Positions 1 to 52,847 of a stretch of DNA of 52,847 nucleotides are shown here, piece after piece. Below the pieces are notes generated by a model. The model ran no database searches and was not told the origin of the DNA. It saw only the letters and a list, made by a program, of their open reading frames with translations. The stretch comes from Candidatus Acidiferrales bacterium (GTDB lineage: Bacteria > Bacteroidota > Ignavibacteria > Kryptoniales > JAKASW01). Within the stretch, counting starts at the first letter, position 1. Each line of letters opens with the position of its first letter. The stretch is taken from the NCBI GenBank assembly GCA_035515795.1, contig DATJAY010000001.1:1-52847 (forward strand). Direction: 5' to 3'. Position numbers and translations under genes: made by a program.

Positions 1-197
1 CGCAAGGAAGCGAACCTCAATCAGTAGATCAAGAATCTTGAATTGGCAAAGATACAACGATTTCCAGCTTCGCTCGGTAGATGTCCAAAATTCGATACGG
101 ATATCCTTAATCAGAGGATGACAGCAAATCTACATTTAAAGTCCCGTGTTGCGATTTAGAATTTTTTCTCTCCCCTGCAAAATCTATATTATCTGAG
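1..197. other. Leading non-coding stretch
   Basis: I see no convincing reading frame or RNA here. It presumably carries the promoter and leader of the glycosyltransferase gene at 198. There is an A+T-rich TATATT about 10 bases before that start, but no matching -35 box and only a weak GAG ribosome-binding site. Confidence 0.4.
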
Positions 198-1178
198 ATG
201 TCCCATAATCTTGGAAAGGTCATAGTCTCACGAACTGATCATATCGGAGATGTTGTTCTCGCTCTGCCGGTTTTTGCGTCGCTGAAGAAGTGTTTCCCTG
301 AAAGGCGTGCGATAGCGCTCGTCAGTAACTATACCGCTGATGTGGTTCGTTCTTCCCCGTTCGTCGACGATGTGATAACTTACGATCCGAATGAATCGAT
401 CTTCTTAACGTGGAAGAAATTAAAGAAGATTGAAGCGAACGCAATAGTGATTCTCTTCCCAAGATTTAAAATTGCCGCAGCAAGTTTTCTCGCGGGCATC
501 CCAGTTCGTATCGGCACTGCTTACCGTTTGTATTCATTTCTGCTGAACAGAAGAATCCGTGAACACAGGAAATATTCCGTAAAAAGTGAGTCCGAGTATA
601 ATCTGACTCTCGTAGAAGTTTTAGGATGCAAAGAAAAAATCTTTGACACGACTTTGAATATTAATGAGGCTGCTTTAGATAGTATCGATGTCTTTCTTGG
701 TAAGAACTGTCTGACAAAGTTTATAGTGGTTCACCCCGGCAGTGGAGGTTCTGCATTTGAATGGGGACCCGACAATTTTCGCGGAATAGTCAAAACAATT
801 ACAAACGACCTCGGGTTGAACGTGGTCGTGACCGGAACGGTGCAAGAGAATTTATTGTGCAAAAATATATCCGAGGGAATCGGAAACGCAATAAACACAG
901 CAGGTCGCTTCTCAATGCTGGAATTCATCGCCCTTTTGTCAAAAGCTGAGCTGTTCATTTCAAATTCTACCGGGCCGCTCCATCTTGCCGCAGCCGTCGG
1001 TACTCCCCTGATAGGGATTTATCCAAACGGCAAACCCATGGCACCGGTCAGATGGATGCCGCTGACTGATAAAAAAATAATCTTGGTCCCCAAAGACGGT
1101 TCGAACAATTTATCTCTAATTCCTGTCGGCGAAGTAACGGAAGCCGTCCGTAAGCTCATGAATATTGAACCAAGATGA
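198..1178 (+). CDS. Glycosyltransferase family 9 (LPS heptosyltransferase-like)
   Basis: A 326-aa cytoplasmic or membrane-associated GT-B transferase that most likely adds an ADP-heptose-type sugar to the lipopolysaccharide core. The N-terminus (residues 8-26) carries the basic SRTDHIGDVV nucleotide-sugar transferase signature. The C-terminal donor-binding half has HPGSGG at 179-184 and SNSTGPLHLA at 255-264, both typical of the WaaF/WaaC/RfaF family. Its length is normal for the family. Its stop overlaps the next ATG by four bases, so it is co-translated with a DUF3108 protein. The exact acceptor sugar cannot be told from sequence; O-antigen or other glycan heptosylation is possible. Confidence 0.85.
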   Translation: MSHNLGKVIVSRTDHIGDVVLALPVFASLKKCFPERRAIALVSNYTADVVRSSPFVDDVITYDPNESIFLTWKKLKKIEANAIVILFPRFKIAAASFLAGIPVRIGTAYRLYSFLLNRRIREHRKYSVKSESEYNLTLVEVLGCKEKIFDTTLNINEAALDSIDVFLGKNCLTKFIVVHPGSGGSAFEWGPDNFRGIVKTITNDLGLNVVVTGTVQENLLCKNISEGIGNAINTAGRFSMLEFIALLSKAELFISNSTGPLHLAAAVGTPLIGIYPNGKPMAPVRWMPLTDKKIILVPKDGSNNLSLIPVGEVTEAVRKLMNIEPR

Positions 1179-2023
1179 AGAGGTGCTTGTCGTTTTCTCT
1201 CGTCGTCATCTTGATTCCGGGACTTTTCCTGACAATTTCAGATCCCGGTTACAAGGGTGTTTCGCCGAGCCCCGATACGCTGTCGAACATATCCGAAAAT
1301 CCGGATGATACTTTTCGGATTCTCTCCAATACCGCGTTCGCTGCCGGGGAAAAACTTGATTATGACATCTCTTACGGCCCGATAGTCGCCGGAAGCGCGA
1401 CAATCCTGACATCGTCGTACGAATCATACAATAACCGCAAGTGTTATAAGGTTGAATTCACAATGCGCTCCGCAAAGTTCTTCGATATTTTTTTCAAAGT
1501 CAGGGATACCTACTCATCCATCATAGATGCGGAGGGACTTTTCCCCTGGAAATTTGAGCAGCACCAAAAAGAGGGTGGCTACAAAAAAGACTTCGAAGCA
1601 TGGTTTGACCAGGGAAATCATGTGGCGAAGACAAGCGAAGGCGGCCCGTACAGCATACCTCCGTACACCCAGGACGCAGTGAGCACATTTTTTTATGCGA
1701 GGACTCTTAATTACGATACGATGCAGGTCGGGCAGAAGGTCCACTTCACAAATTTTTATCAAGACAAGGTTTATCCACTGGATGTAGAATACTTAGGACT
1801 GCAGGACGTGGAAACGAAAGCCGGAAAGTTTCATTGCCAGATGATCGAGCCTGTCATAGTAAAAGGTGGCTTGTTCAGGAACACCGGCAAAATAGTCGTC
1901 TGGATTACCAACGATTCACTTAAGGTTCCGGTGAAAGTTCAAACTCAGGTCACGATTGGTTCCGTGGTCGCCGAACTAGTGGGCTACAGCGGGTTAGACG
2001 GAGTAATGACTTCAAAGTTTTAG
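1175..2023 (+). CDS. DUF3108 domain-containing exported protein
   Basis: 282 aa with an N-terminal hydrophobic segment (residues 6-22) that looks like a signal peptide or anchor. The mature part starts with the AGEKLDYDISYGPIVAG type of motif that marks DUF3108 proteins, which are probably periplasmic beta-rich proteins of unknown role. The body contains repeated lipocalin-like strand patterns ending with a short basic tail. ATGA overlap with the upstream GT9 gene and a 2-base gap to the CPBP gene indicate one operon for envelope functions. A second DUF3108 protein lies at 21050-21952. Function not known. Confidence 0.75.
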   Translation: MKRCLSFSLVVILIPGLFLTISDPGYKGVSPSPDTLSNISENPDDTFRILSNTAFAAGEKLDYDISYGPIVAGSATILTSSYESYNNRKCYKVEFTMRSAKFFDIFFKVRDTYSSIIDAEGLFPWKFEQHQKEGGYKKDFEAWFDQGNHVAKTSEGGPYSIPPYTQDAVSTFFYARTLNYDTMQVGQKVHFTNFYQDKVYPLDVEYLGLQDVETKAGKFHCQMIEPVIVKGGLFRNTGKIVVWITNDSLKVPVKVQTQVTIGSVVAELVGYSGLDGVMTSKF

Positions 2024-2025
2024 AA

Positions 2026-2952
2026 ATGAATTTCGCTGAACAGCCTCTATCCCAGCCCGCTGAATCTGATGGCACGAAATACAAACCCGTTGCGTTTGCA
2101 TTAATCTCTCTGTTAGTAGTATTCTTCCTATATCAAATAGTTGGTGGCGGGATCGTTCTTTATCTCTTTGGAAACTTCACGGTCGGCAAAGAAACATTGC
2201 CGCTGCAGCTTGCCATGATGCTCGCGGAAATTCTGTTTATTTTGATCCCAACTTTCTTTCTCGCAAAGCTCCAGACAAAAACTTGGGGACGCTTTCTCCG
2301 GCTCCGCAAGACCGACCTGTACTACATCGGACTTGCGGTAATCGGAGTTATAGCCTTGCAGCAGCTCTTAGAAATCTATCTCTACTTACAGGACCTAATA
2401 CCACTGCCTCACCAGATCAAACATTTAATTGACCAGTTCCAAAAGACGATCGAAGAAACATACAAAGTTCTCTTGACTGCACGTTCGCCTGTGGAATTCT
2501 CTTTTGTGGTCCTGGCGGTCGCGGTAACGCCTGCAATTTGCGAAGAAACTCTTTTCCGCGGATTGGTACAGTCAAATTTCGAGTTGAAAATGTCTAAAAC
2601 AAAAGCAATAATATGGACTGGAGTAATTTTCGGCGCGTACCATCTCAATCCGTTTGATTTCGTCGCATTATGCGTTCTTGGAATCTACCTGAGCTACCTC
2701 GTATCCGTAAGCGGAAGCATTATAGTCCCGGTGGTCGCCCATTTCACAAACAATTTCGTTTCTACGCTAATTTTATATAAATTTAATAAGGAGAGTGTAA
2801 TAGCCCCGGCGGATCAAAAGCTCGGAGCTGGATATATCATTGCATGGTCATTAGTTCTTTTCCTAATTTTTGTGGCAACGACAACATCGATGGTTAACTA
2901 CAGCAAATCGCGGTCCTTGCCCGGCGAAAATGGGTCCGGCGGATCGGGATAG
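2026..2952 (+). CDS. CPBP family intramembrane metalloprotease
   Basis: 308-aa polytopic membrane protein of the CAAX-protease/bacteriocin-processing (ABI, Rce1-like) family. The three catalytic motifs are visible: EETLFRG at 173-179 (EExxxR), FGAYH at 202-206 (FxxxH) and HFTNN at 239-243. About eight hydrophobic segments surround them. The active-site glutamate and histidines are intact, so an active protease is expected. Substrate unknown. It follows the DUF3108 gene by two bases. The C-terminal tail is Gly/Ser rich. Confidence 0.88.
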   Translation: MNFAEQPLSQPAESDGTKYKPVAFALISLLVVFFLYQIVGGGIVLYLFGNFTVGKETLPLQLAMMLAEILFILIPTFFLAKLQTKTWGRFLRLRKTDLYYIGLAVIGVIALQQLLEIYLYLQDLIPLPHQIKHLIDQFQKTIEETYKVLLTARSPVEFSFVVLAVAVTPAICEETLFRGLVQSNFELKMSKTKAIIWTGVIFGAYHLNPFDFVALCVLGIYLSYLVSVSGSIIVPVVAHFTNNFVSTLILYKFNKESVIAPADQKLGAGYIIAWSLVLFLIFVATTTSMVNYSKSRSLPGENGSGGSG

Positions 2953-3035
2953 GAGGCAAAAGCAATCTATTCGAATTGTGGATATGCTCGCACGGATGAT
3001 TTCTCAGATCATTTGCAGTGCACAAAGGAACCGGC

Positions 3036-3521
3036 ATGGCACCAGTAGAGCGATGCAGTAACTGCGGGGCCGAATTAGACACCGACGTTTTCTTGTACTG
3101 CAAGAATTGTGGAGCATTAAACAACAAACGAGCCTCGGACCAAGGGATCGTTTGTGACACACATATAGATAACCGCGCAATCGGTTTCTGCGTCGTGTGC
3201 GGACATGCAGTATGCGAAGAATGCGCCGAAAACATCGGCAACAAAATCCTCTGCAGCGATCTGGAGCATCGCGAATATCTGGAAAAATGGAAAGTGCTCC
3301 ACACGTTCGACTTTGAATATGAAGCTGCGATGCTATATGCAAACCTTGAGCAGCGCGGCATCGAGACGATAGTTTTTTCAAAGGTAAATCCTGATACCAC
3401 CGAGGCCATGGTACGTCCTACTCTTGTCGAAGTACTTGTACATTCGCAAAAGTACGAGAGTGCAATAGAAATCAGAAAATTACTCGGCCTCTCCGACGAG
3501 AACGAGGAGAATGATTCATAA
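3036..3521 (+). CDS. Zinc-ribbon / B-box-like / DUF2007 protein
   Basis: 161 aa starting at the ATG at 3036, which has AAAGGA seven bases upstream; an in-frame GTG at 3018 would add six residues but has no good ribosome site. Three parts can be seen: a CxxC...CxxC zinc ribbon (CSNCGAEL, CKNCGAL) at the N-terminus, a second Cys/His group (C-x2-H, CVVCGHAVCEEC) resembling a B-box finger, and a C-terminal DUF2007 (putative signal-transducing) domain around residues 92-150. Stop and next start overlap as TAATG, coupling it to cdsA. Cytosolic. It may be a regulator or adaptor, but no specific role can be given. Confidence 0.7.
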   Translation: MAPVERCSNCGAELDTDVFLYCKNCGALNNKRASDQGIVCDTHIDNRAIGFCVVCGHAVCEECAENIGNKILCSDLEHREYLEKWKVLHTFDFEYEAAMLYANLEQRGIETIVFSKVNPDTTEAMVRPTLVEVLVHSQKYESAIEIRKLLGLSDENEENDS

Positions 3522-4357
3522 TGTCAAACCTGACTACCCGTGTCCTTGTAGCCGTAATAGCTATTCCCCTGATCGTCGCCGCTTCTTATCTCGGCGGGAC
3601 TTATTTCTTTTTGTTCACCACCGCATTGATTGTCATCTCAACAAACGAATTTTATTCTCTCGCTAAAAAGAAAAATCTCGAACCATTGGCGCCGTTAGGG
3701 ATAATACTGGCCGGGGTTGTGAATGCAATTGCTTACGCCTTTGGATTGGGTCTTGCGGTGGAGTTCATGGTCCTGATGATCGCTATAGTCCTGCTATATG
3801 AATTATCAAGAAAGAGAACCGATGGAGTGAAAGGAACATTCGAGAACGTCGGGAGCACTCTTACCGGGATTTTCTACATCGGATTCTTTGGAGCGATATT
3901 AACTACAATCCGACAGCGATACGGAATAGAGAACGTTTTTCCTGACGACAGGGACGCGGGACTCTACGTAATCACAATCTTTGCTACCATCTGGATTTGT
4001 GACTCTGCAGCCTACTTCGTCGGGAAGTCGGCAGGAAAACATAAGATGAGTAAGTTCGTGAGCCCGAACAAAACATGGGAAGGCGCAATCGCCGGGTTTG
4101 TCTTTGCGACAGCGACGCCAGCTGCCGCGCATTTCTCAGTGCTGCGCCACCTCGACATGAGGCTTGCTTTGGGAACCGGCATCATTGTCGGCATACTGGG
4201 ACAAGCCGGTGATTTTGTCGAATCGCTTTTCAAAAGAGACGCCGGCGCAAAAGATTCTTCGGAGATGATTCCCGGGCACGGCGGCGTCCTCGATAGATTC
4301 GACAGTCTCCTCTTCTCGGCTCCGTTCATTTACCTGATGTTGAAGCATTTCCAATGA
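3521..4357 (+). CDS. cdsA: Phosphatidate cytidylyltransferase
   Basis: 278-aa integral membrane enzyme that makes CDP-diacylglycerol from phosphatidic acid and CTP, the branch point for phospholipid synthesis. Several transmembrane helices fill the N-terminal half. The C-terminal CdsA signature is complete (SLFKRDAGAKDSSEMIPGHG followed by G-x-LDRFDS, roughly residues 232-262). The upstream motif SPNKTWEG, usual in this family, is also present. It is last in the plus-strand gene run and converges on priA. plsY and gpsA, which act earlier in the same pathway, lie at 8238-9949. Confidence 0.93.
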   Translation: MSNLTTRVLVAVIAIPLIVAASYLGGTYFFLFTTALIVISTNEFYSLAKKKNLEPLAPLGIILAGVVNAIAYAFGLGLAVEFMVLMIAIVLLYELSRKRTDGVKGTFENVGSTLTGIFYIGFFGAILTTIRQRYGIENVFPDDRDAGLYVITIFATIWICDSAAYFVGKSAGKHKMSKFVSPNKTWEGAIAGFVFATATPAAAHFSVLRHLDMRLALGTGIIVGILGQAGDFVESLFKRDAGAKDSSEMIPGHGGVLDRFDSLLFSAPFIYLMLKHFQ

Positions 4358-4413
4358 AAGGGTTAACCTACAAAGGTTCGGAACGATTCGGCTAACTACG
4401 GGCATTCATGCAT

Positions 4414-6900
4414 TTACATCGTGGTTGCCGGATCGACGTCGGCAAAGAAACTTACCCAGTTGCCGTAATTTCTTTTTAGATCGAAATCTATCTCGTCGAG
4501 AACTCTTTCCAATCTTTCCGTGGCTCTGTCAAGCTGCTTGCTCATCTTTATGACAATTTGAAATCTGAATTTGCCGAGAAGCCTTCCGATCATCGCCGGC
4601 GCAGGACCCAGAACCGCTATCACCGGAAGTTCCTTTCTAATTTTTCTTGCGGCTTTTTCCGCCGCATCGCCGGTCTTGGGCATATCCTTCCCTCTGAACT
4701 CTAGTACTACCATCCGCGAAAATGGAGGGTAGCTTAGCTCCCGGCGGACTTCAATTTCTTTTTGATAAAATCCCAAATAATCGTGCGAGCCTACAAACCG
4801 CAGAACATCATCTTTGCTGTTCGAGACCTGAATTATGACTTCACCTTCCTTCTCGCGTCTCCCTGCTCTTCCGGAGACTTGTGTCAGGAGCTGAAACGTT
4901 CGTTCGTTCGATCTGAAATCAGGCATGAGCATGGTGGAGTCCGCGGAAACAACTCCGACGAGCGTCACCCGCGGAAAATCGAGCCCCTTCGCAACCAGCT
5001 GCGTCCCGACGAGGATGTCCGCTTCTCCGCTGCCGAACTCGGACAGGATTCTGTCGTGCGCTCCGCGTGGCGAAGTCGTGTCTAGGTCCATACGCAATAT
5101 TTTTGCTTCCGGGAAAAGTGCGCTCATTTCTTCTTCTACTTTCTGGGTGCCCGTTCCGCCGTAAATGAGCTTGTCGCTTGCGCATTTAGGACATCGTACC
5201 GGCGGCTCCTTGACAAAGCCGCAGTAGTGGCATCTCAGATGTTTTCTTCTCTTATGAAATGTGAGAGCAACATCGCAATTCGGACACATTTCAGTCGCGC
5301 CGCATTCGCTGCACTGCAGGTACGTGAAAAACCCACGGCGATTTCTGAGTATGATAATTCCTTCCCTTTTTGAAAGCCTATCGTCAATTTTCGACTTCAG
5401 CTCATCGCAAAAGCTGCCGAAGACCAACTTATTTCTTCTCTTTTCTTTCATGTCGACAATCTCGATCTTCGGCATCCTTGCATTGTCAATCCTGTCTGGA
5501 AGATTAAGCAGTTTGTATTTCCCGCTCGACGAATTGTAAAATGATTCCACCGATGGAGTAGCGCTGCCGAGGAGCGCAACCGCTTTGTTTATCGAGCAGC
5601 GCATCACGGCAACATCGCGGGCATTATACCGAGGACTCGTGTCGCTCTGTTTATAGCTCGATTCATGCTCCTCATCCACCACGATCAGTCCAAGATCTCT
5701 TACCGGAGCAAACACCGCACTGCGCGCCCCGATAACAACTTTCGCTTCTCCTCTTTCGATTCTGCGCCATGAATCGTACCGCTCTCCGAGAGACATGCGG
5801 CTATGCAGCACAGCAATGGTCTCACCGAAACGCTGTTCAAACCTTGCAACAATTTGCGGCGTGAGGGAAATCTCCGGCACAAGCACAATGGCGCTTTTCC
5901 CCTGCTTCATCGCGAGATCGATTGATTCAATGTAGACCTGCGTCTTTCCGCTTCCAGTGACCCCATGAAGCAAAAATGCGGCATAGTTGTTTCCACATAC
6001 CTCCTGCGATATTTCGTTTATCACATCTCTCTGATTCTGGGTCAGGTCGAATTCCTTTTCAGCCTCACGGTAATTGAATTCAGGTTTCCTATAGCTCTCT
6101 TTGCCGTAAAGCTCGATGATCCCTTTTTCACACAAAGCCAGGAGTGAACTCATGCTTCCTTTCGATTGTGCGAGGAGCTCGGAAACGCTTACTCCGCCTT
6201 CTGAAATTCTTATCAAGTGAGTGAGCTTGAGCAAAATCTCAGATTGCTTCGTCGCGCGCTTGTCGAGTTCGTTTAAAACTACCTTTAATTTTTCCGGTGA
6301 CTCATATCCTCCCTTGAACTGTACATAATTTTCGTATTTGATCGAGACACGAGGATCCGTGATTTTTTCCACCAATTCCACTATTCCATCCGTTTTCATC
6401 TTTCCCAGATGATATCTCAGACCGCTCGCCCCAACTTTTTTCCTAATTTGTTTCACCGTTAACTCTCTCGGGGTTGAAAGTGCCTGCAGAATCTTTTTCC
6501 GAGTCTCGTTTTTCTCAGTCGCACTCGTTTTCAGAAGTCTAACTACCTGCGCACTCTCGATCGATGTGCCAGTTGGAGTTGCAGTCTTCAGCGCTTCGCC
6601 CCACGAGCTCAAATAGTAATCAGAAATCCAGCGCGTAAGCCGGAGAATATCTTCCGAAAAGGCCGGTTGATCATCCATAACATCATGGATCAATTTTATA
6701 TCGGCAAGTTCGGAATGAGTGGAGAGCCCTACAACTACGCCAGTTAGGTATTTTCTTCTGAACGGCGCGACTACTCTCACGCCGACCTTTGCAGCGTCGG
6801 CGAGTTCACCGGATATTTCGTAAGTGAACTCCCGATGCACGGGAATTGGAAATGCGACATCGCAATACGTTCTTCCCGCCGACAGTGCCTTCAATTTCAC
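4414..6900 (-). CDS. priA: Primosomal protein N' (replication restart helicase PriA)
   Basis: 828-aa superfamily 2 3'-to-5' DNA helicase that reloads the replisome at stalled forks. The Walker A motif GVTGSGKT is at 313-320 and the DEEH box at 409-412. Eight cysteines arranged as four CxxC pairs between 530 and 573 form the two-zinc module. The N-terminal part matches the 3'-DNA-binding and winged-helix domains. It is longer than the 732-aa E. coli protein because of inserted sequence around residues 110-270. Translation starts at a GTG whose bases overlap the larC stop (GTGA), so it is coupled to larC. Confidence 0.95.
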   Translation of the reverse strand: MKLKALSAGRTYCDVAFPIPVHREFTYEISGELADAAKVGVRVVAPFRRKYLTGVVVGLSTHSELADIKLIHDVMDDQPAFSEDILRLTRWISDYYLSSWGEALKTATPTGTSIESAQVVRLLKTSATEKNETRKKILQALSTPRELTVKQIRKKVGASGLRYHLGKMKTDGIVELVEKITDPRVSIKYENYVQFKGGYESPEKLKVVLNELDKRATKQSEILLKLTHLIRISEGGVSVSELLAQSKGSMSSLLALCEKGIIELYGKESYRKPEFNYREAEKEFDLTQNQRDVINEISQEVCGNNYAAFLLHGVTGSGKTQVYIESIDLAMKQGKSAIVLVPEISLTPQIVARFEQRFGETIAVLHSRMSLGERYDSWRRIERGEAKVVIGARSAVFAPVRDLGLIVVDEEHESSYKQSDTSPRYNARDVAVMRCSINKAVALLGSATPSVESFYNSSSGKYKLLNLPDRIDNARMPKIEIVDMKEKRRNKLVFGSFCDELKSKIDDRLSKREGIIILRNRRGFFTYLQCSECGATEMCPNCDVALTFHKRRKHLRCHYCGFVKEPPVRCPKCASDKLIYGGTGTQKVEEEMSALFPEAKILRMDLDTTSPRGAHDRILSEFGSGEADILVGTQLVAKGLDFPRVTLVGVVSADSTMLMPDFRSNERTFQLLTQVSGRAGRREKEGEVIIQVSNSKDDVLRFVGSHDYLGFYQKEIEVRRELSYPPFSRMVVLEFRGKDMPKTGDAAEKAARKIRKELPVIAVLGPAPAMIGRLLGKFRFQIVIKMSKQLDRATERLERVLDEIDFDLKRNYGNWVSFFADVDPATTM

Positions 6901-8138
6901 TCCCTATTCAGTTCAGCGTTAAGCCTCTGCATTACTTCCGCCAGCGGAATATTTTTTGATTCGGAAATTCTCTTGCATTCCTCGAACTCGGCGGAGATTC
7001 TCTTCTTACCGTTGATGTTGCTTTCTTTCACCTGAACATCGCCGAAGCTCGTTTTGACCGTTTTCACTTCTCTGTGGACCTTCATTCTGCGTATGTTCCT
7101 AATACGAAGACCAAGCGTCGTCGTTTGTGAAAAAATCTCCGCCGCAATTCTATCCAAAAGGGTTTCTGGAATCAGGACCGACAGCATGAAACCGGGTCTT
7201 CCCTTTTTCATTATCACCGGCGTTACGAAGGCGTCGGTCGCCCCCAGACTTAGAACTTTTTCAATTACAAAGGGAATTACCTGCGGATTGATATCATCCA
7301 CATTGGTTTCGACCAGGACTCCATGGTCCTCTTCGAGCTCGGATTTCAATTGCCCTATGATGAGCCTCAGAAGATTTGGAAGGCTTCCCAGCTCCCTCGT
7401 GCCAGATCCGTAACCTATCTTCTCGATTTCGATCGGTCGGTCTTTCAACACTCCGTTCGAGAGTGCAGAAACAATCGCAGCACCGGTCGGCGTAGTCAGT
7501 TCAAAAGGGATGTCGTTGAAGATGACGGGATAATCTTTCAGAATTTCAATCGCTGCAGGAGCGGGAACCGGCAACACACCGTGCCGAGCATCAATATAGC
7601 CGCCCGAGCCAAGGCGGATCGGCGAAGTATATATCGATTCTACGCCCGTGATCTCGATGCATATTGCCGCTCCGACAATATCAACTATCGAATCTGCTGC
7701 ACCGACCTCATGAAAATGAATCTTGTCAACGGTGGTATCATGTATTTTTGCTTCCGCCTCGGCAAGTTTTGAGAAGACCGCCAGAGATTTAGATTTTACA
7801 AAATCAGAAAGACCGGAATTCTCAATTAGATGCTTTATTTCGAGGTAACTTTTCCCGTGCTCATGGTCTCCATGATGCTTGGAATGTTTATGGGAATTTT
7901 CGTGAAGGCTCGGCCCCAAATCGTCCACTTTTTCCACCCTACCGGAGACAACTACATCGACCTTTGTCGCAGTGATTCCGTTCCTGACAACCTTCTCTGC
8001 ACGCAGTTCAACATTCCCGATGTTTAATCTTGCTATTTCACTTCTTAATCTGTTCACATCGACGCCGGAGGAAACAAAAGCTCCCAGAACCATATCACCC
8101 GCGATCCCGGCGAACGTATCAAAATATGCGATTCTCAT
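6897..8138 (-). CDS. larC: Nickel pincer cofactor biosynthesis protein LarC
   Basis: 413 aa from the ATG at 8138, which is preceded by AAAGGAGAG; a GTG seven codons upstream is open but lacks a site. LarC performs the CTP-dependent nickel insertion that completes the pyridinium-dithiocarboxylate nucleotide cofactor of LarA-type racemases. The start MRIAYFDTFAGIAGDM and the internal HFHEVGA segment are characteristic. A His-rich linker with nine histidines sits at about residues 79-95, as in many LarC proteins. It is one continuous frame, unlike the lactobacillal gene that needs a frameshift. No larA, larB or larE is seen nearby, so the partner enzymes must be elsewhere or the cofactor has another user. 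Confidence 0.9.
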   Translation of the reverse strand: MRIAYFDTFAGIAGDMVLGAFVSSGVDVNRLRSEIARLNIGNVELRAEKVVRNGITATKVDVVVSGRVEKVDDLGPSLHENSHKHSKHHGDHEHGKSYLEIKHLIENSGLSDFVKSKSLAVFSKLAEAEAKIHDTTVDKIHFHEVGAADSIVDIVGAAICIEITGVESIYTSPIRLGSGGYIDARHGVLPVPAPAAIEILKDYPVIFNDIPFELTTPTGAAIVSALSNGVLKDRPIEIEKIGYGSGTRELGSLPNLLRLIIGQLKSELEEDHGVLVETNVDDINPQVIPFVIEKVLSLGATDAFVTPVIMKKGRPGFMLSVLIPETLLDRIAAEIFSQTTTLGLRIRNIRRMKVHREVKTVKTSFGDVQVKESNINGKKRISAEFEECKRISESKNIPLAEVMQRLNAELNRE

Positions 8139-8237
8139 TTTCTCTCCTTTAGCAGGCACGAAGAAAAAACAGAATTACGAACTCAGAAATCAGGCATGAA
8201 CGATCGGCTTTGCGGCTTTGCATCTTTGTCCGGTCTC

Positions 8238-9236
8238 TCAATATTCGTCCTTTCCCGGCCTCGTCATAAGTTCGCGCACTGCTTTTTGCGGATCCTTTCC
8301 TTCGAAAAGGACCTTGTACACCTGTTCCATGATAGGCATCTCGACATCATATCTTTCCGCAAGCTTATGCGCGGCTTTCGCTGTGGGCACACCTTCGGCA
8401 ACCATCTTTATCTCATCCAGCACGTCATCTAACTTTCTCCCAGCGGCAACCTGTTCGCCGACAAATCGATTTCTGCTGTAACGGCTCATGCATGTGACGA
8501 TCAAATCGCCCATCCCTGCGAGACCCGAAAAAGTCTTGTGATGAGCACCAAGCGTTTCTCCCAATCTCGTAATCTCGACCATCCCGCGTGTCATCAACGC
8601 GGCTTTCGTATTATCGCCGTATCCTGCACCATCACTCATGCCTGCCGCCAGCGCGATGACATTCTTCAGCGCACCACACAACTCGACACCTTTCACATCG
8701 CGATTCAAATAGACCCTGAAATACGCATTCATAAAGATTTTTTGGACCTGTTCAGCGCTTCTCCGATGGTGGGAGGCCGCAACTATCGCCGTCGGCATCC
8801 TGCGGCTCACTTCTTCGGCATGGCTGGGTCCCGATAGGACGGCGTAATTTTCCGCCGGGCATTTGTTCAGTGTGGATTGCACAACCTCGGACATCGTGCA
8901 AAAAGTCGTGGCTTCGATTCCTTTTGCCGTGTTTATGAAAATCTTTTTTCGGAAATCCATATCAGAAATGTTCTCGAGTTGTTGGCGCAGAAACTGCGAA
9001 GGTATGGATGCTACAACCACTTCCGCCCCGGCAGCAGCCTTTTCTATGTCCGAAGTTATTTCAATTTCCTTCGGAATCGACACACCGTGCAGGTAAGTCG
9101 TGTTTTCTCTCGTCGAGGAAAGTAATTTCGCGTAATCCTCCATGTACGCCCACAGTGTAACCGCTAATCCGTTGTCATGAAGAAGAATTGACAGTGCCGT
9201 TCCCCAGCCGCCGGCACCAAGAACAGTAACTCTCAT
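8238..9236 (-). CDS. gpsA: Glycerol-3-phosphate dehydrogenase (NAD(P)+)
   Basis: 332-aa cytosolic enzyme that reduces dihydroxyacetone phosphate to sn-glycerol-3-phosphate, the backbone for phospholipids. The Rossmann motif VLGAGGWGTAL is at the N-terminus. The central KNVIALAAGMSDGAGYGDN segment holds the catalytic lysine region, followed by a normal C-terminal domain. Length is typical. Start ATG overlaps the plsY stop by four bases (ATGA), so substrate maker and substrate user are translated together. Confidence 0.95.
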   Translation of the reverse strand: MRVTVLGAGGWGTALSILLHDNGLAVTLWAYMEDYAKLLSSTRENTTYLHGVSIPKEIEITSDIEKAAAGAEVVVASIPSQFLRQQLENISDMDFRKKIFINTAKGIEATTFCTMSEVVQSTLNKCPAENYAVLSGPSHAEEVSRRMPTAIVAASHHRRSAEQVQKIFMNAYFRVYLNRDVKGVELCGALKNVIALAAGMSDGAGYGDNTKAALMTRGMVEITRLGETLGAHHKTFSGLAGMGDLIVTCMSRYSRNRFVGEQVAAGRKLDDVLDEIKMVAEGVPTAKAAHKLAERYDVEMPIMEQVYKVLFEGKDPQKAVRELMTRPGKDEY

Positions 9237-9949
9237 TTACCCAAATTTGTTGGAGACCCCGGCTGCGGATGATGAGATTTAGCTCTGTAAAAAAATCTTA
9301 GTTTCTCGAGACGATGTTCTCTTCCGTGCAGCAAACGACTTATGTTAGCACGATGATTGTAAATCAAAAATCCTGAGATAGCGATGCTGAAGAAAATCAT
9401 GGAGTGATAATATTTGGTAGCCACGTCGAACACGTTTGCCCTGACAAACATCGCAAGTGGAAAAGCAACGGCGGCACTGACCGATCCGAGCGAAACGTAC
9501 CTTGAACTGGCGACCACTACGGCAAAGACGCCGGCGGCGATCGCAACTTCGATCGGAGCAATACCGACCAGCATTCCTCCGGCTGTGGCTATTCCTTTTC
9601 CTCCTTTGAATCCAGCAAAGACCGTCCACGTATGGCCGAGGATTGCACTGATTCCAGCTATAATCTGCACCACCGTAAAATCCGAAAATGGAGTTGCATT
9701 GTCGAGCGGGAAATTTCCGTAAAACAATCGCGAGAGAACTACTGCGGCCAGAAAACCTTTCATTGCATCAAACAAGATCACGAAAACTCCCGGTCCCCAG
9801 CCAATCACCCGAATTACATTCGTGCCACCGGCATTCCCACTTCCATAATTTCGGATGTCGATCCCTTTGAGGGCTTTGGTAATAATGATACTTGTTGGAA
9901 CCGAGCCCAACAAATAGCTCAAAAGCACCACTATGATAAGTGAAAACAT
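9233..9949 (-). CDS. plsY: Acyl-phosphate:glycerol-3-phosphate acyltransferase
   Basis: 238-aa inner-membrane enzyme that acylates glycerol-3-phosphate at sn-1 using acyl-phosphate. The three PlsY cytoplasmic motifs are visible: LLGSVPTS near residue 15, GSGNAGGTNVIR near 37-48 and FAGFKGGKGIATAGG near 110-125. About five transmembrane helices are predicted by eye. A basic C-terminal tail of roughly 35 residues makes it a little longer than usual (about 200 aa). It is coupled to gpsA. Confidence 0.94.
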   Translation of the reverse strand: MFSLIIVVLLSYLLGSVPTSIIITKALKGIDIRNYGSGNAGGTNVIRVIGWGPGVFVILFDAMKGFLAAVVLSRLFYGNFPLDNATPFSDFTVVQIIAGISAILGHTWTVFAGFKGGKGIATAGGMLVGIAPIEVAIAAGVFAVVVASSRYVSLGSVSAAVAFPLAMFVRANVFDVATKYYHSMIFFSIAISGFLIYNHRANISRLLHGREHRLEKLRFFYRAKSHHPQPGSPTNLGK

Positions 9950-10040
9950 CGATACTCCTTAAACAAACTAAAGTAGCTCTATGATGCTTGAAATGCAATG
10001 GAGGAAAATCTAAATGAACCGATGTGTCACGACAGAGCGT

Positions 10041-10505
10041 CTACCAGATCCCGGATTGTTTGCCCGTTAACGACTCTATTCTTAATTTCAGCAAAACGGC
10101 CTTGGCCAGCGCCGATTCATCATAAACAAGCGCAAACTCTGCACCATATTTCCTCATCAAGGCGTCGAAACCGTTCTTTTTTGATTCAATATCATCGTCT
10201 ATCACGATCGTCCCTTTTCCCATAACCGAACGATATCTTGTCCCCCATTTACACGGTATTTCTCCTCTGATTGTCTCGCTTGGATACTCTATTTCAAAAG
10301 CCGCTTTAGGATTTCTTTTCAAAATTTCTATTTTCCTTCCTTCAGAGGCAGAATGGATATAGATATATCCGTCAACAAATGCATAATTGACGGGGACAAT
10401 ATATGCCTCACTATTATCTACAAGACCAAGCCGGCATATCTGGGAGTTGATTAGAATATCTTGCAGGAGATTGGGATCGGTTATCTCTTTATCGGTTCTT
10501 CTCAT
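10041..10505 (-). CDS. Pyridoxamine 5'-phosphate oxidase-like FMN-binding protein
   Basis: 154-aa single-domain split-barrel flavoprotein of the type that begins MRRTDKEIT and is often annotated as nitroimidazole-resistance (NimA-like) or general pyridoxamine oxidase family. The core strands (ICRLGLVDNSEAYIVPVNYA, then YIYIHSASEGRKIEIL) fit an FMN or heme-binding barrel. Its start overlaps the stop of the upstream CBS protein by four bases. The real substrate is unknown; resemblance to Nim proteins does not prove drug reduction. Confidence 0.8.
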   Translation of the reverse strand: MRRTDKEITDPNLLQDILINSQICRLGLVDNSEAYIVPVNYAFVDGYIYIHSASEGRKIEILKRNPKAAFEIEYPSETIRGEIPCKWGTRYRSVMGKGTIVIDDDIESKKNGFDALMRKYGAEFALVYDESALAKAVLLKLRIESLTGKQSGIW

Positions 10506-11698
10506 CTCATGGTCAGTTTCACCGTTTCCAGTTTTCTTCCGTCGCTCTTGAGAATTTGAAATTCGAGATCGTTCATTTGAATCCTTTCCCCTTGCATCGG
10601 AATCCTCCCCGCATGAGAAACTACCAAACCGGAAATGGTGGTAAAATCCCCTTTAGGAAATTTCAAATTGAGAATTTTCTCCGCTTCCGATATCGAAGTA
10701 TTCCCATGCAACAAGAATTGTCTGCTGCTTATTTGTTTAATATCTTCTTCCGTTGTCCATATCGCAACATCACCCAGAAATATCTCCATGATGTCGGAGG
10801 ATGTCACAAGTCCCGCGGTTCCGCCGAATTCGTCGATGACGATCGCGGAGTAAACTCTCTCCGCCCTGAATTCCTCGAGCACGTCGAGCACCGAAATGCT
10901 TTCCGGGACGAAAATCACATCGCTTACCAGATGTTCGATCGTATCGACATTTTTGAAAATGTGCTTTGCATGGACAACGCCTACAATATTGTCGATCGAC
11001 GAATCGTAAATTATGACCTTTGTTTTCCCGGTTTTTTCGAACAGCTCGCGTAGTTTGTCAATCTCCGTGCGAATATCTACCGCAATAAGTTGCGTTCTCG
11101 GCACGCAAAAATTTCTCACGGGCAGGTTCGCATTGACAAGCAATCTTCTGATGATGTCCGATTCTATTTTATCGAGATATCCGCTTGAAACGCTTTCTCC
11201 AAGAAAGCGATACACGTCGCGTTTCTGGAAAATTGCTGTCCTTTCCGGCGAGCGGAGCACGACGCGGACGATGAACTTCGAGAAATCTGCAGTGAAGTTC
11301 ACCAAAGGGTTCGCAATAAAGTAAAACGCTCTCACAAACGGAAGGATAAGTTGAGCGGTTGTCTCAGGACTTTCGAGCGCCAAACTCTTCGGGATCAGCT
11401 CGCCAAAAATAAACCCAGTCAAAGTAGTTAAGGGAAGAAGAACCGACGCTCCTACTCCCAGTCCCTCGTGAAAAAAAATCTCCGACACAGATGAGAAGGT
11501 AGTTATCGCCAACGAACTGGCGACAACCACGGTAGCGAAGAAAAGCTCATTCTGTTTGAGAAAAAAGAACACCGAATTTGCTTCAAATCCAGAGCCGCTA
11601 TTAACTGTCAAGGCGACCTTGTCGGCGGCAACGAACGACGTCTCGGCGGCAGAGAAAATCGCTACCAGCACCAGGGAAAAAATTATTGTGAGAATCAT
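10502..11698 (-). CDS. CNNM/HlyC-CorC family membrane protein with CBS pair
   Basis: 398 aa. The N-terminal DUF21 (CNNM) membrane domain has about four helices in residues 1-140 and includes the conserved small-residue helix FSAAETSFVAAD. A CBS pair follows at roughly 195-315, then a CorC/HlyC transporter-associated domain at 320-395. Proteins of this build are thought to bind adenine nucleotides through the CBS pair and to affect magnesium or cobalt efflux; a related protein, GldE, is tied to gliding in Bacteroidetes. Placed between the VanZ and FMN-binding genes, with a 4-base overlap to the latter. Confidence 0.85.
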   Translation of the reverse strand: MILTIIFSLVLVAIFSAAETSFVAADKVALTVNSGSGFEANSVFFFLKQNELFFATVVVASSLAITTFSSVSEIFFHEGLGVGASVLLPLTTLTGFIFGELIPKSLALESPETTAQLILPFVRAFYFIANPLVNFTADFSKFIVRVVLRSPERTAIFQKRDVYRFLGESVSSGYLDKIESDIIRRLLVNANLPVRNFCVPRTQLIAVDIRTEIDKLRELFEKTGKTKVIIYDSSIDNIVGVVHAKHIFKNVDTIEHLVSDVIFVPESISVLDVLEEFRAERVYSAIVIDEFGGTAGLVTSSDIMEIFLGDVAIWTTEEDIKQISSRQFLLHGNTSISEAEKILNLKFPKGDFTTISGLVVSHAGRIPMQGERIQMNDLEFQILKSDGRKLETVKLTMR

Positions 11699-11729
11699 TT
11701 CAGGTCAACGCGAGACAACACAAGGGAGT

Positions 11730-12149
11730 TCACGGATGCCGCAAGTCCCGGATTTTTTTTATGATCGCTATCCCAACCAAAACTATAAGCGCAGCTGACA
11801 AATCTATTAGAAGATCCTTCAATTCTTCGGTGCGCCCGGGTACAAAGGACTGATGATATTCATCGCTCATGCCGTATACTCCGACGACCAGAAAGGCAAA
11901 AATGAAAACTACGATGTGGCCGAATTTCCCAAGGCGAAGATAGTAGTGATCCAGTGCTCTATAACAAAGATAATACAGTATCCCATACAAGGTCGCGTGA
12001 GCAATTAAATGCGCATAGGGAAACTCAATCTTTGCAAGTGTTGAACCCGGAATTGAAGAAAGCGTGAATATAAATGCCATCCAAATCAACACAGGCAGGA
12101 GAAATGCAACGAAGTCAGGATATTTTTTCAAATTCAACAATATCTCCAT
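11730..12149 (-). CDS. VanZ-like family membrane protein
   Basis: About 139 aa if translation starts at the ATG at 12149 (MEILLNLKKYPDF). The frame is open a further 43 codons upstream, but that part lies inside nnrDE and reads like a shadow. Four transmembrane helices are visible, with the family's polar signature SDEYHQSFVPGRT between helices three and four. VanZ-like proteins occur widely; the founding member gives low-level teicoplanin resistance, but most have no known role. It overlaps the end of nnrDE by 35 bases. Confidence 0.8.
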   Translation of the reverse strand: MEILLNLKKYPDFVAFLLPVLIWMAFIFTLSSIPGSTLAKIEFPYAHLIAHATLYGILYYLCYRALDHYYLRLGKFGHIVVFIFAFLVVGVYGMSDEYHQSFVPGRTEELKDLLIDLSAALIVLVGIAIIKKIRDLRHP

Positions 12150-13695
12150 CCTGTATTTTCTTGAAAGCCGCGGGCAGACTCTCAATGACATCCGTCGCCA
12201 TGAGTGAATACATTCCCTTGGATTCGAGCGCGATATCGCCAGCCACACTGTGGATATAAACCCCCGCAATGGCCGCATCCAGCGGCTCTAATTTCTGTCC
12301 GACTAAGGCAGCAATAATTCCTGTGAGGACATCTCCCATTCCCGCGGTGGCCATTCCGGGATTTCCATGAACATTGACGAAGACTCTTTCATCTTTTGAG
12401 GCGATCACGGTCGGCGAGCCCTTCAAAACAAGAGTAACCTGTCGTTCTTTCGCATACCGGCGGGCAACCTCAATTCTGTTCTTGGCAATTTCCTGAGGAG
12501 AGAGCCTGCTCAGCTGACTGAATTCTCCGTGGTGAGGGGTCATGATTATGTCTGTATGAGTCTCCATCAGTATCTCCGGCTGGTCGGCAATTGCATCCAA
12601 CGCATCGGCATCTATCACAGTTTTACCGGTATGACTTCGAAGAAGCTTGACTAGAAGCTGGGAAGTTTCTTGATTCCTCGAAAGGCCTGGACCGACGACC
12701 AGCACGTCTGCCCACTGAAGGTTTTTCTGAATCTGAAGCAACACTGCGAGTGAAAGACTTCCGTCTCTGGTTTGAGGAAGCGGAAGTGTCATCACCTCAG
12801 TCAGCTTCGATTCGAAAATTTGATTTAACTCAGATGGTACTCCGAGCACCACCGAACCGGCACCGGCACGCATCGCGGCTTGACCAACCATTACTCCGGC
12901 TCCCGTCATGCCGACGGATCCTACAAGTCCGAAAATCTTGCCGACGGCATGCTTGTAGGTTTCCGCCTTTCGCAAGGGGAGCAAATTTCTGACATCGCTG
13001 CACTCTATGACATAAGTGTTGGCCTTCTCGAGCGTTACGAGTGTGGACGGCATACCGATGTCGAGCACGTAGACTTTTCCGGAATTGTCCTTTCCTTCAT
13101 TCATGATCAAGCCGCGCTTGACGTACGCCATGGTCGCCGTAGCCGTGGCCGCTGCAGCAGACGTGTAGATCGCACCATTGCTGGAATTGATTCCGCTTGG
13201 GACATCGACCGCGAGAATGGGTATAAGCGTCTTAGTCATGAGCTCAATTGCTTTTTGCGCCTCATCCTTCGGTTCACCGGATAGTCCGGTACCGAGTACC
13301 GCATCGATAACGAGATCGAATTCATTCAAATAAATTACGCTGCTTTCAAATTCATAAATTTCGATTTTTGAACGATCAAACGGAGACAGCCTCAATTTGT
13401 CCAGAAAAGTCCTCGCATCACCGGTAATTTCGTCGGTTTTACCCGCAACATATACTTTAACCGCCGCTCCCTTCTGCGCAAGATAATATGAAGCACCGAA
13501 TCCATCACCGCCATTATTGCCCGTGCCGCAAAGGACCGCAATCTTTTTCCCCTGAAGATCTCCAAGCATCCTCGCTGCCACTTCAGCCACCCCGAGGCTT
13601 GCTTTGTTCATCAGTGACTCGCTGGTGACCTTTCCATCTTCAACAGCTTCACTGTCACACATTCTCATTTCATCTGCTGTTAACAACTGTTCCAT
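12115..13695 (-). CDS. nnrDE: Bifunctional NAD(P)H-hydrate epimerase / ADP-dependent NAD(P)H-hydrate dehydratase
   Basis: 526-aa cytosolic metabolite-repair enzyme. It restores NADH and NADPH from their spontaneously or enzymatically hydrated forms: the N-terminal YjeF domain epimerises the R and S hydrates and the C-terminal ribokinase-like domain dehydrates the S form using ADP. The epimerase loop GTGNNGGDGFG is at 57-67. The dehydratase has the GNPGMATAGMGDVLTG anion-hole motif near residues 440-465. Fused two-domain form is the usual bacterial one. It lies 51 bases after nuoN, so it may share the complex I transcript, a sensible pairing for NADH quality. Confidence 0.94.
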   Translation of the reverse strand: MEQLLTADEMRMCDSEAVEDGKVTSESLMNKASLGVAEVAARMLGDLQGKKIAVLCGTGNNGGDGFGASYYLAQKGAAVKVYVAGKTDEITGDARTFLDKLRLSPFDRSKIEIYEFESSVIYLNEFDLVIDAVLGTGLSGEPKDEAQKAIELMTKTLIPILAVDVPSGINSSNGAIYTSAAAATATATMAYVKRGLIMNEGKDNSGKVYVLDIGMPSTLVTLEKANTYVIECSDVRNLLPLRKAETYKHAVGKIFGLVGSVGMTGAGVMVGQAAMRAGAGSVVLGVPSELNQIFESKLTEVMTLPLPQTRDGSLSLAVLLQIQKNLQWADVLVVGPGLSRNQETSQLLVKLLRSHTGKTVIDADALDAIADQPEILMETHTDIIMTPHHGEFSQLSRLSPQEIAKNRIEVARRYAKERQVTLVLKGSPTVIASKDERVFVNVHGNPGMATAGMGDVLTGIIAALVGQKLEPLDAAIAGVYIHSVAGDIALESKGMYSLMATDVIESLPAAFKKIQDGDIVEFEKIS

Positions 13696-13746
13696 GTTAT
13701 GCTCCCTCGCAAGAAAAATTGTGCGAACCTAAGCTCGCCATACATA

Positions 13747-15192
13747 TTAAAATAATTTCTCAGTAAATGCCACCACGTAGGCAGGTGCAATGCCCAACCC
13801 GATGACCGATAACGCAGCGATAATCAAAGCCGTCACCGCCAACTTTGACACCGGAGCGCGACCGGCTGCTTCCGGCAAATCCTCTCCGGAACGAGTCCGT
13901 TCTGAGAAGTACATATTAACCACAACATTAATATAAAAGTATACGGAAACGACACTCGCTAAAACACCGACCACCGCCAGCCATGTCATGTTTGCAGTCA
14001 CAGCTGAGGCAAACAAATAGTATTTTCCGAAGAAACCTGCAAAAGGTGGAATGCCTGCAAGTGAAAACATGAACAGCGCCATAAGTGCAGAAATAAATGG
14101 ATGATTCGAGCAAAGACCAGCATAGTCGGAAATCGCCAAATACTTTCCTTCCTTGTTTTCAAGAATCGAAACGACCCCGAACGCGCCGATCTGCATAAAA
14201 GTGTAAGCAAGCATGTAATACAGAACTCCTGTTCTCCCGATCTCATTTGCCGAAGCGATACCGACCAGCGCATAACCGGCGTGGGCTATGCTGGAGTAAG
14301 CAAGCATTCGCTTAATATTCTGCTGGACAAGAGCAACGATGTTGCCCAGTACCATGGTCGCCGCGGCCAGATAAGCAATCACCAATCGGATCTCCCATGA
14401 AGGGTGGACCGAATAATTGAAGACGACGACCAATGCTGAAAACGCCGCCGCTTTGCTCCCGGTCGACATGAAGCCGGATACCGTGGTCGGAGACCCTTCG
14501 TAGACATCAGGTACCCACATGTGAAACGGCACGGCCGAGATTTTAAAACTCAGCCCTATCAGAATTAAAGCAGCGCCGATCCAGAGAATCGGATTATTCT
14601 GGATGGATGCAAACTTGTCTAGAATCGCCGCGAGATTCGTCGTACCGCTCGCGCCGTACACAAGTGAAATTCCGAAGAGGAAAAAACCCGTCGCAAATGC
14701 GCCGAGCAAGAAATATTTCAAGGATGCTTCGTTTGATTTCGCATCTCTTCGAATAAATCCGGCTAAGACATAGAGACTGATCGACATCAATTCGAGTCCG
14801 ATAAATAAGACCATTAAATCCCGTGCGCTGGCCATAAGCATCATGCCGACAGTTGCAAATATTATCAAAGCATAATACTCACCAAAATGGATCCCCTCAC
14901 GTTCAAGATAAGACTTTGAGAGAAGCACGCTCAAGATTGCGCTCACTACAAAAACCATTTCAAAAAAAGCCGGGAATTTTCCAGTGAATACGGAGCCGTT
15001 GAATGCGGCGCCCGGAGCAAAGTATGTGTTAGCGGTCAACAACCCGGATATCACCAAGCCGAGAATTGTCACCCAATACAAAGCATCGGCAGATTTTTTG
15101 AACGATACGTCAATAATGAGCACCAGCAAAGAAAGACCGCTCAGGAAAATTATCGGACTGACGGAAATCACGTCGTTGTAATTAAAAGCCAT
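13747..15192 (-). CDS. nuoN: NADH-quinone oxidoreductase subunit N
   Basis: 481-aa antiporter-like membrane subunit of complex I with about 14 transmembrane helices. The conserved proton-channel residues can be placed: a glutamate in the IGLELMSISLYVLAG helix, and the lysine-bearing segments around FKISAVPFHMWVPDVYEGSP and QQNIKRMLAYSSIAHAG. Ribosome site CCGGAGA lies upstream of the ATG. A 144-base gap separates it from nuoM, larger than the other gaps in this gene group and without a convincing gene. Confidence 0.94.
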   Translation of the reverse strand: MAFNYNDVISVSPIIFLSGLSLLVLIIDVSFKKSADALYWVTILGLVISGLLTANTYFAPGAAFNGSVFTGKFPAFFEMVFVVSAILSVLLSKSYLEREGIHFGEYYALIIFATVGMMLMASARDLMVLFIGLELMSISLYVLAGFIRRDAKSNEASLKYFLLGAFATGFFLFGISLVYGASGTTNLAAILDKFASIQNNPILWIGAALILIGLSFKISAVPFHMWVPDVYEGSPTTVSGFMSTGSKAAAFSALVVVFNYSVHPSWEIRLVIAYLAAATMVLGNIVALVQQNIKRMLAYSSIAHAGYALVGIASANEIGRTGVLYYMLAYTFMQIGAFGVVSILENKEGKYLAISDYAGLCSNHPFISALMALFMFSLAGIPPFAGFFGKYYLFASAVTANMTWLAVVGVLASVVSVYFYINVVVNMYFSERTRSGEDLPEAAGRAPVSKLAVTALIIAALSVIGLGIAPAYVVAFTEKLF

Positions 15193-15336
15193 TGCAATCT
15201 CCGGACATTAATTCATGCTTAGTTCTTCTCGGGCTATTCATTGATGAAGCTTTTGAGTTCAGGCTTGATATTAAAGAATAAGACACCATGGATGGAGTTA
15301 GGCACAAATCCATCGCTCGATATTCATCCGCATAAT

Positions 15337-16866
15337 TTACCATTGCGACGCCGCCAGGCCGCCGACCTTTGCTTTTATCAACGTATCCACCAAAGCTTTC
15401 ACGGCCGGTTCGCTTTTGGATAGGAAAGTGTTGGGATGAACTCCAATCCAAACGACAAAAATTACCATCGCGGCAAGCACCGCGATTTCATGGTAATGCA
15501 AATCGATCATCTTTTCATTCTCCGGCTTTTCAACGGTAGCGAAAAATACGCGCTGGTACATCCATAATAAATAAACTGCTGCGAGTATTACTCCGCCGGT
15601 AGCGGCTATCGCATAGGCGCTGCTTCCAAGAAATTCGCTCTTGAACGATCCCACGAGAATGAGAAACTCACCGACGAAACCATTCAGCCCAGGCAAACCC
15701 ACCGAGCCAAGCATCGCGATCATGAAAAACGTTGAAAGAATCGGAACAACTCTTGCAATTCCTCCGAAATCACTTATCAGCCTCGTGTGCCTCCTGTCGT
15801 AAAGCATTCCGACCAATAAGAATAACATCCCTGTTGTGAGGCCATGATTGATCATTTGAATTACGGAACCCTGAACTGATTCAACTGTGATTGCAAAAAT
15901 TCCGAGCACGACGAATCCAAGATGCGCGACGGACGAATATGCGACCAACTTCTTCAAATCTTTCTGAACCATGGAGACAAGTGCGCCGTAAACGATTCCG
16001 ATAATCGCAAGTATTGCCAGCAGCGGAAGAAATTTGAATGCAGCCTGAGGAAAAAGCGGCAGAGAGAATCTTAAGAAGCCGTAAGTCCCCATTTTCAACA
16101 AGACGCCGGCAAGAAGAACGCTTCCCGCCATAGGAGCTTCGGTGTGCGCGTCGGGAAGCCACGTGTGGAGCGGAAATATGGGGACCTTGATCGCAAAGCT
16201 CAGTGTAAAAGCGAGAAACATCCACACCTGTATCGCGATTGGAATTGCCGGACCGACCTGATAAAGGGTCACAAGATTTGTCGTGAACCTTCCGCCAGGG
16301 AGCGTTCCGGCATAATACCCAAGCCAGATTATTGCGACCAACATCAGTAAGCTCCCGAACATCGTATAAATAAAAAACTTTACGGCTGCGTAAATTTTTC
16401 TTTCGTGCCCCCAGATTCCTATTATGAAGTACATCGGGATAAGCATCGCCTCCCAGAAAATATAGAATAAGAATAGATCGAGCGACGAGAAAACGCCCAA
16501 CATGCCGGCCTCCAGCAAAAGGACAAAAAAGTTAAAGGCCTTGATGCGTGTCGTTATCGAATTCCAGGACGCGATCAGCGATATCAATGTCAGGAACGTG
16601 GTTAAAACGATGAGCAGCAGTGAAATGCCGTCGATACCGAGATGATACGATGCATCCAGGCTGTATATCCATGGCACATATTCGACGAATTGAAAGCCCG
16701 GTTTCGCGGCGTCAAAGCTGAGATAAAGAAATATCGAAAATGCAAAAGTCACAGCGGCAAAAAGGACGGAAATACTCTTCACGAGAGTCTTGGTGCGAAT
16801 CAAAAGAAGCACCACCGCTCCAACCAGCGGTGTAAAAACTACGTATGATAATAAGTTCTCAGTCAT
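15337..16866 (-). CDS. nuoM: NADH-quinone oxidoreductase subunit M
   Basis: 509-aa antiporter-like membrane subunit of complex I. It has the typical start SYVVFTPLVGAVVLL, the key motif FYIFWEAMLIPMYFIIG with the conserved glutamate, and FPLHTWLPDAHTEAP, the diagnostic loop of NuoM/NuoL. The lysine helix DLKKLVAYSSVAHLGF is intact, so a proton path is expected. About 14 transmembrane helices. It begins 13 bases after the nuoL stop; this gap and the start carry a short repeated GGTTGTCAGTTGTCA and no clear Shine-Dalgarno site. Confidence 0.95.
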   Translation of the reverse strand: MTENLLSYVVFTPLVGAVVLLLIRTKTLVKSISVLFAAVTFAFSIFLYLSFDAAKPGFQFVEYVPWIYSLDASYHLGIDGISLLLIVLTTFLTLISLIASWNSITTRIKAFNFFVLLLEAGMLGVFSSLDLFLFYIFWEAMLIPMYFIIGIWGHERKIYAAVKFFIYTMFGSLLMLVAIIWLGYYAGTLPGGRFTTNLVTLYQVGPAIPIAIQVWMFLAFTLSFAIKVPIFPLHTWLPDAHTEAPMAGSVLLAGVLLKMGTYGFLRFSLPLFPQAAFKFLPLLAILAIIGIVYGALVSMVQKDLKKLVAYSSVAHLGFVVLGIFAITVESVQGSVIQMINHGLTTGMLFLLVGMLYDRRHTRLISDFGGIARVVPILSTFFMIAMLGSVGLPGLNGFVGEFLILVGSFKSEFLGSSAYAIAATGGVILAAVYLLWMYQRVFFATVEKPENEKMIDLHYHEIAVLAAMVIFVVWIGVHPNTFLSKSEPAVKALVDTLIKAKVGGLAASQW

Positions 16867-16879
16867 CGGTTGTCAGTTG

Positions 16880-18832
16880 TCAGTGAGCATATATGAGGAA
16901 TCCGATAATTATGATTATGCCGATTACGAATATGAGCGCGTAGTTCTGAACAAAGCCGGTTTGAACTCTGCGCAGTATTTTCCCGAAAAACCCGACAATT
17001 CTTCCTACACCGTTCACGGTGCCGTCGATTACGATCTCATCCAGCCCGCGCCGCAAATACCTGTCGCTCACAAAAACAAGCGGCCGTACCACGATTGCCT
17101 GAAAGATTTCATCGATATAATATTTGTTCAAGAGGATTTCGTAAAAGTCGCCGACAGATCTGCGGAGTTTAGCGGAAAGTTCCGGTCTCTTTCTATAAGC
17201 GGCATAAGCAAGGTAAATTCCCCCTATGCACAGCAAAACCGAAACTATCATCAACATATACTCCGTCGAGGCATCGGTGAAAAAGACCGACGACATCTTG
17301 GCTTGAGCATTTTCGAACGCCGGTTCTAAAAACTTGTCGAAGTTCTCGCCTCCGCCGAGTACGGACGGAATCCCAATCCAGCCGCCAACTACCGAGAGAA
17401 CACCGAGCACCCAGAGCGGAACAAGCATTGTCGCACGTGCATCATGGACATGCAGGTGGTGGACATCGAAACGCGGTTTCCCTTCAAAAGTCATAATAAA
17501 TAATCTGAATATGTAGAAAGCGGTAAGGAATGCCGTGATCGCACCGATCACCCAAAGGACGGGCGAACTTGCAAAAGCATAAGAGAGAATCTCATCCTTG
17601 CTGAAAAAACCCGCGAGAGGAGGGATGCCGGAAATCGCGAGACTTGCCAGCAGGAAAGTCTTATATGTACCCGGCATGAACGTTTTTAAGCCGCCCATGT
17701 TGCGTAAATCCTGCTCTTCGTGCAGAGCGTGAATGATGGCGCCCGCTCCGAGAAACAAGAGTGCTTTGAAAAATGCGTGCGTCATAAGATGGAACAGCCC
17801 TGCCCCGAACGCGCCCACTCCAACCGCAAGAAACATGTAACCGAGCTGACTGATCGTCGAATAGGCCAAAACTTTTTTTATATCGTTCTGAACAAGTCCC
17901 ATGCTCGCAGCATAAATCGCCGTAACGGCACCAACAATTGCCACGATAAGCATTGCGGTCGGAGCGAGCGCATATAGGACAGCGCTTCTCGCTATCATGT
18001 AGACACCTGCGGTGACCATAGTCGCCGCGTGAATCAGGGCCGAAACAGGAGTCGGGCCTGCCATGGCGTCGGGAAGCCAGATGTAAAGTGGAATCTGGGC
18101 GCTCTTCCCCGTCGCCCCGATGAAAAACAGGACCGCAATCCACGTTACGGCGGCGTCTCCGGTCGTGAATCGCGAGGCGGCGGCGCCAAATACCGTATCA
18201 AAATTAAATGAGCCGAAGTCTGCAAACACAAGAAACATCCCGATGAGAAATGCGAAATCACCGATACGATTGACTATGAAGGCCTTCATCCCAGCATCAC
18301 CTGTCCATGTTATGCCGACACCTTCGAACTTCTTATCATACCAGAATCCGATAAGCAAGTAAGAGCAGAGACCGACGCCTTCCCACCCGAGGAACATCAA
18401 GAGATAATTGTCGGCAAGAACCAGGTTCAGCATCGCGAATACAAAAAGATTCAGGTAGGCAAAGAACCTGAACACACCTCTGTCCCCCTGCATGTAGCCG
18501 ATCGAGTAAATGTGTATGAAGAAGCTCACGCCTGTGACAACAAGGAGCATCACAATCGAAATCTGATCGACTAAATACGAAACTCCTACCGTTAATCCCC
18601 CGGTAGAAATCCAGTCGTAAATATCGTACACGTGCCTGCGCTGGTCGTCCGGCTGACCCAGCATGTTCGAGAAAATCAAGATTGCACAAATGAAGGAGAG
18701 ACCGATCGTTGCACTGCCGATAACGCCGACGACCTTTTCGCCAAGTTTTTTTTGGATGAAACTTCCGAAGAGTCCGTTAATCAAAACACCGATGATCGGG
18801 GATGCCATTACGCAGATGATCAGATTTTGCAT
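16880..18832 (-). CDS. nuoL: NADH-quinone oxidoreductase subunit L
   Basis: 650-aa subunit forming the distal proton pump of complex I, with about 16 transmembrane helices and the long lateral helix near the C-terminus. Recognisable segments are FLGWEGVGLCSYLLIGFWY (conserved glutamate), QIPLYIWLPDAMAGPTPVSA and DIKKVLAYSTISQLGYM. All charged residues expected in the pump are present. A 31-base gap follows the nuoK stop. Confidence 0.95.
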   Translation of the reverse strand: MQNLIICVMASPIIGVLINGLFGSFIQKKLGEKVVGVIGSATIGLSFICAILIFSNMLGQPDDQRRHVYDIYDWISTGGLTVGVSYLVDQISIVMLLVVTGVSFFIHIYSIGYMQGDRGVFRFFAYLNLFVFAMLNLVLADNYLLMFLGWEGVGLCSYLLIGFWYDKKFEGVGITWTGDAGMKAFIVNRIGDFAFLIGMFLVFADFGSFNFDTVFGAAASRFTTGDAAVTWIAVLFFIGATGKSAQIPLYIWLPDAMAGPTPVSALIHAATMVTAGVYMIARSAVLYALAPTAMLIVAIVGAVTAIYAASMGLVQNDIKKVLAYSTISQLGYMFLAVGVGAFGAGLFHLMTHAFFKALLFLGAGAIIHALHEEQDLRNMGGLKTFMPGTYKTFLLASLAISGIPPLAGFFSKDEILSYAFASSPVLWVIGAITAFLTAFYIFRLFIMTFEGKPRFDVHHLHVHDARATMLVPLWVLGVLSVVGGWIGIPSVLGGGENFDKFLEPAFENAQAKMSSVFFTDASTEYMLMIVSVLLCIGGIYLAYAAYRKRPELSAKLRRSVGDFYEILLNKYYIDEIFQAIVVRPLVFVSDRYLRRGLDEIVIDGTVNGVGRIVGFFGKILRRVQTGFVQNYALIFVIGIIIIIGFLIYAH

Positions 18833-18863
18833 GAATTATCCTTGAGCAGGATGTCCGACGGCT

Positions 18864-19166
18864 CTACCATTTCAGAACGTTCACTTCGTCTATGTTCACG
18901 GTTAATTTATTGCGGAAGAGGGCGATAATGATTGCCAACCCGACTGCAGACTCCGCCGCCGCAACTGCGATCACGAAGAAGACAAGTATCTGTCCGGCCG
19001 GATCGCCGGAATAAGCAGAGAATGCTATCAAAGACAGATTGACCGAATTAAGCATCAGTTCGACAGACATGAAAATCACGATCGCGTTTCGGAGAGTGAG
19101 AACCCCAACGACCCCGATTGTAAAGAGGACCGTGCTTAGACCGATATAATAGCCCAGTGGTACCAT
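18864..19166 (-). CDS. nuoK: NADH-quinone oxidoreductase subunit K
   Basis: 100-aa three-helix membrane subunit of complex I. The middle helix carries the conserved glutamate in [14 protein letters not shown] and the third helix the [11 protein letters not shown] motif, both diagnostic for NuoK. Length is exactly that of the family. Eight bases separate it from nuoJ. Confidence 0.95.
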
Positions 19167-19174
19167 TTGTCCTT

Positions 19175-19681
19175 CTATTCAAACTTTTTCTTTGCCAACA
19201 GAATCGCTCCAACAATGGCGGCAAGCAATAGGATTGAAGTCATCTCGAATGGAAAAAGATAACTGCTGAACAAAACCTTGCCGATTGATTCGACTGTTCC
19301 CATCGATTCGGATTTAGGCGATATTTCCGAAGTCGACGCAAAATTCGTCACGAAGTAAAGCATCTCGATGAGCATTGCAATTCCCAAAAGTGCGGCGACC
19401 GACTTCCCCGAAGTCAATTTCCACTTGAGAAGTTTATCGTCCCCAAGATTGAGCAGCATTATCACAAAAAGAAACAGTACCATGATAGCACCGGCGTAGA
19501 CCGTTATTTGTATGATCGCGATAAATTGTGCTCGAAGGAGGAGATAGAGGCAAGCGATGACAAAGAAGTTAAAAACAAGATAAAGTGCACTTGTTACGGG
19601 ATTTCGGCGGGTTATCATCAGAATGGCGGAGGCAACAGCAGCCACAGCAAGAACAAGAAAAACAACAAACTCAAGATTCAA
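19175..19681 (-). CDS. nuoJ: NADH-quinone oxidoreductase subunit J
   Basis: 168-aa five-helix membrane subunit of complex I. The family signature [18 protein letters not shown], which includes the pi-bulge helix of NuoJ, is clear, as is [10 protein letters not shown] just before it. It is the first gene of the nuo group here. No nuoA-I genes lie upstream; instead a divergent intergenic region and an unrelated gene follow. The peripheral NADH and quinone modules must therefore be encoded elsewhere. Confidence 0.93.
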
Positions 19682-19898
19682 CCGTTAACCTCTATCTGCA
19701 TTTTCAGGGTAGAAAAAATATAGGACAGGAGGGGAAAATATTCAACGATCATAAACTCAAAATTCGGGAACCAAAAGCACGGATCGAAAGTCGAGTCTAA
19801 ACAGCCTTAGCATTCGCTTTCGAATCATTATTTTGCCTTCTGAGCTTTGACTTTTGACACCGTCGACATATATTCTCAGACAAAATTGAGGAGGAGCA
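19682..19898. promoter_or_regulatory. Divergent intergenic region between nuoJ and the DUF1579-like gene
   Basis: 217 bases without a gene. On the plus strand a plausible housekeeping promoter is present: TTGACT at 19847-19852, a 16-base spacer and TATATT at 19869-19874, followed by a strong GAGGAGGAG ribosome site at 19888-19896 before the ATG at 19899. On the minus strand I see only A+T-rich sequence upstream of nuoJ and no clear promoter boxes. Confidence 0.5.
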
Positions 19899-20471
19899 AT
19901 GAAAACGATCGTTCCATCCGTTAGAAACAAATTCGTTTTTACGATAGTTGCGGTTTTAATAATCTCGGGAAAACCTTTTGCACAGATGGCGAAACCAACC
20001 TTCGGCCCGGAACTGGCAAGGTTGTCCTTCGTGACCGGCCATTTTAACACTCAGATTCGCTTGATGATGGGCAACAATACGGCTAACGGTACCGGCACAA
20101 ATGAAGCTTACTGGGGACTGGATTCCATGTTCGTATTTTATTCTTCAGAAGAGACAGTCGCTGCGCTGGGATCATACAAAGGATTCGGCATATTGGGATA
20201 TGATTCTCAAAATGGACGCTATGTTCTTTCTATGTTCAACAACTACGGCGATAGTCCCGTGTACAAAGGAAATTTTGTCGGAGATACTCTTACGATGACA
20301 TCGAAAATTGAGACCCCGCAAGGACCATTTGATCAAAAGTTGAAGTGGTTCAATGATGGTAACAACGTGAGACTTCTCATCTTCAACGACTTTGGACAGG
20401 GATACACTCTGATTGTTGACCAGACGGCAGTACCTTCGCCAAAAAGCAAGAATGGAGATCAGAGAAGGTAG
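19899..20471 (+). CDS. Exported DUF1579-like protein
   Basis: 190 aa with an N-terminal signal peptide (basic start, hydrophobic residues 13-23, then a likely cleavage after PFAQ). The mature protein is a beta-rich single domain: SFVTGHFNTQI..., W-x-LDSMFVF, GFGILGYDSQNGRYVLSMFN and GDTLTMTSK fit the DUF1579 pattern, a lipocalin/FABP-like fold of unknown role. Translation is probably strong given its GAGGAGGAG ribosome site. It stands alone, divergent from nuoJ and convergent with the next gene. Confidence 0.65.
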   Translation: MKTIVPSVRNKFVFTIVAVLIISGKPFAQMAKPTFGPELARLSFVTGHFNTQIRLMMGNNTANGTGTNEAYWGLDSMFVFYSSEETVAALGSYKGFGILGYDSQNGRYVLSMFNNYGDSPVYKGNFVGDTLTMTSKIETPQGPFDQKLKWFNDGNNVRLLIFNDFGQGYTLIVDQTAVPSPKSKNGDQRR

Positions 20472-20549
20472 TCGAGCTGAAGATTCGCGGCAAAGTTCGG
20501 TTTCAAACTAGACCCTGCCAATTTACCAAGCCTTTGGCTGCTCGCCACT

Positions 20550-20969
20550 TCATGCTTTGAGCATTTTTATAGACAAGAGTTCTTTGTAAGCGTCCAGGTC
20601 ATTCTTCGACTTGACCACGACCCTTACAGCGCGGAATTTCTCTCCGGCAGTTTTTAAATATTGATCCTTCAACTCCTTCGGGATTTTGCTTTTGAGGACG
20701 TCGCGCTCCAACTTGGAATTCAAGTAGAAAGACGTTCGAAAAGAGCCGTCGTGCACCGAAAGCCAAAAAAGTGTTTTCTTCTTTCTCGACACGTTGAGCA
20801 GCCAGGTTTTCCCATCGTTGTAGTATCTCCACCTCTCGACAAAGTCCGGGTGATTGGCGTGGTTGAATTCAAACAAGGATGTGAAAGCCGGTTTTGCTTT
20901 TCCCAAATGAGCGGAAAGTACTTCTTCGGTTGGAAAAATTTTAGGATCTGAAAGAACGGGTTTTTCCAT
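20550..20969 (-). CDS. DUF3788-like small protein
   Basis: 139 aa starting at the ATG at 20969, which has a perfect AGGAGG; the longer open frame upstream to 21032 is not needed. The fold has central WRYYNDGKTWLLNVSRKKKTLFWLSV and a C-terminal EKFRAVRVVVKS segment, the pattern of DUF3788 proteins, which are probably small cytosolic binding or stress proteins. No catalytic residues can be named. Preceded upstream by a second DUF3108 gene in the same orientation, about 80 bases away. Confidence 0.6.
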   Translation of the reverse strand: MEKPVLSDPKIFPTEEVLSAHLGKAKPAFTSLFEFNHANHPDFVERWRYYNDGKTWLLNVSRKKKTLFWLSVHDGSFRTSFYLNSKLERDVLKSKIPKELKDQYLKTAGEKFRAVRVVVKSKNDLDAYKELLSIKMLKA

Positions 20970-21049
20970 AATGCCTCCTATTTGCTCATGTAAGTCCAAC
21001 GACTCGTGGTCAAGTCGGATGTCACAGGGCACGTGGGGAAATACTAGTC

Positions 21050-21952
21050 CTATTCACTGGAGGTTGACCTCGGCGGTGTCCAATTGTCCCTCTTGACTTC
21101 CTTGAGCTGAACGACGACGCTTCCTATCAAAACTTTCACGTTAGCTTTCAAAGGAAGGGCGGAAGAATCTGCTACCATCCAGCCGACAACGTCTCCGCTG
21201 ATACCGAAAGTCCCCGTGAAGTTAACACGACCCGAAAGACGATAGGAATCGAGTGGAAAATCGAAGGCAGTTACGTCGCATGGCTCCCTCCTCTCGTTAA
21301 TCGTCAGGCTCACTGTGGATCTAACTGTATCGTCAATGATCGGCACATCGAGCTTCATCTCTTCTCCATTGGCACGGCGGCACACATTTCGCAGAAAGTA
21401 AATGAAGCTCACACCATTGGTGTAACTCGTGTCCATCTGCATGTCTATTTCTTTGATCAATTTATCGCCCCGCGATTGGGCCCATTCAATTTTCTTCCTG
21501 TCAAGCTGAAAATTCGTTGTCGTGTTGACCCGGATGTCTCCATCCTTTTGCGTTCGCAAATTAAACAAGCAGAAGAGAGTTTTCGCGTCGGCATACGTAT
21601 CGTAGACGGCATGAAAATTTACAAACGGAACTCCGCTGTACGAATCTATATATGCGCGAAGCCGGTAAACCGACACACTGTCGTACTCACCGTTTCCGAG
21701 TACCTGGAATTTCACCGACCCGATCTTGAAGAAAAGATAACCAGCCTCGAAAGTCATCTCTTCGTTTACCTGCATCACTGAACTTGAATCGGTGGAATTC
21801 CAGCCCGCGGATTGCAGGTTCTTTGTCACGAGATTGAAGAAATTAATCGCATAGACGGAATTCAACGCCAATGCTGAGACCATCAAAGCAAATACGCCGA
21901 CTGCAGAAATCCATACCGCCTTCTTGCAAGCCGCTTTGCGTCTGACGTCCAT
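21050..21952 (-). CDS. DUF3108 domain-containing protein (second copy)
   Basis: 300 aa with an N-terminal membrane anchor or signal (residues 14-35). The mature part shows the DUF3108 elements (EEMTFEAGYLFFKIGSVKFQV, then a long beta-rich body ending in VKVLIGSVVVQLKEV). It resembles the protein at 1175-2023, particularly the terminal strand of the type V-x-IGSVVxxL, but is clearly diverged and is not a recent duplicate. Function unknown; an outer-envelope lipid or polymer-binding role is often guessed for such folds. Confidence 0.7.
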   Translation of the reverse strand: MDVRRKAACKKAVWISAVGVFALMVSALALNSVYAINFFNLVTKNLQSAGWNSTDSSSVMQVNEEMTFEAGYLFFKIGSVKFQVLGNGEYDSVSVYRLRAYIDSYSGVPFVNFHAVYDTYADAKTLFCLFNLRTQKDGDIRVNTTTNFQLDRKKIEWAQSRGDKLIKEIDMQMDTSYTNGVSFIYFLRNVCRRANGEEMKLDVPIIDDTVRSTVSLTINERREPCDVTAFDFPLDSYRLSGRVNFTGTFGISGDVVGWMVADSSALPLKANVKVLIGSVVVQLKEVKRDNWTPPRSTSSE

Positions 21953-22053
21953 CTTCTAATCTAACAGGATTTACACGGATAGACAATTGATCCAGCAGAG
22001 AAATTTGCCAGTGCACTCGACTCGTCATGGAGCAGGAGTGACGACAGCGCTGC

Positions 22054-22440
22054 CTACTCTACTTTCGTGGCGATCCACCATGTCGTACCCCCTGCGTCTT
22101 TCACAGCTCCACGCTTATTTTCATCGCCTCTTTTCACCGGCTCCTGAACTGAAATCGCACCAGCTCGCAGTGCGCGTTCGTATGTCACATCCACATCTTC
22201 AACGTATATATGAACCTGGGAAGGGACGGGCGGCCAACCTTCCCCGCCATCAGTCATCATGATCACACTATCGCCGACGCGCACCTCAGCGTGCATAAGC
22301 TTTCCGTCAGGGCCGGGAACTTGACGCAGACTGACCGCATCGAAGACTTTCACGAGGAATTCAATCGTGCGCGCTGCTCCGTCTAACACTAAATATGGCG
22401 AGACTGTGTTGTAGCCTTTCGGCTTGTAAGGTGTATTCAT
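22054..22440 (-). CDS. VOC (glyoxalase/bleomycin-resistance) superfamily protein, PhnB-like
   Basis: 128-aa single VOC domain. It begins with TVSPYLVLDGAARTIEFLVKVF, the usual first beta-alpha-beta unit, and ends with a second unit containing HIYVEDVDVTYERALRAGA and a tail GGTTWWIATK. Proteins of this type bind a metal or small hydrophobic ligand; PhnB-like members have no settled function. Part of a set of small stand-alone accessory genes between nuo and hdr. Confidence 0.85.
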   Translation of the reverse strand: MNTPYKPKGYNTVSPYLVLDGAARTIEFLVKVFDAVSLRQVPGPDGKLMHAEVRVGDSVIMMTDGGEGWPPVPSQVHIYVEDVDVTYERALRAGAISVQEPVKRGDENKRGAVKDAGGTTWWIATKVE

Positions 22441-22468
22441 TTTGCTCCTCTACTATCTCATTCCTTTT

Positions 22469-23104
22469 TCATTTCTTCATATACTTCCAGTTCCTTGCTT
22501 TGCCTTCGGCCATCCACTCGATTGCCGTACCAAGTCTCTTCTTCCTAGTTTCCTCGGTCTTAGCCTCGACGACCCATTCAACGTAGTCTCTTTTATTTGA
22601 CTCGGTGAAGTTCCTGTAAGTCTCAAGTGCCTTCTTGTTCTTTCTAAGCGCAGCCATGAAATATGGAGGCGCTTTCAATTGAGCTTTTGGTCTTGCCTTG
22701 TTCGACGGCGCTTTCACGCCTTCTTCATTCAACTTCATGGCTTTCTTGATGTAGCCTATCAGGATACTCTCCGAAGGCAAGTCGGAAATTTCCTTAATCC
22801 TGCCGAAGCTTCCCATCGCCTCTTCTCCAGCCTCAGCATATTTATCGCCGAATATCAGCTTCCCCTTCCAGAAACCGAACGAGCAATGCTCCTTGAAGGC
22901 AGCCATGTTGCACATCATTCCGTCGTAGAGAAAAAATGGCATTCCCCACTTGACTGCCTCTTCAACTTCAGGACAGGCGGCGTGGACAACTTTCCTGATG
23001 TGATCCAATATCGGTTTGGCAAAATCCGCCGACCTTTCTATATAGGCATCGATTTGGTGATTAAAACTTTTTGGGAATGAATGCTGGAGATTTGTTTTCG
23101 CCAT
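22469..23104 (-). CDS. DUF1801 / YdeI (OmpD-associated) family protein
   Basis: 211 aa. Residues 1-120 form a DUF1801 (YdhG-like) domain with the motif CPEVEEAVKWGMPFF. The C-terminal part (KAPPYFMAALRKNKKALETY...RDYVEWVVEAKTEETRKKRLGTAIEWMAEG) is the YdeI/OmpD-associated helical domain seen in proteins linked to cationic peptide tolerance. A perfect 8-base inverted repeat lies 13-33 bases upstream of the start and may be an operator. Confidence 0.83.
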   Translation of the reverse strand: MAKTNLQHSFPKSFNHQIDAYIERSADFAKPILDHIRKVVHAACPEVEEAVKWGMPFFLYDGMMCNMAAFKEHCSFGFWKGKLIFGDKYAEAGEEAMGSFGRIKEISDLPSESILIGYIKKAMKLNEEGVKAPSNKARPKAQLKAPPYFMAALRKNKKALETYRNFTESNKRDYVEWVVEAKTEETRKKRLGTAIEWMAEGKARNWKYMKK

Positions 23105-23116
23105 TTGCTACCTCGC

Positions 23117-23137
23117 TCGATTGAATTGCTCAATCGA
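23117..23137. promoter_or_regulatory. Operator-like palindrome TCGATTGA-N5-TCAATCGA
   Basis: Two perfect 8-base half sites separated by five bases, 13 bases upstream of the YdeI-family start codon. Size, symmetry and location between promoter and gene are those of a dimeric repressor site. No regulator gene is adjacent, so the assignment is an inference. Confidence 0.4.
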
Positions 23138-23247
23138 ATTTATTTAATAAAGAATTAATTACCAACAAGCCGGAACCGACTCAAGTGCTTATCGTTTCAT
23201 CCGAGAATATATGTAGAACGACGTCGTTCCTCTCTCACTCCCTTAGT

Positions 23248-23276
23248 ATTGGCAGGCACCCGCGTGGCCTGCCAAT
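23248..23276. repeat. Stem-loop, 10-bp perfect stem
   Basis: ATTGGCAGGC and GCCTGCCAAT pair perfectly around a 9-base loop. It sits in the middle of the divergent intergenic region and lacks a following T run, so it is a poor intrinsic terminator. It could be a repetitive extragenic palindrome; I did not find another copy in this window. Confidence 0.45.
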
Positions 23277-23414
23277 TTCTGTGGCCCGAAACCTCTTTCA
23301 AGTTGAGGTATCGAGATTTGAATTGAGGCCCACCCCGAAATTTGCTTCTTTGCATAAGCCAGTTTACTTTTTTATGCAGAATCACCGATAAGATAATCAC
23401 TTGGAGTTTACACC

Positions 23415-24242
23415 ATGTCTCACTTCTATGATGACCTGAACAATCCTGAAACAGTCTCCGTCATCGATGAGCTGTCCTACTGGTCGGCACCGTTTGGATT
23501 GAAGCTTTTGGACGTCGTTCGGTATAAAAAGAACATCCACGCATTGGACATCGGTTGCGGACCGGGATTTCCACTCCTGGAACTCTCAATGCGGCTGGGA
23601 AATACATCGAAAGTCTTCGGAATCGATCCATGGAAAGCCGCGCTCGACCGTGTCCGGCAAAAAATAAGGATATACGAGTTAGCGAACGTTGAAGTCATTG
23701 GGGGTCATGCTGAAGAGATGCCCTTCGATCCAGGCTACTTCGACTTGGTTGTCTCTAACAACGGAATCAACAATGTCACGGACCTCGACAAGACTTTTGA
23801 AGAATGCCGCCGGGTTACAAAGAGCGGCGCGCAGTTTATCTTCACATTCAACACAGATCAGACCTTCGTGGAATTCTATGATGTGTACCGTGACATCCTT
23901 AGGAAACGCGGGATGGAAAAGTGGCAGGAGAAGCTATCCGAGCATATTTATTCAAAACGCAGACCCGTTTCCGAATTCAAGGAGAAATTAAAGAAGAATG
24001 GCTTCAAGGTTGCGTCGGTTTATCAAGATATCTTTTACTATCGTTTCGTGGATGCAACCGCGATGCTCGACCATTTTTTTATCAAGCTAGCCTTCATGCC
24101 AAGCTGGAAGGAGATCATTCCGGATAACCGTCGGGAAGAAACATTTCAGGAGATCGAGAGAAAACTCAACCTTGAGTCCGGCAAGTCCCGCGGATTCACG
24201 ATGCAGGTTCCATTTGTGACGATGGACTGTGTAAAGATGTAA
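23415..24242 (+). CDS. Class I SAM-dependent methyltransferase
   Basis: 275 aa. Motif I ALDIGCGPGFPLLEL (about residues 45-60) and the acidic GIDPWKAAL end of strand 2 define the S-adenosylmethionine pocket; FDLVVSNNGINNV is motif IV. The architecture matches the Methyltransf_11/25 group acting on small molecules or lipids. The long C-terminal segment has mixed helices and may shape the acceptor site. Convergent with flxA, with only 22 bases between the two stops. Substrate cannot be inferred. Confidence 0.83.
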   Translation: MSHFYDDLNNPETVSVIDELSYWSAPFGLKLLDVVRYKKNIHALDIGCGPGFPLLELSMRLGNTSKVFGIDPWKAALDRVRQKIRIYELANVEVIGGHAEEMPFDPGYFDLVVSNNGINNVTDLDKTFEECRRVTKSGAQFIFTFNTDQTFVEFYDVYRDILRKRGMEKWQEKLSEHIYSKRRPVSEFKEKLKKNGFKVASVYQDIFYYRFVDATAMLDHFFIKLAFMPSWKEIIPDNRREETFQEIERKLNLESGKSRGFTMQVPFVTMDCVKM

Positions 24243-24264
24243 CTGTTGGGGGGCCGAATCTTTG

Positions 24265-25104
24265 TCAATACTCCGGCGGGAGCGACTGCAATTGCCTGTA
24301 AGTGAAAACAGGTCCGTCTTTGCACACATAAACCGATCCGACATTGCATCGCCCGCATTTCCCGACACCGCATTTCATCCGGTTTTCCAGAGTTGTGTAA
24401 ATCATCTCCGAATCGAAACCGAATTTTTCCAATACGGGGAAGGTGAATTTTATCATTACAGGCGGTCCACAGACAATCGCGACAGTATTTGAACTTGTCG
24501 GAGACATTTGCTCGAGCACCGTCGGCACAAACCCGATCTTCCCTTTCCAGTCAGCGGTCTCACCGCCCGGATCGACAGTGGTGACAAGCTTCATGTCCGT
24601 ACGTTTCCCCCATTCATCCAGCTCGTGTTTGTACACGAGATCGTCAACCGTGCGTGCGCCGTATAGAATGGTGATGTCCTTGAACCAATCGCGCATATCA
24701 AGCGCATTCCATATCACGCATCGCATTGGCGGAAGCGCAATGCCGCCTGCAATGAAGAGAAGATTCTTACCCTTCCATTCTTCCAGAGGAAAAATATTTC
24801 CATACGGTCCGCGAAATCCTATGACTTCGCCTGCTTCCATCCGTGCCAGCGCGGACGTGACTCGACCGGCTTCGCGGAACGTGCATTCGATGTAGTCCTT
24901 CCGAGTCGGTGATGATGCAATGCAAAATGTAGATTCACCTTCGCCGAAAACAGAATATTCGCCGAATTGTCCCGCTCCGAATGCAAACCTCTCGCGATCG
25001 GAATCGTCTGTGAAATCCAGGCGGAACGTCTTGACGCCCGGCGCCTCTTCGGTCACCTTCTCGATCCGCATCAGGTACGGGTTATAGATGTTGTCCAAAC
25101 TCAC
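24265..25104 (-). CDS. flxA: FlxA: NAD(H)/FAD-binding oxidoreductase subunit
   Basis: 279-aa ferredoxin-reductase-like flavoprotein, the likely NADH entry site of the Flx-Hdr complex. The FAD-binding barrel covers residues 8-105. A nucleotide-binding Rossmann domain follows, with GGIALPP at 120-126 and CGPPVM near 212. A C-terminal [2Fe-2S] motif has C245, C250, C253 and C261 (CGVGKCGRC). This build is shared with sulfhydrogenase gamma, AsrB and dihydroorotate dehydrogenase PyrK-type subunits. Its neighbours rather than sequence alone identify it as FlxA. Last gene of the operon; starts at GTG overlapping flxB (GTGA). Confidence 0.85.
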   Translation of the reverse strand: MSLDNIYNPYLMRIEKVTEEAPGVKTFRLDFTDDSDRERFAFGAGQFGEYSVFGEGESTFCIASSPTRKDYIECTFREAGRVTSALARMEAGEVIGFRGPYGNIFPLEEWKGKNLLFIAGGIALPPMRCVIWNALDMRDWFKDITILYGARTVDDLVYKHELDEWGKRTDMKLVTTVDPGGETADWKGKIGFVPTVLEQMSPTSSNTVAIVCGPPVMIKFTFPVLEKFGFDSEMIYTTLENRMKCGVGKCGRCNVGSVYVCKDGPVFTYRQLQSLPPEY

Positions 25105-26189
25105 TGCCGTTCCTCAACTCGTTGTCGTCCTTCTTCCAGTATATGATCCAAAGCGTTCAACTCCTCTTTCAAATTCATATCCGCCGGGCAGGCGCGCGAG
25201 CACCTGCCGCAACCGACGCAGCCGAGCAAATTATACCGCTCGGGCATATATGAAAATTTGTGCATGACACGCTGCCGCCAGCGAGTACTCTGGGTTGGAC
25301 GTGGATTATGCCCCGATGTATGTAATGTAAACAGTGCGAATCCACATGAATCCCAGCACCGAAGCCGATCACCTTTCCTGCTGTTACCTTCATCCTGGAT
25401 GTCGAAACACGAACACACAGGGCAGACATATGCGCACGCACCGCAGCCTAAACATCGCAGCGAAGCTTCATCCCATATCGGATTATTGAACGCGCCGGAA
25501 AGCTTTCCTGCAATTTCTTTATGCGAGAATGTTTGCAGAAGCTTTGTGAGATATTCTTCTTTGTTTATTTCTTCACCCTCGTCAAACAACTCTTTTTCGG
25601 ATTCAACCAGAAACTTACCTTTTTCAGTCAGACATTCTACGAGATATCGCTTGTCTCTCACCGGCGTCAGCAAGACATCGCTTCCTGTGGAATCGCCCGG
25701 CCCGGCACCGACCGAGGTGCAAAAACAATTCTCATCGGATCCTGCGCAGCTCATACTTACGACCGTCAGGGAATCCTGCCGCCGCTGAACGAAAGTATCT
25801 GGAATGTCTTGCCGGAAAAATTCAGCCAGCGTCTTCAGCCCGATTGCGTCGCATGGACGCGAGCCAAATAGCACACGATCTGCCGTTTTTTGTCCCCGGG
25901 AACAATCAGTGACGTTCATTTTGCCGTCGACATAATGGTACGAAAGCATTCGCTCTACCTTCGGAAACAATAATTCCTTAGGTGATTCGACAGTCTGTAC
26001 ATAATCAAAAACGACGGATGAAACGTCTTTCACCGGCAGGAAAAAAATCTTCTCTGCCCTCAGTTGCGGCGCGTAAAGTTCTTTACCTGAATCAATAATA
26101 CTCCTGAGAAATACCAACAGATTATCACGTGTAATGAAAGTCATTTCCTGTTTCACACCCTTGAGGCTGCGCTCATATTGTTTTTTCAA
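25101..26189 (-). CDS. flxB: FlxB: 4Fe-4S dicluster electron-transfer subunit
   Basis: 362-aa iron-sulfur protein of the AsrA/sulfhydrogenase-beta family, passing electrons between the FlxA flavin and the rest of the complex. Two ferredoxin-like motifs, C246-x2-C-x2-C-x3-C and C324-x2-C-x2-C-x3-C, end the protein. The first two thirds are a separate domain with the segment FGSRPCDAIGL typical of this family and extra cysteines around 113-157. The start appears to be TTG at 26189; an ATG sixteen codons on is an alternative. 38-base gap to flxC. Confidence 0.82.
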   Translation of the reverse strand: MKKQYERSLKGVKQEMTFITRDNLLVFLRSIIDSGKELYAPQLRAEKIFFLPVKDVSSVVFDYVQTVESPKELLFPKVERMLSYHYVDGKMNVTDCSRGQKTADRVLFGSRPCDAIGLKTLAEFFRQDIPDTFVQRRQDSLTVVSMSCAGSDENCFCTSVGAGPGDSTGSDVLLTPVRDKRYLVECLTEKGKFLVESEKELFDEGEEINKEEYLTKLLQTFSHKEIAGKLSGAFNNPIWDEASLRCLGCGACAYVCPVCSCFDIQDEGNSRKGDRLRCWDSCGFALFTLHTSGHNPRPTQSTRWRQRVMHKFSYMPERYNLLGCVGCGRCSRACPADMNLKEELNALDHILEEGRQRVEERQ

Positions 26190-26227
26190 CGATCATTTCT
26201 TTTTCCTGGTCCTTCATTCAAGACAAA

Positions 26228-27028
26228 TCATACAATAAACGACTCTTTATCATCTACCTTGAATGACGACAATGCTGAAGGCGCGTCGCAACGCAAACCC
26301 GGCCTGAAACCGAACTCCTGTTCCACGATGCGTGACGCTTCAATCGTCAGAAGTCCAATGGGAATCCCCACAGGACAAGCGATCGTGCATGAGCCGCATT
26401 CGATACATCTGCCGGCAAGATGCATCGCACGATTCATGTGCCACTCAAAATTTCCCTGAGCGTGGGATGGTACACAAACCCACTGAGGTCGGTTGTTGTC
26501 TGTAATGCACCGCTCGCAATAACACAGCGGACAAGCCGCCCGGCATGCATAACACTTGAAACACCTCGACAACTCGTCCTGCCAGTATTTGAAGCGCTCC
26601 TGCAAAGACATACCAGCGATCGTTTCGATCTCCTTTCGCGCGAAGGGTGGAAATACTACCGGGTGACTCGCCGAATAAGCTTCAAGCGAGGCGTTGTCTC
26701 CCAATTCCACCACAGCATCATCCTCCACGACAAGGGTGACTACGTCGCTGCTTTTCAACTGGTTTTCAGAAATCAATTGAATGATGCTTTTCACCGTTGC
26801 GGGCGCGGCCACAATTGCCGGTCTGCCAATCTTTTTCAGCTCAGGTTTGAAGAGATACGTTGATAAGTTTAGACGGCAACGATTATCCGATACCAGCTTT
26901 GCGACATCGGCTGAATTACGCACGAATACCGGCCGGACCCGTTCACCACTCCCGTTGCCGTACCCGATGATAACGCCGACTTTTCCGGACTCAAGTAACT
27001 CTTTTGCCTTTTCTTGTAACGCTCGCAT
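26228..27028 (-). CDS. flxC: FlxC: iron-sulfur subunit
   Basis: 266 aa. The N-terminal 130 residues resemble the coenzyme F420 hydrogenase/dehydrogenase beta-subunit start (GVIIGY, then PAIVAAPATVKSIIQL). Two [4Fe-4S] motifs follow at C156-C166 and C208-C218 (CIECGSCTIACPVGIPIG). Three more cysteines after the first motif (CPLCYCERC) may bind a further centre. It sits between flxD and flxB as in described flx operons. Cytosolic. Its exact place in the electron path is not established. Confidence 0.78.
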   Translation of the reverse strand: MRALQEKAKELLESGKVGVIIGYGNGSGERVRPVFVRNSADVAKLVSDNRCRLNLSTYLFKPELKKIGRPAIVAAPATVKSIIQLISENQLKSSDVVTLVVEDDAVVELGDNASLEAYSASHPVVFPPFARKEIETIAGMSLQERFKYWQDELSRCFKCYACRAACPLCYCERCITDNNRPQWVCVPSHAQGNFEWHMNRAMHLAGRCIECGSCTIACPVGIPIGLLTIEASRIVEQEFGFRPGLRCDAPSALSSFKVDDKESFIV

Positions 27029-27059
27029 TTATTCTTCTTTCAAAATCTAAATCGACACA

Positions 27060-27497
27060 TCAAGCAACTTTCTGTATGGCCGTCTCGGAAAATTCTTTTG
27101 ATGGATCAAGGTCGCAGATTTCTTGAACCGTCTCGTTGACGATTTCCGCCCACTTGGCACCTTCCGCCGCCGACACCCATGAAAACTTCACGCGCCGCAT
27201 GTCGATGCCCATATATTCCATCATTTGCCGGAAGACAATCCAGCGGCGCCGTGCGTGAAAATTTCCTGAGGTGTAATGACAGTCGTTCGGATGACAACCG
27301 GAAACGATGACTCCGTCGGCACCCTGCTCGAACGCTTTCAGCAATAGGTTGTAATCGATCCTTCCCGTGCATGGAAAGCGAACGATGCGCACATTCGTCG
27401 CATACTTTGTTCTGCTTGTTCCGGTTAAGTCGGCCCCGGCGTATGTGCACCAGTTGCAGACAAATGCGACAATTTTCGGTTCAAAACTGTTTTCCAT
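27060..27497 (-). CDS. flxD: FlxD / MvhD-like [2Fe-2S] protein
   Basis: 145 aa of the MvhD (methyl-viologen-reducing hydrogenase delta) family, which links an electron-donating module to HdrA. Conserved cysteines are C14, C17, C43, C68 and C73 (FVCNWC, RFPCTGR, SGCHPNDCHY), the ligands of its single [2Fe-2S] cluster. One base separates its ATG from the hdrA stop, so translation is coupled. In methanogens MvhD binds hydrogenase; here no hydrogenase subunit is present and FlxABC take that place. Confidence 0.9.
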   Translation of the reverse strand: MENSFEPKIVAFVCNWCTYAGADLTGTSRTKYATNVRIVRFPCTGRIDYNLLLKAFEQGADGVIVSGCHPNDCHYTSGNFHARRRWIVFRQMMEYMGIDMRRVKFSWVSAAEGAKWAEIVNETVQEICDLDPSKEFSETAIQKVA

Positions 27498-27498
27498 C

Positions 27499-29496
27499 TT
27501 AGCTCATCAGCTCCATGACTTCCGCATAGACTTGTTCATTGCTGTAGCCCTGCAAATCGATCGAGTCCGACCTGCAAAATGCGACGCAAGTTCCGCATCC
27601 CTGGCACAAACCGGGATTCACTTTGGCGACTGTCTTAATGATTTTGCCGTCGCGAGTTTTTATTTCTTCCCGTTCGATCGCGTGAAACGGGCATGCAGAC
27701 TGACACATGAAGCATCCGACACACGTCGAAAACGCAGGCGGCGCGCTTCTGTTCACGACGGCAACGACCGGCTCGCGCGTCAATTCGTCGCCCGAAAACA
27801 TTCCAACCACCTTGCTCGCTGCAGCCGAGGCTTGACTGACACTGTCGGGGATATCTTTTGGTGACTGGCATGCGCCCGCGAGGAAAATCCCTGCAGTGTT
27901 TGTTTCAACCGGTCGCAACTTTGGATGTGCTTCCGCAAAGAAATGGTGCGAATCGTAACTCACGTGCAGTTTCTGCGCGAGTTCCTCGGCACCGGCATTT
28001 GCGACACCCGCAGTTGCCAGCACCACCATGTCGGCTTCAATTTCCACCTGCTGTGCACCGAGAAGCGTATCGGCTCCGCGGACAATGAGTTTGCCTCCGC
28101 GTTCGTACACGCGAGAGACGCGCCCGCGAATGTAATTGACGTTGTCTTCTTCTATAGCCCTCCTGACAAATTCGTCGTACCCTTTTCCACCGGCGCGAAT
28201 ATCCATATAAAACACATACGCATCGCCATCATGAACTTCATGCCTGTACAGCATCGCATGCTTTGCCGTGTACATGCAGCAGATTTTTGAACAGTACTCG
28301 ATCCCTTTTGCGGGGTCGCGCGATCCTGCGCACGCGATGAAAACAATTTTCTTCGGAACCTTTCCATCGGACGGACGTTTCACTTCACCAAGCGTAGGGC
28401 CCGAAGCCGAAAGGAGTCGTTCAAATTGCAACCCTGTAACGACATCTTTGTACTTCCCGTAACCGTATTCCGGGAAGAAAGATGTATCCACGATGTTAAA
28501 CCCGGTGGACACAACAACAGAGCCGACAGGGATGTCAATCAGTTCGTCCTCTTGATCCAGTTGAATAGCATTTGCGGGGCACTTCGTCACGCAGAATTGA
28601 CATTTACCTCTGAGATAATACGAACATTGCGCCCGGTCGATGACGGGTTTGTTTGGAACTGCTTGCGGGAACGGGATGTAAATAGCGCTGCGCATTCCGA
28701 GTCCCATATTAAATTCACTCGGATTTTTCTTAAACGGGCATGCCGTCGAACAGTCACCGCATCCCGTGCAAGCCTTCTCATCAATGCCTCTCGCCTTCTT
28801 GCGAATCCTCGCTGTGAAGTTGCCGATGAAACCGGTCAGGCTCTCAACTTCCGAGTAAGTATATAACGTGATGTTAGGATGTTGCGCCACCTCCACCATC
28901 CGCGGCGTCAGAATACATTGCGAACAATCAAGAGTCGGGAATGTTTCAGAAAGCTGGGACATGTGTCCGCCGATCGACGGCTCTCGCTCCACTATTACAA
29001 CTTTCTGGCCGGCATTTGCGATATCGAGAGCAGCCTGGATTCCCGCAATTCCTCCGCCGATAACCAATGCAGTCTTTGTGACCGGAACTTTTATCGAATA
29101 CAGCGGTTTGTTTCTCTTGACCTTCTCTACCATCATTGAAACAAGATCAATTGCTTTTTCCGTCGTCGCATCGCTTTTCGTGTGGACCCACGAACAATGC
29201 TCGCGTAGATTTGCCATCTCACACATATAAGGATTCAAACCCTCTGCCGCACAGGTCTTGCGAAATGTAGGCTCGTGCATTCGAGGTGAGCACGCCGCGA
29301 CGACAACGCCGGTAAGATTTTTTTGCTTGATCGCTTCGCGGATCAGATTCTGGCCTGGATCTGAACACATGTATTTATAATCGACGCTGTAAGAGACGCC
29401 CGGGATTGCAGCACATGTCTCAGCGACCTTCCTGCAATCGACAGTAGCGCCGATGTTCTCGCCGCAATGACAAATGAATACTCCTACGCGTGACAT
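27499..29496 (-). CDS. hdrA: HdrA: FAD-containing heterodisulfide reductase subunit (electron bifurcation)
   Basis: 665-aa soluble iron-sulfur flavoprotein, the bifurcating core of Hdr complexes. The FAD motif GGGIAG is at 147-152 followed by the CSQCILTPRM segment at 191-200. Iron-sulfur motifs are C243-x2-C-x2-C-x3-C, a C291...CQFCVTKC segment, and two C-terminal ferredoxin motifs starting at C592 and C631. The N-terminus has the FICHCG motif of the HdrA-specific domain. It is a complete, standard-length protein with no selenocysteine codon. By family knowledge it takes electron pairs from NADH and splits them between ferredoxin and a disulfide. Confidence 0.93.
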   Translation of the reverse strand: MSRVGVFICHCGENIGATVDCRKVAETCAAIPGVSYSVDYKYMCSDPGQNLIREAIKQKNLTGVVVAACSPRMHEPTFRKTCAAEGLNPYMCEMANLREHCSWVHTKSDATTEKAIDLVSMMVEKVKRNKPLYSIKVPVTKTALVIGGGIAGIQAALDIANAGQKVVIVEREPSIGGHMSQLSETFPTLDCSQCILTPRMVEVAQHPNITLYTYSEVESLTGFIGNFTARIRKKARGIDEKACTGCGDCSTACPFKKNPSEFNMGLGMRSAIYIPFPQAVPNKPVIDRAQCSYYLRGKCQFCVTKCPANAIQLDQEDELIDIPVGSVVVSTGFNIVDTSFFPEYGYGKYKDVVTGLQFERLLSASGPTLGEVKRPSDGKVPKKIVFIACAGSRDPAKGIEYCSKICCMYTAKHAMLYRHEVHDGDAYVFYMDIRAGGKGYDEFVRRAIEEDNVNYIRGRVSRVYERGGKLIVRGADTLLGAQQVEIEADMVVLATAGVANAGAEELAQKLHVSYDSHHFFAEAHPKLRPVETNTAGIFLAGACQSPKDIPDSVSQASAAASKVVGMFSGDELTREPVVAVVNRSAPPAFSTCVGCFMCQSACPFHAIEREEIKTRDGKIIKTVAKVNPGLCQGCGTCVAFCRSDSIDLQGYSNEQVYAEVMELMS

Positions 29497-29515
29497 CGAA
29501 GAATTCAGTCCTCCA

Positions 29516-30412
29516 TCATACGGCCGCTTTAACGCCAGTCTGCGGTTTGATTTGAATCTTGCTCTTCCCTTTCAAATCGACCGGAACAAAATGACGCTGC
29601 ATACCTAGTTGTTTGTGGTCAAGCCCGAGGGCAAGTCCGATGGCTTGAGTAACATACAAAATCGGTATTGAAAACTTCTTGCCCGTTGTCCGCTCGATAT
29701 CTTTTCGCCGCATGTCGAGATTCGAATGGCACATCGGACAAGCAACGATGATAGCCTCTGCTCCTCGCCCGGCTGCATCCTCCAGAATATTACCGCTCAG
29801 GCGTCCGACAACATCGGTACGGGTAACGGACAAGCTTGCACCGCAACATTCTGTCTTCATTCCCCAATCAAGCGGCTTGGCACCGATACGGTTCATTAGC
29901 TCATCCATTTGCACCGGGTCTTCGATTCGTCCCTCGCGTGTCACACTCTTCGGACGAACAAGCAAACAACCGTAGTAACAAACAACCTTATGCGGAAAAG
30001 TATTCGGGAAAGTTTTTGAAACTTCGGGCGTCAAAACACGGTCGAGAACTTCAAGGATATTTCTGACTATCGTAGTTCCGGCGTACGACATTCCTATCAT
30101 GTCCGCCACTTGCTGCCTGACTCTTGCATTTGCCGCAAGATCCGATTTGGCTGAAGCGAGTCGGTTGAAACATGCTGCACAAGGGACCACCATCTCATCC
30201 ATCTTCTGGCGTTCTGCCTGTGCCAGAATACTCGCAGGCAAAGCGAGCGATAGTCCGTGATCAATGGCATGGGCAGAACTCGCACCGCAGCAACTCCATC
30301 CTTCGACTTCTTCAAGCTCCATACCTAACGGCGGCGCGATTGCGCGCAGCGATTCTGCATATTCGCGCGCTGATCCTTCAAATGAGCATCCCGGATATAA
30401 GCCGATTTTCAC
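29516..30412 (-). CDS. hdrB: HdrB: heterodisulfide reductase catalytic subunit
   Basis: 298 aa with two complete CCG domains, which bind the noncubane [4Fe-4S] clusters that cleave disulfides. First domain: C9, C41-C42, C78-x2-C81. Second: C149, C189-C190, C225-x2-C228. Both match the spacing of HdrB and HdrD. Starts at GTG overlapping the hdrC stop (GTGA). In sulfate reducers the partner disulfide is thought to be DsrC; no dsrC is in this window, so the substrate here is open. Confidence 0.93.
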   Translation of the reverse strand: MKIGLYPGCSFEGSAREYAESLRAIAPPLGMELEEVEGWSCCGASSAHAIDHGLSLALPASILAQAERQKMDEMVVPCAACFNRLASAKSDLAANARVRQQVADMIGMSYAGTTIVRNILEVLDRVLTPEVSKTFPNTFPHKVVCYYGCLLVRPKSVTREGRIEDPVQMDELMNRIGAKPLDWGMKTECCGASLSVTRTDVVGRLSGNILEDAAGRGAEAIIVACPMCHSNLDMRRKDIERTTGKKFSIPILYVTQAIGLALGLDHKQLGMQRHFVPVDLKGKSKIQIKPQTGVKAAV

Positions 30413-30975
30413 TTCGGCTGCTCCACTTCGCGTCCGGCATTTGAAAAAAACCGGCTCGAAAGTTTTTTATGATATGACGGAAGAAGTGCCAGCTTCCCCT
30501 TTTTGAGCATCAGTGGAGCCAGAACAATATCCTGCCAAAAATGACGGGTGCGAAGCTTGTAACCCGCGACAAGGCCAACCTCCCACATTCTCCCGAAGTG
30601 ACGAATAGTATGTAAGAACGACTTGTGGAACGCGATGATGTCTCTCGCTCCGCGGTGTACCACCTTGCGCCTCAGGGATTCCGCCCGGAGAATATCCATA
30701 ATTCTTGGAAGATCAACGTCCATCGGACAGCGTGCGTCGCATGTGTGACAGGCCAAACAAAGCCATATGGTGTAACTGCCAAGTATCTTCATCTCCGAAG
30801 CTGCCTCTCTTGTTTGCAGCAACCGCATGATTATGCTCGGAGCAAAATCCATTTCATTTGCCGCCGGGCATCCCGCAGAACACTTCCCGCACTGGTAACA
30901 GTGATTGACCGACATACCTATTTCGTCCTGTACCGTCTCGGCAAGCGTCACGTCAACATGGTTAGCAATCGACAT
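30409..30975 (-). CDS. hdrC: HdrC: 4Fe-4S ferredoxin-like subunit
   Basis: 188 aa starting at the ATG at 30975 with AGGA seven bases before; the open frame extends another 32 codons but that part is not HdrC-like. Two [4Fe-4S] motifs, C26-x2-C-x2-C-x3-C and C73-x2-C-x2-C-x3-C, carry electrons from HdrA to HdrB. The C-terminal 100 residues are helical and basic but contain no membrane segment, as in soluble HdrC. First gene of the seven-gene operon. Confidence 0.9.
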   Translation of the reverse strand: MSIANHVDVTLAETVQDEIGMSVNHCYQCGKCSAGCPAANEMDFAPSIIMRLLQTREAASEMKILGSYTIWLCLACHTCDARCPMDVDLPRIMDILRAESLRRKVVHRGARDIIAFHKSFLHTIRHFGRMWEVGLVAGYKLRTRHFWQDIVLAPLMLKKGKLALLPSYHKKLSSRFFSNAGREVEQPK

Positions 30976-31300
30976 CGAGCATCCTAAAATGAACAGACAT
31001 TTAATTAGACCGCAGAATAGTAGTTTTGAAGGAATTCGAGCATCAGCGCTGTTCAGCTGACGCGCGTTCATCGATTAGATCAAACTGATGAGTATGCTTC
31101 GAAAAGACGGATCCTGTTGTTGTTTCTTTCAGTCCTGATTCTGCAAACAACCATGCATATAAGATACAAAATATTTGACAATCATTCCATCTGCGAATGG
31201 CACTTGCAATTTTACTACACCCTGAATAATTTTCTCCATGAACCTCGCTTCCCCCTGCATTCCCTTTTGTTATCCTGTATTATAACCTACAGAGGATAAA
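30976..31300. other. Divergent intergenic region upstream of hdrC and the SDR gene
   Basis: 325 bases without a gene. It must hold the start signals for both directions. On the minus strand TTGTCA at 31176-31181 with TATGCA 16 bases on is a possible but weak promoter for the hdr-flx operon. On the plus strand TATTAT at 31278-31283 and a GAGGA site precede the SDR start, without a good -35 box. The start region is A+T-rich; no clear operator palindrome was found. Confidence 0.45.
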
Positions 31301-32092
31301 ATGGATTTAGGACTTAAAGAGAAAGTTGCTGTTGTCACGGCATCGACTAAGGGTCTCGGGAAGGCAACGGCCTTGTCGCTCGCATCCGAAGGCGCTAATG
31401 TCGTCATCAACGGCAGGCACAAGCAAAACATCCATGATGCCATCGATGAGATCAAAAGCAAAACCGGCAAGTCCCCGCTCGCCATCCAGGGCGATCTGAC
31501 CCAGCCCGAGGACATCGACCGACTTTTCGACGATGTAATCAAACATCATGGTACAATTCACATTTTAGTCTCAAATGCCGGCGGCCCGCCTGCCGGGGTT
31601 TTCAACGACTTCAACGACGAGCAATGGCTGAAGGCCGTCGACTTAAGTCTCATGAGCGCAGTCAGACTCATACGCAAGGCGGCGCCGATCATGCAGAAAC
31701 AAAAATGGGGACGAATAGTAAACATCTCGTCCGTGACGGTGAAACAACCGGCGGACAATTTGCTCCTTTCCAATTCGATACGTGCCGCGGTAGTCGGTCT
31801 GACGAAAACGATTTCACGCGACCTTGCGAGCGACAATGTTCTGATCAACAACATCGCTCCTTATTACATAGCGACCAAGAGAATCGATTACTTGATGGAG
31901 GAAACGGCGGCGAAGAAAGGGATCACAAAAGATCAGGCGCTCCAAAGTATCGTGAAAGAAATTCCTATGGGAAGACTCGGTACGCCCGAAGAATTCGGTG
32001 ATTTCGTTGCTTTCTTATGTTCGGAGAAGAACAGCTATGTTACGGGAGCGACGATTCAGTTTGACGGCGGAGCGTATAGAGGGATGATGTAA
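31301..32092 (+). CDS. Atypical SDR oxidoreductase (FabG-like, catalytic Tyr/Lys not conserved)
   Basis: 263 aa with a complete SDR fold: the nucleotide loop ASTKGLG at about residues 14-20 (variant of TGxxxGxG), SNAGGPPAG near 91-99, NISSV near 145 and the C-terminal GATIQFDGG. At the place of the catalytic YxxxK, the protein reads S-N-S-I-R within the segment NLLLSNSIRAAVVGLTK. This matches a known SDR subgroup related to beta-ketoacyl-ACP reductase in which the tetrad is changed. Whether it is a reductase or a binding protein is unclear. It stands alone, divergent from hdrC. Confidence 0.85.
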   Translation: MDLGLKEKVAVVTASTKGLGKATALSLASEGANVVINGRHKQNIHDAIDEIKSKTGKSPLAIQGDLTQPEDIDRLFDDVIKHHGTIHILVSNAGGPPAGVFNDFNDEQWLKAVDLSLMSAVRLIRKAAPIMQKQKWGRIVNISSVTVKQPADNLLLSNSIRAAVVGLTKTISRDLASDNVLINNIAPYYIATKRIDYLMEETAAKKGITKDQALQSIVKEIPMGRLGTPEEFGDFVAFLCSEKNSYVTGATIQFDGGAYRGMM

Positions 32093-32164
32093 ACAAAATC
32101 AAATGTTAGAAAACGAAAGCATGGAGCGTCAATCCAATTGGTGCTTCCTATCATGCGTCCTTTT

Positions 32165-34441
32165 TCAGTAACCGATCTTCCCGTCAGGTTGCGTTACTGC
32201 CTGCTGATTCGGCGAGGTATGCACATCACAAACGGGCGGAAGATACTTCGCGTTGAAAATCTCCGTGACTTTCTGCGGACAAAACTCGGTAGCAAGTTTT
32301 CCGGTCTGGGCACAGATTGTCGCAGTCACGACGCCATCGGGCTGAACAAACGACGAAATCGGAAGTCCGATCTCTTTGTCGTTGTACGAGTCTCTCATGA
32401 ACATCCCCCAGATCGGGGCCGCCGCCCTTCCGCCCTGACCGTCCCAATCAGTGAAATGCATCCTATCGTCATCGAAACCAACCCAAACACCAGCTACGAG
32501 CTGTGGCGTATATCCGACGAACCACGCATCGCCAAAGTCCTGAGTCGTGCCGGTCTTGCCTGCCGCATCCAGATAAAAATAACTTCTCACTCTTGCACCG
32601 GTCCCACCCGGAGTCATCACCCCGCGAAGCATGTCGGTCATCAGGTACGCCGTCTGCTTGCTCAAGACTTCGGAAGACTGAGCGTGATCATCTTCGATCA
32701 CATTTCCATTCTTATCTTCTATCCGAAGAATGAAAATCGGTTTAGTCAAAATCCCTTCGTTGGCAAAGACACCATACGCAGAAGTCAGCTGGATGGGAAT
32801 GACTACCGAAGTTCCCATTGCGATAGACTCGTAGGGAGCAAGGTAGGTGGTGATTCCCATTCGATGAGCATAATCAACTACCTGATTGACAGGAGCAATT
32901 TCCTGCACTGCCCTGACCGAGACGACGTTCACGGAATATTTTATCGCATCGCGAAGCGACATCTCGCCGCCGAACTCGCCGTCTGCATTCCTGGGCGACC
33001 ATCTTGTTCCGTCCGCCATAACGATAGTCACTGGTTGGTTCAGCAGTTTGTAAGACGGTGCATACCCGTTGTCGACGGCCACCGTGTAGACAAACGGCTT
33101 GAACGCGGAACCCGGCTGGCGCGCAATCTGCGTGACATGGTTGAGTCCGTAGCGGAACTGCTTATAGTTCGAAGCACCGACCAACGCTTTAATGTACCCT
33201 GTTTTAGGATCGATGCAGACAAATCCGACCTGTATCATCTCCTCCGCCTTTTTGACAGAATCTATGAAAGCCTGATTCGAGTGGAGCTGATCATAAATCT
33301 GTTTCCGGTCACTGTCGTTCACCGCATCACGATAGCCAGGCGAATCCTTTATTGCTTTGTCAATCGCTATCAACAATGTCGCATCGTTGTTTTTCCAATC
33401 CCACCTCGAATCGAAAATTTTCTGGTAATCTGCCACCTGACGATCCACCGCCGAGTCGGCATACTCCTGCATACGCGAATCTAGACTCGTGTAAACGGTC
33501 AGCCCGTCGCGATAAATATCGAATCCGTACTTCTCTGCCTTCTTTTCAAGCTCCTGTCTCACCATCTCCACAAAATGCGGTGCCAATCCGGTTGACGGCC
33601 CATGATATTTCACATCGAGCGGTATTTTCTTTGCGGCGTCGTAATCGGTCTGAGATATTTTACCATCGTCGTAAAGATTTTTCAGTACTACGTTGCGGAC
33701 AGTCACCGCCCGCGTGGGATGTTCGAGCGGATCATACCTTGCAGGCGACCGCAAGAGTCCGATCAACAGGGCAGCGTCCGGAAGCGTTAGGTCAGATGAT
33801 GATTCGTCGAAATAAAGCTGCGCGGCTGATTCGATGCCGTAGGCCCCTCTCCCGAAGTAAACGTCATTCAGATACATCGCCAGGATTTCCTGCTTCGTGT
33901 AGGTGCGCTCGATCTGAACTGCAGTTATCGCCTCGCGAAGCTTCCTCGTCAGCGTCGTTTCCTGATTCAAATACAGGTTTCGAGCCAATTGCTGCGTGAT
34001 CGTACTCGCGCCCTCTTTCGCACGGAGGTGAATTACGTCAACCGCTATCGCACTCATGATCCTGAGAGGATCGATTCCCCAGTGAGAATAAAACTTTTTG
34101 TCTTCAGTTGAAATCAGCGCGTCGGCGACGTAGTGAGGAAGCTGGCCCACGTCAGTGACGGCGCGGTTCTTCATGAAAAACTGATCTATGATGTCCCCAT
34201 CTGTCGAAAGAATGCGAGTCGCCAACTCAGGTTTCGGATTTTCCAGCTCCTCGAGTGAGGGAAGTCCGGAAATTATGTAAATCACATATACCATCAAGAG
34301 GACCAAAATCCCCCCGATCATCCATAATCTGAATTTAAGTTTACCTCTCGAAAAAAACTTTTTTCCCCCTCTCCTGCTTTTTCTGTATTCAGGATCGTTG
34401 AAATAACGTTCCATCTCTTCTTTGGAATAGCGCCACTTCAT
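32165..34441 (-). CDS. Penicillin-binding protein 1A (transglycosylase/transpeptidase)
   Basis: 758-aa bifunctional class A PBP that polymerises and cross-links peptidoglycan. A single membrane anchor is at residues 38-58. The GT51 domain has EDKKFY at 113-118 (catalytic Glu) and GASTITQQLARN at 144-155. The transpeptidase domain has the nucleophile motif SAFK at 445-448, SVN at 503-505 and KTG at 629-631. All catalytic residues are present. Its start overlaps the lpxH stop by four bases, so cell-wall and outer-membrane synthesis genes are coupled. Confidence 0.95.
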   Translation of the reverse strand: MKWRYSKEEMERYFNDPEYRKSRRGGKKFFSRGKLKFRLWMIGGILVLLMVYVIYIISGLPSLEELENPKPELATRILSTDGDIIDQFFMKNRAVTDVGQLPHYVADALISTEDKKFYSHWGIDPLRIMSAIAVDVIHLRAKEGASTITQQLARNLYLNQETTLTRKLREAITAVQIERTYTKQEILAMYLNDVYFGRGAYGIESAAQLYFDESSSDLTLPDAALLIGLLRSPARYDPLEHPTRAVTVRNVVLKNLYDDGKISQTDYDAAKKIPLDVKYHGPSTGLAPHFVEMVRQELEKKAEKYGFDIYRDGLTVYTSLDSRMQEYADSAVDRQVADYQKIFDSRWDWKNNDATLLIAIDKAIKDSPGYRDAVNDSDRKQIYDQLHSNQAFIDSVKKAEEMIQVGFVCIDPKTGYIKALVGASNYKQFRYGLNHVTQIARQPGSAFKPFVYTVAVDNGYAPSYKLLNQPVTIVMADGTRWSPRNADGEFGGEMSLRDAIKYSVNVVSVRAVQEIAPVNQVVDYAHRMGITTYLAPYESIAMGTSVVIPIQLTSAYGVFANEGILTKPIFILRIEDKNGNVIEDDHAQSSEVLSKQTAYLMTDMLRGVMTPGGTGARVRSYFYLDAAGKTGTTQDFGDAWFVGYTPQLVAGVWVGFDDDRMHFTDWDGQGGRAAAPIWGMFMRDSYNDKEIGLPISSFVQPDGVVTATICAQTGKLATEFCPQKVTEIFNAKYLPPVCDVHTSPNQQAVTQPDGKIGY

Positions 34442-35211
34442 GCTTCTACTTCCCAGTTCATTAATTTTACGGTGTCGCCGTCAAAAATGCCGTAAGTAAA
34501 ATTCTTCAGCCAATCCCCAAGATTTACATATACGCCTTTCCCGTTCGGATGTCCCGCAGGCGGAGCCGGGATGCGCGGGAAATACTCGCATCGTGGTACA
34601 TGATTGTGTCCCATGATGACAAAATCATAACCCTCGCTGATTTTCCTTTCTGCGAACATCAACATCCCGTCTGCCTCGCCGAAATCTTTGCTCGACGTAT
34701 ACTCCCTGCTCTTTTTTGAGAAAGCCTTCGCAAAATAGAAACCGACATCCGGATGAATCCATCGGATAAATGTTCTCGAATGGTTATTTCTCAATATTTT
34801 CTTCAACATCCTGTATCCGGAGTCTTTCTGTGCCAAACCGTCTCCGTGTATTATCAAGAACCTCTTTCCGTTTATGTTCTCGGAAAAACCTTCCTGGTGA
34901 ACTCGGAGCCCGATAGACTTCTCAAAAAATTCTCCCAGAAAAAAATCGTGATTTCCCGCGACATAATCCACAGCAATCCCGCCATCGACCATTTCCTTGA
35001 GCTTCACGTACAGCCAAAAATAATCTTTCGGCACGACATATCTATATTCAAACCAAAAATCGAATAGATCACCAACTACGATCAGCCTGCTTCCATTCCC
35101 GACCACAACGTCCAGGAATTTCAACACCTCTTTTCGCCTCTTCGTTTCAAAATCCTGCGAGAGTGTCGGAGCGCCGAGGTGAATATCGGAGATGAAGTAG
35201 ACCGGCTTCAA
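34438..35211 (-). CDS. lpxH: UDP-2,3-diacylglucosamine diphosphatase (LpxH-like)
   Basis: 257-aa metallophosphoesterase that cleaves UDP-2,3-diacylglucosamine to lipid X in lipid A synthesis, working at the inner-membrane surface. Metal-ligand motifs are in order: SDIHLG near residue 8, GDLFDFWFEY near 47, GNHDFFLGEF near 86, then IHGDGLAQ and MGHNHVP. The typical DFWFEY and GNHDFF context favours LpxH over general phosphoesterases. Starts with TTG directly after the upstream stop (TAATTG). Confidence 0.88.
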   Translation of the reverse strand: MKPVYFISDIHLGAPTLSQDFETKRRKEVLKFLDVVVGNGSRLIVVGDLFDFWFEYRYVVPKDYFWLYVKLKEMVDGGIAVDYVAGNHDFFLGEFFEKSIGLRVHQEGFSENINGKRFLIIHGDGLAQKDSGYRMLKKILRNNHSRTFIRWIHPDVGFYFAKAFSKKSREYTSSKDFGEADGMLMFAERKISEGYDFVIMGHNHVPRCEYFPRIPAPPAGHPNGKGVYVNLGDWLKNFTYGIFDGDTVKLMNWEVEA

Positions 35212-35622
35212 TTACTTTTTCACTCTCACGACCACGGAAACTGTATCCTTGCTCATGCGACACCACCCCTCTTTGTTCGAGCAAAAGGTATAGCCGACGA
35301 CGAAGCCCAGTTCATGCGATCCCGCGTCGAGGCCGGTGACGTTACATTCCACTTCGATCGGATTCGACAAATCCAGATATTCTCCCGATTTCGGAGGCTC
35401 TTTAACACTCACCTTCGCCGCGCTGTCACACGGCTTCACTGAAATCGGCGGTTGAGCATTTACATGAATCCCGCTCGACGGTCTCACTTCTATGAGGAAC
35501 TTAAAAGGTTTGCCGTTCTCGACATCGATAAAATTGTTCTTTACTTCGAGGACTACATATTTTTGCGGGTAAACTGCAATGCTCATCGTTGTAATGATTA
35601 ACAAAAGAATCGGCCTTAACAT
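35212..35622 (-). CDS. DsbD N-terminal-domain-like secreted protein
   Basis: 136 aa with an N-terminal signal peptide (to about residue 19). The mature part is an immunoglobulin-like beta domain ending in GYTFCSNKEGWCRMS, the redox-site motif of the DsbD N-terminal (disulfide corrector) family. There is no membrane or thioredoxin part, so it is a stand-alone alpha domain; a partner electron donor must be encoded elsewhere. Located between the MFS gene and lpxH on the same strand. Confidence 0.78.
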   Translation of the reverse strand: MLRPILLLIITTMSIAVYPQKYVVLEVKNNFIDVENGKPFKFLIEVRPSSGIHVNAQPPISVKPCDSAAKVSVKEPPKSGEYLDLSNPIEVECNVTGLDAGSHELGFVVGYTFCSNKEGWCRMSKDTVSVVVRVKK

Positions 35623-35657
35623 TCAACTTCCGACGGTTAACAATTTAAAGTGCGACA

Positions 35658-36929
35658 TCAACCCGACTCTCCGTTCTCCGTTCGCCCATGCCACTCGATC
35701 TTGACCTGTCGAAGTAATATAATCCCCCCGACAAAAAATATCAGCACGGAAAGGACGGCAATTCTCTGGCTCCCTGTGAAACTGGATATCGCTCCGAATG
35801 TAAGGGGCCCCATGATGGCGGATGCATTGCCGGCAATTCCATCGTAGAATCCGAAAAATTCCGCCGCATGTTCCGCCGGACTCAACAGAGCCATGAGACT
35901 TCTGCTCGAAGACTGTGATGAACCGATCGCCATTCCGGCAAACAAACCGACGATATAAAACTCCCATTTAGTCTGAATGAAGAATGCCGAGGTCACGACC
36001 GCAACCCAGATGAACAGCGTGATGGTAATGCTTCTTTTCGGCCCCCAGTGGTCGGTCAATATCCCGAACACGACCGAGCCCAAGATAGCCGTCGATTGCG
36101 CCACGATGAAAAACATTACTACTTCGATTTCGGTGAACCCGAGTGTGCCACGCGCATAGAGTGCAGAGAAAAAAATTACGGTATTGACACCATCTATGTA
36201 TAAAAAGAATGCAAGCAGAAATCTCGAGAGCGACTTATACTTTCCGAGCCGTTTGAAAGTTCTGACGGCCCGTCTGAGTCCCAGGCGAAAGTACGGAAGC
36301 TTGTGCCGGTAGACGCCCGAGTGATCGCGAAGTCTGAGAAAAGCTGGAATTGAGAACACGGCAAAGAATGCAGACACGATTAGAAAGCTCAGCCGAAAAC
36401 TCTGGATGTTGCCCGGATCGAAGCCTCCCCTTATGAGTGGAAATGCGATCGCCAATATCGACAGCGCGCCAAGGTATCCCATCCCAAACCCGTATCCTGA
36501 CACGCGGCCGTAAATATATCTTGGTGCGATCTCCGGCAAGAACGCATCATAGAAAGTGTAGCCGCCCTGAAACCCTACATTCGCTGCGATGAACACGATC
36601 ATTCCCGCAAGTATCATACCTCTTTCTATCCAGTACAGCAATGCGGTCGCGAGTATGCACAACATCGAAAACGCCATCAGGAATCTTTTCCTCTTGTGCG
36701 AATAATCGCTTGCTGCTCCCAATGCCGGTGATAACGCTGCGGCAATAATCATTGAGATGCTATCCGCGAGCCCCCAATAAAAATCTCCGCGTGACGTCCC
36801 GGCAGTTACGATTTCACGAAAGTACAAAGCATACCCCACCGTTTTTATCATTACCGAAAAGGATGTGCGAGCGTAATCGAAAAGCGTCCAGGAGAAAATC
36901 GTGAGACGAGAGTAGCGCTCTTCGGTCAT
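35658..36929 (-). CDS. MFS transporter, UMF1 (Atg22-like) family
   Basis: 423-aa protein with 12 transmembrane helices. The N-terminus FSWTLFDYARTSFSVMIKTVGYALYFREIV, including the conserved DYA, is characteristic of bacterial UMF1 proteins related to yeast vacuolar Atg22. The charged SDYSHKRKRFL loop follows helix two. These carriers are thought to move amino acids or other small molecules but are rarely tested. Start overlaps the nusB stop by four bases. Confidence 0.87.
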   Translation of the reverse strand: MTEERYSRLTIFSWTLFDYARTSFSVMIKTVGYALYFREIVTAGTSRGDFYWGLADSISMIIAAALSPALGAASDYSHKRKRFLMAFSMLCILATALLYWIERGMILAGMIVFIAANVGFQGGYTFYDAFLPEIAPRYIYGRVSGYGFGMGYLGALSILAIAFPLIRGGFDPGNIQSFRLSFLIVSAFFAVFSIPAFLRLRDHSGVYRHKLPYFRLGLRRAVRTFKRLGKYKSLSRFLLAFFLYIDGVNTVIFFSALYARGTLGFTEIEVVMFFIVAQSTAILGSVVFGILTDHWGPKRSITITLFIWVAVVTSAFFIQTKWEFYIVGLFAGMAIGSSQSSSRSLMALLSPAEHAAEFFGFYDGIAGNASAIMGPLTFGAISSFTGSQRIAVLSVLIFFVGGIILLRQVKIEWHGRTENGESG

Positions 36930-37393
36930 AATTTCTTTTTTACCGAAGTATTTACCAGTCCTCTGCCGCTTTTCTTTATTTTTCCTTCACTCGACAACTG
37001 CTTTAGAGAAGCATCGAGTATTCCGTTGACGAATTTCGGACTCTCTTCCGTGCTGTATCTCTTTGCCAATTCAATAATTTCGTTCATCGTCACTTTCGTT
37101 GGAATCTCCTGAGCAAAAAGAATTTCCGCCACACCCATCCTGAGCAAACTGCGGTCGACCGGGTTGACACGTGAAATATCCCAATGGTCCAGATGCCCTT
37201 GAAGAACCAAGTCCAGATCCTGCACATGTTCAAGAGTATCGCGAAAAAGCTTCCTGGCAAATTCAAGTGCTGCTCGATCCACAATGTCTTTAAAAATGTC
37301 GTTGCTCAAGAAATCCGGAGACGTTCCGGACATTTCATACGCATAGAGCGTCTGGAGTACGCGTTCACGAGCGAGTCTTCGTTGAGAAGCCAT
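36926..37393 (-). CDS. nusB: Transcription antitermination factor NusB
   Basis: 155-aa RNA-binding helical protein that, with NusE (S10), supports processive transcription of rRNA operons. Diagnostic segments are RRLARERVLQTLYAYEMSG at the start and VNPVDRSLLRMGVAEILF plus NEIIELAKRYSTEESPKFVNGILD in the middle. A short lysine-rich tail ends the protein. Heads the group nusB, MFS, DsbD-N, lpxH, PBP1A. Confidence 0.95.
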   Translation of the reverse strand: MASQRRLARERVLQTLYAYEMSGTSPDFLSNDIFKDIVDRAALEFARKLFRDTLEHVQDLDLVLQGHLDHWDISRVNPVDRSLLRMGVAEILFAQEIPTKVTMNEIIELAKRYSTEESPKFVNGILDASLKQLSSEGKIKKSGRGLVNTSVKKKL

Positions 37394-37485
37394 TGTAAAT
37401 TAAATTTGAATTCTAATTTTTGGATTCTGGATATTTGTTGCCGGCCGTCGATCCAACACTCATGGTTTGAAATTCAAAATCCACT

Positions 37486-38427
37486 TCATGCTCCAAAAAG
37501 GAGGAAGACCTGTATTGCGGCAGACTCCCGAAGACGGGAGTAGAATTCGTTTGCGGCAAACAACCTGTATGAACTTGCCGCTCCATAAATCCCGGCCTGC
37601 GTGACGCCTTCCCATGAGCACATCAACAGCACACGAGGCAAATGCCAATTATCTGTTACCACCACAATGTTCTTCATCCCGAGCGAATCTACGAGAACAT
37701 CCTTAATATATTCCGCCTGTTCACTGGTACAAAAAGTATTATGTTCGGCAACTATGGACGAATCGGGAATGCCTCGCTGTCTGAGGTACCATGCCTGGAC
37801 CTCCGACTCTATAGTATCGAACCTCTTGGTTCCGCCTGTGACGATGATTTTTTTGGCCTGGCCGGAATTAAATATATTGATGGCCGTCTCCAGTCTGCCG
37901 CGAAGTATCGGGCTCGGTTTGTATTTTCCCCACACGGAAGCACCAAGCACTACCGCGGCATCACTCTTCATGCCAGGACGAAATGTTTCGCCGTTCGTGA
38001 AAGTATAGATGAACCCGGCGAACGTAAAGACTCCGGCGATGAAAACAATTCCGGCTAAAATTTTGCCAATGTTGGGACGCTTCGTGAATGAAATTACCGC
38101 GATGCTTGAAAACTGAATCATCACTGCCGCATATGCCAGGACAGATGGCTCGCCTGAAGCTTCACCGGCAGGAGGAAGATAAAACGAACATGCTAAAAAA
38201 ATCATCGCAGTCAGGAAGAAAAATGCCACGAGCAAATTGGATATTTTCTTTCGGGATAAAACCTCGGCGAGAAATATTACGGCCGCAATGACTGCGGCCA
38301 GCGGGAGGTTTTGTGCACTGGTGATGCCCCCCTGCAGGTTCCCAGCTACCGCTCTGTTTGCGGATATTTTTAATGCCGCCACGACGTCCATGAAAACGGC
38401 AATGTGCAAAAGAGCTTTCGATTTCAA
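37486..38427 (-). CDS. YdcF/SanA family (DUF218) membrane protein
   Basis: 313 aa. Several hydrophobic segments occupy residues 1-145. The C-terminal DUF218 domain starts with AAVVLGASVWGKYKPSPILRGRLE and continues with IIVTGGTKR and NTFCTSEQAEY, the usual nucleotide-fold and E-N-T-x-S/T motifs of the ElyC/SanA/YdcF group. Members are linked to envelope integrity, in E. coli to undecaprenyl-phosphate carrier use and vancomycin tolerance; substrate unsettled. Monocistronic, followed by a 92-base gap to nusB. Confidence 0.85.
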   Translation of the reverse strand: MKSKALLHIAVFMDVVAALKISANRAVAGNLQGGITSAQNLPLAAVIAAVIFLAEVLSRKKISNLLVAFFFLTAMIFLACSFYLPPAGEASGEPSVLAYAAVMIQFSSIAVISFTKRPNIGKILAGIVFIAGVFTFAGFIYTFTNGETFRPGMKSDAAVVLGASVWGKYKPSPILRGRLETAINIFNSGQAKKIIVTGGTKRFDTIESEVQAWYLRQRGIPDSSIVAEHNTFCTSEQAEYIKDVLVDSLGMKNIVVVTDNWHLPRVLLMCSWEGVTQAGIYGAASSYRLFAANEFYSRLRESAAIQVFLLFGA

Positions 38428-38540
38428 AGGTCAACGAAAATTGTTATCGATTTCAAATTAAGGAAGACCCCGCATACGGGATCCGGCAATAAATTTAAGA
38501 TATGAAGGCGGGAATTAAAAGTGTCGGCAAAAAAAAATTC

Positions 38541-39032
38541 TCAATAACCTCGTTCCCTCATCCTCTGTTGCATTATCATTCTAACCCGTTCGCGAATCTC
38601 GCGCTCAAATTTTTGTTCAAAAACTATATATTTTGCGACCTCAATCGGTGAAAGTACCCCCTCCAACGACTGCATGAATTTTGCATGTTCTTCCGCCAGC
38701 TGAGCGTCAAGATTCAGAATTTGCTGGACTTGTTTTTTTAGCTCGGGGTCTTCCGCATTTTCCTTCAGCAAAGAATCGAGCGCACGGACCGCTCCTCTTC
38801 GCTCCATAGCGATATTCCTGAGCTGGGAGTCGTAATTATTATAAAGCGGGAAAAACTTCTCAGCCTTACCCATCGGAAGATCCATATCCTTCGTCATCTG
38901 CCAGATTTTTATCTGCTCAAGCTGTCTCCCGACTTCGCGGTTCATCGGAGGGCCTTCCGGCGGCGGGCCCATTTCTTGCCCGAACAGATAAGCAGCGGGC
39001 AAAAGGAAAAACAGAACTGCAATTCTCTTCAT
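38541..39032 (-). CDS. Spy/CpxP-like periplasmic protein
   Basis: 163 aa from the ATG at 39032 (GAGG site eight bases before). A signal peptide runs to about residue 18 (FGQ). The mature chain is entirely helical, starts Pro-rich (MGPPPEGPPMNRE), and has the LTxxQ-type pattern seen in Spy and CpxP chaperones, including FFPLYNNYDSQLRNIAMERRGA and a C-terminal basic coiled region rich in R, E and M. It follows the anti-sigma gene by ten bases, so it is probably in the sigma operon and may act as the envelope-stress sensor or effector. Confidence 0.75.
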   Translation of the reverse strand: MKRIAVLFFLLPAAYLFGQEMGPPPEGPPMNREVGRQLEQIKIWQMTKDMDLPMGKAEKFFPLYNNYDSQLRNIAMERRGAVRALDSLLKENAEDPELKKQVQQILNLDAQLAEEHAKFMQSLEGVLSPIEVAKYIVFEQKFEREIRERVRMIMQQRMRERGY

Positions 39033-39042
39033 GATCATCCTC

Positions 39043-39615
39043 TTAGTTAGAAGAAATATTCCCCGTGTAATCAAAATCTTCAAGAGACATAGACGAATCC
39101 GCAACCGACGCCCACATCGATTTGACGACAGCCAGCTGCAACGAATCGTCCACGGTGCTGATCTCATCCGTTTCATGGAGCGGCAGAGCTGCAGAACTAA
39201 CATAGTTCACGTTGAGATTGGAGAGATCGATAACCTGCTCCGCGGGAAGTGAAGCAGCCAAGCTCGTTATGCTCGACACCGGCTCACCGGATTTGAACGA
39301 ATATTCGTAAACTCCTATTCCGAATGCCAGCAGAAGAACGACAAGCCCTCCGGCAAATGCAGGGACTTTCCATGGCGCGGGCCGCGGCACAGTAATCCTC
39401 TCCATGATAGAGACCCTCAACTCCTGCCAAAACCCGTCGGGGTATTCTTCGCGCTCCACTCCGTCCAGAATCGTGATTGCCTTCCTCATCGCTGCAAGTT
39501 CTTCATTGCACTCGGAACACGACCCAAGATGGCTTTCAATACTCCTTTTAAGATTGGGTTCAACCCTGTCAAGAACATAGTCCGGCAGATTCAGAACGAC
39601 ATCATCGCATTTCAT
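39043..39615 (-). CDS. Zinc-finger anti-sigma factor
   Basis: 190-aa membrane protein. The N-terminal cytoplasmic part has the anti-sigma zinc motif HLGSCSECNEEL (H-x3-C-x2-C) near residue 29-40. One transmembrane helix follows at about 106-125 and the remainder is periplasmic. It overlaps the sigma factor gene by 14 bases, the standard arrangement for a cognate pair. It should hold the sigma factor at the membrane until an envelope signal arrives. Confidence 0.87.
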   Translation of the reverse strand: MKCDDVVLNLPDYVLDRVEPNLKRSIESHLGSCSECNEELAAMRKAITILDGVEREEYPDGFWQELRVSIMERITVPRPAPWKVPAFAGGLVVLLLAFGIGVYEYSFKSGEPVSSITSLAASLPAEQVIDLSNLNVNYVSSAALPLHETDEISTVDDSLQLAVVKSMWASVADSSMSLEDFDYTGNISSN

Positions 39616-40153
39616 TTTTTAAAAATTCTCCGATTTTTTTCATTGCGTGAAAATAATTTGCTTTCAGCGCACCCAGAGATCTGTGCATCACCTGAGCTAT
39701 CTCTTCGTATGACAGCTCTTCATAAAACCTCAAGATAAAAACTTGCCTCTGCTGCACCGGAAGTGCGGCTACCGCCCTGGAGACAAGTTTCTTCAACTCA
39801 TCCTGGTCCACCTGGCGTTGAGGCTCACTTCCTCCACTCAACATATTCGACACAACTTCATCCAATCTCACAACAGCCCTTACTTTCCTCTTCCGCAGGT
39901 AGCTGATAGAAACGTTCGTTGCAATTCTGTATATGTACGTGTATAGATTTGCATCGCCGCGAAATTTCTTGAGAGAATCATGCAGCTTTATGAAAACCTC
40001 CTGGGTTGCATCGGCAGACTCGTCGTCATCATTGAGCATCCTTTTGACCACGAAAAAAACTTTTTTTTCATAGCGGTCAACGATTTCTGAAAAGGCTCTG
40101 TCATTTCCATCTTTTACTTGCCCTATAAGTTCCAGATCGCTTGGACTTTGCAT
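39602..40153 (-). CDS. ECF-type RNA polymerase sigma factor
   Basis: 183-aa sigma-70 family protein with only regions 2 and 4. Region 2 contains DATQEVFIKLHDSLKKF and YIYRIATNVSISYLRKRK. Region 4 contains LPVQQRQVFILRFYEELSYEEIAQVMHRSLGALK. Ribosome site TTAGGAGA precedes the ATG. With its anti-sigma and a Spy-like gene it forms a compact envelope-stress module. No obvious autoregulatory GGAAC promoter was recognised upstream. Confidence 0.92.
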   Translation of the reverse strand: MQSPSDLELIGQVKDGNDRAFSEIVDRYEKKVFFVVKRMLNDDDESADATQEVFIKLHDSLKKFRGDANLYTYIYRIATNVSISYLRKRKVRAVVRLDEVVSNMLSGGSEPQRQVDQDELKKLVSRAVAALPVQQRQVFILRFYEELSYEEIAQVMHRSLGALKANYFHAMKKIGEFLKNEMR

Positions 40154-40350
40154 TCTCCTAACAGGATCCCTTCGGGAAAAGAACTCTACTCGTCCGGTTT
40201 TCGAAAAAAACCTGAAAAGGGACGAATGCCAGCATGGAAGTCCTCGGAAGATTCGGAAAGTAAGGAGTTTCTCATGCTTTTGATTTTGTCTGATAATGAG
40301 ACGTTGAAAAACGAACCGTGGTTTAAGTCAGGATTCTCCCGCCCGGCGGG

Positions 40351-40725
40351 TCAGCCTTCGGATGAGATAATAACGACCGCCGCAACATAATCTCCCGAAT
40401 GCGACAATGACAGAAATATTTTTTTCATGCCGAAACTTCTGAGCGCAGATCCATTCAGTCGAAGGCATGGTCTCCCGCTCGGCTCGTTTGTCACCTCTAC
40501 TTCCTGCCAGGAGAAATCGCTGTTCCATCCGGTGCCGGTCGCTTTACTGAAAGCTTCCTTGGCGGCAAATCTCGCCGCATAATGCTGGAACGGATTGGGT
40601 TTGTCGGAACAGTATTTTATTTCTTCACCTGTGAAAATTCTATCCACGAAGAGTGTGCCATAATCCTCGATGCTCGTCCTGATCCTGCCGACTTCAACTA
40701 TGTCTATGCCGACTCCTTCAACCAC
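40351..40725 (-). CDS. acpS: Holo-[acyl-carrier-protein] synthase
   Basis: 124-aa trimeric phosphopantetheinyl transferase that activates acyl carrier protein using CoA. Key motifs are VGIDIVEVGRI at residues 4-14 (metal ligand Asp) and ARFAAKEAFSKATGTG at about 48-63 (metal ligand Glu and binding Lys). It overlaps the HAD gene by eight bases. Confidence 0.94.
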   Translation of the reverse strand: MVEGVGIDIVEVGRIRTSIEDYGTLFVDRIFTGEEIKYCSDKPNPFQHYAARFAAKEAFSKATGTGWNSDFSWQEVEVTNEPSGRPCLRLNGSALRSFGMKKIFLSLSHSGDYVAAVVIISSEG

Positions 40726-41404
40726 CGGAATTCTCCCGTTTGATTATCCCGACAAGCTCCTGAATATCGTTGGCCTCATAATCGCCGCCGGATATCACCG
40801 TGTCGAATGTGTCGCCGTAACGCGCGAAGACGGTCTTCATTCCGACCTTCTTTGCGCCGATAATGTCGCGCTCGGCCCAATCGCCCACCATCAACGCTTC
40901 AACCGCCTTAACGCCCAACTTCTTAAGGGCGAGAGTGAACGGAGCCGGGTGGGGCTTTCGCTCATTGGTATCCTCAAACGTCACCACGACATCGAAGATA
41001 TTGTGCATATTCAAATAAGTCAAACGCAGCCATGCCTCTCTTGCCGGTGCATCCGACACCACCGCGAGCTTCATTCCCATCTTCAATAGCTCGTAGAGGG
41101 TCATGTTAACGTGCGGATACGGCACGAGCGCCGCTTCACGAGCGCGACGATACGCGACCACGCCCGCCGACAAAATTTTATAATCTACCTTATCGAAGAT
41201 ATCAGAAAGCAGCGAATCGAAGACGTACTGAAATTCGATCCCTTTCTCCTTGTAAATCGCGTCGATCCTTTTCTTCACCTCGTCGTAAGACAAGTCCAGT
41301 CCGGCATCAATCATGGCGCGAATCGCAGCGTCGATCGCCTCTCCCTTCATTTTCATGAAGTCAACCAGAGTGTTATCGAGGTCGAAAACTACAGCCTTGA
41401 TCAT
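40718..41404 (-). CDS. HAD-superfamily hydrolase
   Basis: 228-aa phosphatase of HAD subfamily I. Motif I is FDLDNTLVDF at residues 7-16 (nucleophile Asp), motif II SDAP near 118, motif III lysine in NERKPHPAPF near 150, and motif IV GDWAERDIIGAKKVG near 175. The helical cap after motif I suits a small phosphomonoester such as phosphoglycolate or a nucleotide. Overlaps aroQ by four bases and acpS by eight. Confidence 0.88.
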   Translation of the reverse strand: MIKAVVFDLDNTLVDFMKMKGEAIDAAIRAMIDAGLDLSYDEVKKRIDAIYKEKGIEFQYVFDSLLSDIFDKVDYKILSAGVVAYRRAREAALVPYPHVNMTLYELLKMGMKLAVVSDAPAREAWLRLTYLNMHNIFDVVVTFEDTNERKPHPAPFTLALKKLGVKAVEALMVGDWAERDIIGAKKVGMKTVFARYGDTFDTVISGGDYEANDIQELVGIIKRENSGG

Positions 41405-41832
41405 TTCTTCAGAATCTCAGAGAGTGCGAACACGGCGGCAAAATATGAAAACTTCCCGAAGCCCGTTACCGTTCCTTTGCATACTTCCGAGATCGCACTT
41501 TTCCTCCGAAATTCTTCGCGGGCAAAAACCTGTGAAAGATGAACTTCAACAACCGGTCTTTTGATCGACGCGATTGCGTCTCTCAATGCGACGCTGTAAT
41601 GACTCAATGCTCCGGCGTTAAGAATGGCTCCGTCGAAACCGTCTTTATCAACCGACTGAATTTTATTGATCAGATCTCCTTCGCTGTTTGTCTGGAAAAA
41701 TTCGAAACCGATCTCTGGAAATTTAGCCTTCATCTCCGAATTGATGGTCGCGAGTGTATCTTTGCCGTAAATCTCGGGCTCGCGCAGTCCAGTCAAGTTC
41801 AAGTTGGGACCATTAGCTACGAGTAGTTTCAT
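41401..41832 (-). CDS. aroQ: 3-dehydroquinate dehydratase, type II
   Basis: 143-aa dodecameric enzyme of the shikimate pathway, from the ATG at 41832 preceded by AAGGAG. Start LLVANGPNLNLTGLREPEIYG includes the catalytic Tyr loop. QTNSEGDLINKIQ and NAGALSHYSVALRDAI contain the active-site Asn and other binding residues, and VEVHLSQ holds the catalytic His. Its first 20 bases overlap the upstream small gene. Confidence 0.94.
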   Translation of the reverse strand: MKLLVANGPNLNLTGLREPEIYGKDTLATINSEMKAKFPEIGFEFFQTNSEGDLINKIQSVDKDGFDGAILNAGALSHYSVALRDAIASIKRPVVEVHLSQVFAREEFRRKSAISEVCKGTVTGFGKFSYFAAVFALSEILKK

Positions 41833-42097
41833 TTCGAGTCTCCTTCTGTTCTTCGATGAATTCACGTATTGCCGGCTTCAGGAACAAATTTTCTATCCCC
41901 ACTTCAGACAAGCTTCTCGCCAGCGTCGAGGCACGATGTTTCTGATCAAATTTTTTATTTATGACGATTAGTTTTTCCTCTTTTAGAATGCAGTAGCCAC
42001 CGCTGAAATCACCTTTTTCATAGATAACCTTCAGGCCCAATTGCGATGCGGCTTCCTCGAGCTCTGCAATCAGCGCTTCAGTTTTCAGCTTCGGCAT
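41813..42097 (-). CDS. Small conserved-looking protein of unknown function
   Basis: 94 aa, cytosolic, mixed helix and strand with many charged residues. The middle reads YEKGDFSGGYCILKEEKLIVINKKFDQKHRASTLARSL, which suggests a small alpha-beta domain. It overlaps both neighbours by 20 bases, a sign it is a real co-translated gene. I cannot assign a family. Confidence 0.6.
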   Translation of the reverse strand: MPKLKTEALIAELEEAASQLGLKVIYEKGDFSGGYCILKEEKLIVINKKFDQKHRASTLARSLSEVGIENLFLKPAIREFIEEQKETRNETTRS

Positions 42098-42665
42098 TTT
42101 TCCTTATTCCTTCCGGAGATTCAGTTCTCTTTTTATTTGTTTTTATCGGACGGAAGACCAGTGCAGCGATCGCACTATAATATGAAAGTATTGCTATGAC
42201 CGAGAGTCCGCCAAGACCGCTCACCCTCTCAACAAACAGCTTGCGCATTTCATCGCGCAGCGGCCCAGGGTCTGCACCGAGAAAGAGCTGTAGTTGAAAA
42301 TCCACGTAAGATAAAAAAAACCTCAGATCAAGATACGAAGTATAAAACTCTATCGGAATGAAAATCGCGAAAAGGATGATCGCCATGAAAGTGTTTGGGT
42401 TATCCTTCATGCGTAAATCGGACTTCGACAAAAACGTGATGAATCCAACCAGCGCAAGAAGGTAGCCGAACACGATCAGAAGCGAAGTCCGTGCAAGCAG
42501 GTTATAAATTTCCTTTTCCGCATCGAACGGTATATCCTGCCGAAACCTCAAAGTTCCGATCTCGACGAGATCGTTTCCGATTATCGCCCGCGCAGATGAC
42601 CCTCCAAGGTAAAACACGCCGCCGACGATCATAACAAAAAGAGCGACCTTTGCACCGGTCTTCAT
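42078..42665 (-). CDS. Membrane protein of unknown function
   Basis: About 195 aa if it starts at the ATG at 42665, which follows a GAGGAC site; the open frame continues to 42791 and alternative ATGs are at 42692 and 42752. Four hydrophobic segments: one at the N-terminus (KVALFVMIVGGVFYLGG), two in the middle, one near the C-terminus before a Lys/Arg-rich tail. No family recognised. Overlaps the next gene by 20 bases, suggesting the two work together. Confidence 0.6.
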   Translation of the reverse strand: MKTGAKVALFVMIVGGVFYLGGSSARAIIGNDLVEIGTLRFRQDIPFDAEKEIYNLLARTSLLIVFGYLLALVGFITFLSKSDLRMKDNPNTFMAIILFAIFIPIEFYTSYLDLRFFLSYVDFQLQLFLGADPGPLRDEMRKLFVERVSGLGGLSVIAILSYYSAIAALVFRPIKTNKKRTESPEGIRKNAEAEN

Positions 42666-42751
42666 TTGTCCTCGACCGGAGATATTGTTCATAGTCTCAT
42701 TCGACTTTTCATTTTCCGATTTTTGCCAGGCACGTGCAAAATCCTGTGCCA

Positions 42752-43594
42752 TTACAATTGTTCCGGCGTTTCGACGAACTCTGCTTTGCATCTCGCCGGC
42801 AAAAGATTCCGCTCGTAAGCCAAATCCAAAAACAACTGAATCGCCTCTTTCCCCTTCTTGCCGTAGTCGAGAGTCCAGTCGTTCACGTACATTCCGACAA
42901 ATCTATCGGCAAGATTCCGATTCATTCCTCTGGCAAACTCCAAAGCATATCTCAACCCTTCCTCACGATGTTCGAGCGAGTAGGCAATGCTCTTTTTCAA
43001 ATAGTAAGCGACTTTTTTCTTGACCTCCGACGATAGGTCGCGTCGAACGACATTTCCACCGAGAGGAAGAGGCAAATCGAATTTTTCTTTAAACCACGCT
43101 CCGAGATCGACTATGTTGTGCAGTCCGGTGCTTTCGTACGTGAGCTGCCCCTCATGTATTATCAATCCTGCGTCGAAATTACCGGATAAGACGTTCTCAA
43201 TTATTTGATCAAACGGAACTACCTGATATTCGAAAGTCCCGGCGAAAATGCTGAGCGCGAGAAACGCCGATGTTCGTTTCCCCGGAATTGCGATTTTAAG
43301 ATTATTTATGTCTCCAACTTTGTACGGCTTCGTGCTGACCACCATCGGGCCGTAACCGTCTCCCATGCTTGCCCCGCTGCTGAGCATCTGGTATTTGTCT
43401 GCAATGTAAGGATAAGCGTGGATTGACACCGCGCTTACTTCATATTCCCCGTTCATTGCCTTCTGGTTCAGCGTTTCGATGTCGCTCAAAATATTTTCAA
43501 ATTCGATTCCACCCGTATCAAACTTTTTATTGGCAAGTGCATAGAACATGAAGGCGTCATCTGAATCGGGACTGTGTGCTACTCTTATTTTCAA
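42752..43594 (-). CDS. mqnD: 1,4-dihydroxy-6-naphthoate synthase
   Basis: 280-aa enzyme of the futalosine route to menaquinone, converting cyclic dehypoxanthinyl futalosine to 1,4-dihydroxy-6-naphthoate. The start is best placed at TTG (43594) inside the nth stop as TTGA, with AAGGAAGGA just before; the product then starts MKIRVAHSPDSDDAFMFYAL, as in the family. Other landmarks are GPMVVSTKPY, IAIPGKRTSAFL and a C-terminal VGMYVNDWTLDYG. The open frame reaches 43663, but that part is nth sequence. Confidence 0.9.
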   Translation of the reverse strand: MKIRVAHSPDSDDAFMFYALANKKFDTGGIEFENILSDIETLNQKAMNGEYEVSAVSIHAYPYIADKYQMLSSGASMGDGYGPMVVSTKPYKVGDINNLKIAIPGKRTSAFLALSIFAGTFEYQVVPFDQIIENVLSGNFDAGLIIHEGQLTYESTGLHNIVDLGAWFKEKFDLPLPLGGNVVRRDLSSEVKKKVAYYLKKSIAYSLEHREEGLRYALEFARGMNRNLADRFVGMYVNDWTLDYGKKGKEAIQLFLDLAYERNLLPARCKAEFVETPEQL

Positions 43595-44304
43595 TTTTTT
43601 CCTTCCTTGCCGGTAAAACCTAATGCGGATGGACATAACTTGTTGACGATGCATCCCTCGCATTTTGGAAGCCTTGCGGTGCAGACCCTTCTGCCGTGTG
43701 AGATCAACAGATGCGATAACATCGCCCAGTCTTTCGGCGGAAACAAATCCATCAAATCGAATTCGATCTTTGTCGGATCATCTTCTTTGGAGAAACCGAG
43801 CCGTCGTGAGAGTCTTCTGACATGAGTGTCGACTGCGATCCCGGGAATTCCAAAGGCATTTCCAAGAACTACGTTAGCAGTTTTCCTACCGACGCCATCG
43901 AGAGTCAGCAGCTCTTCCATGGTCCGCGGAACTTCCCCGTCGTACTTTTCCACAATCGATTTGCTGGTGCTCAGAATCGATTTGGCTTTCTGCCGAAAAA
44001 ACCCCGTCGATTTTATTTCTTTCTCAAGCTCCTTCCTGTCGGCCCCGGCAAGACTTTTCGGCGAAGGATATTTCGCGAAAAGGCCCGGCGTGACCATATT
44101 GACGCGCGCGTCGGTGCACTGAGCCGAAAGGATCGTTGCAATCAGAAGTTCGAACGGCGAACTGAAACTCAATGCGGCTCTCGCATCAGGATATTCTCTC
44201 TTCAAAAGCTCAAGAACTTTCTTCGCGCGATCCTTGACAGAGATACCTGCGAAATTTGATTTAGCTTCTTTCCTGGTTTTAGCTTGAATTGCACTGACGG
44301 GCAT
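43591..44304 (-). CDS. nth: Endonuclease III
   Basis: 237-aa base-excision glycosylase/AP lyase for oxidised pyrimidines. The helix-hairpin-helix is LLTLDGVGRKTANVVLGNAFG with the catalytic lysine, followed by VDTHVRRLSRRLGFS with the catalytic Asp. The [4Fe-4S] motif is C-x6-C-x2-C-x5-C in CTARLPKCEGCIVNKLCP. About 25 extra residues at the N-terminus are basic and may be disordered. Translation-coupled to mqnD. Confidence 0.94.
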   Translation of the reverse strand: MPVSAIQAKTRKEAKSNFAGISVKDRAKKVLELLKREYPDARAALSFSSPFELLIATILSAQCTDARVNMVTPGLFAKYPSPKSLAGADRKELEKEIKSTGFFRQKAKSILSTSKSIVEKYDGEVPRTMEELLTLDGVGRKTANVVLGNAFGIPGIAVDTHVRRLSRRLGFSKEDDPTKIEFDLMDLFPPKDWAMLSHLLISHGRRVCTARLPKCEGCIVNKLCPSALGFTGKEGKN

Positions 44305-44387
44305 AGATTTATGGGTCGCTCGAATTGTTCTTGGTACATGGAAATTTAGTCAAATGGAGCTGAATAGAAAAATCTGTCGATAATAAA

Positions 44388-44441
44388 ACCTTGTCAGGGT
44401 TTCTGCGAAGCGCTCCTTCGGACTTTCTGCCTTGACAAGGT
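44388..44441 (-). terminator. Nested hairpin, likely terminator of the serpin gene
   Basis: ACCTTGTCA and TGACAAGGT form a 9-bp outer stem, with an inner CGAAG/CTTCG stem-loop. Read on the minus strand it starts six bases after the serpin stop codon and ends with TTTTATT, as expected of an intrinsic terminator. Confidence 0.6.
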
Positions 44442-44446
44442 ATCGT

Positions 44447-45721
44447 TCAATTCTGACTAGATGCAGTTGGATCGACAACAGCTCCCATGAACATGATGGT
44501 GTTGTCGTGGTTCTCCTTGATAAGAAAGATAAAAGGCCTATCGACGGTGAAATAGATTGGTCCGATATGTGGACCCACGACAGTTGTTCCTACAGTCACT
44601 ACCGTCACCGCTGCTGCCTCCGTTCCTCTTTCATTCACATCGATGTAAGTCTTGTGGAGGACACCGGTGATTTGCAATGGCATAGTTTTGTTGATCCTCG
44701 TAAAATCGGCTCCGCCGCTGAACGCGCTTCCCATTCCCAAATTCGTAAGGATACGGACTAAATCCGTTTTGTATTCCACCTTGAATTTTGGAAGGCTCAC
44801 TACAACGTCTTGTTCCGATAAACCGTCTATGATGTTATTCACCTCGGTCTGAGTCAAGGAAACCTCGGCGTCCGAAAATGACGACGACCCATTCGGCAGC
44901 AATACCAACATACTGTAATCGCCGCTTCCGTACGGAAGTTCCACGGCCGTGAAACTGCTGTCCGAATAATATTTCATCACGGTATCATGTACCATCATGG
45001 TCGGGACATTTTCATTTGTTCCGCTCAAGAGTGCAAATGGTTTGTCTTCCGTGTTTGCAGAATCAAATTCATATTTCCAGGTGCCATTAAAGTAGAGGGC
45101 GTTTATCAAATACATCATGGTGCCGGGATCAATCGGCGGCGAAATCACATCGGGAATTTTCCCGTTCGTTTTGTCGCTTACCCACGAGTTGACGACATTA
45201 GCTGCATTAGGGTCGCTGAAATTGAGCGGTCTCACATCCGCATTGTAATACACCGAGTCGGTCGTCAGAAAGCTGCTGATCACTTGAAAAGTGTTCCTGT
45301 ACCATATTGAGTTCGCAATATTGAATGTAACATTCGGATCGAGATTGCTGAACATGGTGATTAAACTCTGGTACGATTGGTTGATTTCATCATTCGTCAG
45401 TCCGCTGAGACCGAGAGTTTTCTGCATGTCGTCGTATGTCTTCCCGTTAGCTCCGTTTAATGTCATTGCCAACGCCATTGAAACGCTGAGCGGCGAGATG
45501 AAAAAGTTTTCTCCCTTTTCCTGTGCCGCAACCTGTCCGAAGAGATTTGCCGCAAACGAATTAGTTGCCGACTCGACTTGCTTTTCGATGGGACTGATAG
45601 GTAGTGGATTGGGATTGGGATTGGGATTATTGCCCGGTGATGTCACATGGCTGCATCCGAAATTGGTCATGATAACCGCGACAATTACACCCAAAAAGAA
45701 AATTGTCCGACTGCGCTTCAT
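44447..45721 (-). CDS. Serpin-family serine protease inhibitor lipoprotein
   Basis: 424 aa. A signal peptide ends in TNFGC, with Cys23 as the probable lipidation site, then a Pro/Asn-rich linker made by a GGATTG base repeat. The rest is a full serpin fold (FFISPLSVSMALAMTLNGA; NSIWYRNTFQV; MYLINALYFNGTWKYEFD; DRPFIFLI near the end). The reactive loop has the inhibitory hinge RGTEAAAVTVV rather than a non-inhibitory one. By hinge position the scissile bond falls in a Thr-Thr-Val-Val stretch, so the target protease is uncertain. Probably on the outer surface, protecting the cell from foreign proteases. Confidence 0.9.
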   Translation of the reverse strand: MKRSRTIFFLGVIVAVIMTNFGCSHVTSPGNNPNPNPNPLPISPIEKQVESATNSFAANLFGQVAAQEKGENFFISPLSVSMALAMTLNGANGKTYDDMQKTLGLSGLTNDEINQSYQSLITMFSNLDPNVTFNIANSIWYRNTFQVISSFLTTDSVYYNADVRPLNFSDPNAANVVNSWVSDKTNGKIPDVISPPIDPGTMMYLINALYFNGTWKYEFDSANTEDKPFALLSGTNENVPTMMVHDTVMKYYSDSSFTAVELPYGSGDYSMLVLLPNGSSSFSDAEVSLTQTEVNNIIDGLSEQDVVVSLPKFKVEYKTDLVRILTNLGMGSAFSGGADFTRINKTMPLQITGVLHKTYIDVNERGTEAAAVTVVTVGTTVVGPHIGPIYFTVDRPFIFLIKENHDNTIMFMGAVVDPTASSQN

Positions 45722-45829
45722 ATACTCCCCCTTTTATTGTTGCACAATCTCATTTTTAGGGCATTCTGAGCAAATGTCCGCTAAAATATTATACCGTGCA
45801 CAAATCAAATGCAAGTCAACGACGAGATC

Positions 45830-46210
45830 TTACTTCTCATCCGACCGGGAAAATCGCCCGTCTATAGGATCGTATTTCATCCTCTCAGGTTTGTACCGTG
45901 GATCGGGCAGAAGGAGCCGTTCGACAACTTCACCGCCGATGATGTGGCGTTCTATGATTTCGGCGACGTCTTCTCTCTTTACGTGACAGTACCACACTCC
46001 TTCCGGGTAAATCACGACGTTCGGTCCATATTCGCAAACGTCAAGGCAGCCGGCTTTGTTTGCCCTGACTTTTGTTTTCAAGCCGCGGTCATGCAATTCC
46101 TTCTTGAACAACCCGCGGATTTCCTCGCTTCCCTTTTGCGCGCAGGAACCTTTGGGATCATCGTCATTTCTTCTATTGGTACAAATAAAAATGTGGCGAA
46201 TGTATCTCAT
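45830..46210 (-). CDS. Thioredoxin-like [2Fe-2S] ferredoxin
   Basis: 126 aa with the thioredoxin-like ferredoxin layout: FICTNRRN...GSCAQKGSE at the N-terminus and GCLDVCEYGPNVVIYPEGVWY in the middle. The four ligands are C10, C23, then the CxxxC pair. This is the NuoE/HoxE/Shethna-like [2Fe-2S] fold as a free-standing electron carrier. A C-terminal tail of 40 residues rich in Arg and Asp is extra. Thirty-two bases downstream of another [2Fe-2S] protein, likely one operon. Confidence 0.83.
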   Translation of the reverse strand: MRYIRHIFICTNRRNDDDPKGSCAQKGSEEIRGLFKKELHDRGLKTKVRANKAGCLDVCEYGPNVVIYPEGVWYCHVKREDVAEIIERHIIGGEVVERLLLPDPRYKPERMKYDPIDGRFSRSDEK

Positions 46211-46242
46211 AAGAATTCATAAATCATCGCTTAAGATTTCCG

Positions 46243-46530
46243 TTACCAATATCCCGTGGTAATACGCACGTCTCCATAGACTCTTGCCCGGCAGGCAACT
46301 CTTTCCGTTTTCCCGTAATTGCCCGACCTCATGAGTTTCTTCTCGCATTCTTCAGGCGACGAAAGATTTTGCATCCCGTCGACAACCTCGACTTTACACC
46401 AGCCGCATACGCAGTCTCCACGGCAGGAGCTTCCAATTGGAATTCCATTTACGCGCGCCGCTTTAAAAAGGGTCTCCCCGGTTTTTAATTCAACCACTTT
46501 ATTCAGAGGAACGAATAGTACCTTTGGCAT
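46243..46530 (-). CDS. [2Fe-2S] ferredoxin (adrenodoxin-type spacing)
   Basis: 95-aa small beta-grasp ferredoxin. Ligand segment CRGDCVCGWC gives the C-x5-C-x2-C spacing of adrenodoxin/Isc-type ferredoxins plus one extra Cys, and the fourth ligand is in ERVACRARV. It could serve as electron donor to an oxygenase, hydroxylase or other unknown enzyme. Pairs with the thioredoxin-like ferredoxin downstream. Confidence 0.85.
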   Translation of the reverse strand: MPKVLFVPLNKVVELKTGETLFKAARVNGIPIGSSCRGDCVCGWCKVEVVDGMQNLSSPEECEKKLMRSGNYGKTERVACRARVYGDVRITTGYW

Positions 46531-46605
46531 CCATCATCAAGCATGTGAAATTTCAAACATCAGATGCTCAATCCAAAATCTAAGACCAGCAATAAAGAAT
46601 TTTGT

Positions 46606-48330
46606 TTACCCTTTGGCATTCTTCAAGAATTTTTTCACACGATCCACGTCCATCGTGTTCAAAAGGTCATCCCTCGTGAGCCAGCCCTTTCTTGCGATGT
46701 AAACTCCGTATATGAAATCCGCCAGCCCGGCTTTGGAGTGAGCATCAGGATTGATCGAGAATTTCACACCGGCTTCTTTAGCCTTCTTTATGTTACGCCA
46801 GTCGATATCGAGACGATGAGGGTTAGCATTAATTTCTATGACTTTTTTGTTCCGAGATGCCGTCTTGATTATGTCATCGACGTCGACTTCGTAGCCATTT
46901 CTGCCGAGGAGCAGTCTGCCGGTCATGTGGCCAAGAATCGTCAGGTACGGATTTTTCATGGCGCTGACAAGTCTTTTTGTCGCCTCATCCTTTTTCATGC
47001 CCAGTCTGCTGTGAACGGAGCCGACTGAGAAGTCAAGCTTCTTCAAAACGCCGTCACCAAAATCAAGCTTGCCATCCGACAATATATCTACTTCGCTTCC
47101 TTTGAACACAAAAAAATCTTTCTGTACTGCGTTGATCTTGTCCACCGCGTCGGATTGTTCCTTCAGCCTCTTTTCGTCCAAACCGTTTGCGTAGATTGCG
47201 ACTTTGCTGTGATCGCTGAGTCCCAGATATTTCAGTCCAAGTTTACGCGCGGCTTTCACCATGTCTTCAATCGAGTCGGCGCCGTCGCTCCAGTTGGTGT
47301 GAACATGGAACACCCCGATTATGTCCTCGAGTTCAATGAGCTTCGGTATTTCACCTTTCGAAGCGGCCCTTACCGCATCTCCGTCCTCGCGCAGCTCAGG
47401 AGGAATAAACTGGAGTCCCAGCTCGCTGAAAATATCCTCTTCGGACTCGAACTGTAATTTTTCTTTCCCCTTCTTTAACTCGTTCGATAACAATGTGTAT
47501 CCGCGGGAAGAGGCGTATTCCCTCAGGCTCTGATAAAACTCCTTGCTTCCTGTCGAATGCAAAATTGCAAACGGATTCTCGGCTTTGTTCGTGATAATGA
47601 ACTCAACCTGTATTCCATTTTCCCAGATGACTGAGACAAAATCATTCTGAACATCTTTGACTTCCTTCACACCCTTCAGCTTCTGCAAGGATGCAAAAAG
47701 TTTATCCCGCTCACCCGACTTAAATTTTATGACGCAATCGATGTCACGAATTATCTCTCTCCTCCGCCGGTAGCTGCCGGTGAATTCATACTTCTCAACT
47801 CCCGACAACTTTTCAAGCGCCGCAGATATTTCATTGGCAGTCGCATGGATAACGTTCAGGAGGTGGTATTCGCTATTCGCTTTCACCTTTTCAATCTCGG
47901 CGAGAATCTTGTCCTGAGTTTTCTTGCCGAAACCTTTTAAGGTAACAAGACGGTTTTCGTGGCAGGCGTATTCAAGCTCGGAAAGGGATTTTATGTCAAG
48001 CTCTTCATATAAGGCTCGAACTTTGTTCGGGCCGAGTCCCTGGATTTCGAACAGTTCCGTAAGTCCCGGTGGAAATGAGCTTTTCAGTTCTTCAAGGTAA
48101 GAAATCCTTCCTGTTTCGACGAATTCGGATAATTTTTTTGACAATGTTTCGCCAATTCCCGGTATTTTTCTAGCCTCGCCCTTCTGAATGAGCCCTACGA
48201 CATCGGAGGTAGTTTGAGATAAAGATCGCGCAGCTCTAGAATACGCGACGGCTTTGAATTTATCTTCGCCTTTCAATTCAAGGAGCAAAGAGATTTCTTC
48301 GAGGGCATGAATGATTTCCTTCTTATCCAC
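46606..48330 (-). CDS. polX: DNA polymerase X family (PolX) with PHP domain
   Basis: 574 aa. Residues 1-300 form a family X polymerase with helix-hairpin-helix elements (IPGIGETLSKKLSEF, IQGLGPNKVRALYEEL) and the metal-binding DIDCVIKF. The C-terminal PHP phosphoesterase domain has HVHTNWSDG near 343-351, GLSDHSK, GSEVDIL and NPDAH, the ligand histidines of the 3'-5' exonuclease. Such enzymes fill short gaps in base-excision repair. Start codon GTG at 48330. Confidence 0.93.
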   Translation of the reverse strand: MDKKEIIHALEEISLLLELKGEDKFKAVAYSRAARSLSQTTSDVVGLIQKGEARKIPGIGETLSKKLSEFVETGRISYLEELKSSFPPGLTELFEIQGLGPNKVRALYEELDIKSLSELEYACHENRLVTLKGFGKKTQDKILAEIEKVKANSEYHLLNVIHATANEISAALEKLSGVEKYEFTGSYRRRREIIRDIDCVIKFKSGERDKLFASLQKLKGVKEVKDVQNDFVSVIWENGIQVEFIITNKAENPFAILHSTGSKEFYQSLREYASSRGYTLLSNELKKGKEKLQFESEEDIFSELGLQFIPPELREDGDAVRAASKGEIPKLIELEDIIGVFHVHTNWSDGADSIEDMVKAARKLGLKYLGLSDHSKVAIYANGLDEKRLKEQSDAVDKINAVQKDFFVFKGSEVDILSDGKLDFGDGVLKKLDFSVGSVHSRLGMKKDEATKRLVSAMKNPYLTILGHMTGRLLLGRNGYEVDVDDIIKTASRNKKVIEINANPHRLDIDWRNIKKAKEAGVKFSINPDAHSKAGLADFIYGVYIARKGWLTRDDLLNTMDVDRVKKFLKNAKG

Positions 48331-48442
48331 CTAAGAATTTAGCTTGCTGTGCCCTAATACGCAATCAAAGTAAGTTATCCGCGTATTAATTATGAAAAAC
48401 CTTTTCCAAAACAATCCCAAAGGTTATATTATAAGTCAATTG

Positions 48443-48517
48443 CGGGGCGTGGCTCAGCCCGGTTAGAGCGCTTGGTTCGGGACCAAGAGGTCGTGGGTTC
48501 GAATCCCACCGCCCCGA
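48443..48517 (+). tRNA. tRNA-Pro (anticodon CGG)
   Basis: Full cloverleaf: acceptor CGGGGCG (48443-48449) pairs with CGCCCCG (48510-48516) and discriminator A; D stem GCTC/GAGC; anticodon stem CTTGG/CCAAG with loop TTCGGGA, anticodon CGG at 48478-48480; T arm GTGGG-TTCGAAT-CCCAC. CCA is not encoded. Upstream A+T-rich TATATTATAAG is a likely -10 region, and AACCTTT/AAAGGTT (48398-48425) could pair. Its 3' part recurs twice downstream as tRNA-like repeats. Confidence 0.95.
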
Positions 48518-48584
48518 CAGATTATTTCGCATATATCTTCTGAGCGGTAACATTTCTAATAGATATCAAAACTAAGTATGGGAG
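48518..48584 (+). pseudogene. Remnant of a deleted GIY-YIG cassette copy
   Basis: The 67 bases between the tRNA and the first tRNA-like repeat match both ends of the intact GIY-YIG unit. Just after the tRNA, TATTTCGCATATATC is identical to the start of the intact gene (48649-48663), and near the other end AGATATC and AAACTAAG match bases just before the second repeat. The middle, about 240 bases, is missing. This supports a former second copy removed by internal deletion. Confidence 0.65.
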
Positions 48585-48641
48585 TTAGAGCGTGGCGCGT
48601 TTCGCGCCAAGGTCATGGGTTCGAATCCCACCGCGCCGACA
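48585..48641 (+). repeat. tRNA-like direct repeat, left copy
   Basis: 57 bases: TTAGAGCG (D-arm end), the palindrome TGGCGCGTTTCGCGCCA where the tRNA has its anticodon arm (both 17 bases), AGGTC, a T arm with one altered base (ATGGG...CCCAC) and the acceptor half CGCGCCG. It differs from the right copy (48894-48950) at two positions. The 5' acceptor half and D stem are missing, so it cannot be a working tRNA. Confidence 0.85.
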
Positions 48642-48645
48642 GAGA

Positions 48646-48897
48646 ATGTATTTCGCATATATCATCCAGAGTGAGAAAACCCTCAGATATTACACAGGTA
48701 GCACGAAGGAACTTGAGAACCGTTTGATGAGACACAACAACGGAGACACTCCTTCAACACGAAGAGAGGTTCCCTGGAAACTGGTACATTTCGAAGAATT
48801 TCAATCGCGTTCCGAAGCTGTAAAAAAGGAAATGGGAATAAAGTCTCGCGGAGCCGCAAGATATCTGGAAGATGTTGAAACTAAGACAAGCACTTAG
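48646..48897 (+). CDS. GIY-YIG nuclease family protein (UPF0213/YhbQ-like)
   Basis: 83 aa from the ATG at 48646. Single GIY-YIG domain: YFAYIIQS and RYYTGSTKELENRLMRHN carry the two signature triplets (AYI and YTG), the conserved Arg and the HN pair; FEEFQSRSEAVKKE holds the likely metal Glu region. No DNA-binding domain is attached. The frame stays open upstream to a GTG at 48592 inside the left repeat, and its stop TAG lies inside the right repeat. Such small proteins are possible structure-specific or homing-like nucleases; activity here is untested. Confidence 0.85.
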   Translation: MYFAYIIQSEKTLRYYTGSTKELENRLMRHNNGDTPSTRREVPWKLVHFEEFQSRSEAVKKEMGIKSRGAARYLEDVETKTST

Positions 48898-48950
48898 AGC
48901 GTGGCGCGTTTCGCGCCAAGGTCGTGGGTTCGAATCCCACCGCCCCGACA
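48894..48950 (+). repeat. tRNA-like direct repeat, right copy
   Basis: 57 bases, identical to the left copy except at 48924 (G for A) and 48944 (C for G). At both places it agrees with the real tRNA-Pro, so its T arm and 3' acceptor half match the tRNA exactly, while the anticodon arm is the same 17-base palindrome as in the left copy. It contains the TAG stop of the GIY-YIG gene and ends 16 bases before the DUF167 gene. Confidence 0.85.
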
Positions 48951-48966
48951 CTTCATACCATCACTA

Positions 48967-49188
48967 ATGTATCTGAAAGTTAAAGTCCATCCTTCATCTA
49001 AACGCGATGAAGTAATACAAAAGGCTCCGGACAATTTCGAAGTATTCCTTCGCGCGAAACCCATCGAAGGCAAAGCAAATGAAGCTCTCCTCATTTCTTT
49101 GAGCAAATTCTTGAAAGTTTCACGCTCAAAGATTCGCTTGATTAGAGGGTCATCATCTCACAATAAGATTGTCGAATTAATACATTAG
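48967..49188 (+). CDS. DUF167 (YggU/UPF0235) family protein
   Basis: 73 aa from the ATG at 48967. The family landmarks are VKVHPSSKRDEV, VFLRAKPIEGKANEALL and the ending IRLIRGSSSHNKIVEL. This is a small alpha-beta protein found throughout life with unknown function. The frame is open upstream through the right tRNA-like repeat, giving a false N-terminus that should be ignored. Confidence 0.9.
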   Translation: MYLKVKVHPSSKRDEVIQKAPDNFEVFLRAKPIEGKANEALLISLSKFLKVSRSKIRLIRGSSSHNKIVELIH

Positions 49189-49315
49189 GATTTCTATCAT
49201 TCCATATTTAATTCTGTCAAAGGTTGTTCGTTACGAGGTGGAACGGCAATGAAAGATTTGTCGTTGAATTATTATTAAACCGTATGATTTGCTTCAACGT
49301 CGATAAGACTGTGAC

Positions 49316-51640
49316 ATGAGGACTTCCCTGCTTTTCATATTAACTGCGACAGTCATGCCCACAGCGTATGATGCTCACGCGCGGGTCAAGCAGAGTTATA
49401 CTTTCAGCGGCACAATCAAGAATTCTGAGACCGGTGAAGTCCTCATCGGGGCGACTGTCATCGTGAGAGAACTGAAAGATGTGGGCGCATCTTCCAATGC
49501 TTACGGCTTTTATTCAATTACGCTTCCGGAAGGAACATACGCGGTCAATATCCAGTATCTCGGCTTCAAGACTAAGCTCGATACGATCGTTCTCGATCGC
49601 GACCGGACAATTAATTTCTCACTTGCGCCTCAGCCGATAACCGAAAGCGAAGTGGTGGTGTCGGGAGAACACAGCAACGCAAACGTCGTCTCCACAAACA
49701 CGAGCTCGAACAACCTTCAGGTTCAGCAGGTAAAAGCAATCCCCGTCATTCTCGGCGAACAGGATATTTTGAAGACCATCCAGTTCCTTCCAGGAATCGA
49801 GGCGGCAGGCGAAGGAAGCACCGCCTTCTATGCGCGCGGCGGAAGCGCGGATCAAAACTTGATCGTGCTCGACGAGGCTCCCGTCTATAATCCATCTCAC
49901 CTTCTTGGGTTTCTTTCTGTATTTAATTCGGATGCGATAAACGACGTCACGGTCATCACTGGAGGCATGCCGGCAGAATACGGCGGGCGGTTGTCTTCTG
50001 TGGTCGATATCCGGACCAACGATGGCAACGACAAAAAATTCGGTGCCACGGGCGGAATCGGACTCCTCGATTCGCGGTTGACCGTCGACGGACCGATCAT
50101 CAAAGATCAAGGTTCCTTCATCATTTCCGGTCGCAGAACTTACGCGGATCTCTTCCTCAGACTCTCCAAGGACACGACCATAAACCGTGTGCGTTTGTAT
50201 TTCTACGATTTGAACGCGAAGGTGAATTACACGCTCGGCGATAAAGACCGCGTTTTTTTGTCGGGATATTTCGGAAGAGACAATTTCAATTATCCGGATA
50301 TTTTCGGATTCAACTGGGGGAACGCAACCGCGACTTTGAGATGGAACCATGTTTTTGGCGACAAATTTTTCTCCAATACTTCGCTGATCTACAGCGACTA
50401 CGAATACACAAACGATGTAGGTTTAGGCACGAACCAATTTGAGATAACATCGGGGATCCAGGATGCAAATTTCAAAACCGATTTCCAGTATTTCATGACC
50501 TCGGGTAATACCATCAGTTTCGGCCTCAATTCGATTTATCACACATTCTTCCCCGGTGCTATCACATCCAGTTCGACAAGTTCCGTCAACAGCCTGTCGC
50601 TTGAACACAAGTATGCCCTCGAGAATGCGGCATACATCTCCCACCAGATCGGCATACTCTCAGATTTGAATCTCGACTACGGGTTAAGAGTCTCATCATT
50701 TACTCTCCTTGGCCCGGGCACAGTCTACACTTATAATGACCTGGGAGACATTATGGACACAGCAGCTTATGGGTCCGGAAAATCAATAAAGACTTACGTG
50801 AGCCTTGAGCCGCGCATTGCGCTGACATACATTCTCGACCAGGAAAACTCTATCAAATCTTCTTACGACAGGACTGTCCAGTACCTGCACCTTCTTTCAA
50901 ATTCGACTTCGACTAATCCGAGCGATCTGTGGGTTCCGAGCACAAATAATGTTCCGCCGGAGTATGCGGACCAGGTTGACATCGGATATTTCAAGAACTT
51001 CGACAACAACCAATATGAATCTTCGCTCGTTCTTTACTACAAATTAATGCGCAACCTGATCGATTACCGGAACGGCGCCGACTTGCAGCTTAATCCGGTT
51101 GTCGAGTCTCTTCTGTTATATGGGACGGGATGGAGCTACGGTGCAGAATTACTCGTTAAGAAAAAAATCGGGCCAATCGCTGGGTGGCTTTCTTACACAC
51201 TTTCGCGAACGGAAGAAAAGTTCGCGCAGATAAACAACGGGAATCCGTTCCCTGCAACGCAGGACCGGACTCATGCCTTTTCAGCCGTCGTCACATATGA
51301 CTTAAACGACACGTGGACATTTGGTGCGACCTGGGTTTATTATGCCGGCAACGCGGTTACTTTCCCGAGCGGCAACTACATGATCGACGGACGACTTGTG
51401 CCATATTATACTTCAAAGAACGGTTATCGAATGCCGGCATATAACAGACTCGATCTGTCGGCAACATGGACGATCAACCAACATTCAAACTTGAACTTCT
51501 CGATCTACAATGCCTACAATCGCCAGAACGCGTACTCCATCACCTTCCGGCAAAACCCGGACAATCCAAACGAGACACAGGCGGTGCAGACCACGATATT
51601 CCCTATCATGCCATCAATAACTTATAATTTTAATTTTTAG
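49316..51640 (+). CDS. TonB-dependent receptor with carboxypeptidase-like regulatory domain
   Basis: 774-aa outer-membrane protein. A signal peptide ends near residue 22. The N-terminal CarboxypepD_reg-like domain spans about 27-110 (TFSGTIKNSETGEVLIGATVIV). The plug domain follows, with QFLPGIEAAGEGSTAFYARGG and VITGGMPAEYGGRLSSVVDI. The rest is a beta barrel of alternating strands ending in ITYNFNF with a terminal aromatic residue, the outer-membrane insertion signal. It takes up an unknown ligand by TonB-driven transport; the next gene is its probable lipoprotein partner. Weak ribosome site. Confidence 0.93.
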   Translation: MRTSLLFILTATVMPTAYDAHARVKQSYTFSGTIKNSETGEVLIGATVIVRELKDVGASSNAYGFYSITLPEGTYAVNIQYLGFKTKLDTIVLDRDRTINFSLAPQPITESEVVVSGEHSNANVVSTNTSSNNLQVQQVKAIPVILGEQDILKTIQFLPGIEAAGEGSTAFYARGGSADQNLIVLDEAPVYNPSHLLGFLSVFNSDAINDVTVITGGMPAEYGGRLSSVVDIRTNDGNDKKFGATGGIGLLDSRLTVDGPIIKDQGSFIISGRRTYADLFLRLSKDTTINRVRLYFYDLNAKVNYTLGDKDRVFLSGYFGRDNFNYPDIFGFNWGNATATLRWNHVFGDKFFSNTSLIYSDYEYTNDVGLGTNQFEITSGIQDANFKTDFQYFMTSGNTISFGLNSIYHTFFPGAITSSSTSSVNSLSLEHKYALENAAYISHQIGILSDLNLDYGLRVSSFTLLGPGTVYTYNDLGDIMDTAAYGSGKSIKTYVSLEPRIALTYILDQENSIKSSYDRTVQYLHLLSNSTSTNPSDLWVPSTNNVPPEYADQVDIGYFKNFDNNQYESSLVLYYKLMRNLIDYRNGADLQLNPVVESLLLYGTGWSYGAELLVKKKIGPIAGWLSYTLSRTEEKFAQINNGNPFPATQDRTHAFSAVVTYDLNDTWTFGATWVYYAGNAVTFPSGNYMIDGRLVPYYTSKNGYRMPAYNRLDLSATWTINQHSNLNFSIYNAYNRQNAYSITFRQNPDNPNETQAVQTTIFPIMPSITYNFNF

Positions 51641-51649
51641 AATTACATC

Positions 51650-52498
51650 ATGACTCGCAGACACGATCGAATATTATTTCTGTTGCTCCTGCTCTTCAGT
51701 CTCTCTTCCTGTCAAAAAGTCATCTCCATCGACCTCAACCAGACAAGCCCGCAGATAGTGATTGAAGGACTCGTGAACGACCAGGGCGGAATGGATTCCG
51801 TCGTGATAAATATGACGGGAGATTACTTCACGCCTTCCTTATACTTTCAACCGATAACAAACGCAACGGTAGTAATTTCAGACAATGCCGGCGATGTCGA
51901 CACTCTGAGGCAGGATTCTGCAAACGGGGTTTATTATTCCTTGAGGCCCGACGGCGCACCGGGGATAACATACTCGTTGAAAGTAATTGCAAATGGAAAG
52001 GAATATGACGCTGTCTCCACGATGCCTCGGAAGGTAGACATAGATTCCTTCTATGCCCAACCTTCAGCCAGTCTGTTCGGCGAATCGGGCTACGATTTTT
52101 ACGTGGTGTTCAAAGATCCCCCTCAGTCCGGAAATTATTATCGCATCATACCGCATGTGAATTCTATTCCGCCTGATTCAATCAGAGGCGGACGAGGCGG
52201 AATCTTCATAGCCGACGATGAGTTTACAAATGGAAATGAAATTACGTTCCGCTTCGGCATCAGAACGGATCGAAACGACAACAGCGCCAAGATTGGCCCT
52301 GGCGACACCGTGAAAGTCGACCTTCTCTCGATCGATAAGGCTACCTACGACTATCTTTATACTCTCAGAAACGTTATAGCCGCAGACCAGAGTCCAACCT
52401 CTCTGTCTCCCGCCAACCCAAACACAAATCTCACCAACGGTTCAGTGGGATATTTTTCCGCTTATGCGATGGACTCACGGACAATAATCCTTAGATAA
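51650..52498 (+). CDS. DUF4249 lipoprotein, partner of the TonB receptor
   Basis: 282 aa. Signal peptide rich in Leu with lipobox SLSSC, so Cys21 is lipidated. DUF4249 body starts VISIDLNQTSPQIVIEGLVND, then repeated IgG-like beta segments. These lipoproteins always sit beside TonB receptors in Bacteroidota and probably act as extracellular ligand binders. Nine bases after the receptor stop. Confidence 0.87.
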   Translation: MTRRHDRILFLLLLLFSLSSCQKVISIDLNQTSPQIVIEGLVNDQGGMDSVVINMTGDYFTPSLYFQPITNATVVISDNAGDVDTLRQDSANGVYYSLRPDGAPGITYSLKVIANGKEYDAVSTMPRKVDIDSFYAQPSASLFGESGYDFYVVFKDPPQSGNYYRIIPHVNSIPPDSIRGGRGGIFIADDEFTNGNEITFRFGIRTDRNDNSAKIGPGDTVKVDLLSIDKATYDYLYTLRNVIAADQSPTSLSPANPNTNLTNGSVGYFSAYAMDSRTIILR

Positions 52499-52801
52499 TC
52501 CTGCATTAATCCGGCGATGACTCAGCTGTGAGGTTCTTATCTGCCGAGACACAAAGAACGGCGGATTATTCAGAATTATTGCCGCCTCTTCGCGATTTGA
52601 CATTCCGGTGCTGAGATCAAACCCGGGTTTTACAGCTCAAAACTCATCTCAAAAAATCGAGATCGGATTCCATTTCTGTTTGATTTTCTTTGACTTTTCG
52701 GCTCAGCTTATCTAAATTCATTCCAGTTGTGCTCTTGATGACAAACGAAATTTTCCATCATTTATTTCTCGGAACACCTTGATAACCTGCGGAGTGAAAT
52801 C
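52499..52801. other. Non-coding stretch after DUF4249 gene
   Basis: 303 bases. I see no gene, strong hairpin or good promoter pair. A T-rich part around 52670-52700 with TTTGACTTTTCGG is the only promoter-like element, and GGAGTG just before 52802 looks like a ribosome site for the next frame. Confidence 0.4.
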
Positions 52802-52847
52802 ATGAATTCTCAAATTCTACCGATGACTCTTGGTGAAATTTTTGAAA
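52802..52847 (+). CDS. Start of a probable membrane protein gene (cut by window end)
   Basis: Fifteen codons from the ATG at 52802 read MNSQILPMTLGEIFE, with GGAGTG seven bases upstream. The TLGEIFE start is common in polytopic membrane proteins whose N-terminus begins with an LGEI(L/F)(D/E) motif. The gene continues outside the window. Confidence 0.45.
   Translation, partial: MNSQILPMTLGEIFE

Follow-up and report, generated by a model that had tools for sequence, protein, structure and literature searches.

Small GIY-YIG nuclease genes with hairpin-bearing partial tRNA copies: a candidate class of mobile elements at bacterial tRNA genes

The tRNA-Pro locus and its nuclease

The stretch of DNA analyzed here (the window, 52,847 nucleotides) carries an intact tRNA-Pro(CGG) gene at positions 48443-48518 of the forward strand (ARAGORN; Rfam RF00005, 69.8 bits), which is the host gene of a nested element composed of two units on the same strand. 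Unit 1 (48523-48641) consists of a decayed GIY-YIG gene and a tRNA tail, unit 2 (48646-48950) of an intact GIY-YIG gene and a second tail, and the element is followed by a gene of the host flank, DUF167/YggU (48967-49188, forward strand; PF02594), which marks the orthologous locus in sister species. The two 57-nt tails, recovered by repeat search at 48585-48641 and 48894-48950, differ from one another at exactly two positions and match the tRNA-Pro gene in the last part of its D arm, in the T arm, and onward to its 3' end. In place of the 17-nt anticodon arm, each tail carries a 17-nt palindrome (TGGCGCGTTTCGCGCCA at 48593-48609 in the first copy; 48902-48918 in the second), whose arms TGGCGCG and CGCGCCA enclose a three-base TTT loop and which occupies the same position in sister species. 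A first-pass annotation of the window had described the intact tRNA, the paired repeats around an 83-aa GIY-YIG gene, and the likeness of the repeats to tRNA-Pro, and coordinates and sequence comparison agree with it on each of these points; what it missed was the decayed first gene at 48523-48584.

This decayed gene is the start of a GIY-YIG gene fused to its end by an internal deletion. Its left part (48523-48540) is identical at 17 of 18 positions to the start of the intact gene (48649-48666), its right part (48542-48584) is identical at 27 of 43 positions to that gene's 3' end (48851-48893; p about 1e-6), and so the first codons and the 3' end alone are retained before the tRNA tail begins. 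The intact gene (48646-48897, forward strand) starts with the ATG at 48646 and ends within the second tail, its TAG stop codon (48895-48897) being the TAG of the D-arm sequence TTAGAGC. No integrase was found among the open reading frames at 43.6-52.5 kb of the window.

The 83-aa product resembles UPF0213/COG2827 proteins, and GIY-YIG is the sole Pfam domain that it matches (PF01541, E 1.9e-14). In a profile comparison with the PDB, the best-scoring structure was the UPF0213 protein 1zg2 (E 2.8e-11), with SLX1 at 1.6e-5 and I-TevI far behind at 0.3, and matches to homing-endonuclease PHROGs were absent or weak. On these Pfam and PDB sequence matches the fold can be taken as settled, and the proteins group with UPF0213 and SLX1, apart from the SegB/I-TevI subfamily. 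As in UPF0213/COG2827, the GIY-YIG domain stands alone, at about 80-100 aa and with no separate DNA-binding domain, and residues Y5, Y16, G18, R26, and E62 are invariant among 20 members, showing that the catalytic residues are intact. A phage origin was considered and rejected, the nearest phage matches reaching at most about 40% identity at an E value of about 1e-5; a plasmid origin was rejected as well, as plasmid matches are weaker than the phage ones. On the two viral contigs examined out of three, no tRNA lies beside the gene.

Recurrence and anatomy at other tRNA genes

The window's genome (4.08 Mb) harbors about ten GIY-YIG relatives. Five of its tRNA genes, those for Pro, Val, Gln, Met, and Ser, are adjoined by GIY-YIG genes, and at the latter four the order recurs, from intact tRNA to GIY-YIG gene to an incomplete copy of that tRNA in which one arm is altered; the tRNA-Ser locus continues with a second GIY-YIG gene. 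The same build at these four other tRNAs, together with the 57-nt repeat and its two mismatches, excludes chance. A census of all tRNA genes in this genome and in G317, a closed genome from the same class, found scarred copies at 5/5 GIY-adjacent tRNAs versus 1/39 others in the former and at 4/4 versus 9/39 in the latter; with both genomes pooled, 9 of 9 GIY-adjacent tRNAs carry a scarred copy (Fisher p 1.8e-7).

Beyond these genomes, a five-member profile retrieved 217 relatives from a collection holding one genome per species. Among the best 80 of the 217, a same-strand tRNA lies within 150 nt of the gene in 63, a proportion that describes the nearest relatives of tRNA-linked queries and is not valid for GIY-YIG genes at large. 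The gene follows the tRNA in 44 of the 63 (type A) and precedes it in 19 (type B). By comparison, no tRNA occurs in the surrounding DNA of any of 30 loci of a sister GIY-YIG subfamily from the same phylum (63/80 versus 0/30, p 3e-15). The nearest members of that sister subfamily are themselves embedded in dispersed CATTGCGAG / GAAGCAATC repeats (L006 1500-1780 and L008 1490-1785 in the window's genome; L235-L239, L241, L246), and they perhaps constitute a second repeat-associated GIY-YIG system. Hosts in the 80-locus set span about ten phyla, among them Bacteroidota, Kryptoniota, Ignavibacteriota, Cloacimonadota, Fidelibacterota, Myxococcota, Thermodesulfobacteriota, and some CPR bacteria, and they include cultured genera such as Draconibacterium, Marinifilum, and Flavobacterium. 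Of 296 genomes sampled from the window's phylum, 189 have a relative with an E value of 1e-8 or better, a count based on the gene alone, irrespective of any tRNA neighbor. The combination of repeat and GIY-YIG gene, for which the first-pass annotation had proposed a search of other genomes, is found in many of them.

The region after the gene resembles the adjoining tRNA specifically: its mean alignment score is 53 against its own tRNA and 19.6 against tRNAs of other labels, means alone being given here since the upper end of the control is contaminated by same-family tRNAs under another label. Type A copies represent the 3' part of the tRNA, and type B copies represent the 5' part and precede the intact tRNA. 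The first-pass proposal that the element targets the tRNA 3' end therefore fits the window and the type A copies but does not hold as a rule, as the mirror-image versions carry 5' halves in front of the intact tRNA. Of 34 type B heads, 12 break within the anticodon loop (positions 32-38), versus 3.6 expected; Asp tails often begin at the anticodon, and heads end there. Such breakpoints could be read as what remains of a group I intron in a tRNA or of an island that integrated there, and GIY-YIG enzymes do occur in group I introns. Rfam detected no group I intron in the window segment or at four further loci, its matches being to tRNAs, and with units of only about 300 bp and the lack of an integrase among the reading frames around the window locus, a relic of either kind is scarcely credible.

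A hairpin takes the place of an arm or loop of the copied tRNA, in many cases that of the anticodon arm. A perfect stem of at least 6 bp is present in 104 of 126 copies, but 53 of 126 matched intact tRNAs also reach this length, so that a plain count of such hairpins is weak evidence by itself and the TCCCG motif and its position were used instead. TCCCG..CGGGA occurs in 53 copies versus 1 of 152 intact tRNAs, and 102 of the 108 distinct loops of this hairpin have a Watson-Crick first inner pair even though the bases vary. The idea that hairpins land by chance and are seen in the copies only because these are dispensable is weakened by the frequent replacement of a whole arm.

These features lend themselves to an alternative in which the hairpin, rather than the tRNA, directs mobility, on the model of REP/RAYT or IS200/IS605 elements. 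The tail hairpin would be the nuclease's signal in single-stranded or cruciform DNA, units would be excised or copied from hairpin to hairpin, and tRNA homology would merely guide insertion. Occurrence of the TCCCG hairpin across phyla and isotypes speaks for this reading, the conserved inner pairing implies that the hairpin form matters, a structure-specific nuclease, SLX1, is among the relatives of the protein family, short gene-less units with a hairpin exist, and the sparing of the intact tRNA would be accounted for. Against it, lineages differ in their hairpin sequence (GGCGCG..CGCGCC, TCCGCC..GGCGGA, TCAGCC..GGCTGA), and these hairpins are also found at other places in the genomes, mostly at a distance from GIY-YIG genes; we regard hairpin-directed mobility as a possible but distinctly minor contender.

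Across the genomes checked (G000, G317, G261, G214, G160, G063), TCCCG..CGGGA palindromes outnumber a reversed-pattern control 6- to 32-fold, most of them lying away from GIY-YIG genes, and a hairpin unique to the element is ruled out on this count.

Units contain the GIY-YIG reading frame alone, and on closed chromosomes they form tandem arrays of 3-5 nearly identical copies, for example with five units of 315 bp beside tRNA-Asp of G317 and three of 323 bp beside tRNA-Ser of G160. Several matches sit at contig ends, as is expected of units that are repeats. Other arrays have no GIY-YIG gene. In G317, the tRNAs for Cys, Arg, Ser, Thr, Glu, and others are accompanied by arrays of scarred pieces or by single copies without the gene, and downstream of a 5S rRNA gene, identified by eye, lie two scarred copies of its 3' part, with a helix replaced by TCCCGATTTTCATCGGGA (L267 520-860); no GIY-YIG gene lies near these 5S copies among the matches listed. 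In G160, eleven tandem 67-bp repeats combine an upstream region with the 5' part of tRNA-Asn and bear a TCCCGATGTATCGGGA hairpin in the D loop (L265 620-1380). The gene-less arrays may be non-autonomous derivatives, or scarring may proceed independently of a local nuclease gene. In several of the G317 satellites (L308, L311, L312, L320, L326), the T loop has mostly given way to a pair of short adjoining palindromes.

Isotype loyalty, selection, and turnover

A tree of 61 tRNA-linked proteins, built on a short alignment that leaves many forks open, follows the isotype of the adjoining tRNA: isotype changes 22 times on the tree versus 40.4 times after shuffling, and none of 200 shuffles gave so low a value. 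Proteins group by isotype for Pro, Gln, Met, and Gly, and the Asp group is common to several phyla. Host phylum structures the tree as well (21 changes versus 35.8 shuffled), and much of the distribution may therefore be vertical. In the pairs that allow measurement, dN lies far below dS (e.g. 0.06 versus 0.32 and 0.09 versus 0.43), indicating that the protein is maintained by purifying selection.

Isotype loyalty, together with tandem repeats adjoining the gene and alteration of the anticodon arm in many copies, could also suggest a pairing of toxin and decoy, in which the GIY-YIG protein cleaves the cognate tRNA and the scarred tandem copies act as RNA decoys, comparable to type III toxin-antitoxin systems. 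The copies are halves, which prevents the tRNA fold from forming, the related GIY-YIG structures are those of DNA nucleases, and no match to a ToxN-like toxin was obtained, the window protein having its single Pfam domain; a toxin-decoy function is accordingly very improbable.

Turnover of the element is evident at the window's own site. The tRNA-Pro gene adjoins the DUF167 gene in 13 of 13 species of the genus, with a CGG anticodon in 12 and TGG in one, and this site holds an intact GIY-YIG gene in 3 species, short units in 2, probable stubs in 3 (one clear, one fair, and one assigned by its likeness to the second), and nothing in 5. Gain, loss, and truncation of the element have thus taken place among sister species, and the empty tRNA-Pro site for which the first-pass annotation had suggested looking in relatives is one of several states, full and truncated ones being found alongside it. 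Four sister species (L022, L025, L029, L031) have the tRNA-Pro next to DUF167 in the opposite orientation to that of the window. In one genome (G002), three short units at tRNA-Pro(CGG) retain just the gene start and the last codons and closely match an autonomous pair at tRNA-Pro(TGG) of the same genome, from which it follows that the element has occupied two tRNA-Pro loci and that shortened derivatives arise by internal deletion. In another (G011), the TGG gene is occupied and the CGG gene is empty.

These data also bear on the view that the tRNA satellites are by-products of recombination, made harmless by hairpins, with the GIY-YIG gene as a passenger or a domesticated host gene instead of the driver. 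Such a view can draw on the scarred copies at 9 of the 39 GIY-less tRNAs of G317, on those at its 5S rRNA gene, and on the imprint of host phylum in the protein tree. It sits poorly with the presence of a copy at every GIY-adjacent tRNA of the two censused genomes, with the absence of tRNAs from the sister subfamily's loci, and with isotype loyalty, and short units can derive from an autonomous unit by internal deletion; on the whole we consider it unlikely, somewhat more so than mobility directed by the hairpin.

A proposed homing-type cassette and its relation to known systems

The explanation that we favor, with slightly better than even confidence, is that of a selfish tRNA-gene cassette which behaves like a homing endonuclease gene and uses pieces of its target as homology arms. 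It brings together what is observed of the element: its build, its loyalty to an isotype, its tandem arrays and truncated derivatives, its presence and absence among relatives, its occupancy of two loci in one genome, and purifying selection on its protein. The unit would comprise a minimal GIY-YIG gene and part of the host tRNA, in which a perfect hairpin stands in for one arm, and one intact tRNA would remain beside the array. The nuclease would cut the tRNA gene or a cruciform formed by it, and repair from a unit-bearing copy, with the element's tRNA pieces serving as homology arms, would insert the GIY-YIG gene and its tail. Because the two ends of the element are pieces of its target, such repair would restore the missing part of the tRNA, which would come in with the gene and leave the tRNA functional. 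Repeated out-of-register repair would yield tandem arrays, and the hairpin would either remove the cut site from the tails or be the nuclease's own signal.

Several points count against this homing-type cassette. The intact neighboring tRNA is unchanged, and a site defined by tRNA sequence only should still be cut there. The proteins belong with UPF0213 and SLX1 rather than SegB or I-TevI, and they lack a DNA-binding domain apart from the nuclease. Some scarred copies have no GIY-YIG gene nearby, those behind a 5S rRNA gene included, and the same genomes contain many TCCCG hairpins at other places. Homing of this kind does not account for the sparing of the intact tRNA or for the use of a hairpin, and on both of these the alternative in which the hairpin is the signal does better.

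The nearest known case is SegB, which T-even phages encode as a free-standing GIY-YIG homing endonuclease. It cleaves tRNA genes internally at RAWTSGAAC and promotes tandem amplification of its tRNA segment, within a GIY-YIG/tRNA association that recurs in phages (PMC13096335). RAWTSGAAC corresponds to the tRNA T loop on the other strand, a reading that is ours and not the paper's. That the cassette protein cuts tRNA genes is suggested by its protein family and by SegB. The two systems share a GIY-YIG nuclease adjoining tRNA genes and tandem amplification, but SegB resides in a phage genome beside a tRNA cluster whereas the cassette is tied to one tRNA, and half-tRNA copies and hairpins belong to the cassette and are not described for SegB in the accessible text (PMC13096335).

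Free-standing homing endonuclease genes more generally resemble the cassette in having a nuclease of this superfamily and a patchy presence at one orthologous site, and differ in that the cassette proteins match UPF0213/SLX1 structures and homing-endonuclease families only weakly. The small UPF0213/COG2827 proteins (PDB 1zg2, 1ywl) and SLX1 have the same domain at a similar size, with E values down to 2.8e-11; to our knowledge, none of them has been reported as tRNA-linked, tandem, or mobile. The tRNA-targeting integrative elements, islands with a tyrosine integrase, likewise leave an intact tRNA and a partial copy at the far end. Unlike them, the cassette has no integrase, is built of units of about 300 bp, uses either half of the tRNA, converts an arm into a hairpin, and forms tandem arrays. 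REP sequences and RAYTs similarly pair short palindromes and a small nuclease gene with gene-less copies, but the cassette has a GIY-YIG instead of an HUH (Y1) enzyme and is anchored on tRNA genes of one isotype.

A search of the open-licence literature turned up no account of bacterial GIY-YIG units that combine half-tRNAs, hairpins, and isotype loyalty. Judged from that literature, the element as built is likely to be of a new kind, though its working principle probably resembles that of homing endonucleases. The first-pass interpretation, which knew of no named system with this build, is partly supported: its compact, integrase-free GIY-YIG element with tRNA tails is borne out by the same build at other tRNAs and by the gains and losses seen. 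Taken together, the data make it reasonably probable that these loci represent a widespread, undescribed class of mobile elements parasitizing tRNA genes, and perhaps 5S rRNA genes, in which autonomous isotype-specific GIY-YIG units and half-tRNA satellites derive a hairpin from a tRNA arm and their ends from the host tRNA, and in which integrase and transposase are lacking. If so, a large bacterial group would harbor an overlooked parasite whose ends come from host tRNA genes, and the cutting of tRNA genes by phage GIY-YIG enzymes would be linked to a chromosomal lineage. One origin of annotated partial and pseudo tRNAs would be accounted for, and nucleases of about 80 aa, possibly specific for tRNA genes, would become available for study. 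Such elements would also allow one to test how a selfish element occupies an essential gene without breaking it.
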